From Spiroplasma sp. NBRC 100390 (GTDB taxonomy: Bacteria > Bacillota_I > Bacilli_A > Mycoplasmatales > Mycoplasmataceae): a DNA stretch of 64,000 nt. The position numbers were made by a program, and so were the translations under genes. Every line of letters begins with the position of its first letter. Position 1 is the first letter of the stretch. Under the pieces are notes generated by a model. The model was not told where the DNA came from, did no database searches, and saw only the letters and a program-made list of their open reading frames with translations. Shown in pieces: positions 1 through 64,000 of the stretch. The stretch spans positions 744,001 through 808,000 of the forward strand of contig NZ_CP018022.1 of the NCBI RefSeq assembly GCF_001886495.1. Direction: 5' to 3'.

Positions 1-586
1 TAAATGGTTTATAATCATTTGTAAAGTAACCAGTTGGCAAAAGATCAGAATGAGCAAATTGTCGATTTTCTAACAACGCATTTTGTTTTGCTTGTCCATC
101 CGCGTTAAAAATTACATCATGTGAGGGGTTTTTAAAACTATTAATGATTAAATAACTTGTCATACTAATGATTGCCCCTAAAATTAGGACTAACAATAAA
201 ATAATAATAATTCATTTTTTATTAATTTGACGATAATGACGCCCACTAGACTTTTCCCTGATCTTTTCTGATGTTAAATTTTGCGTTTTGTTATTACTTA
301 TTATTCTTTTTTGATGAAGTTGAAATACTTTTCAACTAATTTTTTTATTATTAATAAATTTAGGATTTGATTTACCAGTAAGACTAAAACCAAATAATTT
401 ATTATTACAACGAAAAACATCGATTGGTTTTAATTCAAAAATTTTTTTATATTGTCGATGTTGATATGAAAAAAAGGTAATTTCTTCACTATTGATATCA
501 TATGTTTCTAATAATTTTGTGAGATATATCTTTAATCCTGCTTTGCACCCATCGCAAACACCTGATATATTGTTAATATTGCCCAT
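1..586 (-). CDS. CxxC / single-TM membrane protein, partial (C-terminus beyond window)
   Basis: Not a named family that I recognise. The ATG at 584-586 follows a good ribosome site (GAGG). Residues 11-14 are a C-x2-C pair followed by a lysine-rich helix; near residue 60 is a short motif (xxLFGFxL) also found in the proteins at 11103-13217 and 32366-34150. TGA at 332-334 is read as Trp. A single strong membrane helix lies at about 220-165 (coding minus strand), preceded by many basic residues, so the N-terminus should be cytoplasmic and the remainder, which runs off the window, extracellular. First member seen of a three-member family in this window. Family membership is seen; function is unknown. 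Confidence 0.75.
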
Positions 587-754
587 AACTATCCTCGTTA
601 ATAATATAAACTTATTTAAAACAACTTTATATCCTCACTTAATTAAAACATTTTTTAAATAAAAAAACAATATTAGAAAGTAAATGCCAAATGAATTAAT
701 TATTCTTTAGTTAATCTTATTATTGAAACAAAAAAGGAAATTATTAAATAAAAA

Positions 755-777
755 AAAGTTTAAAACCTTTAAACTTT
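755..777 (-). terminator. rpsO terminator hairpin
   Basis: A perfect 10-bp stem (755-764 with 768-777, 3-nt loop) is followed on the minus strand by a run of T. It overlaps the rpsO stop codon. Confidence 0.75.
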
Positions 778-1042
778 ATTTTCTAATTCCTAATTCTTCA
801 ATGATTGCTTTATATTCATTAAAATCAATTTTAGTTAAGTAAGCAAGTAAATGCTTTCTTTGTGCTACTTTTTGTAATAAACTTCTTCTTGAAACAATAT
901 CTTTACGATGAATTTTCAAGTGTGCAGTTAAATTGTTAATATCTTCTGTTAAAATAGCAATTTGTACTTTTGTTGAACCAGTATCTTTCGCATTTTGTCC
1001 AAATTTCGATACTAATTCTGCTTTTCTATCTTTTGAAACCAT
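776..1042 (-). CDS. rpsO: 30S ribosomal protein S15
   Basis: Small-subunit protein that binds the central domain of 16S rRNA with S6/S18. The 88-residue product is the normal S15 length and carries the typical helical segments, including HRKDIVSRRSLL and the C-terminal KAIIEELGIRK. An upstream in-frame start would add 11 residues, but the ATG at 1040-1042 has an AAGGGAG ribosome site at the right distance and starts at the conserved region, so it is preferred. It lies downstream of ribF and truB on the same strand. Confidence 0.95.
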   Translation of the reverse strand: MVSKDRKAELVSKFGQNAKDTGSTKVQIAILTEDINNLTAHLKIHRKDIVSRRSLLQKVAQRKHLLAYLTKIDFNEYKAIIEELGIRK

Positions 1043-1140
1043 TAATAAATTTCTCCCTTCATTACTGTGGCGCATAATGTTAAATCAAAGAATTTAAGAA
1101 AGGGTTATCTTAAACCAACGAAATAACAACCTCATTAATA

Positions 1141-2028
1141 TTATGCTTTATTCGCAAAAAATGCAAGTGTATCAACTAAATCTTGTTCTAAAAGATCAAC
1201 TAATTCGGTTAAATTATTTATTTTAATATTTTCACGTAAATATTTTTTAAAATAAACAATAATTTCTTGATTATATAAATTTAAATCAACATCTAGCAAA
1301 TATGTTTCAACAACTTCCTTTCCTTCAAATAACCGATATGAAGTCATTGATGGATAAAGATTCCCTTGTGCTCAAGTTTGTGTGATATAAACCCCATAAG
1401 GTAAAATTACTTTTTGTGGTAAATACATATTCGCGGTTGGAAAATTAATTGTTCGTCCAATTTGTTTACCTGGTTTTACTTTACCACGTAAATGATAATC
1501 TTCATATAATAATTTATTTGCTGCTGGTAAATCATGGTTTAACAATAAATTACGAATTTTTGTTGAAGAAAAAGCATCATCTTGACGAGTAATTAAATAA
1601 ACATTTTCTTGGCCAAAAAAAGTGATAATTTGGTTAAAATCTCCTTCACGATTTTTTCCAAACCGAAAATCAGACCCAATAACAATTTTAACAACATGAA
1701 ACCGTTCTTTTAATATTGTTAAAAATTGTTGCGCAGATAAATTCATAAATTCACTTGTCAATGGAACTTCTAAATAATAATCAAACTCTAATTTTGCAGC
1801 TGTTTGTTGTTTTGATTTATTATCTAATAATTTTGTATCAGTTTGATGTAAAAAATCAGTAACACTTTGTGACATTGTAAAAAATAATGTCGTTAAATGT
1901 TGTTTTGTTTTAATTTCCATTAACCGATTAATTAGTTTTAAATGTCCCAAATGAAAACCATCAAATAGACCTAAACAAACAATTTTTGCTTCGTTATTAG
2001 CTGGTTTATTTCATGCTAAAATTTTCAT
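1141..2028 (-). CDS. ribF: bifunctional riboflavin kinase / FAD synthetase
   Basis: Converts riboflavin to FMN and FMN to FAD. The 295-residue protein has the nucleotidyltransferase signature H-L-G-H at residues 26-29 in the N-terminal FAD synthetase domain, a FRFGKNREGDF segment, and a C-terminal riboflavin kinase domain starting at GRTINFPTAN. TGA codons are read as Trp (for example at 1348-1371 and 2011-2013). The true start is ATG 2026-2028, overlapping the truB stop by one base (TAATG), so translation of the two is probably coupled. Length is usual for the family. Confidence 0.93.
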
Positions 2029-2939
2029 TAATAATGATCATCCTTATCTATTTTTTGTTGTTGGTTAATATCAATATTTGCCCATAACCCCCGCTGACAA
2101 GCATAAACATGTTTACCAATATGTTTATAAATTGCTAAAACATTTTTGTTTTTATCAATAATAAAAATAATTGGATCTGTATGATTAATAATAACTATTG
2201 GTTTTCCTTGTCTAATTTCTTCATCATAATGATAAAGTAATAACTGCTGTTTATTTGTGAACAAGGCATCATACATTGAAATTAAGCGATCAAAATTTAC
2301 TTCTTCGGGAGCAATTGCTTTTGATAACAAAAAATTCCCTGATTGCGTTCGACATAAACTTTTAACCGTTGCAATTGTATTTAATTTTGCGGCAAGGTCC
2401 ATAACCAAACTACGAATATATGTTCCTTTGGTACATAAAACACTAAATGTAATAGTATGGTCATGATGATTATATTTTTTCAACTTAATTTCTTTAATTG
2501 TAACTGTTCGTGGTTTAATTTCAACTACTTCATCGCGGCGAGCATATTCATAAAGTTTTTTACCATTAACTTTAATAGCAGAATATTTAGGAGGATATTG
2601 TTCATACATAAATCCATTAAATTCACTAAAAATTTTCTTTAATTGTTTCTTACGAAGCTTAAAGGGGGGCACTTCCTTAACAACATTGCCAGTAATATCA
2701 CCAGTATCTGTTTCAACAAATAATTGCATTTCAACATCATAAGCTTTATCTGCTGTTAACAAATATTCACTCATTTTAGTCGCATTATTGACTAATACCA
2801 CCAAAAGACCTGTTGCTAAAGGGTCTAAAGTTCCAGCATGGCCAATTTTTTTAATCATCAAGGTTTTCTTAATATCTTGAATAATTTGATTACTTGTTTT
2901 TCCAGCTGGTTTATTAATTAAAAAAATACCATCATGCAT
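2028..2939 (-). CDS. truB: tRNA pseudouridine(55) synthase
   Basis: Makes pseudouridine 55 in the T-loop of tRNAs. The 303-residue product begins with the family segment DGIFLINKPAGKTS and contains GHAGTLDPLATG, with catalytic Asp39. A KGTYIRSL motif typical of the family lies near residue 170. The C-terminal tail is short and divergent, as in other mollicutes. First gene of a truB-ribF pair; the upstream 570 bp hold no convincing gene. Confidence 0.94.
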   Translation of the reverse strand: MHDGIFLINKPAGKTSNQIIQDIKKTLMIKKIGHAGTLDPLATGLLVVLVNNATKMSEYLLTADKAYDVEMQLFVETDTGDITGNVVKEVPPFKLRKKQLKKIFSEFNGFMYEQYPPKYSAIKVNGKKLYEYARRDEVVEIKPRTVTIKEIKLKKYNHHDHTITFSVLCTKGTYIRSLVMDLAAKLNTIATVKSLCRTQSGNFLLSKAIAPEEVNFDRLISMYDALFTNKQQLLLYHYDEEIRQGKPIVIINHTDPIIFIIDKNKNVLAIYKHIGKHVYACQRGLWANIDINQQQKIDKDDHY

Positions 2940-3216
2940 ATGTTAAAATCACCCACTTCTTGATTCATTATATCATTTTTTGAGTTATTCCTAACATTGA
3001 TTAAGATGACTTTTAATGCTTTTTAGAATATTTTTTGATAAAAGTAATTGATTATTAGTAAAATATAGTTTAAGATATTTATGTATGAAAAATAAATATT
3101 GTTACATTTATATCTTTCTTAAATTATTCTAGCCTTTCCTTTTGTGCTAAAATTTGTATTTTGTGGCAATATTTAAATATAAAATAATCTTAAAAGTTTG
3201 TTTTTCATACATTTAT

Positions 3217-3280
3217 AAAAATTAATTGAAGTTTCTTATAGGCTGTTCATTTTTCTTCAATTAATTTTTTTTTTTTTTTT
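3217..3280 (+). terminator. plus-strand hairpin with T16 tail
   Basis: Perfect 15-bp arms (3217-3231 and 3255-3269) with a 23-nt loop, running directly into T16 (3265-3280). It has the form of a rho-independent terminator, but no plus-strand gene precedes it. Confidence 0.5.
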
Positions 3281-3332
3281 GTAAAAATAGTATAAAAACA
3301 AGAAAAAAAACAAGAAATTTTATCCAAAATTA

Positions 3333-3360
3333 TTGTAATTTTTGAAATCTATGCTATTAT
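3333..3360 (+). promoter_or_regulatory. plus-strand promoter with extended -10
   Basis: TTGTAA, 16-nt spacer, then TGC-TATTAT (extended -10). It points at the truncated 8-codon ORF at 3457-3483. Predicted from sequence only. Confidence 0.45.
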
Positions 3361-3509
3361 TAATTTGTCTTAAGTAGACAAATAAGTAAATCAAATAAAA
3401 AATTGGACATGTTAGGTAATCTTTATTTTATTTAAAATAAAGGAACGAGCAATAAAATGTATAAATACCTAAATGGACTTTAAATTATTAAAATATCTCA
3501 AAAATATAA

Positions 3510-3535
3510 AAAAATAGGACATTTGCCCTATTTTT
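3510..3535 (-). terminator. coaX terminator
   Basis: 9-bp stem (3510-3518 with 3527-3535) directly after the coaX stop, with a T run on the minus strand; it could also work on the plus strand. Confidence 0.75.
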
Positions 3536-4300
3536 TTATATTAATTTATTATCTTGTAAAATCGCTACTAACCCTTTAAAAAGAAGACTTTTATCATAGT
3601 GATAAGGAACTAAATCTTTAATATAACTTGCATTGCCCCCTGTTAGCACCACTTGTGGAGCAGTTGCTTGGGTTGTAAGTTTGTCAACAAAAGCCTTTAC
3701 AGTTAATAAATGACCATTAACTAATCCAATATTGATTGCTTGTTTAGTATTTTTTCCTAAAGTTGCATTTTCATAAGAATAATCAAATGTTTGTAATAAC
3801 TGTGCTCGATTAAATAGTGCTTCAGCAGCAGCTTCTAATCCAGGCATAATAATTGTTCCCAATAAGGTTCCTTGTTTCAATAATGAAATTGTGGTAGCTG
3901 TTCCCATATTAACTAAAATAACATCTTGTGCTGGATATAATTCTAATGTTGCATATGACCCAACAATTAAATCCGCCCCAAGATTCCGTGGATTAGGAAT
4001 GTCAATTGCTAATCGTTCAATTGTTAAATTTTTTTTAACTTGGTAAAACGGAATTTGTAAATCAAGGGCTAATTGATAGAATAAATCATCTCACATTGGT
4101 CGAACTGATGATAAACATAATAATGTTAAATTTGCTAAAGTTAACTTTATTTTATCTAAGGCTGTTATTATTTTTTGGCGAAAATTCTTTTCTGCAATTA
4201 ATTCTCGACTAGAAATTGCTAAAAAAGATGTAATTTCTTGGGCGGGATTAAGAATTGCAAATTTAATTGCTGTGTTACCAATATCTACTAATAATTTCAT
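3536..4300 (-). CDS. coaX: type III pantothenate kinase
   Basis: Phosphorylates pantothenate, the first committed step to coenzyme A. The 254-residue protein starts with LLVDIGNTAIKFA, the ASKHA phosphate-binding motif of CoaX (Asp6), and has the second motif at GTATTISLL, preceded by LGADLIVGSY. TGA Trp codons split it under the standard code (for example 4091-4093). It starts 2 bp after the coaBC stop, so coaBC-coaX form one operon that takes pantothenate to phosphopantetheine. Confidence 0.93.
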
Positions 4301-4302
4301 TG

Positions 4303-5469
4303 TTATTTATCTCTCTCTTCTATAATTTCATTAATTGCTGTTAAAATTGCTTGAGCAACAATAATTTTACTTTGGTTAGGAATTTGCCGATGCATATTCT
4401 TGGTTAATAAAATAACTTCATTTTGATTAGAACCCATCGCTTTAATTTGATTAATAACAATTAAATCTAAATTTTTTTCAACTAGTTTTTGCTGGCCATA
4501 AGCTAAATCAAAATCATTTTGAACACTAAAACCAACTAAAATTTGGTGTTGTTTTAATTTCCCCAATTCAGATAAAACATCAATGTTTGAAGTTAATGTT
4601 ACATCAAGTTGGGGATGTTCTCGCTTACTAATTTTTCCAATAATCGGTTTAGCAACTTGATAATCATTTAAAGCGGCACAAGCAATAACAACATCTTGTT
4701 GTGAATACTGTTCTAACATTGTTGTTAACATCTCCTGATTGGTATTTACCTTCTGATGATCATAATAAATTGGGACATCACAATCACCAACAACTGTTGT
4801 TAGAGCACACTTTGTTCAAGTTAAAACAGTATGTAAAGCATCACCCATTTTACCACTTGAATTATTAGTAAGATAACGAATATCGTCAAGAAATGTTTTT
4901 GTGCGGCCAAAATTAAGCATCACTTTTTTATCTTGTCATAGTTCTTTTCAATGTAAAAAATGGTTGATTTCAGTTAAAACATCTTCTCATTCTCAAGCCC
5001 GGCCAATTCCTGTTGTATTACATGCTAACATTCCTGACCGCGGTTCATAAACCTGAACACCATCATTTGTTAATTGTATTAAATTACGTAAATTAGCTGC
5101 AGAAAAATACATCCCACTATTCATTGCTGGAAAAACCATTTTATGACTTTGTACAACACTATAAACTAGACTTCCCAAACTATCGGTAAAACCATGAGTT
5201 ATTTGAGCAATAAAATTTTGGGTCGCCGGATAGGCAATAAATAAATCAGTTTCAGCCGCAATTGTAATGTGCTCTGATGGATCTTTTTTATCATAATAGT
5301 GTTGCGTAAAAATATCTGTTTTAACCATCGGAGGAACTACTTTTAAAAACTTTAAGGCTCCCTGAGTTAAAATTAATTCAACATGATGGTCTTTTCTTAA
5401 TGCCTCATATAAAGCAAGGCCTTTATAAGCGGCAACACTTCCTGTAATAACTAATATAATTTTTGCCAT
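4303..5469 (-). CDS. coaBC: bifunctional phosphopantothenoylcysteine decarboxylase / phosphopantothenate-cysteine ligase
   Basis: Adds cysteine to phosphopantothenate (CoaB) and decarboxylates the product (CoaC). The N-terminal flavoprotein half has GSVAAYKG near residue 10, the PAMN motif, and the clamp GMLACNTTGIGRA; the C-terminal ligase half follows. At 388 residues the length fits the fused Dfp family. An upstream GTG (5476-5478) overlaps the AAGGTGA ribosome site, so ATG 5467-5469 is chosen. Several TGA codons encode Trp. Upstream partner of coaX. Confidence 0.92.
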
Positions 5470-5522
5470 CAAATTCACCTTGCTTTCTTATCTTCTTGTT
5501 AATTATGTTAATTATACAAATA

Positions 5523-5558
5523 AAAATCGATATATTAAAATATTAATATATCGATTTT
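5523..5558 (-). terminator. strong hairpin after the 5572-6057 gene
   Basis: Perfect 15-bp stem (5523-5537 with 5544-5558), followed on the minus strand by TTTTTATTTG. Located just after the stop of the hypothetical gene. Confidence 0.75.
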
Positions 5559-5571
5559 AGTTATTATTACA

Positions 5572-6057
5572 TTACTGATCCTTTTTAGTAAAAAAAGCAG
5601 CTTGCATTCTTCGTTGTGATTCTGCAATAATTCCATCAACCAATTCAAGTCATTGTCCTTGTTCTAAGTATCGACAATAAAAAATGCGAATAATGGATAA
5701 ACGTTCACCATAACGTTCTTGCACAAAATATTTTACTTTTTTCAAAATTGAAATATAAGCATATTGTAAATCTAATGGTTTTTGATAAATTTTTTGATAA
5801 ACTTGCGCATATTCTTTAATTAACGCAGTAACTTTAAATTCTAATGTTTTTGTTCGTTCAAGAATCATTTGTTTCAAAATTTCATCTTTTTGCCCTGCAC
5901 TATACTTTGCACTTTTCATAATATAATATAATTTAATTTCTAATGCTAAAACAGGATTATCATGTGAAATAATTTTTTCATTATTTACAATCAATGATAA
6001 TTCCCGGATTACATTATCATAGAACTGACTGCAATTATTGCTTCCTAAAACTGACAC
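5572..6057 (-). CDS. hypothetical protein, all-helical
   Basis: Not recognised. A GTG start at 6055-6057 is preferred because it follows a GGGGTGA ribosome site by six bases; the longer reading from TTG 6103-6105 lacks one. The 161-residue product has no membrane segment or signal peptide. It is rich in charged, probably helical stretches and ends with AAFFTKKDQ. One TGA (5650-5652) is read as Trp. It sits between coaBC and the 447-residue protein upstream and has its own terminator. The length, a single good frame with TGA as Trp, and the ribosome site support a real gene. Confidence 0.7.
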
Positions 6058-6219
6058 TTTTTTCACCCCGTATAAATATATTTTTTTAATCCTTATAAGA
6101 AACAATCTCTAAGTGGCTGTTGTATACTATTATACTTATATATTATACATTATTTTTACTCCTTTTTGCGAAAAAAATATCCATAAAAACCGATTAATTA
6201 GGTAATGAAAACAACGGGT

Positions 6220-7563
6220 TTAATTATCATTTCCAGCAATATAATCATCATTTTTTAAACTATCAACCGAAGTCATAATTGCTTGTAACCGCATATAATA
6301 GTTTGATGAAGAAATAATTGGATATTTTTTATCAAAATAAACTTTAACATAAGTTAGTTTTTTGCGATATGTTGTTAATCACTTATGAGCAATTAAATTT
6401 AACTCTTCCATAATTTCACGTTGATTAACACTCATTGCATCTTTCCGTTTTGCTGGATCTAATTTTTTAAATAATGTTGTTGCTTTTTTCTTAAAATTAA
6501 TTGCATAAGCAATAAAACCAACAACACCACTAATTTTAACTGGTGTTACATAAATTCCCAAATCATGATTACGACAATAATCATATTGAATTCGCGAAAA
6601 ATCAGCGTGTTTTAATTCTCTTTGAACATAATTCAAATCGTTAAATTCTTTAATATTATAAATTTTAAAGTCCACATAATAATCATATGGTGTTAAAAAA
6701 CAATTATTGGTATACCAACTATAACGTGAAATTGATTCAAAAATTTCTTCTTCAATAAATTCAAATTCACGGAAATAGTAGGTTTCTGTTTTCCAATAAC
6801 GTTCTAAAATATAAAAAATTAATTCTTCACCATCAATATTATTTAAAAATCAATTTTTTTGAAAATTAATATTCCGATACTTTAGTAAGTCTTCTTTTTC
6901 AATTCTTTTACTTGCATCAATTTTTTGTAAATAATTATCATATTTTTTTACAAAATACTCATAAAATCATCGTAATGTTAACGTATATAAAATATAATAA
7001 TAAGTAAAATCAGTTTTGAGAACATACTTAATCATTTTCATTAATGTTCGCAATAAATTATTTGAAATTTTGTTAGCTTTATTAAAACCTTGTACAACTT
7101 GAATTACATTATCACTTTTTTCAATCCCATTCCGTCAAAAAATATATGTTAATTCGCCTTCAGCATTCTTTTTATAACAAAAAGGAATAATACGAACAAT
7201 AAGATTTACTTCATCATTTATTTGATATTCTAAATACCCCTCATTTTGGGTATCTTTAATAACTGTCCCCTTTTTAACGTTTTTTCGTATTTCACCAAGA
7301 ACAGCTTGGAACATCCGTTCTCGTAACCCATTACTACTTTTAGGAGCATATTTTACAACCGCTAATTCCAATTCAAGTTTATCGTATTTGGTTAAAGTTT
7401 TAAGACCGTATTCACCAAGGGCAATGGCTTGATAACCTATTTTTTGAAAACTTTTTTTATAAGTAGTAAAAATTTCATGCATTTTTTTACGAATATTACT
7501 TGCTAAATTAAGTTGCTTGCTAACAATACTATTTAATTCTAAAAATTTTGCTTTTTTCTGCAT
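6220..7563 (-). CDS. hypothetical protein with nucleotidyltransferase-like N-terminus
   Basis: 447 residues, ATG 7561-7563 after AGGGGCGA. Residues 48-67 resemble the Pol-beta nucleotidyltransferase signature hG[GS]x(9-13)[DE]h[DE]h: a G-E-Y-G turn where G-S is expected, then after 11 residues L-E-L-E-L, so both acidic positions (E64, E66) are kept while the Ser is Glu. A later strand, VNLIVRIIPF, matches the third strand of the fold but lacks an obvious acid. The remainder is rich in aromatic and basic residues and unrecognised. Function unknown; the NTase reading is an inference from one motif. Confidence 0.65.
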
Positions 7564-7606
7564 TAAATTCGCCCCTATTTTTAATTTAATATAATTATAA
7601 CAAAAA

Positions 7607-9214
7607 TTATTTAATATTTATAATCTGATCATCAACAACATCAATCCCAAGGGCATTGGGATTTTTATTTAACCCTGGCATTGTAATAATATCAGCTAAA
7701 TAGGCAATAAAATATTCTGCTCCAGAATTAATTTTAAGATCACGAATAGTAATGTGATTATCATTAGGATCTTTATTGCCAAAAATTGTTTGATGATTTT
7801 TAGCCATACAAACTGGCCAATCTTTATATTTCTTATCTTGTTCATAAAAAGCAATTTTTTCTTGTGCAACAGAACTAAAAGTAACTTTCGTTGTTTGATA
7901 GATTTTTTCACAAATAATTTTAATTTTGTCTGATAATGAAGTTGTGAGCGGATTAAATAATAATTGATATTGCTGTGGTTGGGCTGTTTGTTTAATAATT
8001 GTTTCAACTAACATTGAATTATCTTTAATTCCAAGATGATAAGTGTTATTAATTCCAAACGGGATTTTTTGTTCTGCTAATCAATTTGTTACTAATGTAA
8101 TTTCTTCTGGACTATCTGTTGCAAATTGGTTTAAACAAACAACAAAGTTTAAATGATAATTTTGAATAATTTTAATATGATGTTCTAAATGAGCTAGCCC
8201 CTTTTGCAAACTAGCAAGATCAACTGATGCCAATTTTGTTTCATCAGCACCACCGTGTAATTTTAAAGCTCGAATTGTTGCCACTAATACTGTACAATCA
8301 GGAGTATATTCTTCTTTTAAGTTAATAATATCATTAAATTTTTCAAACCCTAAATCACTGCCAAACCCAACTTCACTAACAACATAATCACTTAATTTTA
8401 AGGCTAAATCAGTTGCAATTAAAGAATTTGCACCATGGGAAATATTTGCGAAAGGACCGCAATGAACCAACAATGGTGTTCCATATTTTGTTTGAACTAA
8501 ATTTGGCAATAAAGCATCTTTTAACAGTGCTAATAATGAACCTGTAATTTGTAACTGGTGTAAATAAACTGGTTTATTTTCATAATTATAAGCAACGATT
8601 GCTTGATCTAAACGACGACGTAAATCATTAAAATCCTTACTCAATCCTAAAATAGCCATAATTTCACTAGCAGCTGTAATTTGAAAATGCTCATTTCGTT
8701 GAATTTTATCGTTAATTTTAATTTCAACACTTCGTAACGCACGATCATTAACATCTAAACAACGTTGTCAAACCACTCTTGCAGGATCAATTTGTAAAGC
8801 ATTACCCCAATAAAGGATATTATCAATAATGGCACTAACCATATTATTTGCTGTTGTAATCGCATGAAAATCACCAGTATAATGTAAATTGACTTCGTTC
8901 TCTGGTTGCATCACACATTCTCCACCACCAGTCGCTGATCCTTTTAACCCAAAAACTGGACCCAATGATGGTTCTCGTAGTGCTAAGGTTGTTTGATAGC
9001 CTAAATGATTTAACATATCTGCAATCCCAATTGAACAAGTTGTTTTTCCTTCTCCTGCTTTGGTTGGATTAATTGCCGTTACTAAAATAAACTTTGCCTT
9101 TTTTGGTAAATGGTTAAAATTAAAAGCTTTTACTTTCGCAATGTAATCCCCATATTTAATTAAATTATCGGCTGTTAAATTAATTTTCGCCCCAATTGTT
9201 ATGATTTTTTCCAT
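7607..9214 (-). CDS. fhs: formate-tetrahydrofolate ligase
   Basis: ATP-dependent formation of 10-formyl-THF from formate, the donor for Met-tRNA formylation and purine synthesis. The 535-residue protein (family about 550) has the ATP loop NPTKAGEGKTT at residues 49-59, then LREPSLGPVFGLKGSATGGG and the GNKDPNDNH region near the C-terminus. Three pieces join at TGA Trp codons. Start ATG 9212-9214 follows AAAGGAGTTG. It is 14 bp downstream of a GNAT gene, and folD (divergent) makes the same one-carbon pool. Confidence 0.95.
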
Positions 9215-9228
9215 TTTTTCAACTCCTT

Positions 9229-9681
9229 TTAATTGTTATTATAATAATAAACCATTGGAAAGTGCACAATATTTGCATCAATAAAACTTTCCCCATATTT
9301 AATAAAACCTAATTTTGCATAAAACCCAACAACTTGCTTTTGCGCAAATAAATAGACAGCAACAGGTTGATGCTTGGTTTTAACATATTTTAATAAGGTT
9401 TGTAATAATAAAATTCCCACCTGCTGATGACGATAACTTTTAAGAACAGCAATCCGTCCTAAAAACCACTTCCCGTTTTGTTGCAAAATACGCGCACAAC
9501 ACACTGGCTCGTTGTCATGGTATCCAACAAGATGATCAGCAGTTTGATCATACTGATCGACTTCTTCTGCTAAAGGAACTTGTTGTTCATCCACAAAGAC
9601 AATTTTTCTAATCATAATAGCATCAGCATAAATTGAATTATTATTACCTAGTGCACTTTTAAAAATGATTGTATTTTGCAT
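9229..9681 (-). CDS. GNAT family N-acetyltransferase
   Basis: 150 residues with a GNAT layout: an ElaA/YjcF-like N-terminus (RKIVFVDEQQVPLAEEVDQ), the acetyl-CoA loop in LKSYRHQQVGILLLQTLL (Q/R-x-x-G-x-[GL]), and the C-terminal VVGFYAKLGFIKYG strand-helix. The usual R-G-x-G is degenerate (RHQQVGI), so CoA binding should be tested. Substrate unknown. Probably co-transcribed with fhs and divergent from folD across a 71-bp gap. Confidence 0.85.
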   Translation of the reverse strand: MQNTIIFKSALGNNNSIYADAIMIRKIVFVDEQQVPLAEEVDQYDQTADHLVGYHDNEPVCCARILQQNGKWFLGRIAVLKSYRHQQVGILLLQTLLKYVKTKHQPVAVYLFAQKQVVGFYAKLGFIKYGESFIDANIVHFPMVYYYNNN

Positions 9682-9752
9682 TTATTTTTATGGTCCTTTC
9701 AGATACAATACTTATATAAAAACATTTTAGCATAGAAAAGAGGGAAACCTTA

Positions 9753-10613
9753 ATGGATAAGACCAAAATAATTGATGGAAAAATGGTTAGTGACTTAATT
9801 AAAGCAAAAGTTACAACAGAAGTTAACGAAATTAAAAAAAAGAACCATCGTGTTCCTAGTTTAACAATTATTCAAATTGGTGATAATAAAGCAAGTAGTA
9901 CTTACATTAAAAATAAAAAAATTACCTGTGAAAAAGTAGGAATTATTTGTAATGTCCTAACACATCCAGAAACAATAACAGAAGCAGAACTTCTTAATAT
10001 TATTAATCAATTAAATCATGATTCAACCATTGACGCTATTCTTGTACAACTTCCTTTGCCCCGCCATATCAATAGTGAAAAAATTATTAATAGTATTACA
10101 ATAAAAAAAGATGTTGATGGTTTTACCCCCAAAATATTGGGTAATCTAATGCTTGGTCATTATCAATTATTACCAGGGACACCAAAAGGAATTATGTTAC
10201 TATTGAAACATTATCAAATTGAATTGGCAGGACAACATGTTGTTGTTATTGGTCGCAGTAATATTGTTGGTAAACCACTTGCTAACTTATTAATAAACGC
10301 TTCAGCCACTGTTACGGTTTGTCACTCGCAAACAAAAAATCTAAGTTTTTTTACAAAACAAGCTGATATTTTAATTGTTGCTGTTGGACAAGCAAAAATA
10401 ATAACTTCTGAAATGATAAAAGAAAATGCCATTATTATTGACGTTGGTATTAATCGAGACCAAAACAATAAGCTATGTGGCGATGTTGATTTTGAAAATG
10501 TTCTTCCAAAAGTTAAAATGATAACCCCTGTCCCTGGTGGAGTTGGACCAATGACAATCGCCGCCTTATTAGAAAATATTTTATATCTTTATTATCAAAA
10601 TAATAATTTTTAA
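9753..10613 (+). CDS. folD: bifunctional methylene-THF dehydrogenase / methenyl-THF cyclohydrolase
   Basis: Interconverts 5,10-methylene-THF and 10-formyl-THF with NADP. 286 residues, normal length; active-site segment [17 protein letters not shown] with the catalytic Lys, [15 protein letters not shown], the nucleotide-binding [13 protein letters not shown] and the terminal [11 protein letters not shown] are all present. Start ATG follows GAGGGAAACC. It is divergent from GNAT-fhs, so the 71-bp gap must hold both promoters. No internal TGA. Confidence 0.96.
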
Positions 10614-10622
10614 TATAAAAAA

Positions 10623-10687
10623 CCTTATAATTTTTTGTTTTAATTTTCTATTTTAAAAAAGAGAAAACTAACTTATTAATTATAAGG
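10623..10687. terminator. convergent folD / rbfA terminator
   Basis: 10-bp arms CCTTATAATT (10623-10632) and AATTATAAGG (10678-10687) with a long loop that itself can pair in part. Sits between convergent folD and rbfA. Confidence 0.5.
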
Positions 10688-10693
10688 ATTTCT

Positions 10694-11032
10694 TTATTTT
10701 AGTTTCTGCAAAATTGTTTCAATATTATTTGCATTATCTAATGAATGATCATAAATAAATTCTAAATCTGGACAACGATAAATTTCCAATTTATGTGCTA
10801 ATTTACTACGAATCTCATTTTTATATTCTTGTACGACATTAGTAAGTTCTAATTCTGGTTTTGTCAATAATGAAGAATAGTAAACTTTGGCATGCCCTAA
10901 ATCATTTGATAATTTAACCGCATTAACTGACAAAGTATTTAAAATTTCATCACGAATTTCACGTTGCATAATAAGTGTTAAATCACGGGCAATCAATGAT
11001 TGCATTTTTTCAATTTTAATTTTATTTGCCAT
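10694..11032 (-). CDS. rbfA: 30S ribosome-binding factor A
   Basis: Cold-shock maturation factor for the 5-prime end of 16S rRNA. 112 residues, KH-type fold; recognisable segments are the N-terminal IARDLTLIMQREIRDE helix, DLGHAKVYYSSL, and the C-terminal CPDLEFIYDHSLDNANNIE. Start ATG 11030-11032 follows AAGGTGA. Convergent with folD. Confidence 0.92.
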   Translation of the reverse strand: MANKIKIEKMQSLIARDLTLIMQREIRDEILNTLSVNAVKLSNDLGHAKVYYSSLLTKPELELTNVVQEYKNEIRSKLAHKLEIYRCPDLEFIYDHSLDNANNIETILQKLK

Positions 11033-11102
11033 ATATATTCACCTTATTCCTAACTTTACTAATATTATAACAAAGCATTCCAATAAAGCGAATATTTTTA
11101 AA

Positions 11103-13217
11103 CTATTCCGTATTTAATTGATATATTCTTCATTTTTCACCGGTTGCTAACGCTAATAGTGTGCCATCTTGCACTTGAATTAACGAAGTTATCGTACTAT
11201 GTTCAACAAAGGGTTTATCATAATTTGTAAAATAATTTTGAATACTTCCTTGGGCGTTCAGCACATACATATCATATTTTGCTCTGCCATTCCCCGATAA
11301 AGGAGCCCCCGCAATTAAAACAGTTCCATCTTGTAGTGGTGTTATTGCACTAATTGTACTAGGTTTAATTCACGGATTACTTTTAATATTAAAAATCTCT
11401 CTAGCACTATTTGCATATAAATCAAGCTCATAAATAATTTCATCAGTTTGTACTCAAATTTTTCCGTTTGATAATTGAATAACATTTTGGATATCATTAG
11501 CGAAATATTTGCCATTAATAAATCCAACTTTTGTCCCTGTCGAAGATAAATGATAAATATTTTTACCCCAAGTTGCTAACACTGTTCCATCTTGTAACAA
11601 CGTTAATGTTGAATAATTACCATAATCATAGTCTGGATCATTAAAAATAGCACCTCTCTCCTGTCAGTCATCTCAGACATATTTATATTGATAAACTGTA
11701 TCGTACTTTTGTCCTCAAAAAACGTCATCTTGTAATTTAATAATTGCTGTTGGAAAAAAACTATCGCTTTTTCGTTTCAATATTTTTGAATTTAAATCTA
11801 TTTGAGATAAAATACCATTCTGACTTGGCAGAACAATATCACCATTATTAAACTGTGTAATTTTATTTTTTTTTGAAAAACGAATGCCATCTTCTCCCCA
11901 ACCTGTCTCTTCTCGAAACAAAATATCTTTAATTTGGCCAACTCGCATATTTAATAAAGCATAATTAACAATAACAGAACTAGTTGCGATATATTCTGAA
12001 CTTTCTGTTTTAACAACGATACTTGCTTGTCGACTATTAATTGATTTAAGATCAACAGCAACTTCATCAATAACAACATTTGGATTTTTTGCTTTTACAG
12101 CAGCTAAAATTGTTGTTGGTTTTTTATTTTCAATTTTACCTAAATTAACATTTTGTAAATCAGCAGATAATAATTTTTTTCCACTCGTATTAAAATAAAT
12201 TGTAACCATATCATTATCAACATAAGTGGTATTATTAACTGTTGCTATAATACTAGCTTGATTTGGTGCAATATTTTGAACTATTATTTGACTAACAACT
12301 AACTTTGGGTTACTGTTTTTAGTAACCGTTAAAATGTTTTCTGGTGTTAACTGATCAACTTTTTCTCATAAGACTAAATTAGAGAGGTGTGTATTAATAG
12401 TTAGTCGGTCAGGATAAAAGTAAACATCAACATAAGAGTTATCAACATAATAAATACTAGAAGACTTTACATAAACACGAGCTTTTGTTTCAACAATATT
12501 CTGAATAAAAACATCTTCAGTTTTTAAGTCTGGGTTTTTTGCTTTAATAGCATTTAAAATAGTTGTACTAGTATTATTTTGAATTTTACCAAGCATTTGA
12601 TTCTTTAACACGGTGCCCAATGAAACTCGGGGTCATTTTCTTAGATCAGTCACGATGTTTGGACCTAATTCTGTTTGTGAAAAGTAAAGACCTAAGGTTG
12701 TTCCTAAACTAGCAGCAATTAATAAGATTAATAGTAACCAAATAATTAATACATGACGTTTCATTTGTGTTGCACAGCAAAATCGATGATAACGCGTCAT
12801 TGCTAAATGACGATTTTGTAAATAGCCTTTTTTATCCACTGAAACAGGGTTTGCTTTTATCAAAACAGGTAAATTTACTTCTTTTTTTACAAGATTATGT
12901 TCTTCAAGAAGAACATTTATAATTTCATCTTCTTCATCAGAATTAAATAAACATTCTTGAACAATTGCTTTAATATGTTGATTTTCATCAGATAAACTTT
13001 CTTTAGTAAAAATACCAAAACGACGTTTTGCACATTGCAAAAAAACCAAAATTTTAATATTATGTTCCTTTCGTTTTTTCACAATTTCTAAATCTTTAAT
13101 TTCTAACAAAATTGCATTTTTTAAAAATTCTTTTTTTTCATTTTTTACAATTATTAGTTTTTGTTTTAACTTAATTTGACACTTATCACATAAAGTTTTT
13201 ACACTAATGGTTTTCAT
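11103..13217 (-). CDS. CxxC / single-TM surface protein with three adhesin-like repeats and a propeller-like tail
   Basis: 704 residues in one frame when TGA is Trp. Order: cytoplasmic domain with C-x2-C at residues 10-13 and a CAKRRFGIF motif near 62-70; basic stretch and membrane helix at about 155-179; three repeats of about 70 residues (each opening with an LG-x-I-x-N type segment, then TTILNAIKAKNP or similar, and ending in YVD-rich strands), which resemble the repeats of Spiroplasma DUF3688-type lipoproteins; then 5-6 propeller-like blades with LQDGTVL, LSNGKIW, LQDGTVL and VQDGTLL turns. Topology should be inside-N, outside-C. ATG follows GGAGG. Preceded by a structured leader. Likely a surface receptor or adhesin; function inferred. 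Confidence 0.8.
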
Positions 13218-13323
13218 ACGTAAAACCTCCAGGATTTACAATAAAATAAAATATATATGCGATAAATACTCAAGGTATAGGGAGTTCAAAACAATAAAAA
13301 TGGGATAATTTTAAAATTTTCAC

Positions 13324-13357
13324 AAAAAAATGAGAATTTTAAAACTAAAACTCTCAT
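13324..13357 (-). terminator. terminator in the leader of the surface-protein gene
   Basis: 6-bp plus 5-bp stem (13330-13341 with 13346-13357, one mismatch, AAAC loop) followed on the minus strand by seven T. It stands before, not after, the 13217 start, so it looks like an attenuator. Confidence 0.6.
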
Positions 13358-13429
13358 AAATTTATAGCAAAATGCTATAATTATTTATGAGAGCATAGTT
13401 GTGGTTTCGCGATCTTGAGTATGCTCTCA
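13351..13429. promoter_or_regulatory. two mutually exclusive hairpins
   Basis: Hairpin 1 pairs 13351-13361 with 13383-13393 (11 bp) and has an inner 7-bp stem (13363-13369 with 13373-13379). Hairpin 2 pairs 13388-13397 with 13420-13429 (10 bp). They share 13388-13393, so only one can form at a time. Strand of action is not certain. Confidence 0.6.
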
Positions 13430-13447
13430 CATATATATTTTTAAATT

Positions 13448-13474
13448 AGTGAGTTATTGCAACTCACTTTTTTT
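13448..13474 (+). terminator. plus-strand terminator
   Basis: Perfect 8-bp stem (13448-13455 with 13461-13468, 5-nt loop) and a T run to 13474. It would end any plus-strand RNA started to its left and isolates the gene at 13621. Confidence 0.7.
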
Positions 13475-13620
13475 ATTATAACACTAAAAAAATAAAATAA
13501 CACCGCCATAATTTGGAAATCTTTTTTATTTTAGTTTAACAAAGAATATAAAATCATAAAAATTATCTTTTTATCAAAGTATTCTTATGATAATATTTAA
13601 AAGATTATCAAGGAGGAACT

Positions 13621-14472
13621 ATGAAACGTTGAACTTATCGAATTTGATATAAAGATTATCTTTGATATTATAAATTAATAATTGCCATTTTAGCCTTTAC
13701 TTTTTTAGCTTATGGTTTTTATGCTGATATTTTCAAAGAGTTCTGATATGTCGATAAAAATTCTTATCGCTCTAGTTTACAAAATTATGATATATTATTA
13801 AGTTTTTATTCAGTTCAGGTTAATATCATTACGATTGTTTGATTAATGTTAGCAATTTTTAACCATCATCGTGAACAAAAAAGTTGATTTTTTTCAACAA
13901 ACTTTAAATTAAGCATCTTAAATTGAAACTTATTAATGTTCTTTATTTTTTGAATTGGAATTATTATTGGGTATAAGAATGGGCAAGTAACTATTGCTGA
14001 GTACACTAAAGCGCAAATTAGTTGTACGGTTGTCACCCACTTTATTATGCCCATCTTGTTTTTTGTTTATACCTTATTATCATTTGGTGATCATCGTATT
14101 AGCTGAAAAAAAGAATTTTTAACAAAAGATTGATGAATTAGTTTAAGCTATCCAATCTTTTATTTAATGTATGTTTTAATTCGTGCTGCCGCTTGAAACC
14201 GTGATGGTGATACAATTTGAGCTTATCCCTATCCTTTTTTGGATATTGATAATCCCCTCATTGCTGGGTTAACAAAAGTTCAAGCCACTTTCTTTATTAT
14301 CTTTGTTTTTACAGTTGTCTTTACTACTTTCCATGTTCTCTTGCAAAGTTTCAACAATGGAATGTATCGGGTATTTAATAAGTATCAAAATCGCACCTTA
14401 TGATATAAAACAATTTATCAAAACATTAAACAAAAATTGAGAAATAAAAAAGCAAACAAAAAACGAAAATAG
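13621..14472 (+). CDS. multispanning membrane protein, Pr6Pr / FAR-17a-like
   Basis: 283 residues, hidden under the standard code by many TGA Trp codons. ATG follows AAGGAGGAAC. About six membrane helices; landmarks are an early YSVQVNIIT segment, a central SYPIFYLMYVLIRAA helix and YPYPFLDID, which match positions in the homologous protein at 54937-56157 (PLLYLICVLIRG and FPYFFLNF). That pattern fits the Pr6Pr / androgen-induced FAR-17a group of membrane proteins, whose bacterial function is not established. Ends with K-R-K-stop inside a large shared terminator. Confidence 0.75.
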
Positions 14473-14512
14473 TGATAAATAACATATTAGTTATTTATCA
14501 CTATTTTCGTTT
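14461..14512. terminator. 23-bp perfect terminator shared by convergent genes
   Basis: Arms 14461-14483 and 14490-14512, perfect over 23 bp, 6-nt loop. Both convergent genes end in the same codons (Lys-Arg-Lys-TAG) because their last codons and stops are the arms themselves. Confidence 0.85.
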
Positions 14513-15619
14513 TGCATTAGTAATAAATGCTGTTATCGCTGCTAAATATTGTGGCGGATTATAATAAATTCCCCGCACATGATCACAGTTAAAAACAACT
14601 CGATTACTAATTTTTTTACGTTCATATCTTCGTTTATTTTGATAAGCTTCGCGTCCCATTACATAAGGAGTTGCATGATCTTTTCTATTTAACAAATATA
14701 AAACCGGTAATTTTGCCAACTGATCTAAATTTTCACCAGGATTAATTTGTTCAGGATCATAACCGCGGGTATCAATCGTATAGCGCCGAATAGCGTAATA
14801 GTGCTCATAATAATTTACTTTAATCTTTAACATATAATAACGATACAAGGCATTTAAATTACTAATTGTTGAATCTAAAATCGCACTATTAATTAATTTG
14901 TTTTTAGCAAATGCTAACTTTAAATATTCCATAATTACAAAGGTTCCCATTGATCACCCGTGAAAGTTAAGTTCTTTAAGTTTTGGATCAATTGTTGTTT
15001 GTAAAAAATTAACAACTGCTGCTAAATCATATTTTTCATAATATCCCATTGTTGTTATTTTTGCTGTGGATTCTCCATGATTTCGTTGGTCAAAAACAAG
15101 AACATTATAACCCAGTCGCAAATAAATTAAACCAAAAAAGATAGCACGAAACTTATGCGAATTAAGACCATGTACTACCACTACTCATTTTTTATTATTA
15201 TCATTTTTTACTCATGACCGAATTGCAACTGCTTTTAAGAGAACATCTTCATAGCCAGGAATATCATATTCTTGTAAATCTCATTTTTGTTCTAATTCAG
15301 CTGGTGTTAATGCCATTTTTTCAATTCGTAATCGTTTCGTTAAATCAGTAATATATTTTTTACAATATGCTTCTAAATCATTATTAGTTTTCTTTCACCA
15401 CGTATGATGCGTTAATAAAATCCGCTTATCATGAAAAGTATAAAATAATTTAATATAAAGGGCATTATTACTCATATAATCTTTTAAATGTTCATTATCA
15501 ACAATGCGATAACTATGGTCAGTAATTAATTCATGGCCGTGGGCTAAATCATATAAATCTAATTCTTCATTATGTTTTTTCGCCATAATCTTATTGTAAA
15601 TCCGCTTTCGTAAACCCAT
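14501..15619 (-). CDS. alpha/beta hydrolase
   Basis: Serine hydrolase of unknown substrate. 372 residues from ATG 15617-15619. The core has VVVVHGLNSHK (oxyanion loop), FDQRNHGES, the nucleophile elbow G-W-S-M-G, and a late GIYYNP region after FNCDHVRG, where the His is a likely catalytic residue. The N-terminus is not clearly hydrophobic; a short amphipathic stretch is seen. The start is uncertain: ATG 15619 overlaps the cdd end by 29 bp and ATG 15584-15586 would leave a 4-bp gap; neither has a strong ribosome site. Confidence 0.85.
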
Positions 15620-15986
15620 ATGGTAATAAATCAGCAATTGTTACAACATATGATTCACCCTTTTGATTATAAATTTCAAGTGGCACATCATGACCAACTA
15701 ATTCTCATAAGAATTGTCGGCACATCCCACATGGTGACCCTTTTTGATTACTATCAGTATATAAAAACAGTTTAATAATGTCTGCTTTTTGATAACCTAA
15801 AGTATAAACTTGTGCCAAACATGTTCGTTCCGCACACATTGTCACTGAATAAGCGGCATTTTCAATATTAACACCACTCACTTCTGTTCCATCTTTTAAG
15901 ACACAAATTGCACTAACATGAAAATTAGAATATGGAGCATATGCGTTTGTACTTAATAATTTTAATTTTTCAAAATAATTTGCCAT
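15591..15986 (-). CDS. cdd: cytidine deaminase
   Basis: Deaminates cytidine and deoxycytidine to uridines (pyrimidine salvage). 131 residues, usual for the homotetrameric form. Zinc and catalytic residues are in N-I-E-N-A-A-Y and C-A-E-R (Cys and catalytic Glu) and P-C-G-M-C-R-Q. One TGA (15705-15707) is Trp. Start ATG follows AAAGGAGTTAG. Downstream of dgkA by 14 bp; the operon probably runs ybeY-dgkA-cdd-hydrolase. Confidence 0.95.
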
Positions 15987-16000
15987 TCTTCTAACTCCTT

Positions 16001-16429
16001 TTAACTAATCTTTAAATATAATTTAATAACATCAACTAGTGGCGGTAACATAATTAATAATCCAATTGCAATTGCCAAAATTGAATTAATTAAGGTTGCC
16101 GCGGCACAAATATCTTTAATTTTTTTAGCTTTAATATTATATTCAAATGATAATAAATCAACAAAGTTTTCAACCATCGTATTAATTAATTCAAACCCAA
16201 TCACAATTCCAATTGTTAATAACAAAATCGCTCATTGTACATAGCCAAACTCATGCGGAACCATTTTTTGTAGTCAAATTCCTAGTCCAATTACAACTAA
16301 TGATACAATAATATGAATAATTAAACTTGATTCTTCTTTAATTGCTGTATAAATTCCACGAAAAGCATTTGAAAACTTGTTTCGTAGTTTAAAAAAAATC
16401 TTTTTCTTTGTTGGTGATCCTTTTGCCAT
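16001..16429 (-). CDS. dgkA: diacylglycerol / undecaprenol kinase
   Basis: Small integral-membrane lipid kinase. 142 residues with three helices; the family segment FELINTMVENFVD with its catalytic Glu and the N-terminal NAFRGIYTAIKEESSLIIH segment are present. In an organism without a wall, diacylglycerol is a more likely substrate than undecaprenol. Start ATG 16427-16429 follows AAAGGGATAG. Placement after ybeY and before cdd is the usual Firmicutes order. Confidence 0.9.
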
Positions 16430-16456
16430 TATGTCTATCCCTTTCCTCTTCTCTTC

Positions 16457-16933
16457 CTATTCTATTGGAATTCGATGAATTTGTAAATCATTTAGAACTT
16501 TTCGTTGTAAATTAAACATTATTTCTTCTTCCGTTGGTGTTTGATGATCATAACCCAAAATATGTAACATCCCGTGGGTAAATAAAAAAGCAAATTCACG
16601 CCGCACTGAATGATTATATGTTTGTGCTTGTTCCAACGCTTTTTCATAACAAATAAAAATATCCCCCAAACTGCGTAATCCTGTTAATTGCAGTAAATCA
16701 ACACTGTTTTCTTCTTCTAGAGCAAATGTAATAACATCTGCCACATAATTCTTTTGACGATATTTTTGATTTAATGTTAATTGTTCTTTTGCATCAACAA
16801 TAAGCAATGATAATTCCAATGGATCAGTAATATTTAATATTGCTTTAATTTTCTGAAAAATTGCCATAAAATCAACTTGATATGGTTTAATATCAAATTT
16901 TGTTTCATTATAAATCGCAAAATCATCTTTCAT
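16457..16933 (-). CDS. ybeY: endoribonuclease YbeY, 16S rRNA maturation
   Basis: Zinc RNase that matures the 3-prime end of 16S rRNA. 158 residues with the metal-binding HGMLHILGYDH motif (H-x3-H-x5-H). Start ATG 16931-16933 is preferred over the upstream GTG (16937-16939) because AAGGTG lies at a suitable distance. First gene of ybeY-dgkA-cdd. Confidence 0.93.
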   Translation of the reverse strand: MKDDFAIYNETKFDIKPYQVDFMAIFQKIKAILNITDPLELSLLIVDAKEQLTLNQKYRQKNYVADVITFALEEENSVDLLQLTGLRSLGDIFICYEKALEQAQTYNHSVRREFAFLFTHGMLHILGYDHQTPTEEEIMFNLQRKVLNDLQIHRIPIE

Positions 16934-16978
16934 TACCACACCTTGACACCTAACACTTTCTTGTTTTATTATAACAAA

Positions 16979-17353
16979 TTAAATGATTATCTTCAGTAAA
17001 TAATCTAATGTTGTTTGCTGACCAAAATAAATTTTAGCTGGTAAATATCAAAAATCAACAGTAAGATCAGTTTGATTTAAAATTAAATAATAGTTATTCT
17101 CTCATTTAATCTGTACAACCAGTGTTTGTCAATAATTTTGGACAAAATATTCTAATTTAACTTCCCTAATTTTCTTCCCAACACGTGATATCTCTTTTGG
17201 AACAAAAACATAATTTAATTCTTCCGTACTATTTTTTAAAATTGTTAAATAACCCTCATAATATAATTGAAGGGGATAATAAGCAAGCAAAACAAAAAAA
17301 GAAATTAAGAAACAACAACAATTTAACATTAAAATAATACCTTTCTTATTCAT
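16979..17353 (-). CDS. small membrane-anchored protein coupled to the C39 exporter
   Basis: 124 residues: short basic N-terminus, one hydrophobic segment at about 7-28 with a Cys triplet, then a domain predicted outside the membrane with many Trp/Tyr. Not recognised. Its ATG overlaps the exporter stop by 8 bp, so it is translated with it and is probably an accessory subunit or partner. It is too short for a complete HlyD-type adaptor. No lipobox is clear, although the Cys triplet lies in the membrane segment. Confidence 0.65.
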
Positions 17354-19403
17354 CTTTAACCGCCATTAAATTAAGTTTGGTTAAATCAATAACATTTACA
17401 AAAAATTGTTCAACAAGAGGATCGTGCCCAGCATAAATAATCATTTGCTCAGATTTCAAAGTAAATAGTAAGTTTAATAAAAGCATTTTACTTTCATAAT
17501 CCACATTACTTAAAACTTCATCAATGAGATAAACATCACAAGATTGCAACAAAAGATTTAAAAATAAAATAATTTGGCGTTGCCCTTTTGATAAGTTTTC
17601 ACCATTGTTGCAAACTAGTTGCTCAAGACTTAAACGATTCTGAGTTAATAATTGCTTGACAGCTGGTAATGTTAGAACTTGATAGTCACAATCCTGTTTA
17701 AAATTAATAATATTATCATAGACACTACCAACAAATAAAAAATCATCTTGATGAAACAATAATATTCTTGTTCGAATTACTTCTTCACTAAGCATTGCTA
17801 AATCAAATTGATCATTAAGGATTACTTCCCCACTTGAAATCGGCCGTAATTTTGCTAAGATTTCTAGCAAAGTTGTTTTACCCGAACCACTACGCCCTTT
17901 AATAAAACAATGTTTTGGTAAGACTATTGTTATCTTTTTTAAAATAAAATTATCATTAAGAAGATAACTTAGATTTGTAACGGTAAAAGATTTGATAGAT
18001 GGCAAATCTGACCGCCTTTGTTCGTGTTGTTCTGGAAACAATAAAAATACTGTTTGTTGAAAAGCTTTTTCTAATTTCCCTTTCTCAACAATTAATCCTG
18101 ATAATTGTGTTGTAAAATCATTAATAAAACTAGTTAAAGCACTATAAAACATTAAATTACCAATTGTTAAAGTCTGTTTTGTGATAAAACTCACTGCCAA
18201 ATAGAAAATTAAAAAAGTAGCAAGTTGTGAAATAAAATTTAAAATTAACTTTTGAATAATATTATTTTTTTCAAAACCATAAGTTTCCATCAAAAAAGTA
18301 GTAAGTTTTTTGGTCCATTGGTAATTCAAATAACCTTCCAAATGCCGACTTTTTTGAAATTTAAAACTTTGATACAATTCTAATGTAGTATTTTCAAATT
18401 CCAATCCTTGTTGATATCAACGTTGGTATCAAAACTTGTTAATTTGTAAAAACAAAAAAGATAGGAAAAAAATAATGACATTTTCTAATAAAACAATTGC
18501 CAAAATTAAGCCATTTAAATTAAGGAGGAAAATAACTCCAATAATTAACATTAAAAAACTAAATAAAAGTTGCGGAAAAGTTGTTCCTAAAAAAGTTGCT
18601 AAAATAATGACATCTGCTTGCCGTTTTAACCATTCACTAGTAGTAAATCGTTCAAATTCAACAATAGAAAGGTGTGTTAAATTATTAACAAATGTTGTTA
18701 GCATTCTTTTTGTTATTTTTTGTTGAAAATACACAAGAATTTTTTGAAAAAAATAACTGAAAAGAACTCGAAAACAATAAATGATTAAGAAAATTGCAAA
18801 GAAAATTAAAACTTCTTGATGAAAAGTTGTTGTTAACCGATCAAAATAAACTTTAATAAAACTTTTCCCAAATAATATTAAAAAATTTACTATAACACTA
18901 AGAAAAATAGTTCACAACAAAAAACTAATTTGCTCTTTTAAAAAAAGAAAAGTTAAATAAAAAGTTTTTGTTTTATAAGTAAATTTTTTTCTTTTTTTAG
19001 TAAAAATAATTACTGCTTGAAATTTTATCATAAAATCATCAATTAAAACTCAATGCCCCTTCTCAGCACTGGGATCAGCAACAAAAAAACGATTTCCACG
19101 CCGTTGATAAATAACAACATAATGATAATAACCAGTTTCATTTAAAACATAGGCAATTAAAGGTTGTTCAAAGGTTAATGTTGATAATTCTTGTTTACTA
19201 ATTTCAAAAGCAGTTAACACCAAATTATATTCATTTGCAATTTGACTTAAACTATAAACACTTAAAGCTCCTTGATAATTTTGAAAATGATGTTTTACTT
19301 CCCCAATCGTTAATTTTTGTTGATGATAGTACTCAATTAACATTGCTAAACAAGCATAACCACAGTCATCACTTTGTTCTTGTTTTACAAATGGATACCA
19401 CAT
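17346..19403 (-). CDS. ABC exporter with N-terminal C39 peptidase (peptide / bacteriocin type)
   Basis: Cleaves a leader peptide (usually after a double glycine) and exports the rest. 685 residues in one frame with TGA as Trp. Order: C39 peptidase with QSDDCGYACL (catalytic Cys14), GYYHYVVIY (His94) and VADPS (Asp110); transmembrane domain with about six helices (150-420); ATPase with Walker A GRSGSGKTT, signature LSKGQRQ, Walker B YLIDEVLSN. Start ATG 19401-19403 follows AGAGGTG, which lies inside a hairpin. No double-glycine substrate gene was found nearby. The 124-residue gene at 16979 is coupled. Confidence 0.9.
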
Positions 19404-19452
19404 AAAAAACACCTCTTTTTCTAGTTATTTTTAACCAAAAAAGTGGTGTTTT
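19404..19452 (-). terminator. terminator that also buries the exporter ribosome site
   Basis: 15-bp stem with one mismatch (19406-19420 with 19438-19452), followed by T run and then directly by the exporter ATG. It ends mgtA transcripts and, in the same hairpin, pairs the AGAGGTG ribosome site of the exporter. Confidence 0.7.
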
Positions 19453-19463
19453 CCTGTTTAAAA

Positions 19464-22175
19464 TTATAATCAACAATGATAAACTTTACGATAGCCCGCT
19501 TTTAAACCAACACTTAAGAGTCCAAACAAGAGAACTCCACCCCCTAAAAAGGCATATCATATTGGCGGTGGCGGTGATAATTGTAATCACATGTGCACAT
19601 GAGGAATGTATGGTAAAGCAAAAACAACCATTAAAATAAATAAAATTGGTAAGACCAACTGCAATGGTGGGCGGTCTTTTCAAAATGCTAATTTATCAGT
19701 ACGCATAAAGAAAATCATTAGCATATGTAATAAAGCTCCTTCAGTAAACATTGTTGTTTGAAACTGCGAAATTAATTGGGCATTATTCCCTTGGTTTGGA
19801 TCAACACTTCATATTAGAGCTACTGATGTTAAGATAATTCCCATCACAATAAAGTTTAAAACACTCATTAAGGTAACTGACGGACCATTTCACAAGGTAA
19901 AAGACAAAATTCCTTTTGTATCTCAACTTCGTGGCTTTTTAATATATTCAGCATTGACATTATCAAAAACAACAGCAACTTGTGAAAAATCAAACAATAA
20001 ATTTTGAAATAAAATCTGAATTGGTGCCATTGGTGCAAATGATAATCATGCTGACGCAATTAATAGACTTAACATTAATCCAAAATTAGCAGCAACTGTT
20101 ACTTTTAAATATTTAATAATATTAGCAAAAATGCTACGACCTTCAATAATTCCTTGTTCTAATACTAATAATGACTTTTCTAATAAAATGATATCTGATG
20201 CTTCTTTGGCAATATCAGTGGCATTATTAACAGAAATTGCAACATCACTTTTCCGTAATGCCAAAGCATCATTAATACCATCACCCATATATCCAACTTT
20301 ATGATTATTACTTTGTAACGTTTCAATAATCCGTGCTTTTTGTAATGGCGTTAATTTTGCAAAAATATCATGGTTTTCAACAGCAATTATCAATTGGTCA
20401 CGCGTCATATTTTCAACTTCTTCACCAACTAAAACACCGCGTGATTGTAAATTAATTTTATCACAAACAGCTAATGTGGTTTGTGGTGCATCCCCTGTTA
20501 AAATTTTCATTGTAACACCATATTTATTAATTAATTTTAAGGTTCCTTGCACATCTTTTTTAATAACATCAGTAAATGATAAAAAACCAAGAAAAATTAA
20601 GTTATTTTCATCTTCCAAACTTATTTGATTCTTGTTAATTGGTTTATAAGCCACAGCAATTAAACGAACCCCTTGTTGATTTAATAGTAACAAGTTTTCA
20701 ATAATTTTTAATTTTGCTGCTTTATCAAGTGGCAAAATTTTTTGATTAACTTCATATTGGTGGCAAAGATCTAACATTTCTTCGGCGGCACCTTTCGTAA
20801 CAATTATTTGTTCTGCTTTTGATGCTGTTGCTAATAAAACCGAAACACGACGACGGATAAAATCAAATGGCAATTCATCCAACAACTGATAATTTGATGC
20901 TAATTCCTTGGTATAATTAACTTTTCGATACCCAATAATAGCTTCATCAATTTGATTTTTCATTCCTAATTGGAAATAACTATTTAAATAACCATACGAT
21001 AAAACCTTTGGATCATTGATTTTGTTAATATTATAATAATTTTGTAATTCAATTTTATCTTCAGTTAAAGTTCCCGTCTTATCGGTACATAAAACATCAA
21101 TTGCACCTAAATTTTGAACAGCATCAAGCTGTTTAATAACAACTTTTTCTTTTGCTAAATTTTTACTTCCCCGTGTTAAATTTGCCGCAACAATCACTGG
21201 TAATGATTCAGGGGTTAACCCGACCGCAACTGAAAAAGCTAAAATTAAAGCTTCTAATCATTGCCCTGTTCGAATTCCATTTAAGACTAAAACAATTGGT
21301 ACCATAATTAAAATAATTAAAATAATTAATTTAGTAATTTTCTTAATTCCAAAGTTAAAACTATTTTCTGATTCAACATTTTCTAATTGAGCATTAAGCA
21401 TTCCTAAATAAGTATTAGCACCTGTCTTTAGCACAACTGCAATTGCGCTCCCAGCAACAATGCTGCTACCCATAAAACATAAATTTGATAAATCAAAAAT
21501 TTGTTGTGAACCAGCATTAGCAATAATTGTTTTATAAATTGGTTCTCCCTCACCATTTAACACAGCTTGGTTAACGGATAAATTTTTAGTATAAATAATT
21601 CGCACATCACTAGGAACAATATCTCCCGTTGAAAGATAAATTAAATCACCTGGAATCAATGCTTTTGATTCAACTTTTTGCGCCTTTGCAACTAAACTTG
21701 GTAACATTGTTTCATTTACTGTTGTTAAGTTTAATTCCCCTTCTCGAATTACCATTGAAGTTTTTTTCACTAACTGCTGTAGTTCTTTTGTTGTACGAAA
21801 AGCTTTATAATCTTGAACTAAAGAAATTGTTGCACTTAAAGTCATCATAATTGCAATAATAATAGCACTAGCTAATGCTAAACTATCATTCATATTTTTT
21901 ACAAAAAAAGTACCTAATTGAAATCCAAAAATAAAAATTAATAATAAATTAAAAGGATTGACAAGGGTCAAAACAATATTTTTTAACCATTTAAATTGTT
22001 GTGGTTTAATTTCCGTTGGATTAATATTTCGATGATATTCATTAACTTCATTATTATAATATCCAATTTTTTGTGCGGGAAGGTCTGCCATTATTGTTGG
22101 TAAATTATTTTGTGCCAAAGTTTTGTATTCAATAAAGATTTTCGTTTCATCAAATTGCTGTCTTGCTTTTTTCAT
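19464..22175 (-). CDS. mgtA: magnesium-translocating P-type ATPase (MgtA-like)
   Basis: P3-type ATPase, 903 residues. Features: phosphorylation motif C-T-D-K-T-G-T-L-T, membrane motif VGLTPESLPVIV (characteristic of MgtA, where the family has GLTPEMLPMIV), actuator-domain LNGEGEPIYK (degenerate TGES), hinge GDGINDALALRKSDVAISV, and C-terminal helices. Predicted at the plasma membrane; Mg2+ import is inferred by family. Start ATG 22173-22175 after a GGGGG stretch. No M-box-like element is evident in the short upstream region. Confidence 0.9.
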
Positions 22176-22242
22176 CTGGCATAGCCCCCATTTGTCCTCT
22201 TAATCATATCATATTTTTAAAAAACCTTTTTAATAATATAAA

Positions 22243-22262
22243 AACAGGATAAGAATCCTGTT
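22243..22262 (-). terminator. ABC exporter terminator
   Basis: 8-bp perfect stem (22243-22250 with 22255-22262), AAGA loop, then T-rich tract on the minus strand, just after the exporter stop. Confidence 0.75.
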
Positions 22263-22281
22263 CAAATATTATTTATTAATT

Positions 22282-24237
22282 TTATGTCATTAAACCAGCT
22301 TCATATAATCGTTTGAAACGGCCTTCAACTTTTTTTAATTCATCAAAGGTTCCACTTTGAACAACTCCGCTCCCTTTTTCTAATACTAAAATTTGATCAA
22401 CATTCTTAATTGTACTCAAACGATGGGCAATAATAATTGTTGTTCGCCCAGCCATTAGTTTATCTAATTCACCTTGAATTTCTTTTTCAACAATATTATC
22501 TAACGCACTTGTTGCTTCATCTAAGATTAAAATTTCTGGATTACGTAAGAACATGCGGGCAATTACTAACCGTTGTTTTTGTCCACCAGACAAAATAAAT
22601 CCCCGTTCTCCTAAGACTGTTGCAAATCCTTCTGGTAGTTCAGTAATAAAATCATATAATTCCGCTTTTTTTGCTGCGGATTCACATTCAGCATCAGTGG
22701 CAGCAAAAGTTCCATAGCGAATATTATCATAAAATGTTCCATAAAGAATTTGTGGTTCTTGTTCAACATAACCGACATGATCTAAATATGATTTTAAATT
22801 AATTGTTTTTAAATTTTGATTATTATTAACATAAATTTCCCCTTTTGATGGGTCATAATAACGTAATAATAATTTTGAAATTGTTGATTTTCCAACCCCA
22901 GTTTCACCAACAAAAGCATAACTTTTTCCTTGTTTAAAATGAAAACTAAAGTTTTCTAAAATATATGGTTCATCTTCACCTTCAACATCATATTTAAACC
23001 AAACTTTATCAAAGACAATATCACCATTAATGTCTGTTAATGGTGTTGTTGTTGGATTAATATTAATCTTCGGAACTTGGTCAAAGATTTCTGCCACCCG
23101 TGTTGCTGAAGTTGAAGCTGTCGCTAAATTAGCTAATAAACGAACCACTTGAATAATTGGAAAAATTAACGAATTAATGCTCATTGTAATTGATAACATT
23201 ACCGTTGGATCTAATCGATTATCATTAACAAAAACAATTCCAACAATTAAGGCAATCGTATTCATACTAGTTAATGTTGTTACAACAAAAGCAATAATAA
23301 GTGATTGAACCTTAATCGCACGCATACTTACTTTATAATATTCTTTATGAATATCATTAAAACGGTCTTTTTCATATTCATTAGTTCCTGTTGCTTTAAT
23401 TAAACGAATGGCATTAATCCGATCATTAACATCACCATTCACATCAGAAACAACTTTTCGTTGTTTATACATTAAACGACGAATAAAGGTAAAACCAAAC
23501 GAAGTTAATAATAAAATCCCAAACGAAACACCTAAAATAATTCCTGCTAACTCAGCAACCGTTGCTGTTCCATCCATATAAACAAGGTTTCCATTAGCAT
23601 CAACAACTGGGACAATACCATTTGGACCATCTTGATATTGTAATACCCGGTTATCCAAAGTAAACATAATTGCAATACTTCCAATAAAAGTAAAGAAGGC
23701 ATTTAAAAAGTTTTGTGGTACTTGAAACGCTTGATCACCTAAAATTTGGGTATCAGAAATCAACTTTGTCAAAATATCTCCCATTTTTTTATCATGATAA
23801 TAATTCATATCTAAATCAACTAATTTATTTAGAACCTTAATTCGAATATCAATCTCAATTTTTCGAGAAATTGAACCCCCAACTAAACTTTGCAAATACA
23901 AGAAAAAGCCAGAAACAATAAATGTTGCTGCAAACCCAATTGCTCAATATAATAATGTTCCCCATGGCATTGAAGGATCATTAATGCTTGATCGTGCTAA
24001 CATTCCGCTTGTTAATTGTGTCATAACAATATTTGTTAACTTTGGTAACGCCACTGTAATCCCACAGGTGATAATAACAAAAATAATTAAACATAATCAC
24101 CGTAATCAAAATTGTTTATAATAAATTGATAATAATTTAAAAAACCCCATTGGATTTGTTTTTTTCTTGTTCCCCTTAACCAATTCTTGTTTCCCTTGAA
24201 CATTGGATAAATTTGTACTATCACTATTTTTACTCAT
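22282..24237 (-). CDS. ABC transporter, multidrug/lipid exporter type, fused TMD-ATPase
   Basis: 651 residues, half-transporter. N-terminal membrane domain with about six helices (residues 40-360), then ATPase with Walker A GETGVGKST, signature LSGGQKQ, Walker B ILILDEATSALD and H-loop IAHRLST. Start ATG follows AAAGGAGTAA. Next to a MarR regulator and framed by copies of a 16-bp palindrome that likely binds it, so substrate-induced efflux is a reasonable inference. A partner subunit gene is not adjacent, so it may act as a homodimer. Confidence 0.9.
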
Positions 24238-24261
24238 AATTTACTCCTTTTGTTTAATGAT

Positions 24262-24277
24262 TGTTAAACACTTAACA
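24262..24277. promoter_or_regulatory. candidate MarR operator, copy 1 (exporter leader)
   Basis: TGTTAAACACTTAACA, a near-perfect palindrome 25 bp upstream of the exporter ATG. Matches two other copies around marR. Confidence 0.55.
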
Positions 24278-24326
24278 AAATTATTATACGAATTTTAAAA
24301 AAAATTACAAGATATTTTTACAAATT

Positions 24327-24342
24327 TGTTAAATATTTAACA
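24327..24342. promoter_or_regulatory. candidate MarR operator, copy 2 (between marR and exporter)
   Basis: TGTTAAATATTTAACA, perfect palindrome, ending one base from the marR stop codon and 90 bp upstream of the exporter start. Confidence 0.55.
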
Positions 24343-24343
24343 T

Positions 24344-24823
24344 TTATTTACTAAATGGTTTTATTTCATTTTTAAAAAACGTTACAATTTTTTCTAAATC
24401 AGTTAATAACTTTTCATAATTTAGTTCAGATAATGTTTGCTCAATTTTTTGATCTAATTCATCAACCAGCATAAAAACAATTGGTTTTAATGTGAACCAC
24501 TTTTCTGTTGGTGCTAAATAAATTACTTTCTTATTATTTTCTGGATGCACTTTAATAACATAACCCTTATGCACTAATTTTTTTGAAATAATACTAATAT
24601 TAGCACGTGATTGATTAACAACTTGTGCTAATTCATTCATCGTATAGTTTGGAAATCGTTCAATTAAAATTAATAATCAAATATTTGAGATTTGAAAATC
24701 ATCGAAACCATGTTTTTGTAACTCATTTTCAATTTGTTGTGAAAAAGCTTTATTAATATAACCAAGGTACCGAAACAACCTTCCCCGACACAATTCTCCT
24801 TCTAAGCCTATTTTGTTTGACAT
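24344..24823 (-). CDS. MarR family transcriptional regulator
   Basis: 159 residues. Winged-helix region NELAQVVNQSRANISIISKKL followed by a wing with NNKKVIYLAPTEK, flanked by dimerisation helices: a MarR layout. Start ATG follows AAGGAG. Its gene precedes the ABC exporter on the same strand, and three copies of TGTTAAA-Y-A-Y-TTAACA lie near both genes, so it probably represses its own operon. Ligand unknown. Confidence 0.85.
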
Positions 24824-24893
24824 AAGTTTCTTCTCCTTATCATTTTTGTCCTAAATTTGTTCCTTTTTATTATCTTAACATAGATTAAAATAA

Positions 24894-24909
24894 TGTTAAA
24901 CATTTAACA
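24894..24909. promoter_or_regulatory. candidate MarR operator, copy 3 (marR promoter)
   Basis: TGTTAAACATTTAACA, a near-perfect palindrome 70 bp upstream of the marR ATG, in the promoter region. Confidence 0.6.
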
Positions 24910-24924
24910 AATATTAATGAAAAA

Positions 24925-24956
24925 AATGTTCTGTGCTATTAATAGCACAGAACATT
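24925..24956 (-). terminator. 16-bp perfect terminator of the CBS-domain gene
   Basis: Arms 24925-24940 and 24941-24956 are perfect inverse complements with no spacer (loop formed by central bases), followed by a T run on the minus strand. It overlaps the stop codon of the gene at 24956. Confidence 0.8.
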
Positions 24957-26287
24957 TAATTTTCTAAATCATGAATTGGATTATTGTTGGTTAAAATTTC
25001 AATTTCAAAAACAATATTTTTTGCTGTTAACTTTCCTTTTTTCTCATCATTTACCCGAAAAGCATAATTATTATAAACAAATTCTTTAATATCGTTCTTT
25101 GGTTTTGTTAAATCATACCCCGTTTGCTGAGTAAATCATTGGTATAGTGTTTGTCCAGCACTTGCTGGTGGCGCTGCTAAATGCAAGTATTTTTGAAAAA
25201 CCTTCTTAACTGCGGTACTCCCATGAATTCAAAACATATGATGACCAATTTCTTTTACTTGTCCAGTTTCATCATCTTCATCATATATTTCGCCAACAAG
25301 TTCTTCTAAAATATCTTCCATTGTAACAACGCCAAGAAAATCATTACTATCATCATTAGTACTGACAATTGCCATATGTAACTGTTCTTGTTGAAATAAT
25401 TCTAAAGCATCATCTAATTTTAAATAACGGGAGAAAAAGATTGGTTCTGAAACTAACTCTTTAATTTGAACTTCTTGATGATCAATTACAGCAATAAAAA
25501 CATCTTTAATGTTTAAGATTCCAATTACTTTTTCTGTGTCTGGAGTTAAAACTGGCATTCTTGTAAAACGTTCTTCTTTATAGAAACGTTGTAGTTCTCG
25601 TCATGTTGTATTACTATAAATTGCTTTAACTTTTTCTTTTGGTCGCATAATTGAACCAATCGTCTTTTCATCAAAGGTAATTGCTGATTCAATTAACTCC
25701 TTTTCATTTTTTTCTAAAACCCCTTCTGATTCAATTGTTGAAATTAACTCTAATAATTCATTCTCTGTTGTTGAAACACCATCTTTTTGTTTTCGTAAGA
25801 TTAACACCCATGTAAATGGATAAAATAAAATTTTTCAAATTCATAAAATGTAAGCTGAAAAAATCGAAAACTTTTCAGGAAAGGTTTTTGCAATTGTTTT
25901 TGGTACTAATTCACCAAAAATTAATACCGTAAAACCAATCACAATCGTAGAAACTCAAGTTGCTGTTTCGGTATTGCTAATTAAGGTTGCAAAAAACAGG
26001 GTTCCAATCGTTGCTAAAGCAGTATTAATTAATGTGTTTGCAATTAAGATGGTTGCTAAAGTTCGATCATAATCTTTCACTAATTTATAAACGCGTTTTG
26101 CTTTACGAATATTTTTATTCGTGGTTTTGTTCTTGCGTTTGCTAACCTTATTTTTCGCCATTTGTTTCAAGCGAATTACATTAATTGAAGTAATTGCTGT
26201 TTCTGATGCAGAAAAGAAACTGGAAAAAATTAACAAAATAATCATTATTGGTAACAATACAGCAAGAGCGGTAGCCGTATCCATCAT
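24956..26287 (-). CDS. CNNM/CorC-type membrane protein with CBS pair (hemolysin C family)
   Basis: 443 residues. N-terminal DUF21 membrane domain with SSFFSASETAI (hallmark of the family) and three further helices, then GELVPKTIAK, two CBS domains (IMRPKEKVKAIY and GVVTMEDILEELVGEIYDE), and a C-terminal transporter-associated domain. The family is linked to Mg2+ or Na+/cation export and was historically called hemolysin. ATG 26285-26287 follows AAAGGGGTG. Several TGA Trp codons. The nearby MgtA is compatible with a metal role but is not proof. Confidence 0.88.
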
Positions 26288-26470
26288 CAGTTTTACACCC
26301 CTTTATAACTTGTTCTGTTATTTATACATTATATATATTATATCCTTTTCCTTTAATTTTCTACCAGTAATCCAACAAAATATTTAATATTTTCTGTTAA
26401 AATCAAAAAAAATAATGTATAGTTATAAATAGACAACATCAATTATAATTAATTCTTAGGAGGAATAAAA

Positions 26471-27115
26471 ATGAGAAAACTGCTAAGCACAATGGCAGCC
26501 CTAACAATTGTATCAACCACAGCAACGACTGTAATTGCTTGTTCTGATAAAAATATGGCATATTACACCCAATTCATGGATGGAGTCAATAACAAGGAAA
26601 ATTTTATTTTTATGGTATCAGCACAAAATTGTATTCACTGTGAAAATACCAATGATACGACAATCGCTGATTTATATACTAATGGGCACGGAAATCAAAA
26701 ATTTAATGATTATTTAGCAGGAAAATATGGTGCCCAATATGCCTTAAATAGTTACCCCGTTAGCGCTGAAGAACAAGCAAAAATTAAAAAAACACGTTTA
26801 ATTGTTACTAGTGATATCAAAGATTTTAACGGTATTTGGCAACAAAAATGAGCAAAAAAAATTGCGGACTGAATCGTAACCCAAGAACGTAATGCCCATA
26901 AAATTAATGGTGAAATTGATAAAAGTATTACCGCTGAATCATTAGGATTAAACGGAACACCAACTTATGTTTATGTTAAAAATGGTAATTATGTTGGTTT
27001 TGAAACTGGTGAAATTGGTAATTTAGAGACTGGAGCAAATCCTAACCTATGAATGCAACGTTTTATTAAACACATGGTTTTAGAAGATTGAGATACTGAT
27101 CATAATAAAAAATAA
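26471..27115 (+). CDS. lipoprotein with thioredoxin-like domain
   Basis: 214 residues. Lipoprotein signal with lipobox V-I-A-C (Cys24); a C-x-x-C (N-C-I-H-C, Cys54 and Cys57) follows a strand ending in VSA, and a TPT cis-proline type motif (LNGTPTYVYVKNG) lies near residue 160, so it has a thioredoxin/DsbA-like layout. It is anchored outside the cell, so it may act on surface-protein disulphides, although few Spiroplasma surface proteins have Cys. ATG follows AGGAGGAA. Own terminator. Confidence 0.85.
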
Positions 27116-27120
27116 TAAAA

Positions 27121-27151
27121 AATACTCAGATTAATAGTCTGGGTATTTTTT
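27121..27151 (+). terminator. thioredoxin-like lipoprotein terminator
   Basis: Stem AATAC-CAGA with TCTG-GTATT (one mismatch), then a T run on the plus strand. The right end touches the stop codon of the convergent RpiR gene. Confidence 0.7.
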
Positions 27152-27936
27152 TAATTAAGCATTGTTAATATTGCATTAAAGATAATAAATAAATGATTAT
27201 AAATTATTTGGTGGGTATACATTTTGCGTCGATCATTAATAATGATTGGCGCTCTTGTTGTCAAATTTGTCTCTAAAATCGGTGAGTTCTCTTTTAAGAT
27301 AAATTTAATATTATCACAAGGTAATGGTTTATCACTATGTTTTAAAACATTAAATAAATAAGTTTGGTTAGTATCAACAATGATCCAAATAACAAGATCA
27401 TCTTTTGTTAGTTTTTCTAAAAACCTTTTTGCAATAAAATCATGGGTCGTCATACTTGTATCAAACCCAAGTCCTAATAATTGATGATAAAAATTAATTA
27501 ATAAGTCTAAATGTGTGTGCTCACCAATTAAATAAATTTTATTAGTTGTTTTTAGCATTGTTTTTAATTCTAGAATTGATGCTAAATTTTCATTTAATAG
27601 TTTTGTCATCATAACAGTGTGATTTGCCACTAAATCCTTAATTGTGTTTTCTAAAGGGTTAATACGGTGTAATTGATTAAGTTTTTTTAAATTATCTAAT
27701 TCATAACGAAAAAAAATATAAAATTCTTTTCAACCAGTAAAACCTAGCATTTTACAAAACTTCGTTACCGATGAGACACTTGTATGTGATGTTTCTGCAA
27801 CATCATTAATAATAAAAGTTTCGTTTGGTAATTTAGCAAAATTTAAAATAGTTTGTGCAATGATACCATTAACAGTATCATCATTACGATTAATAATTTC
27901 TTCTAACTTCTCAAGAATATTAGTTCTCAATTGCAT
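27151..27936 (-). CDS. RpiR family transcriptional regulator
   Basis: 261 residues. Helix-turn-helix 6 domain (INDVAETSHTSVSSVTKFCKMLGF) followed by a SIS sugar-isomerase fold that would sense a phosphosugar. ATG 27934-27936 is preferred over GTG 27943-27945 since AGGTGGGG precedes it by five bases. One TGA (27730-27732) is Trp. The target is not evident; no sugar operon is adjacent. Confidence 0.87.
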
Positions 27937-28038
27937 GTTCCCCACCTGATCATTCCATGTTTTAATTCCTCAACTTTCAATTGTGATTATAATAAACTTG
28001 GAATGAAAAAAATTTGAGAGTTTATGAAAAATATTTTC

Positions 28039-28161
28039 CTAGTCGACGCCGTCTGTTCGATCCTTTACAACTGCTTCAATTTTTGCTAGAACGGTGAATA
28101 ATTCTTCAAATTCAAACTTTTCAATTTGGTTACATACATGTTGGACATTATTTAATTCCAT
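28039..28161 (-). CDS. small protein, 40 residues
   Basis: Too short for ordinary ORF calling. ATG 28159-28161 follows a very good AAAGGAGGT ribosome site; the codons read to TAG at 28039-28041. The product is acidic and probably helical, with one Cys and no membrane segment. Lies between the DeoR terminator and the RpiR regulator. Not recognised; a real small protein is suggested by the ribosome site only. Confidence 0.5.
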   Translation of the reverse strand: MELNNVQHVCNQIEKFEFEELFTVLAKIEAVVKDRTDGVD

Positions 28162-28221
28162 TTTAACCTCCTTTCAAGCACAAAATTACCAGTTGTAACG
28201 CCTTTTTCCTTGCAAAGAAAA

Positions 28222-28243
28222 AACTTTGCCCGAAGACAAAGTT
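28222..28243 (-). terminator. deoR terminator
   Basis: 7-bp stem AACTTTG (28222-28228) with CAAAGTT (28237-28243), a CTTCGG-containing loop and a T run on the minus strand, directly after the stop. Confidence 0.75.
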
Positions 28244-28996
28244 CTAAATAATACTAACATTTAAATTATATTGTTTAGCAACTTCTGGTTTATCTGTTAC
28301 TAAATATGAAACATCTTTTGTTTCATAAAACTTAAAAAATCCCACCTTATCAAATTTAGTACTATCTGCTAACAGAATTTTTGTTTGTACTCGTGCTAAT
28401 GCTGCTAATTCAACCCGGGCTTCTTCTTCATTACTTTTATAAACTGCCCCTGTTTCATCAATTGTATTTGCTGAGAAAATAACTTTTGAAAACTGAATTA
28501 ATGATAAACTTTCTTCACAAAGCGAGCCATAAAAAGCTTGTGATTTCTCTCGTAATTTACCCCCAATTAAAACATTATATTGAACATTAGAATTGTCTTT
28601 TGCCAATTGCAAAATTCGAAATGAATTAGTAACAATTTTAACGGGTTTATCAATTAAAGTCACAAAAACTTCACAAGTTGAACCAGCCCCCACAAAAATA
28701 ACATCATTTTTTTCTAAAAGATTTAAAATCTTTTTGGCAATAATCATTTTTTTATCAAAATTAATACTACTTGCACGAACATCAATACTACACGACTTAT
28801 TATGAACCCCCAAAAAGTTAATTCCACCATAAGACATTGTGATGATACCTTCATTTTCAAGTTCTTTTAAATCACGACGGGCTGTTGTGGCAGAAATATT
28901 AAATTTTGAAACATATTCAAGAACATGATTCATTTCGTGGAAAGGTTTTTGGCAGAGATATTCCAATAATAAGTCTTTTCGTTGGACTCTATGCAT
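28244..28996 (-). CDS. DeoR/GlpR family transcriptional regulator
   Basis: 250 residues. N-terminal HTH with SKFNISATTARRDLKELENEG (recognition helix; classical DeoR signature), then the DeoR C-terminal sensor (VIFVGAGSTCEVFV, ILLADSTKFDKVGFF). Such proteins sense a sugar phosphate. ATG follows AAAAGGAG. The controlled operon is not evident; the upstream neighbour is uvrC. Confidence 0.9.
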   Translation of the reverse strand: MHRVQRKDLLLEYLCQKPFHEMNHVLEYVSKFNISATTARRDLKELENEGIITMSYGGINFLGVHNKSCSIDVRASSINFDKKMIIAKKILNLLEKNDVIFVGAGSTCEVFVTLIDKPVKIVTNSFRILQLAKDNSNVQYNVLIGGKLREKSQAFYGSLCEESLSLIQFSKVIFSANTIDETGAVYKSNEEEARVELAALARVQTKILLADSTKFDKVGFFKFYETKDVSYLVTDKPEVAKQYNLNVSII

Positions 28997-29055
28997 AATA
29001 TTCTTTACTCCTTTTTACTATTTAACTTTGTCCATTTTAATTATAACAAAAAATA

Positions 29056-30837
29056 TTATTTATCAAAATTCTCCAAAAACTTTCGTAGATTTTCGACAAG
29101 TTTTCAACTACGTAAAACTTGATGTAATTCATCAGGACTTGCTTTTTGCATTGCCCCAATACTATCAAAATGAAGATTTAAAGCTTTAATTCGTTGTGAT
29201 CCCAATCCTGGAACTGACTCTAAAATGCTTGTTGTTAATGCTTTTGTTTGTCGACGACGAAAACTACTAATTGCAAAATGATGAACATCATCTTGGATTT
29301 TTGTTAAAAATAAAAATAAGCGACTACTTTTATTAAGGTAAACCTTTTCTTTTGTCAAATTAAGAAGATGATCAGTTTTATGTTGATCATTTTTAACTAA
29401 TCCAATAACAGGGATTGTTAAATTTAATTTTGTTAATTCATTTAAACAAGCATTAACCTGTTGAATTCCCCCATCCATGATAATTAAATTTGGTAATGGC
29501 TGGTCAGTTTCAATAGCTTTTTGATAACGCCGTGCAACAACCGCAGCAATCCGATGAGCATCATCTTGTTCAATAATAGCAAGATTATATTTGCGATAAT
29601 CATTCCGTGATGGGCGACCATTTTTATAAACAATCACCCCACCAGTGACAAATTCATCATTAATATTTGCAATATCAATCATTTCAATTAAATAGGGTAA
29701 TTCATTTAAATGTAAAAGATTTTGTAATTCTTGTAAAACTTCAACATTATTTAGTTGGCGCTGAGCTGTTGATTGTGATTGCAGGTAAGACTCATAACTG
29801 TTGTCGGTTGCTAGCCGCATAATTGTTTTTTCCGCTCGGGTTTGGGGATGAAAGACACGATTATCAAATAATAAATTTAATTCTGGTAAAGCAATTGCTT
29901 CATTAACAATAATCTTAGTCGGTAAAATATTTTTCTGATAAATATTTTGCAAATACAACCGATATAACTCTTGATAATCATCTTCAACTGTTACTTGATA
30001 ATATTCATAATCCTTATAACTTAGTTTTCCAGCACGATAAAACAAAGTTGTTAACACTAAATTATGATCAGTTTGATATAAACTAATTACATCTAAATTT
30101 TCATTTTGATTTAGCATTTCAACTGTTTGTGACGATAAAGTTCAATCTAAATTACGAATTAATAATTTTAACTTTTGAGCCTCTTCAAATTGCAAATTAT
30201 TTGCTGCTTGTAACATTCGTTTTTCTAAAAGTTCTTTTGTTTCATTAAAATTTCCTTTAAAAAAAGCATGAACTTTTTTAATCATTGCTGCATAGTATTC
30301 TTTTGGAACTGGCTTAAAACAAGCACCAGAGCATTGGTTAATATGATAATATAAACACGGTTTACCAAGATTTCCTTTACAACGTCGTAACGGATATAAT
30401 CGTTCTAAAACTTTAATAATTTCACGAGCATGGCTTCCTTCGGGAAACGGGCCATAATAACGGGCATATTTTTTATGAATATTACGAACATATAAATATT
30501 GGGGATCTTCTTCTTTAGTAATAACAATATATGGATAATGTTTATCATCATTTAATAAAATATTATATTTTGGTTTATATTGTTTTATTAAATTATGTTC
30601 TAAAATTAAAGCTTCTTTTTCTGTTTTTGTAATAATTGTTTCTAGTCGCGTAATTTCTTGGACCAAACGAGTTGTTTTATAATTATAAACTTTATTAAAG
30701 TACGAACTAACCCGACTTCGTAAATTTTTTGCTTTTCCAACATATAACACTTGGTTATAATTATTAAAAAATAAATAACATCCTGGTTTTGATGGTAAAA
30801 TTTCAACTTGTTCTTTTAATGATAACTTTGTTGCCAT
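29056..30837 (-). CDS. uvrC: UvrABC excinuclease subunit C
   Basis: Makes both incisions in nucleotide-excision repair. 593 residues. GIY-YIG domain (PGCYLFFNNYNQVLYVGKAK) at the N-terminus, a Cys cluster (CKGNLGKPCLYYHINQCSGAC), a UVR motif (LQFEEAQKLKLLI), the RNase H-like domain with LIIMDGGIQQV, and a helix-hairpin-helix end (SVPGLGSQRIKAL). TGA at 29104-29106 is Trp, adding the last residues. Start ATG follows AGGGGAAAA. Confidence 0.95.
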
Positions 30838-30922
30838 TTCTTGTTTTTCCCCTTAGATTATATTAATATTTTATGCTTAATTACCTTAATTAGCAACTAA
30901 GATTAAATTTCTAAAAATAAAA

Positions 30923-30948
30923 AAAACTACTTTTAATAAAATAGTTTT
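30923..30948 (-). terminator. rplT terminator
   Basis: Stem (30923-30929 with 30942-30948 plus inner pairs) followed by a T-rich tail on the minus strand, immediately after the rplT stop. Confidence 0.65.
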
Positions 30949-30949
30949 G

Positions 30950-31309
30950 TTAATTTTTTAACGCTTTTTTTGATTCATCCACTAACATTTTAAATTCACT
31001 TGGATTATGAATTGCTAATTCTGATAACATCTTACGATTCACTTCAATATTAGCTTTATTTAATCCATTCATAAATTGCGAATATGACATATCATGTTCA
31101 CGCACAGCGGCATTAATTCTTTGAATTCATAATGAACGAAAATCTCTTTTACGTTGTTTCCGATCACGAAAGGCATATGCCAATGATTTCATTACTTGTT
31201 CTTTTGCCTTTTTGTAATGGGTTGATTTTGTTCCAAAATATCCTTTTGCTTGTTTAATAATTTTTTTACGACGTTTTCTTGTTGTTGGTCCGCCTTTAAC
31301 TCTTGCCAT
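30950..31309 (-). CDS. rplT: 50S ribosomal protein L20
   Basis: Assembly protein for the large subunit and autoregulator of its operon in other bacteria. 119 residues; ARVKGG start, KAKGYFG, and the [13 protein letters not shown] end are typical. TGA (31127-31129) is Trp. Last gene of infC-rpmI-rplT. Confidence 0.96.
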
Positions 31310-31335
31310 GTTTCAATACTCCCTTCTTGTCTAAA

Positions 31336-31530
31336 TTAATCTTGTAGTAATTGTTTTAGTCTACTTTGATCCGTATAATCCATTACCCCCGCTTTACGTA
31401 GGTGACGTTTTTGTTTTGTTGATTTATTTTGAGCTAAGTGTGAAGTATAAGCATGAGCAATCTTTCATTTTCCCGTTCCAGTCACTTTTACTCGTTTTGC
31501 TAACGATTTTTTTGTTTTCATTTTTGGCAT
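31336..31530 (-). CDS. rpmI: 50S ribosomal protein L35
   Basis: 64 residues, usual L35 length, start [13 protein letters not shown] and internal VTGTGKWK (TGA Trp). Start ATG follows GAGGGAAA. It is not apparent under the standard code because of that TGA. Middle gene of the operon. Confidence 0.95.
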
Positions 31531-31572
31531 AATTTTCCCTCCTTCTTTTATCTTAATAGTTAATTTAATTAA

Positions 31573-32103
31573 TTATTTTTTCGGTACGACATACATATCT
31601 AAAAACAAACCATTTAATTGGGGTTCTTTTTCCACTTTTGCTAAATCTTCAATATAACTAAAGAATTTATCTAATGTTTCTTTCCCAAATTCAGGGCGAG
31701 CAACTTCACGACCACGAAACTTTAATGAAATTTTAACACGATTACCATCCATTAAAAATTCACGAACTTTTTTTGCTTTAAATTCTAAATCATGATCACC
31801 AATTCCAGTACGTAACCGCATTTCTTTATTTTCAGTTACATGTTGATTTTTCTTGTTTTCTTTTTCTTTCTTTTTTTGTTCATATTTATATTTTCCATAA
31901 TCAACTAGCTTTGCTACTGGTGGATTTGAAACCGCTGATACTAGTAATAAATCAAAGCCTCTTTCTTCCGCAAAACGAATTGCTTCATTACGTCCTAATG
32001 GTCCAATTCTGCTACCATCATCCATAATAATTAAAACTTCTCGTGCTCTAATATCATAATTCACTTGATCAATATTTTTATTGTTTTTAGTAGGTTGATT
32101 CAT
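31573..32103 (-). CDS. infC: translation initiation factor IF-3
   Basis: 176 residues. N-terminal domain (DQVNYDIRAREVLIIMDDG...), flexible lysine-rich linker (residues 80-100) and C-terminal domain with GDHDLEFKAKKVREFL and KFRGRE. An ordinary ATG start, unlike the AUU of E. coli. First gene of the operon; preceded by a 230-nt leader with an attenuator. Confidence 0.96.
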   Translation of the reverse strand: MNQPTKNNKNIDQVNYDIRAREVLIIMDDGSRIGPLGRNEAIRFAEERGFDLLLVSAVSNPPVAKLVDYGKYKYEQKKKEKENKKNQHVTENKEMRLRTGIGDHDLEFKAKKVREFLMDGNRVKISLKFRGREVARPEFGKETLDKFFSYIEDLAKVEKEPQLNGLFLDMYVVPKK

Positions 32104-32330
32104 CCAATCCCTCCATTGTAATTAATTAAAAAAACGCTCAAAAGTAGCGCTTTAATTAACAAGAATTATATCTTAAACAATTAATTATTAATCGTTATAA
32201 ATCTAATTTAATCTTGTAAAACCTATTAACCACACTAAAGGGCATAGGTGAGCATTAGCTACTTTAACATTTTCCAAGGATAATTATATGTTTTTTATAT
32301 AATTTAGTCAAGATAATTATTATTTTTGTT
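32104..32330 (-). promoter_or_regulatory. infC leader with terminator, L20-leader-like
   Basis: An 8-bp terminator (32131-32138 with 32146-32153, 7-nt loop, A run at 32128-32134 giving minus-strand T) ends just before the infC ribosome site. Upstream, a CCTAT...ATAGG stem (about 32225-32250) carries a loop with CCCTTTAGTGTGG. In Bacillus, L20 binds such a leader and triggers attenuation; the same control here is inferred from gene order and layout. Confidence 0.6.
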
Positions 32331-32365
32331 GTAAAAGTATCTAAATTTACTTATTTTTTACTCAA

Positions 32366-34150
32366 TTAAATTACTATTTTTAAAACATCTGACACATCAT
32401 AACAGCCATACAAAAAACCATCCCCAGCAAACATCAATTCAGATAGCCCTCTTTTCAACTTAACTAAAAGTAATAAGTTTTGTTCTTTTATTCTATGATT
32501 CTTCATCAAATCCACCCGATAAACTCCCCTATTACTATCTTTGTTAACAACAGCATAAAAAAACCATTCCAAGCAGCAGCAGACACTATATTCCTTATTT
32601 CCCCACTAAAAATAAAATGTGTACCTTTTCTAGCATTATGCAAATATATCGGGTAAATAATACTGTCATCATCAAAAATATATAGATAGTACAAGATATC
32701 GTTCACCAAAAATAGCTCTTTTTGCCTTGTTTTTCCTCCTATAACATTTACTCACAAAAAGCTATTACCATTCTTCAAATCCACCCGATAAATAACACTT
32801 CCTCCATCAACCTCACCAAGAACATACAAAAAAACCATCCCCAGCAAAAAGCAATTTTTTCAAATCATTAAACATTTTAAATTCTTTATGATTTTGTAAA
32901 GTAACCTTAATTAAATTATTATACCCCATAATTAATTTACTTGTTGCTTGTGCTGTAATAACAATCCAAATATTGACACTACCTTTAGTCAAATTAATCT
33001 GTTGATATGAACCCTTATTTTCATCACCATAAATATCATAATGATAATCGACATTTAATTGTGCTTTATTACTAATTGTTTTAACTACTTGTTCAATAAC
33101 GGAATTATAAACATTACGAATATCATCTCTTGATACTCTCTCAGGATTTGGGACAGACAATAATTCTGGTCCAACCAAAGTTTTAATTTCAGCAATGTTT
33201 GATTTTTTTTCGCCTAACATTGGTAATGTTACTGCTAAATAATTAGTGTTATTAACTAAAAACTTACTATTAGGTCTTGCTTTAATCATTACTCAAATTT
33301 TAGCTGCACTTGTTACTAAATTAACCGGTTGAAAAACAGCACCCTTATTATCTGAAAAAAGATGATAATCATAATCGTCAAAAGTTGCTCCCCGTGAATG
33401 GATAATAACTTCTTGAAGAATTAAGTATTTTAAACTATCTTTAATCTCGTTTTCTTCAACTTTGTAAATATTTTTTGCATTAATCATCTCAGGACTTTTA
33501 ATTCTTGTAATTGCGCTTAAATCATAAAGAACTACTTGTGTTCTTTGATGCAAATATAAATATAATTGTCATCCCCCAATACTAGCAGCAACAAGAAACA
33601 GTAATAAAGCAACACCTAATATTACAAAAATTTTTATTAGTTTTTTATTGCGGTGATCCAACATTACAAATGTTTTTCTTAATCCTTGTACAATTTGATG
33701 TTGATTGTCCTTTAAATTTTCAATTGTTTGCGTCAATGCCTGTTCATTGGGAACACCACTATTATCAACAACTAATTTTTTTGGTTGTGATACAATATCT
33801 CGGGAAGGTACATCCCGATAAACATTAACTGTATTATATTGAAGTTGTGTTTCTAAAATATATGATGGTAAAATAATTTGTCCTTGTTTTAGTAATTCCT
33901 TTGCTTCTGAAGATAAATATCGAATATTATTTTGCAGAAAAAAACCATATAATTCTCTATTATGTTTAATCAGTGCAAATGGAATAATATTTTGATAAGT
34001 ACTTACTTGATCATTAACAATAATTTGATAGAATTGCATTGTTTTAATAAGCTCAGGTTTTTTTTCTTTAATCGATGACATAATCTTCTGAAAGTTAGTC
34101 TTACACTTATCACATAATTTATTATAGTTAAAAGTAATTTTAGAATCCAT
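32366..34150 (-). pseudogene. CxxC / single-TM protein with two spiralin-like repeats and frameshifted propeller tail
   Basis: Same architecture as the protein at 11103. Residues 13-16 are C-x2-C; an IPFALIKHNRELYGFF segment matches the family motif; membrane helix at about 170-200. Outside, two repeats of about 110 residues (each ending in an IWVxIxA...VTLP/Q pattern) are alike and resemble the spiralin fold; then a propeller with GDGF..YRVDL turns. The frame shifts by +1 at a T7 (32828-32834) and shifts back at a second T7 (32557-32563), restoring the original frame at the end. Could be phase-variable, decayed or an assembly error. ATG follows GAGGAGC. Confidence 0.7.
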
Positions 34151-34486
34151 ATGAACTGCTCCTCAATATTCTAACTTTAGTAAAATTAATTTTGGAGCCT
34201 TTTAAATTATAGTCATTTAAGTAAATAATGTGTTCATAATTAGTTTAATTTTACTATAAGTAAAAGAGTAAATCAAGGATACTTTTTTCCTCGTTATTAA
34301 ATATACTAATATGTACCTTATTAATTTTGCCATAATGAAGCCTTTTTTTATCCTTAAGGATTTATTTTAAAATTGTACTTTTTGATAAAACAAAAAAGGA
34401 TTTTAATTACATATTTTTAAAAAAATTATAATTAAATTGAAAAAGGATTTGCTTTTTAAATAAAAACGAATTTGAATCTGATTTTA
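34151..34486. other. 336-bp intergenic region
   Basis: Mostly A/T. A -10-like TATAAT (minus strand, 34206-34211) lies about 55 bp before the gene at 34150. Also a 12-bp palindrome ATCCTTAAGGAT (34349-34360) and three direct AAGGATT copies (about 34355, 34399, 34443). No gene seen. Confidence 0.4.
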
Positions 34487-35095
34487 TTATTGATTTAATT
34501 GTTCATGAAACTGTTTTAACATTATTTGTTGGTCACTTGTTAAAATATCAATATTAGCTACTAAAGCATCAAAAGTGGTTAAAGTATATAATGGAATTTG
34601 TAATTCGTTAAAAGCTGTTATAGCTTTTTTTAATTGATAATTAAAAATTGCTATAACAGCTACAACTTCCAATCCCGCTTGTTGTAACGTCTTGACAACT
34701 TCAATCGCAGAGCCACCGGTAGAAATTAAATCTTCAATCACAATCACGCGTTGTCCTGATTGATAAACTCCCTCAATTTGATTTTGTTTACCATGCTCTT
34801 TTTTACTACCTCGAACATATCCAAATGGTAATTGTAATAAATGCCCTAATAATGCAGCATGCGGAATCCCGGCCGTTGCTGTCCCAAAAATATTTTCAAT
34901 TTTAATTCCTGCTAATTTGGAGTGAACAATATGGGCAAATTCTTGAATAATTGCTCACCGTAATTGTGGATATCCCATAATTAAACGATTATCAATATAA
35001 ACTGGTGATTTAATGCCTGATGCTCATGTATATAATTTAATTGTATCAACATTAATTGCTTTAATATTGACTAATTCAGTAATAATTTTTTTCAT
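34487..35095 (-). CDS. pyrE: orotate phosphoribosyltransferase
   Basis: Orotate + PRPP to OMP. 202 residues; N-terminal TWASGIKSPVYIDNR is typical and the PRPP loop is VIVIEDLISTGGSA. TGA Trp codons occur (TWASG and LRWAI). Start ATG 35093-35095 is 1 bp from the pyrF stop. Last gene of the pyr operon. Confidence 0.95.
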
Positions 35096-35096
35096 T

Positions 35097-35792
35097 TTAT
35101 CCTTCTGCTCCTTCTGTAAAAATTGCTAAAATTTCTTGATAAACCGCAAATGGGTCAGAGGCCATTGTAATTGCACGACCAACTACTAAATAATCTACCC
35201 CTAATCTCTTTGCTGCTAATGGTGTTGCAATCCGTTTTTGATCAGTTTGATTTAATGTTAATTGAATACCAGGAGTTACTGTTTTTAAATTCGGAAAGTA
35301 TTGTTTAATCAAGGTTACTTCTGATGGAGCACAAATAACACCATAAAAATGATTATCAACAGCCATTCTAGCTAAATTTTTAACCAACTTGTTTGTTGTC
35401 AATGTTGAAGATAAAAACATTTCTTGTATATCCATGTTATCTAAACTAGTTAAAACTGTTACTCCCAATAATTTAATATTCGTATCTTGTACAATGTTAT
35501 ACGCTAATTCCAAGGTTTTTTGCCCACTTGTTAAATGAATTGTCACAAAATCAACTTGGTATTGTTTTAAAGCGTTTAACGCCTTTTCAACTGTCACAGG
35601 AATATCATTCAATTTTAAATCTAAAAAAATCGTATGCCCTTGTTCTTTTAAATCAGAAATAATTTCAAAACCAACCGCATAAATTAATTCCATTCCGACC
35701 TTCAGTGCTAATTGTTGCTGTGGAAATTTTGCTAAAAAACCTTCTAATTGTTCCCGTGAATTAAAATCACATGCAATAAAAACCTTATTCAT
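35097..35792 (-). CDS. pyrF: orotidine 5-phosphate decarboxylase
   Basis: OMP to UMP. 231 residues; catalytic D-L-K-L-N-D-I-P and C-terminal PGIQLT are typical. ATG 35790-35792 follows AAAGGAGGG and overlaps the pyrD stop by 8 bp. Confidence 0.95.
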   Translation of the reverse strand: MNKVFIACDFNSREQLEGFLAKFPQQQLALKVGMELIYAVGFEIISDLKEQGHTIFLDLKLNDIPVTVEKALNALKQYQVDFVTIHLTSGQKTLELAYNIVQDTNIKLLGVTVLTSLDNMDIQEMFLSSTLTTNKLVKNLARMAVDNHFYGVICAPSEVTLIKQYFPNLKTVTPGIQLTLNQTDQKRIATPLAAKRLGVDYLVVGRAITMASDPFAVYQEILAIFTEGAEG

Positions 35793-36711
35793 TTTTTCCC
35801 TCCTTTTGATGAGCAATTCCAACAATTTCACTAATATTATTTAGTTGATGTTGCTGACAATATTCTAATAATCCCGACTTAATCTCTCTTACTAAATTAG
35901 GATTTGTAAACAAACTAGTTCCAACCGCAACCACCCTAGCTCCAGCCATTAAAAATTCTAAGACATCATTTGTTGAACTAACACCACCCATCCCAATAAT
36001 TGGAATATTAACAACACTAGCAACTTCATAAACCATCCGAACAGCAATTGGTTTAATACAAGGACCACTTAATCCACCAATAATATTCCCTAAGGTCGGT
36101 TTTTTGGTTTTAAGATCAATTTGCATTGCTGGAATTGTATTAATTAAGCTAATTGCATCAGCATGTTCTTCTTGACAAATCAGAGCAAACTGCTTAATAT
36201 CAGTCACCGATGGTGATAATTTAACAATCAATTTCTTTTTTGTTAAGACACGTCGTACCCGCTTGACAATTTCTCGCGTAATAACTGGATCGGTTCCAAA
36301 TAAAATTCCCCCTTCTTTTACATTTGGACAAGAAATATTTAATTCAACAAAAGTAATGGTAGAAATATTGTTAATTGCTTTTGCCAAAGTTTCATATTCT
36401 TCAATTGTTTTTCCATTTAAATTAACAACAATTGGAATTTGAAAAGCTTGAAAAGTTGGGACAATTTTTGCCTGAAATTCCTTTAACCCCGGATTTTCTA
36501 AACCAATGGAATTAATAATTCCCCCCGTCACTTCTGCCAACCGTGGCGACGCATTCCCTGATCGTGGTTCTAAGGTAATCCCCTTTGTTGTTAACATTCC
36601 TAATTCATTAACAGCAAAGAAATCTTGATAACATTCACCATAACCAAAGGTTCCACTGGCAGTTGTTAACGGGGCATTTAAGGTATATCCTAAAAACTCT
36701 GTTTTTAACAT
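35785..36711 (-). CDS. pyrD: dihydroorotate dehydrogenase, class 1B catalytic subunit
   Basis: Oxidises dihydroorotate to orotate on FMN; class 1B uses NAD+ through PyrK. 308 residues; NISCPNVKEGG with the catalytic Cys (class 1), VVNLNGK and the final phosphate-binding GMGGVSS are present. Gene is next to pyrK, as expected. Confidence 0.95.
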   Translation of the reverse strand: MLKTEFLGYTLNAPLTTASGTFGYGECYQDFFAVNELGMLTTKGITLEPRSGNASPRLAEVTGGIINSIGLENPGLKEFQAKIVPTFQAFQIPIVVNLNGKTIEEYETLAKAINNISTITFVELNISCPNVKEGGILFGTDPVITREIVKRVRRVLTKKKLIVKLSPSVTDIKQFALICQEEHADAISLINTIPAMQIDLKTKKPTLGNIIGGLSGPCIKPIAVRMVYEVASVVNIPIIGMGGVSSTNDVLEFLMAGARVVAVGTSLFTNPNLVREIKSGLLEYCQQHQLNNISEIVGIAHQKEGKNE

Positions 36712-36713
36712 CT

Positions 36714-37499
36714 TTATTTTTCTCCTTCTTGCTTCTCATATTCAACAATAATAATTGGCCCATCCGTGCAAATTTTCTTATTAATCCCATCAATTGTTTT
36801 TGAACAACCCATACAAGCTCCAACACCACAAGCCATATGACTTTCATAAGAGATTTGTGTTGCAATTTGCTTTTGTTTTGCAATTTGATTAATTTTTGTT
36901 AAAACAACATCTGGCCCACACGCAACAATCATTTCTGGTTGGTGTTCTTGTAAATACTGTTCTAATGCTATAACAATGTTTTGCTGGCATCCAATTGACC
37001 CATCATCTGTGTTTAATAAAAAGGAAATATTATCTTGAAATAAAGATAAAACATTTAAGGCATTTTTAGTTCGTCCCCCAAAAATTGCTGTATACTTAAT
37101 ACCTTTTTTAATCAAATCATCAATTAACGCTTTCATTGGCGCAATACCAATTCCTCCCGCAATAATTAACAAATTATTGCTTTGCTCTGGAATTTGAAAC
37201 CCCTGTCCATGGGGACCCTGAATTTGAACTGTTTGACCAACCGTTCATTTATTTGCCATATACCAGGTTCCCAACCCCTTGCATTGATAATAAACAGCAA
37301 TGGTTTCTGCTTTAACATTAATATCAAAGAAACTAAATGGTCGCTTTAAAAAGAACTGCTGTGATGGTTCGATTAACATAAATTGGCCTGGCTGAGCAAT
37401 TCTACTAAGTTGTGGAGCTTTAAAAGTTGCTAGTCATAAATCAGGTCCCAACTGCTCATTGGCTAATAATGTTGTTGTTTCAATTATTTGTTTTCCCAT
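36714..37499 (-). CDS. pyrK: dihydroorotate dehydrogenase electron-transfer subunit
   Basis: FAD and [2Fe-2S] protein that passes electrons from PyrD to NAD+. 261 residues; flavin-binding RPFSFFD, GGIGIAPM, and the [2Fe-2S] cysteines in SHMACGVGACMGCS plus one near the end. ATG follows AGGAGC. Confidence 0.94.
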
Positions 37500-37502
37500 A
37501 AA

Positions 37503-38771
37503 TTATGCTCCTTCCTCATTTAAATGATGAATTATCCCATTATGAATATTCATAATTGGTCAACCGGTTAAGGCCGTCCCCAAAAAAGGCGTATTTGTTG
37601 CTTTTGATTTTAATAATTTACTAGTCACCGTTTGGGTTAATGCCAAATCAATTACTGTAAAGTTAGCTTGATTATTAACCTTTAATTGGACATCATGATG
37701 TTGAATTAACTTTTGGGGATTAACTGTTAAAGCATTAATAATTGTTGCTAATGGTACTTTTTGCGGTTGAACTAATTTTGTGTATAACAACGGAAAAGTT
37801 AATTGTAAACCAATAATCCCCATTGCACTAGTTACAAACAATTCTTTTTCTTTTGCTTGGTGCGGAGCATGGTCTGTTGCAATCACATCAATTGTGCCAT
37901 CATTTAAAGCGGCAATTAAACTTAATTGATCACTTTTTAGATTTAAAGGTGGATTCATAAGATAATTACCATCATTTATTAAGATATCATCTGTTGATAA
38001 TGTTAAATGATGTGGTGTTACTTCACAAGTTAAAAATGGATTAATTGCTTTACTCTTGCGAACTAAAGCGACACTTTTAGCCGTTGAAAGATGACATAAA
38101 TGATATCGTAACTGCAACTGATTGACAATTGCTAAATCACGCCTTAATGGTCCGGTCTCATAATTTTCATCAACTCCAGTTAAATTAAATCTTGCCGCAA
38201 CCGTTTGATTTAAAACAATTGTTGATGGCGATAATTCCTGGCGGTTATCAACATGTAACGAAACTAATTTATTATTAGTTTGTCCATATTTTAAAGCTGT
38301 TAGTAGTAAATCTTGATTAGTCAGATAAATACCATCATCACTAAAACCAATAACATCTTCACCGAAACTAGCAAAATCAACTGCTTTCTGCCCCGCTAAA
38401 TTATTAGTAATAGCGCTAAAGAATTGGATATTAATTGGTAATTTTTTTGCTTTCATTAATAATGGCGCTAAAACGGTTGGATGATCAATAACAGGACTTG
38501 TATTGGCCATTACACAAACTGTTTGATAACCACCATATAACCCGCTTAAGGCACCACTTACTAAATCTTCCTTCTCTGTTTGACCAGGCTCACGAAAATG
38601 TGCATGTAAATCAATAAAACTTGGCACAATAATACAAGTTGATGATAATTTAATTTCTGTTCCTAGCACTGCTGATCCAATTTGAATAATGGCATTATCT
38701 TGGATGGTAATATTTGTTTGTTGAAAACCAGTTGATAAATAAACCTTAGCATTAGTAAAAGTATAAATCAT
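37503..38771 (-). CDS. pyrC: dihydroorotase
   Basis: Cyclises carbamoyl aspartate. 422 residues, the type I monofunctional form; IDLHAHFREPGQTEKEDL (metal-binding H-x-H), HLSTAKS and ATDHAPH are present. ATG 38769-38771 is preferred over GTG 38781-38783, since the latter overlaps pyrB; neither has a strong ribosome site, suggesting coupling with pyrB. It ends 3 bp before the pyrK start. Confidence 0.94.
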
Positions 38772-38772
38772 T

Positions 38773-39654
38773 TTAGTTCGCACTTAAAATATTATTCAAC
38801 AAGGCCATTCGCACAAAAACTCCATTTGCCATCTGATCAAATATTTTTGCCTGTTTACATTCAACAACATCATCATCAATTTCAATCCCACGGTTAAATG
38901 GCGCTGGATGCATAATAATTGCAGTTGGTTTCATTGTTGTAACTAAAACTGGCGTTAATTTATAATTATGTAAATAATCTAAATGGTATTGTTCATTATT
39001 AGCAAAACGTTCAAATTGATAACGCAATAACATTACAACATCCATTTTTGGTAAATTCTCTTTAAAATCAACACTAACAACCCCCGGCATTTGCAATTCA
39101 TTAATTCCTGTCGTATAAACATTCATTCCTAACTTTTGCATAATCTGAATATTAGTTTTTGCAACACGAGAATACTTAATATCACCAACAATAATAATAT
39201 TTAACCCAGCAAAATTACCAAATTGTTCTTTAATTGTTAACAAATCTAATAAGCTTTGTGTTGGATGATTTCCCGAACCATCCCCGGCATTTAAAATTGG
39301 AATCTTAATTTTATCAATTAAAGCATCATAATAATTATTTTCTGGGTGGCGGATTACTAATGCATCAACCCCTAATGCTTCAAAAGTTCTGATGGTATCA
39401 TATAATGTTTCACCTTTTTTTGTAGCACTAAATTGCTCATTAAAATTTAAGGTTTTGCACCCTAATTTATGAGCAGCAACATCAAACGAATAATGTGTTC
39501 GCGTTGAAGGTTCAAAAAATAAGTTTGCCACAATTTTTCTTTGCTGATAATCTACTTTTTTAATATTATTTTTAAATTGCAAAGCTTCCATTAAAACAGC
39601 ATTAACTTCTTGCTCATTTCAATCATCTAAATTAAAAAGACTTTTACTTTTCAT
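38773..39654 (-). CDS. pyrB: aspartate carbamoyltransferase catalytic subunit
   Basis: Carbamoyl phosphate + aspartate to carbamoyl aspartate. 293 residues; carbamoyl phosphate loop S-T-R-T-H near residue 50, HPTQSLLDL and AGDGSGNHP are present. No pyrI regulatory gene is linked. First gene of the operon; preceded by a leader ORF and attenuator. Confidence 0.95.
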
Positions 39655-39691
39655 TCTAATACTCTCACTTTCTGTTACCTTTTTTAAACAT

Positions 39692-39743
39692 AAAAAAAAC
39701 TTACTTAATTAATAAGATAAATCCAATTAATTAAGTAAGTTTT
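39692..39743 (-). terminator. pyr operon attenuator
   Basis: Perfect 18-bp stem (39696-39713 with 39726-39743, 12-nt loop) followed by eight T on the minus strand. Ends about 40 bp before pyrB. The leader ORF stops inside the distal arm. Confidence 0.8.
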
Positions 39744-39857
39744 AAAATGATGGGGAGAAAATAAACTTAAGAACAAATGAGAAAGAAAAGTAAGAATTCT
39801 TTGCAGAAGATGTTTACTCTTATTTTTAACACAATTGTTCAATTTTCGCATTTGCAT
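39705..39857 (-). CDS. putative pyr leader peptide (50 residues)
   Basis: ATG 39855-39857 follows AAGGTGA with a 6-nt spacer, under a strong promoter (39879-39906). The 50 codons run without a break and stop at TAA (39705-39707) inside the 3-prime arm of the attenuator. Later codons are U-rich (Leu, Phe, Ser), and a TGG stands at codon 45. The function is inferred: a ribosome close behind RNA polymerase would keep the terminator from forming. Confidence 0.55.
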   Translation of the reverse strand: MQMRKLNNCVKNKSKHLLQRILTFLSHLFLSLFSPHHFKTYLINWIYLIN

Positions 39858-39878
39858 TTACTATCACCTTAATAATAT

Positions 39879-39906
39879 ATAATACCAAAAAAAATTAAAT
39901 TGTAAA
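39879..39906 (-). promoter_or_regulatory. pyr operon promoter
   Basis: On the minus strand: TTTACA, 16-nt spacer, extended -10 TGG-TATTAT. It lies just upstream of the leader ribosome site. Confidence 0.65.
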
Positions 39907-40033
39907 GCAAAAATAATGTTTTTTCCTCCAAATTTTAAAAGCTAGTTACTATATCATCCAGTCGATAATGCTGCTATCTTGTGATTTTAACTTATAAAGA
40001 ACTCTATTTTCATTTGTTCATGGGTTCTTCCAA

Positions 40034-41928
40034 TTATGTTTTTTTTGTTTTTTGACTCTTCTTTTTTATTTGTCTTGCCCTCTTTTTATCATTTCGTGCT
40101 TGACGATACTTTGTCACTAATTCATTATGTAAAGTTTTTCATTCATTGCGATAGTAAACTTTTAAACCGCGACGCTCTTGTAAATTTGAGCTATTTTTCA
40201 ATTCAACACGTTGACGAAGACGCAGTTCTTTTGTCTTTGGTTCCGCATAATTCCGACCAGTAAAAAAGAACTGAATCCGACCCAAATAATTAAGCGGAAC
40301 AGCGGTCCCCTTATTTTTTGCAATTTTATTAGCAATTAAAATAAAGGGAATGTAAAGCACAGCCATTAAAATTAAATTTGAGAGAGCTAAAATAATTCCC
40401 TTCCAACTTCCCGTTGTCAGAAAACCACCAATTCCCACCGGCGCCATTCAAGGAATTAATAATGCTGCTCCTGGCACAACACCAATTTGCATTCAAAACC
40501 ATGTTCAAACTACTAGTAAACATGACCCAATAATGGCGGGAATTGCCATCACAGGGTTTAAAAATAACGGATATGCAAAAGTTACTGGTTCATCAATATT
40601 AAAAATTCCTGGAGCAATTAAATTTTTTGAAATAATTCGGGTCTGTTTATCACGCCCCATAATTAAAGTCATAAGTATTAACCCCAAGGACATTCCTCAT
40701 CCCCCTAAAAAGATGAAGGCATCAAAAAATCCTAGCGAAAAAATAAATGGAAGGTCTTGACCGGCTTTAAAGGCAATTGAATTTTGAACGGTTGCATATA
40801 ATCAAATTGGTCCAAAAATTCCATTCATAATGTTTGTTCCATGTAAACCAAAAAACCAAAAAATTGAAGCAAAGAAAATATAAATTAAGGCAAATCCTAA
40901 CCCAACATTGGGATTAGAAGCAGCTTTCATAAAAGGATATGTGAAAAATTTATAAATTAAAGTAACTAGTGTTAATGCTTTAAAATTTAAATTAAAGGCA
41001 CTATACTCTGGTTCAGTTGTTTTATTCAACAGAGTAAAATCGCCTCACATTGGATCAGAAGTCATTGTTAAATATTCAATTTTTTAACTAATGTACTTTG
41101 AACCGCAGTTAATGGTTGTAAAGTTCCATTCAATAATTGAAACATATCACCCGCAGTATTGCGATAAATTCCCGCAAAATTATCTTGTTTAGTAAATTGT
41201 TGATTAAATTGGTCAACCACAGTAAATTCAATTGATGAAAAAACTAATAACTGCGACACAATTCCAAACAAAAAAGTCGTAATAATTATTGGCAATAATT
41301 TTGCAAAAGCATGACCAACCGCTGGGGGAACATTTTTTGGCATTCTAATTGCTAAGCGATTATTACGTTGTAACAAAATAAATAATTCCGCACTCAAAAA
41401 AGCAATAATAATTCCAGAAAACAATCCTTCTGCCCCCATAAATTTATGAGTAAATTCTCAACCAGCAATCCCGGCTCCCGCCACAATAAAAGTTGCAAAC
41501 GAGACAATTCCAGCCATTATTGCCGGATCTTGACCACGACGTTTTCCTAACAAATAACCAATTAGAAAAACAATATACAAGGTCATAACCATTAATGAAG
41601 CATTTCAAATTACCCCATTAACCGATTTTAAAGCATCAAGAGCTTTTACCGCATTAGGTAAGAAAACAATGCTATCACCTTCAAAACCGACATACATTTT
41701 ACTTCAATAAGCAATTCAATATGATAATGAAATAACACTTTCACCTAAGATAATTTGATTAATAAATACGGCCAAAGCTCCCGCAATTAATAACGGAGTA
41801 ATTAAAGCAAAACTATCCCGAATAATTGATAAGTGTGTTTGATTTCCAATTTTTCCAACAGTTGGAATAAATTTATTATTTAATCACGTTGTAAATTTAT
41901 TCGGTTTTGTCGTCACTGATTCTTCCAT
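40034..41928 (-). pseudogene. celB: PTS IIC, lactose/cellobiose family, frameshifted
   Basis: Sugar-transport channel with about 10 helices. ATG 41926-41928 follows AAGGTGA. Reads to a stop at 41068-41070; the second half (GLHGTNIMNGI, PVTFAYPLFLNP and a 60-residue basic tail) lies in another frame. The shift is at a T6 (41081-41086): one extra base there would restore a continuous frame. So either the gene is inactive, an in-frame ATG at 41063-41065 starts a second polypeptide, or slippage repairs it. The extended C-terminal tail is unusual. IIB gene is intact next to it; the IIA gene was not found. Confidence 0.75.
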
Positions 41929-41952
41929 AATTAAATCACCTTCTTTCTCAAA

Positions 41953-42267
41953 TTATAAATTTAATTTTTGTAATGCAAAGGATAAAACTTTTTCACCATC
42001 ACCCATGCCATAATCCATTTGGTCAATTATAAAAACTGGAATTTGATCTTTAATTGTTTTTTTAAAACGATCTAATTCATAACGAACTTGCGGTCCTAAC
42101 AATATGATGCTGGCTTCTTGTCAACGATGAATTGCTTCAATTGTTGGAATTGCTAAAACAGTTACATCACAATTTAACTTTTTTGCAGCTTCTTCCATTC
42201 GTGACACCAAAATTGATGTACTCATCCCGGCAGAACAAGCCAACATAATAACTGGTTTTACATCCAT
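41953..42267 (-). CDS. celA: PTS IIB, lactose/cellobiose family
   Basis: Phosphocarrier. 104 residues; the phospho-Cys loop M-L-A-C-S-A-G-M-S-T-S is near residue 11. Start ATG 42265-42267 follows GAGAGGAAA. Next to the IIC gene. Confidence 0.9.
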
Positions 42268-42390
42268 TATATTTGGTTTCCTCTCTGTAAAAATTATTGT
42301 TGTAAATTAAATTTTCAATATTATTGTTGAGTAAATAGTTGCTAATTCCAAGCTTTTCTACTTTTAGTTTATCACAGTTTCTAGTTAAAC

Positions 42391-42426
42391 AAAAAAAAAA
42401 AAAAAAAACGAATAATAAAATTCGTT
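42391..42426 (-). terminator. thrS terminator with T18 tail
   Basis: 7-bp stem (42407-42413 with 42420-42426) followed by 18 T on the minus strand (A18 at 42391-42408). Confidence 0.75.
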
Positions 42427-42443
42427 CCTAAAAAATATTTTCC

Positions 42444-44363
42444 TTATTTTTTATTAATGATTTGGTCGTTAACTAAAACAATAAACTCATCAAAACTAAC
42501 AGTTGTTTGTTCTTCTTGGCCATAAGCACGATATGTAATTAATTTTTGATCACGTTCTTGATCCCCAATCACAATTTGATATGGGATTTTTGCCACTTGT
42601 GCTTCTCGAATTTTATAACTTAATCGTTCATCACGATCATCAATGTTTGTTCGTAATTTTAGTTTTTTAAATTGCTGTTGTAGTTCTTCAGCATATCCTA
42701 AGTGGTGTTCATTATTAACTGGCATTAAAACAATTTGTTTTGGGGCTAATCAAAATGGTAATACCCCTTTTGTTTGTTCTAATAAAATTGCAATAAATCG
42801 TTCATACGTTCCAATCAAACCACGATGTAACATTACTGGCATTGCTTTTGCACCATTTGAGTCAATATAACTTAACTTAAACTTTTGCGGTAATAAAAAA
42901 TCAAATTGGAGTGTTGAAACCGTAATTTCATGGTTTAAAGCAGTTTTAATTTGAACATCTAATTTTGGTCCATAAAAAGCAGCTTCACCAACCATTGGCA
43001 CATATGGAATTTTTAAATCATCCAGCGCTTCTTGCAGCATTTGTTCAGCATGATTTCACATTTGATCATCATCATAATATTTTTCCTTATTAACTGGGTC
43101 ACGTAATGATAAGGAGTAATAATCAACAGTAATATTTAAAGTTGTTAAAACTTCACTAATTAACTTAAAACAACGCTTAAATTCTTCTTTTAACTGGTCA
43201 TGACGAAGAAAAATATGAGAATCAGTTAATTGCATCATGCGAACCCGTTCTAGTCCTGTTAAACTTCCTGATGTTTCATAACGGTGTAAAATTGCATGTT
43301 CGGCAATTCGAAGTGGCAAGTCACGATAACTACGTTGCTTGTAATTATAAACAGCAATATGATGGGGACAAGCCATTGGTCGTAAAACACTAATTTCATT
43401 ATCTTGTGCCATTGGCGCAAACATATTTTCTTGATAATGATCTCAATGGCCAGAAATTTTATACATTTCACTTGTCCCAATAACCGGTGTATCAACTTCA
43501 ATAAAATCATATTCTCATTCTTTATCACGGATATATTCTTGTAACACTTTTTTTAAGGCCATTCCATTTGGCAATCAAATTGGTAACCCTGGTCCAACTA
43601 ACTGGTCAAATGTAAAAATTTCAAGGTCTTTCCCAATTTTCCGATGATCACGTTCTTTTCGTTCTTGATAAGTTAGCATTAATTGTTCAAATAATTCACG
43701 AGAAAAATGTGCACCACCAGTAATTCGTTGTAACATCTTATTCTTCGCATCATCTTGTCAATATGCTCCAGCTAATGTTCATAATTTAAAAACCTTAATA
43801 TTTTTAGCAGAAATAACTGGATAATTATTGGGAAGATATAATTGTTCTGCAACAAAATAAGCAGATTGGTTATCGACAGGTTGTTCAGCCATAGTTGCTA
43901 ATAAATATTCATTATTTTGATATCACTTTTTTGCTTCCGCTGTTGACCCATAAACAGGGTTAATTGGGATATTACCATTAATTAATTTTGTCATTTCTGC
44001 TTCAACAGCACTAATATCAGTTTCTTTTAGATGTGGTTCAACATCAATATCCACAAAAAAAGTATCATCTTGGTAAGCAATTTGAGCAATTTGGGCAGTT
44101 GGGTATAAATTAGTAATTGCTTTTGCAGTTATTAAGCTTGCTGTATAATTAATAATTGATAATGCTAATGGTGATTTATCAGTAATAATTTCTAATGTTC
44201 CATCTGTTGTCATAAGATAATCTAAGCTACAAACTTTGTTTGCAAAGACTCCTCCTAATGCTGTTTTCCCTAAGCTCGGAGCAATACTAGTTGCAACTGC
44301 TTGAATTGTTTGTGGTGCTGATAGTTCACGAACTTGACCATCAGGTAAAGTAATTTTAATCAT
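42444..44363 (-). CDS. thrS: threonyl-tRNA synthetase, editing-deficient by sequence
   Basis: Charges tRNA-Thr. 639 residues with TGS domain, editing-type domain, class II core ([16 protein letters not shown] motif 2, [11 protein letters not shown] motif 3) and anticodon domain. In the editing domain the zinc-like His pair (H-x3-H) is replaced by TASLITAKA and the usual C-R-G-P-H segment by [11 protein letters not shown], so proofreading of Ser-tRNA-Thr is probably lost. Start ATG follows AAAGGAAG. T-box leader. Confidence 0.95.
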
Positions 44364-44385
44364 TTTATATCTTCCTTTCTAAAAG

Positions 44386-44620
44386 AAAAACTCGCTCCCA
44401 ATATTATTTATTAATAATACTAGGAGCGAGTTTTTCGCGGTACCATCCTAATTAAATTAGGCAAGAACCTAATTTATCTTTCACACTTAATAACGAAAAG
44501 TGCTTAAACGTAAACTTATTTGTTGCTAGTAATTTAACCGTTCTTTTATTAAGCTTCCATCATCCTTAACTTGCTGGGAAAAGAAGAGTGGTTAAACCAT
44601 GGTCAACTTGTTTAATTTAT
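44386..44620 (-). promoter_or_regulatory. T-box leader, thrS
   Basis: Conserved T-box core (minus strand AGGATGGTACCGCG at 44436-44449), terminator 44386-44398 with 44423-44435, and the stem I GGATGATGG region at about 44558-44566. The likely specifier is ACT (44528-44530, Thr). Uncharged tRNA-Thr would favour the antiterminator. Confidence 0.85.
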
Positions 44621-46053
44621 TTAATTGTAATTTCTTTAATTTCTTCATTACGAGCAAATAGGATTGTTGAACCAATTTTTGCTCCTCATTTTTTTGCAAC
44701 TTCACAAATTGCCTTATCGTTAGTTTTAAAATCATCATAATTATCAACTTTGTTCATAAAAATTGAATGTCAGGCTCCAAAGGCCGTATATAACTCCGGA
44801 ATTGGCGTAACCCCTAAAATTATAATATTAGGACGGAATTTTGAAATTGTTTTCAATAATTCCCCCGTATTTGAAACAACCACCGCATATTCATATTTAC
44901 CATCTTTAGCTTTATTTGCTAATTTTTTTGCAATTTCAGCCCGTGGTCCTGATGTTGAGCGGGTTGCATCTTCTAATTGTTTACCATAGTATAATTTTGA
45001 ATAAAATTCATGTTCGGCACGTTTGTTAATTAACGCCATTGTCCCAACAGTAATAAAGGGATAATCACCATTTGCTGATTCTCCTGATAACATTGTTGCG
45101 TCAGACCCTAATTCTGTTGCAAAGTAAACATCAGTTACTTCTGCTCTTGTTGGTGAAGGATTTTCCGTCATTGTTTCTAACATTTGCGTTGCCACAATCA
45201 CAATTTTTCCTGCTTCTCGACATTTACGAATAATGATTTTTTCTCAATATGGAACATCATAATAAGGAATCTCTAATCCTAAGTCTCCCCGTGCCACCAT
45301 AATTCCGTCTGCTGCAGCAATAATTTCATCAATATTATTAATTCCAATTTGTGATTCAATTTTAGCAATAATTTGAATATGCTCAGCATCACACTCTTTT
45401 AATAATTTTCGAATTTCGTTGATATTTGCCGCTGTATTAACAAATGAAGCAGCAATATAATCAATCCCTTGTTCAACCCCAAATTTAATATCATTAATAT
45501 CTTTTTCAGCTAAAAACGGTAAGGTAAAATCAACCCCCGGTAAATTAATTCTTTTGTTTGTTTTAACAATGTGATGATTAAATGCTTTTGTTTCAATTAA
45601 TCCTGGTTTTACCGCTGTCACATTTAGTTGTAATTTCCCATCATCAACTAACACAACATCTCCAACTTTTAAATCTTGGGACATATCATAAGAAACTGTC
45701 ATTTCAGTTCCCGTTCCCTCACGAGTTTGATATTCATTTGGCAACGAATAAATTGTTACTGTTGCACCAGCAATAATTTCTTGCTTCCCATCTTTCATTA
45801 TTCCAACCCGAATTTCTGGTCCCTTTGTATCTAATAAAACTGAAATTGGTTTTCCAATTTTTGCACTAACTTCTTTTGCTCAAACAATTCGTGCCCCTTG
45901 TTCTTCATGATCTCCATGTGAAAAGTTTAACCGAATCGTATTCATTCCCACTTTGAACAATTCTTCAATCGCCCCCGCTGAATGCGTACTTGGCCCGATT
46001 GTTGTTATAATCTTTGTTCGTTTCATTTTTTCATTAATATTAAAGTTATCCAT
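44617..46053 (-). CDS. pyk: pyruvate kinase
   Basis: PEP + ADP to pyruvate + ATP. 478 residues; TTIGPSTHSAGAIEEL, DTKGPEIR, the KIESQIGINN / MVARGDLGLE active-site strands, and QMLETM. Start ATG follows AAGGAGA. Downstream of pfkA, as in the spiralin locus; its end overlaps the start of the thrS leader. Confidence 0.97.
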
Positions 46054-46105
46054 TCTTTTGACAATCTCCTTCTAAAATATCTTACCACCTTATTTTATCG
46101 CAAAA

Positions 46106-47089
46106 TTATGATTTTTGATAAATATTCTGATTTAATTCATCAAATTGTGCTCAAATTTTTTTGCGCGAAGCACGAGGGATACTTAATGCTTCCATAATTG
46201 GTCGAGCAACAATTTGATCACCTTGATTTCCAATTGCTAATCCCCCATGACCAGCAATAATTTGTTCAACAGCAAATTGAGCCATTTGAAAAGCACGATA
46301 ACGTTCCATTGCCGTTGGAATTCCACCACGTTGGGTATGTCCTAACACTGTGGCACGTGTTACATAACCACTTTTCTTTTCAACTAATTTTGCTAATTCA
46401 TGAACGTCAGGATAAATCATCTCACTAACAACAACTACAACACTTCGTTTTTGTGCTTGGTGTAATGCCGCAACACGATTGGCAATTTCATCAGCAGTTA
46501 AAGCTGCTTCATTAATTGAAATTAAATCAGCACCTCCGGCAATTCCAGCATATAATGCAATATCACCACAAGCATGACCCATTACTTCAACAATTGCGCA
46601 ACGATTGTGTGATTGCATTGTATCGCGTAAACGATCAATTGCTTCAACGACAATATTAATTGCCGTATCAAACCCAATTGTGTAATCTGACGAAGTAATA
46701 TCATTATCAATCGTACCTGGTAAAGCAATACAGTTAATTCCCATTTCTGTTAAACGTTGTGCACCTTGATAACTACCATCCCCACCAATAACAACTAATG
46801 CTTCAATCCCCTGTTGTTTTAAATTAGCAACAGCTTTTTCTCGGACCGCTGGTTCTTTAAACTCTGGTAATCGCGCACTACCAATAACAGTTCCACCTAA
46901 CCGCATAATACTATCCGCAAAATTATTATCAACAAGTTCAATTCAATTATTGACTAATCCTAAATAACCATCCCGAATAATATAAGTTTCTAAGCCTTTT
47001 GCGTGTGCCGTTTTAATTACTCCTGCAATTGCGGCATTCATTCCTTGTGAATCGCCCCCAGATGTTAGAATTCCAATTTTTTTCAACAT
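46106..47089 (-). CDS. pfkA: 6-phosphofructokinase
   Basis: Commits fructose 6-phosphate to glycolysis. 327 residues; [13 protein letters not shown] (ATP loop), [29 protein letters not shown] (catalytic Asp), and [10 protein letters not shown]. Start ATG follows AAAAGGAG. Between the decayed spiralin copy and pyk. Confidence 0.97.
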
Positions 47090-47177
47090 ATTGATACTCC
47101 TTTTCTTTTTTTCATCTTGTTATATTAATTTTAGTGGATATTCTACGATTGTAAAGATTTTTTTGACCAAAAGCATA

Positions 47178-47203
47178 AAAAACACTCATTAGTGAGTGTT
47201 TTT
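47178..47203 (-). terminator. terminator of decayed spiralin copy
   Basis: 8-bp stem (47181-47188 with 47193-47200), TTAG loop, T run on the minus strand. Diverged copy of the terminator at 48268-48295. Confidence 0.8.
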
Positions 47204-47229
47204 CTATTTTTAGTTTAATCAAAAAATAT

Positions 47230-48018
47230 TTAGAACTTATTTAATATAAATATTTCTGAAACTCTTTCACCTTTAGCAGTTACTGTGAATTCAACTACTT
47301 GTGTATCTGTAAAATCACCTGGTTGTTCATTATTTGTGATTGTATAACCTGTTCCTAATGCAACATCATTAGGCCCCGTTTCTCTTAATTTATTTGCTGT
47401 TTCAACAGGTCCCATAATCGTTACATTAACGTTAAGTGTAAGTAAGCCCCTTGCTGCAACAGCACTTTTATCTGTTACAAAAAGTGTTTATTCTGAAATT
47501 CCTGGTGAAGTTACTCTTGACATATCAATTGTTGTTGCTTAATCTTCAATTGTAATTTCACTTGAAAATTCAGTTCCCGAAACATATCCTTGGACTTTTT
47601 TAGCGACTGTCAAGAACTCAGCAGATATCTCTCTATCTGTATCTTCTTTGTAAGATTCTTTAATTTGCACATCAGTTGCTTTTTTAATCGTTAAAGTAAT
47701 CTTATCACCTTTTTTTAATGGGAAAGTAACACCATCTCCTAATTTGTAAGTAACAACAAAAGCATTTCTAAATAATGGCATATTAATTTCTTTACTTTTT
47801 TCGGGATCTTTTACTGTATTAGCAACAATTGTAATTACCCTAATATTTAGTGTATCTTCATCATCAACTCTCCTCAATAAAGATTTTTCAAAATCTGATG
47901 CCTTTAACCCTCCTAAGGTATCTTTGGTTTTATTATTTCATTTATTACATGCGACTACTGTCGTTGCTCCGGTTACCGTTAACCCGAATGCTCCTAAAAT
48001 TGCTAACAGTTTTTTCAT
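47230..48018 (-). pseudogene. decayed tandem copy of spiralin
   Basis: Starts with the same lipoprotein signal (GAFGLTVTGATTVVAC) and follows the intact copy along its length. The CAA of the intact gene is TAA at 47539-47541, and a CAG is TAA about 45 bp later; the C-terminus is also altered. A truncated lipoprotein of about 159 residues could still be made. The upstream ATG context and ribosome site are kept. Confidence 0.85.
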
Positions 48019-48267
48019 TTCTTTTTTCCTTTCTGATTCAGTACCTAATACAAAACAAAAGTAATTATTACAATTAAAAATTGCAATACATAATAATTGC
48101 AATACATAAGAGGAAAGAAACGTTAATTTACTATTACATATTTTAATAATACTTTTAACTGTTTCCTATCCTACTGAGTTTATTTATCTTTTTCTTAGTT
48201 TCTTTCTCTTATTCTAAGTTAAGAATATCATATTTTTTAAAAAAGACAATTAAATTGCAAAAAAATA
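48019..48267 (-). promoter_or_regulatory. duplicated spiralin upstream region
   Basis: Nearly the same as the region before the intact spiralin (49125-49335): ribosome site TTTCC, a TTACAATTAAAAATTGYAAT palindrome, AAGAGGAAAG-AACG and ATTTACTATTA blocks. The duplicate carries the promoter too. Confidence 0.6.
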
Positions 48268-48295
48268 AAAAAACACTAATTAATTAGTGTTTTTT
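48268..48295 (-). terminator. spiralin terminator
   Basis: Perfect stem AACACTAATT (48272-48281) with AATTAGTGTT (48282-48291) followed by T run on the minus strand. Confidence 0.85.
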
Positions 48296-48329
48296 TATTT
48301 TAGTTTAATTAAAAGATGTTTAAAATTTA

Positions 48330-49124
48330 CTAAGTTGTAGCTTTAACTTGTACTGTAAATTCAAATGTTCCTGAGATTTTATCACCTTTAGCAGTTACTG
48401 TAAACTTAACTGGTTTTGCATCTGTAAAATCACCTGCTACTCCATCATTTGTGATCTCATAATCTGTTCCTAATGCAACATCGGCAGGTACCCCTGCTAC
48501 TGCTTTAATTGCAGTTGCAACAGGTCCTGTAATCGCTGCATTACTGTTAAGGGCAGATAAATCACCTTCTTTAACATCAGCTGGATCTGTTACTGTAATT
48601 GTCTGTTCACCAATTGATGGTGCTGTTGCTCCTGAAATATCAACTGTTGTTGCTTGATCTTCAATTGTAATTTCACTTGAAAATTTAGTTCCTGAAATAT
48701 ATCCTTGTAATTTTTTAGCTAATGCTAAATCGTCATTACTGATGTCTTTGCTTTCTGCTGCTTTGTAAAATTCTTTGATTTGCGCATCAGTTGCTTTTTC
48801 AATTGTTAAAGTAAATTTCTTACCTTTGTCTAATGGATAAGCAGCATCTTTATCAGTAACAACAAAAGCGTGTCCAAATAATTTAAGATTGTCAGTGATT
48901 TCTTTCTTTTTAGCGTCATCTGCTGCTTTACCACCAACAATTGTAATTACTTTAGTATTTAAAGTAGCTTTATCTGCAGTTCCTAATAAGGCTTTAGCAA
49001 AATCTGATGCTTTTAATCCTCCTAAAGTATCTTTTTTGCTATCTCCTTTGTTACATGCAACTACTGTCGTTGCTCCGGTTGCTGTTAACCCGAATGCTCC
49101 TAAAATTGCTAGAAGTTTCTTCAT
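48330..49124 (-). CDS. spi: spiralin (major surface lipoprotein)
   Basis: Most abundant Spiroplasma membrane protein; acylated lipoprotein on the outer face of the membrane. 264 residues (S. citri spiralin is about 241). The signal MKKLLAILGAFGLTATGATTVVAC has lipobox Cys24. The C-terminal half matches what I recall of spiralin: VDISGA, DLSALN, DYEITND, AGDFTDAKPVKFTVTAKG and a closing VKAT. The N-terminal half differs more. ATG 49122-49124 follows AAAGGAAAC; an upstream in-frame start at 49148 lacks a site. No TGA. Locus order supports the call. Confidence 0.88.
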   Translation of the reverse strand: MKKLLAILGAFGLTATGATTVVACNKGDSKKDTLGGLKASDFAKALLGTADKATLNTKVITIVGGKAADDAKKKEITDNLKLFGHAFVVTDKDAAYPLDKGKKFTLTIEKATDAQIKEFYKAAESKDISNDDLALAKKLQGYISGTKFSSEITIEDQATTVDISGATAPSIGEQTITVTDPADVKEGDLSALNSNAAITGPVATAIKAVAGVPADVALGTDYEITNDGVAGDFTDAKPVKFTVTAKGDKISGTFEFTVQVKATT

Positions 49125-49388
49125 TCTTTTTGTTTCCTTTCTGTTCAAGTAGGTTATATAAAAGCAAAAGTAATTATTACAATTAAAAATTGTAATACAT
49201 AAGAGGAAAGGAACGTTAATTTACTATTAAATAATTTTAATAATACTTTAACTGCTTTCTTATCCTACTGACTTCATTTATATCTTTCTTAATTTCTTTC
49301 CCTTATACCGATAAGGATATCATATTTTCTTAAAAAAGCAATAAATATTTTGAAAAAAAAAAAAAAAAAAGATTTCCAATTAACTTGA
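49125..49388 (-). promoter_or_regulatory. spiralin upstream region
   Basis: Holds the ribosome site, a TTACAATT palindrome (about 49175-49195) and a CCTTAT/ATAAGG hairpin (about 49301-49320). The A18 (49353-49370) sits further out. An exact promoter cannot be assigned. Confidence 0.5.
49353..49370. repeat. A18 homopolymer upstream of spiralin
   Basis: Uninterrupted 18 A (T18 in spiralin direction) between protein X and spiralin; possibly the tail of a terminator for protein X. Confidence 0.7.
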
Positions 49389-50003
49389 CTAATCTTTTTT
49401 TATTTCTTTTACTTCTTTTGGCGTTGACTCATCAGCTGGTTTTGAAGCTGCTGCTTGTTCACTATCTGGCACAAACATCATAATTTCCTGGTTTAATAAG
49501 TTAACATTATTAACCATAAATTGTCCAGCTTGACTTGCCAATGAAAAACGAGTTTTTTTCTTACTGCGACTTCCTTCAGTATAATGAATAATTAACTGGT
49601 TTGTTTTATCATTGCGTTCAACACGATTGATTTTACGAATTAAAATCCGTTCTCCTAAGAAAGCAATTTCTTTTTCATCAATCCCAATTGCAATTGTTTG
49701 TAAAAATAAGAAAATGTAAACTCCAACCGCAACTGTTAAAACAAAAGCAATTACAATTACAGCAATTACTGGTGCATTTGATGATGGTTTAATCACAAAT
49801 TCTAATAAAAAGCCAACAATAACAACTGGTAAATTAATTCCTAACACAGTAAATAAAATAATTAAAATCTTTTTATTTACAAAACGTTCTTTAAATTCTC
49901 GTTTTGTAAAACTAATTAAATAACCAATAACTGACAAACTAACAGCAACAAATAAAAATGCTGCCATTGCGATTGCAATTATTGTTCCTTTTTGAGCATC
50001 CAT
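49389..50003 (-). CDS. conserved membrane protein X of the spiralin locus
   Basis: 204 residues; three membrane helices (about 8-30, 44-70, 78-103) then a cytoplasmic domain and a charged tail rich in Ala, Glu, Lys and Pro. Occupies the position of the ORF X known between tsf and spiralin in S. citri. Function unknown. ATG follows GGGAGGG. Confidence 0.8.
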   Translation of the reverse strand: MDAQKGTIIAIAMAAFLFVAVSLSVIGYLISFTKREFKERFVNKKILIILFTVLGINLPVVIVGFLLEFVIKPSSNAPVIAVIVIAFVLTVAVGVYIFLFLQTIAIGIDEKEIAFLGERILIRKINRVERNDKTNQLIIHYTEGSRSKKKTRFSLASQAGQFMVNNVNLLNQEIMMFVPDSEQAAASKPADESTPKEVKEIKKD

Positions 50004-50033
50004 TTTATGCCCTCCCTTCTGGCAAAAACAGTT

Positions 50034-50924
50034 CTATTTACGAACCTGTGCCATTACTTCTGTTGCAAAATCAACTTCTTCTTTTTCAATTCCTTCACCA
50101 ACTTCGTAACGAATCATATCAACGACGCTAACATTATTTGCTTTAATAACATCGCTAACTTTTTGGTCTGGATTAACAACAAAAGTTTGATCAAGGAATG
50201 ATATTTCGGCTAATTGTTTATTTAAACGCCCTTCAACCATTTTTTCTAAAATATTATCTGGTTTCCCAGCATTTTTAGGATCATTCTTTGCTTCAGTTGT
50301 TAAAATTGCTTTTTCACTTGCTAAAAAATCGGCTGAAATATCATTTCGTGAAATAAATTGGGGACGCATTGCTGACACATGCATTGCCAATTGTTTCCCA
50401 ATTGTTTCATCAATTTGCCCCGTAAAAACTAACACCGTTACAATTCGTTGATTAGAATGTAAATAAATTCCTAACGATTGATCTTGTTGTAAATGTAATG
50501 TTTTAAAACGACGAAGCGTAATTTTTTCACCAATTGTTGCAATTGCATGAACAATAACTGTCTCTAATGATTCACCATTAACTGATAATTGTAATGCTTC
50601 TTCAACTGTTTTTGGATCATTATTTAGTAATGTTTCTCCAACAGTTGCCATTAAGGCTAAAAATTGTTTATTTATTCCAACAAAATCGGTTTCTGAATTA
50701 ACTTCAAAAACAACTGTTTTATCTCCTTTTGTTACTAAACCAACTAATCCTTCCGCAGCAACACGGTCTGATTTTTTTGCAGCCTTCGTAATTCCTTTTT
50801 CGCGCAATCAAGTAATTGCTTTCTCAATGTTCCCATCTGTGGCTTCTAATGCTTTTTTACAGTCTAACATTCCGGCCCCAGTTCTTTCTCTTAATTCTTT
50901 CACTAATTGTGCAGTAACTGCCAT
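50034..50924 (-). CDS. tsf: elongation factor Ts
   Basis: Nucleotide-exchange factor for EF-Tu. 296 residues; [24 protein letters not shown] (start) and SETDFV typical. One TGA Trp (about 50808). ATG follows AAAGGAG. rpsB-tsf operon. Confidence 0.97.
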
Positions 50925-50992
50925 ACTGATTCTCCTTTCAAATTTAATGCTGCTTGTATTGAAACTAATCAGTTAATACAATTCAATTTTTG

Positions 50993-52243
50993 TTATTTTT
51001 TTGCTATTTTGCTATCAATAATTGTTAAATGTTTACCTAAGGCACTAACCATTTCGGCTTTTTTTCCTTTTGGTAATTCAAATAGATTTCCTAAAGTTTC
51101 TAATTCATCAACTTTTAATTTTGTTAATGTTTTTTCCAAATCGTTATCAACAACTTTAATTGTATTTAAATCAAAACTTGGTGTTGCGGCAACGGGGGTA
51201 ACTTTTTCAGCTTTTACTTTTGGTGCTGGTTTTTCAGCTACTGTTGCTGCTGAAGCAACTTTTTCAGCTTTTACTTTTGGTACTGACTCTTCACTTGCTG
51301 GTGCTACTGAAACAACTTTCTCAGTTTTTACTTTTGGCGCTGGTTGTTCATTTGCCATTACTGCTGGAACAACTTTCTCAGTTGTTTGATCAGCGATAAC
51401 TCGCGTTGAACTAGCTGTTCCTTCTGGACGTTGATCACGCGCAGGACTATTACGGTTAAATGAACGACGGTTATCATATTGACCACCACGTGGCCCACGA
51501 TTGTCATCCCCTTCACGACGAACAAATTCATTTGGTTTGAATTGTGGTTCTGGCATTTTAAGTCCCATTGCATCCCCATATAAATCAGCAATATGATGAG
51601 TAATAATTGCGATTGAACGCGAAGTATCATCATTAGCTGGAATAACATAATCAATTGGATCGGGGTCAACATTTGTATCACAAATTGCAATGACTGGAAT
51701 TCGTAATTTTCGTGCTTCACGCACAGCAATATGTTCTTCTTTGGGATCCACCACAAATAATGCTTGTGGTAATTCTTTCATTCCTTTAATTCCACCTAAG
51801 AATTTTTCCAATTTTTCTTTTTCTTTTTTAATTAACATTTGTTCTTTTTTTGGTAATAATTTTAATTCACCATTTTTTTCTTGACGTTCAATGTTTCATA
51901 AACGTTTTACTCGTAAATGAATTGTTTTTAAATTAGTTAATGTTCCACCTAATCAACGTTGATTAACATAAAAACATTCACAACGTTCTGCGGCGTCTTT
52001 TACAATTCATTTTGCTTGTTTTTTTGTTCCAACAAATAAAATCTTTCCTTTACGCGCTGCAATTGTTGTCATTAATTTTTTAACATCTTCTAATCGTCAT
52101 AATGTTTGTTGCAAATCAATAATATGAATCTTATTTTTTTCCCCATAAATATATGGTTTCATTTTCGGATTTCATCTTTTTGTTTGGTGCCCAAATTGCG
52201 CACCAGATTCTCATAACATTTCTCTTGTTAATTCTTTTGCCAT
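50993..52243 (-). CDS. rpsB: 30S ribosomal protein S2 with long C-terminal extension
   Basis: S2 core to about residue 228 (usual S2 about 230-250), including [10 protein letters not shown] and [15 protein letters not shown]. The total is 416 residues: residues 230-275 are basic and R/N/G-rich; 300-350 hold three repeats of about 17 residues built on P-K-V-K-x-E-K-V; and 368-405 resemble a SAP nucleic-acid-binding motif ([20 protein letters not shown]). Start ATG follows AAAGGAGAA, 20 bp upstream. The extension is real in-frame sequence; its function is unknown. Confidence 0.93.
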
Positions 52244-52387
52244 ATTTCTATTAAATTCTCCTTTTCGTTAAGACTTCCATTTATTTCTAACATTTACCAC
52301 TATCTTATTAAAATAAATAGCACTGGGCAAATGAATCCATAAATGTGTGTTGTATACCATTAATTTTTATTGAATACAAGCATTAAA

Positions 52388-52417
52388 ATTATAACACACT
52401 TTATTTTAATCAAGCAA
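52388..52417 (-). promoter_or_regulatory. rpsB-tsf promoter
   Basis: Minus strand TTGCTT, 18-nt spacer, TGT-TATAAT (extended -10). The 5-prime leader is then about 135 nt, a possible site of S2 autoregulation. Confidence 0.65.
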
Positions 52418-52420
52418 ATA

Positions 52421-52455
52421 AAAAAGGCTTTTTATCTTAGATAAAAAGCCTTTTT
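52421..52455. terminator. 17-bp bidirectional terminator
   Basis: Perfect arms 52421-52437 and 52439-52455 around one base, poly-T on either strand; ends the membrane-protein gene upstream and isolates the rpsB promoter. Confidence 0.85.
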
Positions 52456-52579
52456 AGCTGTTCATTTTTATAAGGTTGTTCATTTTATAAAATTATCATT
52501 TAAATTAAAAATTGTTTGTTTTTCAAATTTAATAATTTTTTCAATAGTAAATAAGTAAATCAAAAATAACAATCATTTC

Positions 52580-53505
52580 TTAATTCAACATTTTTAATTT
52601 CCAATTATTGGGATTAATTTCTTCTTTCGAAGGGTTATTTAAGGTTAAATTACGATTAAGTTGCTGTAACATTAAAACTTCAATCAAATCTAAGTCCCGT
52701 TCTTGGTAACTTTCGTCATTGTTATTAGCAAAAAACTGACAAAGATAAAGCATTAAAACAAATCAAACAAATAAATCAACAATTAAGGTTGCCACTGATC
52801 AAATTTGTTGTAATAATTGACGAATCTTAATATTATCATCAAAGACAAACGGTAACGATATTTTTGTTGAATTATTAAGTAAACTAAATAAAACTAAAAT
52901 TGTTACAAACCGAATAATATTACTTTTTTCATCCTGACGTGTTAAAAAACCACATAATTGTAAAATAACAACAAAAAGTAAAATTACTAAGAAAGTGAAT
53001 AAAACAAATACTCTTTATCATAACGAACATTGATATTATTTAAATTATTAACAATAACCGGACCAATAATAATAAACGGCGAAGCGTAAACAACATATAA
53101 TAGAATCGATACTAAACGCCGGTTATTAAAAATCATTGCTAACGCAATCGTCAACTGCACGTATGAATACCCTGTTAGCAAAGTTCGATAATAACTTGGA
53201 TCAATTGAATAATCGGGAACTAACACTAAATTTCAAATAATACTACTAAAGAAAAAAACACTAATTCCCCCAATTATTACCCCAAAATTTAATAACCCAT
53301 GCGAGGCCCTAATCTTTTTACTCTTATAATGGAGAAATGTTCATGATGAAAGAATTGTAAACAAGAAAAAGGCCGCAAAAATAAACATTCATAAGAAAAA
53401 TTTAAAAACACCATCATCAGCATATCTATTATTAAGAATTCATTCTCGTAGAAGCGAATTATCTAAATAATCTTTAAATATAATATCATCAAATGAATAA
53501 TACAT
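52580..53505 (-). pseudogene. multispanning membrane protein with frameshift
   Basis: ATG 53503-53505 follows AAGGAGGG. The first frame runs to a TAG at 52987; the second half (five more helices, then an acidic tail) lies in another frame that ends at 52580. Adding one A at the AAA of 53014-53016 would join them into a continuous reading of about 308 residues. Not recognised. A second polypeptide has no obvious start, so the gene is more likely inactive or the base miscalled. Confidence 0.65.
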
Positions 53506-53564
53506 TTCTGGTCCCTCCTTTGCAAAACAAACTTATCCATTTTTATTATACACTCCTTTTATTT

Positions 53565-53597
53565 AAAAAAAAAAAAAAAAAGTTTTTTATAAAAACT
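53565..53597 (-). terminator. acpS terminator with T17 tail
   Basis: Stem AGTTTTT (53581-53587) with AAAAACT (53591-53597) followed by 17 T on the minus strand (A17 53565-53581). Confidence 0.7.
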
Positions 53598-53598
53598 G

Positions 53599-53940
53599 TT
53601 AATATGTTGACCAAATCGCAATTCCAACACTATAATCACGTTCATGACTAAGTGAAACATGAACAATGTCATTTTCTTCTAAGGTAATTCCTTCAACATG
53701 TAATTTATTATCATCTTTTAACTTAATTGTTACTTCATTTAAAATTAACTTTATTTCCAGGGCTTTAATTAATGCTTCTTTCGCTGCTCAACGACCAGCT
53801 AAAAACTGACGCTGACGTTCTTTATCAAACAATGTTTCATATTCTTTTAATTCAATTGCACTCAATAATTTTTGGCTTAGTTCTGCTGATGGTTTAATTC
53901 GTTTATTTTGAATAATGTCAATCCCAACATTCTTTATCAT
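53599..53940 (-). CDS. acpS: holo-[acyl-carrier-protein] synthase
   Basis: Moves the phosphopantetheine arm from CoA to ACP. 113 residues; N-terminal VGIDIIQN (metal-binding Asp), FLAGRWAAKEALIKA (TGA Trp; catalytic Glu) and SLSHERDYSVGIA. Missed under the standard code because of TGA. Links to coaBC/coaX through CoA supply. Confidence 0.93.
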
Positions 53941-54035
53941 CCTTAATGCTCTCCTCTTCTTAACTTAGTAATATTTTAACAAATTCAACAAAAAAACGAT
54001 ATAATATTAAAGAAAGAAATAACGGGGACAATCAT

Positions 54036-54923
54036 ATGAACAATGTTAGTTTTAAAAAAGTTGATCCAAAAATTATTACAGAAATTATTAATACTTATCA
54101 AACTTATAAAATCAATAATACTGACCCCAATAAGGTTAATGTTTTTAATAAAAATGGCATTACAATTACCATTTATAAAACAAATAGTGTATTATTTCAA
54201 GGTTATCATGCCGATAAAGAAGCCGCAAAATTTTTTATCATCCCAGCAAACCCCATTATTAACCCTTGTCAACCAACATCTTACTTTGAAACAGATGTTA
54301 TTGGAAATGATGAGGTTGGTGTTGGCGATGTTTTTGGTCCACTCGTTGTTACGGCTAGTTATTTACCGCCCGCAACTTTTGATAAATTAAGAGCTTTGCC
54401 AATTAAAGATAGCAAGAAAATGACAACCGAGCAAATTATGACATTAGCCCCAATTATTAAAAAACTGGTCAATGCTGTTACAATTGTTATTGATAATAAC
54501 CAATATAATCAATGATATACCCAATATCAAAATGCCCATGTGATTAAAGCTTTGGCTCACAATCAAGCCTTAGTCCAATTATTAGCAACTTATCAATTAA
54601 CAAATAAAACCATTTTTATTGACCAATTTGTTAATGCTGTTAAATATTTTGAATATTTGTCAAAAATAACCCCCGTTATTAAAGATAATGTCATTTTTAT
54701 TACCAAAGGAGAAGAAAAATCTTTAGCAATTGCTTGTAGTGCTATTCTTAGCCGTGCTGCCTTCTTAACAGCCATTAAGAATCTTGAAACAAAATATCAT
54801 CTTGCTTTTCCGTTGGGAGCAAATGAAAAAGTTAAAGCTTTAGCACAAAAATACAAAGCAACCAAACCTCTTAGTGATTATCAACATTTTTTAAAAATCC
54901 ATTTTAACTTAACAGCAAAATAA
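54036..54923 (+). CDS. rnhC: ribonuclease HIII
   Basis: Cuts RNA in RNA-DNA hybrids. 295 residues; N-terminal substrate-binding domain, then IGNDEVGVGDVFGPL (the type 2 G-[S/N]-D-E motif), KDSKKMT and FIDQFVNA near the catalytic region. TGA Trp at 54513-54515. Preceded by a GGGGA site. Confidence 0.94.
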
Positions 54924-54943
54924 TCCTTGGCAAGGATTATTTT
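54917..54943. terminator. shared terminator of rnhC and membrane protein
   Basis: Perfect 13-bp arms (54917-54929 and 54931-54943) centred on one G; both stop codons are inside the arms. Confidence 0.8.
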
Positions 54944-56157
54944 TCATCTTCAGCTAAACGAAGCATTTCATCAGGAATACTTTTACTTTTTAATTTCAGC
55001 GGTTTATGATGGGTTGCTAAATAAGTATCTAAATCACTTTTTGAATACTTGTGATTATTTAAACACAAGGTCGCAATTACAATATCAAAGATTGGCCCGG
55101 CAATTCAAATCCAATTAAAACAGACTAAGGCGATGGAACAAAACCCAACCACAATCCGTGCTCAATAAAAGTTTGCTAATCCTAAAATTGCAAAAATTAA
55201 AGTAATAATACTAAAAATAATAATGATAATACTAAATGATAAGACAATTTCATTCTTATAAGGATAATTTAAAATTTTTGACCAAACATTTCGTAAAACA
55301 TAATATAGAATTGAAAAAATAATGTTAAATATTCCAACAACAATTGCTAAAATCATCGCAATTTTTCCCTTATGATCTAATTGGCGATATTGTTTAATGT
55401 TCAACATAATTTTAATTTCATCAACTTTAGTAATATTATTTTCTTTAATTTGTTTACGAAAATAAAATAAGTTATTAATCCAAATAAAAAAATATTGAAA
55501 CGAAGTACATAACGTAAAAATAAGCACCGTACCAACCGCCAACATTGGAAAACCATTTGTAGCATAGAAATTTAAAAAGAAATATGGAAATAAGGTATTA
55601 TCTGGTTGCTGGTCAACATGGCGAATATAACCACGAATTAAAACACAAATTAAGTATAATAACGGATATAAACAAATTAATCAGTAATTAGCTTTATGAT
55701 GCGTTTCAAATTTGTAAAAAGTATCACCTGCAGTAACAATATAACTTAAAAGCATTGCCACCGGAATAATTGTGTGTAAAATAAAGGTTGAAATTCATTC
55801 ATAAACACTCATATTTTTAACAAGATCACCTTGCACAAATAATCCAAACCAAAAGACTAGCATTGTCATTGTAATATAAACTGTCACCATTAAGCGAATA
55901 ATAAAATCAGGCTTGGTGTTTTTAAATTTCTTTTGAAATAAATAAAAAACAAAATAAACAAAAACAAGATAATTTGATTGAGTTGTAAAATAAGCATAAT
56001 AGTGACTTAACCGTTCCCCATATGATGGTAACTGGCCATAAATACCACTGTTTGTTTTTAAAACTAAAATAAAATCACACACTAAAAAAATAAAAATTAG
56101 CATAATGCCAATAATTCGATAAATAAATAACTTTTGATCGGTAAAATATTTTTTCAT
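54937..56157 (-). CDS. multispanning membrane protein, Pr6Pr / FAR-17a-like
   Basis: 406 residues, about nine helices in one frame (TGA Trp). The first half has YFTTQSN, WISTFILHTIIP and PLLYLICVLIRG-x-FPYFFLNF, the pattern shared with the protein at 13621; the second half adds more helices and a charged tail. ATG 56155-56157 follows GGAAGG. A paralogous pair in this window; function unknown. Confidence 0.78.
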
Positions 56158-56205
56158 TATGAACAACCTTCCTAATTAACATTTAATAAGAAAATGGTTT
56201 GATAT

Positions 56206-56703
56206 TTATTGTGTTTGCCGAGTTACAATGACATTAATAACTGGTAACGAACGATAACTAACATGCGCTTGGTCAAACATTCGTTTTGCTGCTTTGTTAT
56301 CATCACTACCAACGTATTTATCATCATCATAAATGATTTCCTTAATTCCTGCTTGAATGATAATTTTAGCACATTCGGCACAAGGAAATAAGGTTGTATA
56401 AATTCGACAATTTTCTAAGTTCGTACGAGCACTTAAAATCGCATTTAATTCGGCATGCGCAACATAAGGATATTTTGTATTCAAATATTCTCCGTCTCGT
56501 GCTCAGGGAAATTCATCATCATTTAAACCGCGGGGTAAGCCATTATAACCCGTGGCAATAATTTGACCAATTTGATTAACAACACAACTGCCAACTTGCG
56601 TATGCGGGTCTTTACTACGCATCGCACAAACATGCGCCACACTCAAGAAAAAGTCATCTCATGATAAGTAATCAGAGCGTTTCTTCGTTGTTAACGGTGC
56701 CAT
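56206..56703 (-). CDS. cytidine/deoxycytidylate deaminase family (ComE-type)
   Basis: 165 residues. HAELNAIL (catalytic His-Ala-Glu) and PCAECAKIII (zinc cysteines) with the N-terminal CAMRSKDPHTQVGS: matches dCMP deaminase (ComEB). dCMP to dUMP would feed dTMP synthesis. ATG overlaps the end of the rhomboid-like gene by 13 bp. Confidence 0.9.
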
Positions 56704-58052
56704 AAAACCATTCCAAACAAGTTAATGGCATCCTTCATTGGTTGTTGATTTGATAACAAGAAATTTGGTCAATGATTTTTTGGATAAAAATAATAACTTC
56801 CCAGCATATCTTCAATGCTGCCCTTACTTACTAACCCGGCTCGTCAATAACTCATTAAAGCATCAATAACATCACCATTATATGGCGGAACATAACGTTG
56901 TCATGCTAAAGTAACAGCAACAACAGTGATCATGGCTGTAACAACCAAAACAGGATATAACATTGTTCAATTTATCCGGTTTGTCCGATTAAATTCTAAA
57001 CAATAACCAATGGCACTACCGGCAAAAAAACCAACTAGGTTGATTAAATAATATGAATAACCTAAAAATAATGGCATTAATAACAATCAAACAATAATAA
57101 TTAATGTCCGTTGGTTTGCAATTAAAGCTCCCAAATCATCTTTTCCATAATTATAACTAAATAAACTACCCCATAAAATTGCTAATAAAATGGTTGATCC
57201 CCCAAAGATTCAATTTGGTAACACCGCTGCTAAAAATAAGCCCGCTAACGGAACACCAAAGATTAAAATAATAATTAACCGTCATCGTCCTAATAACGCT
57301 TCAGCATAACGCGCAACACTAAAAATCATAAATAAGTTTAAAACAACTAATAATGGATTAGAAGAAAATAAAATATAAGTTCATAATCTTCACCATTGAT
57401 TATTTCAAATTAATAAATCACGCGTAATTCCTCCGTAAACAAGCGAAGTTGCATTTTCACTTAAATCTTTGGTATTAAAAATTTGTGCCCCAAAAAAGAT
57501 TCCAACGATTGGAATAATTAATAATAACGCAACTAAAACTCATGTTACACCTAAATTATTAACACTTAACTTTTCACTTAACTGTTTTAAGTTTTTTGTT
57601 AATTTACTATTTGGATCTTTCATCCCATCTAAGATTTCTTCTGGTGACATCCCCGCCATTGAATTACCATCATTGTTATCTTCTAACATTGAAATTTTTG
57701 GATAATAATTGCTTAATCGATCAAGATAATTATGACTATCAACAAATAAAACAACATCACCATTATCTTCTTTATAAACCTGCGAGCGATTTTCAATTAA
57801 AATAATTGATAAAATAGAAAGTTTTACTCGTTGAAATTTTTTATTTAAAAAAGTTCTTAAATCTTTTACAACTTCATCAGCAATAACATAATCTTTAAAA
57901 TCATCAATAATTTTAATGATTTGAAATTCTTTACTATCAACTTTATATAAATAAACATTGTTATTACCTCGGGGTTTATTTTTATAAACATTGTATTTTT
58001 CTTGTTTAAGAAAATAATCAACCAATGATAACTTGTCTTTATCAAAACTCAT
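56691..58052 (-). CDS. rhomboid-like membrane protein, catalytic His lost
   Basis: 453 residues: cytoplasmic N-terminal domain of about 170 residues (charged), then about seven helices. The helical part matches rhomboids: WRLWTYIL, NLFMIFSVARYAEALLGRWR, and an F-G-G-S-T segment where the nucleophile Ser lies in G-x-S-G. The motif usually holding the His (H-x-x-G) reads NLVGFFAG, so the His is Asn. Likely a pseudoprotease or uses another residue. ATG follows AAAGGATAGG; TGA Trp codons present. Confidence 0.75.
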
Positions 58053-58058
58053 TGTTTC

Positions 58059-58979
58059 CTATCCTTTCGCGCGTAATGCTGCTAATTTATTTTCAAACTC
58101 CAATGGTAATGCTGCTGATACCGTAATTGGAAGTCTTGTAATTGGATGCATAAAAGTTAACTGATACGCATGCAAATATTGTCCAAATGATTCCTTTTTA
58201 TCAGCAACCGTTCCGTATAACGGGTCACCAACAACCGGATGGTTAATATACTTTAAATGCGCTCGAATTTGATGCGTGCGACCAGTTTCTAACTCACACT
58301 CTATATAAGTATAATCATTAAAGCGCTCAATTACAAGAATATTAGTCACTGCTTTTTTAGAATTTTTTGCCGTAACAACCATTTTCTTTCGTTCTTGTGG
58401 ATCACGACCAATTGGAGCATCAATCTTTGCTCGATTCTCAACAATATTACCATGTACTAATGCTAAATAACGCCGTTGTAATTGTTTTGTTTGAATTTGT
58501 TCTTGTAATTGTTGATGAATAAAATCATTTTTAGCAATAATTAATGTCCCCGTCGTTTGTCGATCAATTCGGTGAACGATTCCTGGTCGTAGTTCACCAC
58601 TAACAGTTGATCAATTTTTACTTCGTGCCATTAAAGCATTAACTAACGTATCATTCAAATGACCTGGCGCTGGATGAACAACTAAATTATTTGGTTTATC
58701 AATCACCAATATTACATCATCTTCGTACAACACCGTTAATGGCATTGCCATTGGTGTTAACTTTGTTGTTGCTGGTTCTGGTAAAGTAACCATCATTATA
58801 TCACCAATTTGAACAGTATAATTTTGGTGAACAAGTTGGTCATTAACTTGCACTTGGTCTTGGGTTATTAATTCCTGAATTTTTGTTCGTGATAAGGGCG
58901 TTGCTGTTGTGGCAAAATGAGCAACTAAAATCTTATCAATACGACCACTTGTGGATGAAACAAAAGTAATTTTAGTCAT
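58059..58979 (-). CDS. rluD: RluD-type ribosomal large-subunit pseudouridine synthase
   Basis: 306 residues. N-terminal S4 domain (residues 10-70), then the catalytic HRIDRQTTG and the GRTHQIRAHL segments. ATG 58977-58979 overlaps the lspA stop by 8 bp (ATGACTAA). lspA-rluD pairing is standard; the substrate among RluD-type sites is unknown. Confidence 0.93.
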
Positions 58980-59559
58980 TAATAGTATTACTTTCTTCCC
59001 GGTTACTTCGTGCACGATTACGATAAAAACGCACAATTTCAACGATAATTGCTAACACTAGAACAACAACCCCAAACGTTACTCAAGTATCTGATAAATT
59101 AAAAATACTATACGGTGGAAAGAGAATTCACGCTAAAAAGTCAACAACTCCGCCCTGATTTCACATTCGATCGATTAAATTTCCAACACCACCACATGTA
59201 ATCATAATTAAACCAATCGCTGCTGTTTTATTATTAATATATAAAAAAACAGTAAAAGCTAACATCGTAATTAAAACCGCCCCAATAATTGTCGCCACTA
59301 AATTATCAGCATTCGCTCCGAAAGCAATTCCTTTGTTAACAACAAACTTAAAATTAATAAAGCCATCAAGAAACTTAACTTCTGGTGCATAAGGATCATG
59401 GGATAATAAATGAAAGGCCAATTGCTTCGTAATAATATCTAAAATTAATAAACCAATAAAAATTGGTAAGCAAACTTGGAGCTTAAATTTTCAAATATAA
59501 TTTCGACTTTTAAAATGTTCATGGACATCACGTCAAAATTGCTTTGTACGTTCTCTCAT
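58972..59559 (-). CDS. lspA: lipoprotein signal peptidase
   Basis: Cleaves the signal of lipoproteins such as spiralin before the lipidated Cys. 195 residues with four helices, GGVGNLIDRM and VVDFL (catalytic Asps), and a long charged N-terminus. Start ATG follows AAAAAGGAG. Needed for the lipoproteins in this window. Confidence 0.94.
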
Positions 59560-59588
59560 TTTTTCTAACTCCTTTTTATTTGTTATTA

Positions 59589-62315
<2,727 letters not shown>

Positions 62316-62338
62316 CAAAATCGTTCCTTTCTGTCATA

Positions 62339-62540
62339 AAAAAAGTAAGACTATAAGAGCGCCGATATGGCGCGGTACCATCTTACTTTATAAATATTTG
62401 TTCAATATTTACCTTTTTTTACAATGCTTTTTTAGTTGTAAAAACAAGGGATAATTATTTGGGTTTTATAATTAGCTCTCATCATCCTAATCTTGCTGCG
62501 ATAAAAGGGCCAAATAATTGTGGTTTGTTTTCTTATAGAT
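62339..62540 (-). promoter_or_regulatory. T-box leader, ileS
   Basis: Conserved core AAGATGGTACCGCG (minus strand, 62371-62384) with a terminator of outer stem AAAGTAAGA/TCTTACTTT and inner GCGCC/GGCGC. The GGATGATG segment marks stem I. The likely specifier is ATC (62450-62452, Ile). Confidence 0.85.
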
Positions 62541-62554
62541 AAATCTTACACTAT

Positions 62555-62959
62555 TTATCTAATTTTGTTAATAATTTCTTTCTTAATCATTTCGGTAATC
62601 CGTTCACCATCATTAATCGAAAAGGCATAAATTCGTTTATTTCGTTCTAAAAACTCATCAATTACTTTTAAGACATTTTGTGGATTATGTCGTTGACGGT
62701 CAATTTCTTCTAATAAAACAGCAATTTCATCTTTAAACGCATATGAAAAATCAACCGCTTTCATAATAATACGACCGGCATTATGACTAGCAACTTCAAA
62801 AGCTTCCCGTGATTTTTCAATATTATATCGCGAAATATGTTCTAAATGTTGAAGTTCTTGCAACCGTTGTACTAATTGGCGATTATCATATGTTAACTTT
62901 TCAATAATTTCATTCTGTTCACGAATAACTGTTCGTAAGTCTCTATCTTGTTCTGCCAT
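62555..62959 (-). CDS. divIVA: DivIVA-like coiled-coil protein
   Basis: 134 residues, predominantly coiled coil with a leucine heptad-like N-terminal part and charged tail. It lies exactly where divIVA is in Firmicutes (sepF-ylmH-divIVA-ileS). Classical DivIVA N-terminal residues are not clear, so the call rests on context. ATG follows AGGGGAAA. Confidence 0.7.
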   Translation of the reverse strand: MAEQDRDLRTVIREQNEIIEKLTYDNRQLVQRLQELQHLEHISRYNIEKSREAFEVASHNAGRIIMKAVDFSYAFKDEIAVLLEEIDRQRHNPQNVLKVIDEFLERNKRIYAFSINDGERITEMIKKEIINKIR

Positions 62960-62974
62960 AATTTCCCCTACTTT

Positions 62975-63724
62975 TTATGCAAATTTTGCAATTGTAATTC
63001 GATAATGTTGATTTTTGCTAGGAATAATTTCATTAATTTTAAAACGACCATACCGTCTTATTGATATTATAATATCACAAGCAACTTGAAAAGTCTTATT
63101 ATTTACCACTGAAAAATTGACATAAACATTATCTGCTTCAACATAAGCTTGTGCTTTTTGACGAGATAAATTACAAATCGCACTAACAACAGCATCTAAC
63201 CGTAAACTTTTAACTGTTTTCGTAAAAATCGTAAATTGATGATCAAGCACAACAGGAGCTGCTACTTCTTGCCACGTTAAAACGTGCTTTTGAATTACAA
63301 TTGGAGTATTGGTAAAAACAGGAGCAATTTTAGTTAAAACGCTCAAGTAAATCATTGTTGGTGTGACATATAAATCACCAATTACCCGTAAATCTAACTG
63401 TAGCTGGTTTAAAATAAAACCCAGCAAAACATGGTGTTGCAAAATCATGGGGGTTGGCTGCGGTGCTGCTAGCACAATCGTATTATCTTCGGTGCTATTA
63501 AAACTAACCGTCTTGCGAAAACCATTAACAAATGGCGCATGAATGGTATAATCCGTTATTTTTTCTTGGCGCAAAATAGCGGTTAAAATCGCTAACTGGC
63601 GTAAGTCCAGAAAATCCGTTGCAACAATTTTTCCTTGCCGGGATTGAACACACCATCCTTTAATCTTATTAACTAAATCATAATCTTGCTGGTAATGTTG
63701 TAATAATTGGTTCTTATTAAGCAT
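62975..63724 (-). CDS. ylmH: YlmH-type RNA-binding protein (S4 domain)
   Basis: 249 residues: N-terminal domain typical of YlmH and C-terminal S4-like domain (LRLDAVVSAICNLSRQKAQAYVEADNVYVN). Linked to ribosome rescue in Bacillus. ATG overlaps the sepF stop by 8 bp. Confidence 0.85.
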   Translation of the reverse strand: MLNKNQLLQHYQQDYDLVNKIKGWCVQSRQGKIVATDFLDLRQLAILTAILRQEKITDYTIHAPFVNGFRKTVSFNSTEDNTIVLAAPQPTPMILQHHVLLGFILNQLQLDLRVIGDLYVTPTMIYLSVLTKIAPVFTNTPIVIQKHVLTWQEVAAPVVLDHQFTIFTKTVKSLRLDAVVSAICNLSRQKAQAYVEADNVYVNFSVVNNKTFQVACDIIISIRRYGRFKINEIIPSKNQHYRITIAKFA

Positions 63725-64000
63725 CTTTTGTAATCGTAAATTGATAAGTTTTATGTTCTAACTTTTGAACATCACCATCAAATGCATACATTACCCCGGT
63801 CATAAAATCTAACAAGCGAACACGCTCTTCTTTTGATAACTTTTCCAAATGAACAACTAACTGTCCTTTGTTCAATAATAAGTCCGCCATTTTTGGAGCG
63901 TCATTATAACTATCCGCAACAAAACCAGTGCTCATCGTTGAACTAGTTTCACTACTAGTCACGTTTCGCGCTGGTTCTGGCGCATCAAAAGTAACCTTTC
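63717..64000 (-). CDS. sepF: cell-division protein SepF, partial (N-terminus beyond window)
   Basis: SepF C-terminal domain visible: KMADLLLNKGQLVVHLEKLSK, RLLDFMTGVMYAFDGDVQKLEHKTYQFTITKDA. Its N-terminus continues past the right edge. FtsZ partner in wall-bearing bacteria; role in a wall-less cell is uncertain. Confidence 0.8.
   Translation of the reverse strand, partial: KVTFDAPEPARNVTSSETSSTMSTGFVADSYNDAPKMADLLLNKGQLVVHLEKLSKEERVRLLDFMTGVMYAFDGDVQKLEHKTYQFTITKDA

Follow-up and report, generated by a model that had tools for sequence, protein, structure and literature searches.

At the pyrL leader of the E. coli pyrBI operon, RNA polymerase runs through and terminates when UTP is abundant; when UTP is limiting, it pauses where the template requires U, and a ribosome coupled to it prevents the hairpin from forming (PMC10135430). 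Terminators are repressed by ribosomes at a stop codon a few bases away, an effect abolished by uncoupling (PMC4824070). Coupling of RNA polymerase and ribosome exists in Mycoplasma pneumoniae, and in Bacillus ribosomes have been reported to lag behind the polymerase; gene ends at terminators serve as a proxy for a polymerase that outruns the ribosome (PMC7858274). A translated leader can also take the place of another type of attenuator, as in Firmicutes, where histidine leader peptides replace T-boxes before hisS/hisZ (PMC2965389). Neither pyrBI-type attenuation in a mollicute nor pyr attenuation in Spiroplasma was found described in the open-access literature; subscription papers were mostly outside the scope of this search.

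The locus studied here heads a pyr operon in a 64,000-nt stretch of Spiroplasma DNA, the whole of which is referred to as the window. We consider it likely that the leader of this operon is a transcription attenuator read by the ribosome in the manner of pyrBI; translation, pausing, UTP sensing, termination and anti-termination are all inferred. The basis for this reading is the anatomy of the leader, its conservation, the drift of its peptide with the frame kept, the loss of the ORF where pyrB is dead and a reciprocity with PyrR. Like the hisS/hisZ leaders, it would be a translated leader substituting for another attenuator type in a Gram-positive lineage. Unlike them, it has no codon run corresponding to their run of histidine codons, and it precedes pyrimidine genes.

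Anatomy of the leader compared with E. coli pyrL

Downstream of the leader the gene order is pyrBCKDFE. The elements of the leader and the genes of the operon are as follows.

39879-39906, minus strand: promoter, TTTACA and a TG-extended TATTAT with a 16-nt spacer (10/12 consensus matches)
39866-39872, minus strand: ribosome binding site AAGGTGA
39705-39857, minus strand: leader ORF, 50 codons with an ATG start; its TAA stop (39705-39707) lies in the distal terminator arm
39744-39803, minus strand: U-rich, pyrimidine-rich tract before the hairpin (~53% U), the proposed pause region (pausing inferred)
39696-39743, minus strand: intrinsic terminator stem-loop of 18 bp, AAAACTTACTTAATTAAT / ATTAATTAAGTAAGTTTT, followed by T8
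39692-39699, minus strand: T8 run of the terminator, overlapping the stem end
38773-39654, minus strand: pyrB, aspartate carbamoyltransferase (NF002032, 334 bits, cut-off 263)
37503-38783, minus strand: pyrC, dihydroorotase (TIGR00857, 322 bits, cut-off 279)
36714-37499, minus strand: pyrK, dihydroorotate dehydrogenase electron transfer subunit (Fe-S domain PF10418 above cut-off; NF000798, 149 bits, below cut-off)
35785-36711, minus strand: pyrD, dihydroorotate dehydrogenase (NF005574, 383 bits, cut-off 269)
35097-35792, minus strand: pyrF, orotidine-5'-phosphate decarboxylase (NF001273, 217 bits, cut-off 193)
34487-35095, minus strand: pyrE, orotate phosphoribosyltransferase (TIGR00336, 135 bits, cut-off 106.8)

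An earlier note on this DNA had claimed a promoter with an extended -10 element, an AAGGTGA ribosome site with a 50-codon ORF, an 18-bp terminator with T8 and a stop codon inside the distal terminator arm, and each of these was found where that note had placed it. Its description of the RNA before the stem as U-rich also held, the best 60 nt containing 32 U, a level reached by 0.25% of neighbouring coding windows. The terminator has a folding energy of -19 kcal/mol (z -8.1), and none of 200 shuffles was equally stable; its stem is almost all A-U and the distal arm is AT-only. Among the strong hairpin-plus-T-run sites of the 64 kb it is the closest before a gene start, lying 42 nt before pyrB and 291 nt beyond the stop codon of the preceding gene. 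Since a promoter scan gave no promoter-like site within the ~42 nt between terminator and pyrB, transcription of the operon appears to need read-through of the leader terminator; there are no RNA data, and a start 3' of the terminator cannot be excluded. The product of the leader ORF is short and hydrophobic with a basic N-terminus, and Pfam and NCBIfam searches with it gave no match.

We read E. coli pyrL as a control alongside the Spiroplasma leaders. Both have a leader ORF of similar size (44 codons in E. coli versus 50) that overlaps an intrinsic terminator directly before pyrB. The geometry differs. In E. coli the stop codon lies 17 nt beyond the T-run, so that the ORF spans the terminator, whereas in Spiroplasmataceae it lies inside the hairpin in all eight leaders found (six short and two long); a stop beyond the terminator is probably not essential to the mechanism. 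The E. coli stem has 8 bp, mostly G-C, compared with 18 bp of almost all A-U in Spiroplasma, and the 60 nt before the stem contain 28% U compared with 53%. The window has a terminator before the first pyr gene, a leader ORF reaching it and a U-rich transcript, as expected of the pyrBI type, with translation and pausing inferred. By this analogy we regard its leader as a variant that would work like pyrBI and not as a proven member of that class. The earlier note had gone further and seen here the architecture of pyrBI itself, with coupled translation. Its coupled-translation reading is supported by the conservation and the absence of PyrR described below, but in geometry the leader departs somewhat from E. 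coli pyrL.

Several other features of the window were recorded. A PTS cellobiose-type EIIC gene (40034-41928, minus strand) is broken near 41068 by a change of frame, which leaves two ORFs of 286 and 343 aa; its counterpart in a relative (G174, L042:848-2767) is a single frame of 640 codons, and the break could reflect either a sequencing error or a frameshift. A lipoprotein gene of the spiralin type, which together with the reading of TGA as tryptophan marks the genus as Spiroplasma, lies upstream of one with a phosphofructokinase-like translation, the latter named by eye. At 32488-34150 (minus strand) a weakly spiralin-like protein is encoded (NF038030, 97 bits, cut-off 140); it apparently continues in a second, overlapping ORF read in a different frame. 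Two hairpins, one of them GAGAGC..GCTCTC, and a terminator at 13330-13430 (minus strand) lie ~113 nt before a gene for a 704-aa protein (11103-13217); the Rfam scan of the window gave no match there, and the region is possibly a structured leader.

Expectation from chance and conservation of the short leader

Promoter-like matches are not enriched in the region (5 found versus 5.2 expected), so the promoter call rests on conservation and not on the scan. In dinucleotide shuffles the frame of the window leader is open by chance with P = 0.25, and the frames of the short leaders gave P 0.11-0.28 in shuffles; the open frame alone was therefore rejected as significant. The stop within the hairpin, taken alone, was rejected as well. 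Each of the three frames meets a TAA in the distal arm, ATTAATTAAGTAAG, so a frame that stays open as far as the hairpin ends there, and ordinary genes of the window also stop at or inside terminators (offsets +2, 0, -1, -1 and -10). Gene stop codons at or inside strong terminator stems were noted at 14462, 24924, 27117 and 30920. Because neither the open frame nor the stop position is remarkable by chance, the window sequence alone is no proof, and it is the relatives that make the case.

The promoter, ribosome site, ORF and terminator are also present before pyrB in four genomes of the same genus (G174, G079, G109 and G129), and a diverged version of the leader precedes pyrB in another genus (G082), which with the window makes six homologous short-leader operons. 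On direct reading the promoter is kept in the four genomes of the genus, and the ribosome site in its context is invariant in the five close leaders save for the last base or two. Between the AUG and the hairpin arm lie 111, 117 or 120 nt, a distance that keeps its value modulo 3 despite insertions and deletions. In substitution simulations at 20-40% divergence the frame stayed open in ~12-35% of trials. As the indels are also multiples of three, the leader frame is unlikely to have been retained neutrally across three lineages, with the proviso that the lineages are not strictly independent. The closest pair has a leader-ORF dN/dS of 0.23; beyond it the values are mostly 0.6-1.1 and at most 1.6, compared with 0.11-0.13 for pyrB. 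Since these values are high relative to pyrB and the frame is kept, we infer that the reading frame is maintained and that the peptide is largely free to drift, except for a segment LFSPxxFxTYL. The earlier note had expected of a real attenuator an ORF that varies in sequence but keeps its stop in the stem, and this is what was observed: the ORF is present in all six homologous operons, its sequence drifts, its frame is constant and its stop lies in the hairpin.

Constraint may also act on the RNA. Synonymous divergence between the window and G079 is 0.27 for the leader and 0.52 for pyrB, and the lower value for the leader suggests such a constraint. All five close leaders have 32-33 U per 60 nt, a level reached by 0.16-0.25% of coding windows. 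One leader (L008) has a lower U content in its pre-hairpin tract (43%), and its stop codon falls in the proximal arm. Where pyrB is a remnant with stops (G091, L032), the body of the leader ORF is deleted. G079 (L043) has an intact leader before a truncated pyrB, with no further pyr gene found in the vicinity.

Distribution of PyrR and leader ORFs

Among 60 Spiroplasmataceae genomes, 13 have a pyrB match at E below 1e-25. PyrR adjoins pyrB in five of these operons (208-228 bits, cut-off 138), and in four of the five genomes (G153, G103, G168 and G085) RF00515 matches at the operon head, directly 5' of pyrR or close to it; in the other genome of the PyrR type (G097) the sole RF00515 match is ~33 kb away. 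PyrR-dependent attenuation would act at the head of the same operon. The remaining eight genomes differ from these five in having neither a PyrR above cut-off nor RF00515, and all eight have a leader ORF that stops inside a terminator hairpin, six of them of the short type and two (G183 and G177) of a long type. For the genome of the window the best PyrR match was 22 bits compared with the curated cut-off of 138. The earlier note had seen no PyrR-type loop in the leader, and the searches agree: there was no Rfam match at gathering score in the window, RF00515 is absent from its genome as well as from the seven other leader-ORF genomes, and the leader itself gave RNA-family matches at chance-level scores only. 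PyrR control of the window operon was rejected on the basis of these protein and RNA searches.

In G183 and G177 pyrD precedes pyrB, and a leader ORF of 90 and 105 codons, respectively, lies before pyrD. The ORF ends within the distal arm of a terminator whose 50-60-nt loop has an inner helix of its own. No more than 0.3% of shuffles leave such long frames open by chance. U makes up just 30-32% of the 60 nt that precede the hairpin, the U-rich part being mainly in the loop. In a PyrB tree with Paenibacillus and Atopobacter pyrB as outgroups, the short-leader group forms one side of a branch (100/100) and the long-leader pair nests within the PyrR-linked Spiroplasmataceae. Since the pair lies inside the PyrR clade, the leader-ORF design probably arose twice; from sequences alone we regard two origins within Spiroplasmataceae as possible. 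The simplest reading of the G183/G177 line would be loss of PyrR and a separate gain of a leader-ORF attenuator. The design also appears to have arisen apart from E. coli pyrBI, as inferred from phylogeny within Spiroplasmataceae without a test against E. coli.

The reciprocal pattern is not universal, since in another family of the order most pyrB genomes lack PyrR and have no comparable leader directly before pyrB, as far as the operon heads were read. In a group of mollicutes from another family (L009-L014) no leader ORF was seen just 5' of pyrB, and a near-identical AT-rich stretch, ATATTTATATAAATATAAATATC, lies directly before several of the pyrB start codons. G082 (L046) carries a pyrBCKDFE operon and leader of the window type with a PyrB 74% identical, and two of its genus mates have a PyrR-type operon (45-48%). 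It is possible that the operon was transferred together with its leader.

Proposed mechanism and alternative explanations

All anatomical parts of a coupling attenuator are present: the ribosome site lies close to the 5' end, the ORF extends into the hairpin, and the tract preceding the hairpin is U-rich. Judging from the promoter, RNA polymerase would start ~15 nt before the leader AUG, and AAGGTGA may serve to load a ribosome. With UTP plentiful, the polymerase would cross the U-rich leader fast, the ribosome would lag, and the 18-bp hairpin would fold and stop transcription before pyrB. With UTP scarce, the polymerase would slow in the tract directly before the hairpin; because the tract is pyrimidine-rich, CTP is perhaps sensed too. 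The ribosome would then close up, translate to the stop codon in the hairpin and prevent folding, allowing transcription through pyrBCKDFE. Even at a stop inside the hairpin, a ribosome should still cover the stem. The gene ends at terminators in this window suggest that ribosomes normally lag, which weighs against the proposal in that coupling would have to arise only at the slowed leader. By inference, termination would be the default in such a cell, and coupling brought about by a slowed polymerase would be the signal. NusG-like proteins, scoring just below the curated cut-off, are present in all eight leader-ORF genomes. Rho was not recognised in the genomes searched, where the best matches were below 46 bits compared with a cut-off of 509.

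One feature is not fully explained by coupling. The codons of LFSPxxFxTYL, which overlap the pyrimidine tract and the hairpin, are better conserved in the five close leaders than any other portion of the ORF, and more so than a pure coupling ORF requires; peptide stalling, pausing and ribosome-site pairing were considered. Pairing could take the form of a long-range helix between the ribosome site and start (GGUGAUAAUAAA) and the conserved UUUAUUCUCUCC; by shutting out ribosomes that arrive late, this helix would add a further gate to the coupling switch. RNAalifold pairs these two segments in five leaders, most pairs being unchanged, and the helix is also present in the minimum-free-energy fold of the window leader. 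It remains doubtful, since there is almost no covariation, the best partner lies elsewhere in L007, and in four of the five close leaders the duplex energies are no better than those of shuffles (P 0.28-0.78; 0.04 in L006). Moreover, pyrimidine-rich tracts pair with ribosome sites by composition.

Stalling would make the leader a nascent-peptide switch, in which the C-terminal LFSPxxFxTYL arrests the ribosome in response to a ligand, whether a pyrimidine or another, and the arrested ribosome then blocks the terminator. The strong conservation of these codons is in its favour, as is the C-terminal stretch LVNKxLxxTxFYVL common to the two long leaders. We nevertheless think it unlikely: the motif is absent in L008 and reads FYP instead of FSP in L004, the remaining peptide drifts, and much of the conserved stretch belongs to the hairpin or the tract, where constraint on the RNA would preserve it regardless.

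A small protein gene with its own terminator, pyrB owing its transcription to an undetected promoter or to unregulated leak, would account for a short, hydrophobic, N-terminally basic product in a window whose genes commonly end at a terminator. The mostly near 0.6-1.1 pairwise dN/dS, the lack of any family match and the lack of a promoter-like site before pyrB make this quite improbable. A DNA search of the family also argues against it, giving leader matches (E below 1e-12) only at pyrB loci or the pyrB remnant; candidate paralogous leaders elsewhere in the family were noise only. Attenuation of the trp/his type, with stalling at particular codons setting an alternative helix, shares with our leader a translated ORF followed by a terminator, but is hardly credible here because the six leaders have no codon run in common, a consensus fold (of five leaders, a small set) contains one long-range helix besides the terminator and no competitor of the terminator stem, and there is no amino acid that a pyr operon would obviously respond to.

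Returning to the coupling attenuator, we put forward tentatively, with confidence a little short of even, a wider proposal: PyrR control has been replaced at least twice independently in one mollicute family by ribosome-read attenuators that sense UTP by way of polymerase speed, in cells that have no PyrR and no recognisable Rho and whose ribosomes usually lag, so that coupling itself is the switch. If true, this would be a pyrimidine switch without a protein regulator in a reduced genome, and an attenuator that arose apart from the E. coli case, possibly twice. The reciprocal pattern of PyrR and leader would represent one attenuator type replacing another, and the leader would be a native readout of transcription-translation coupling in a Bacillus-related lineage.
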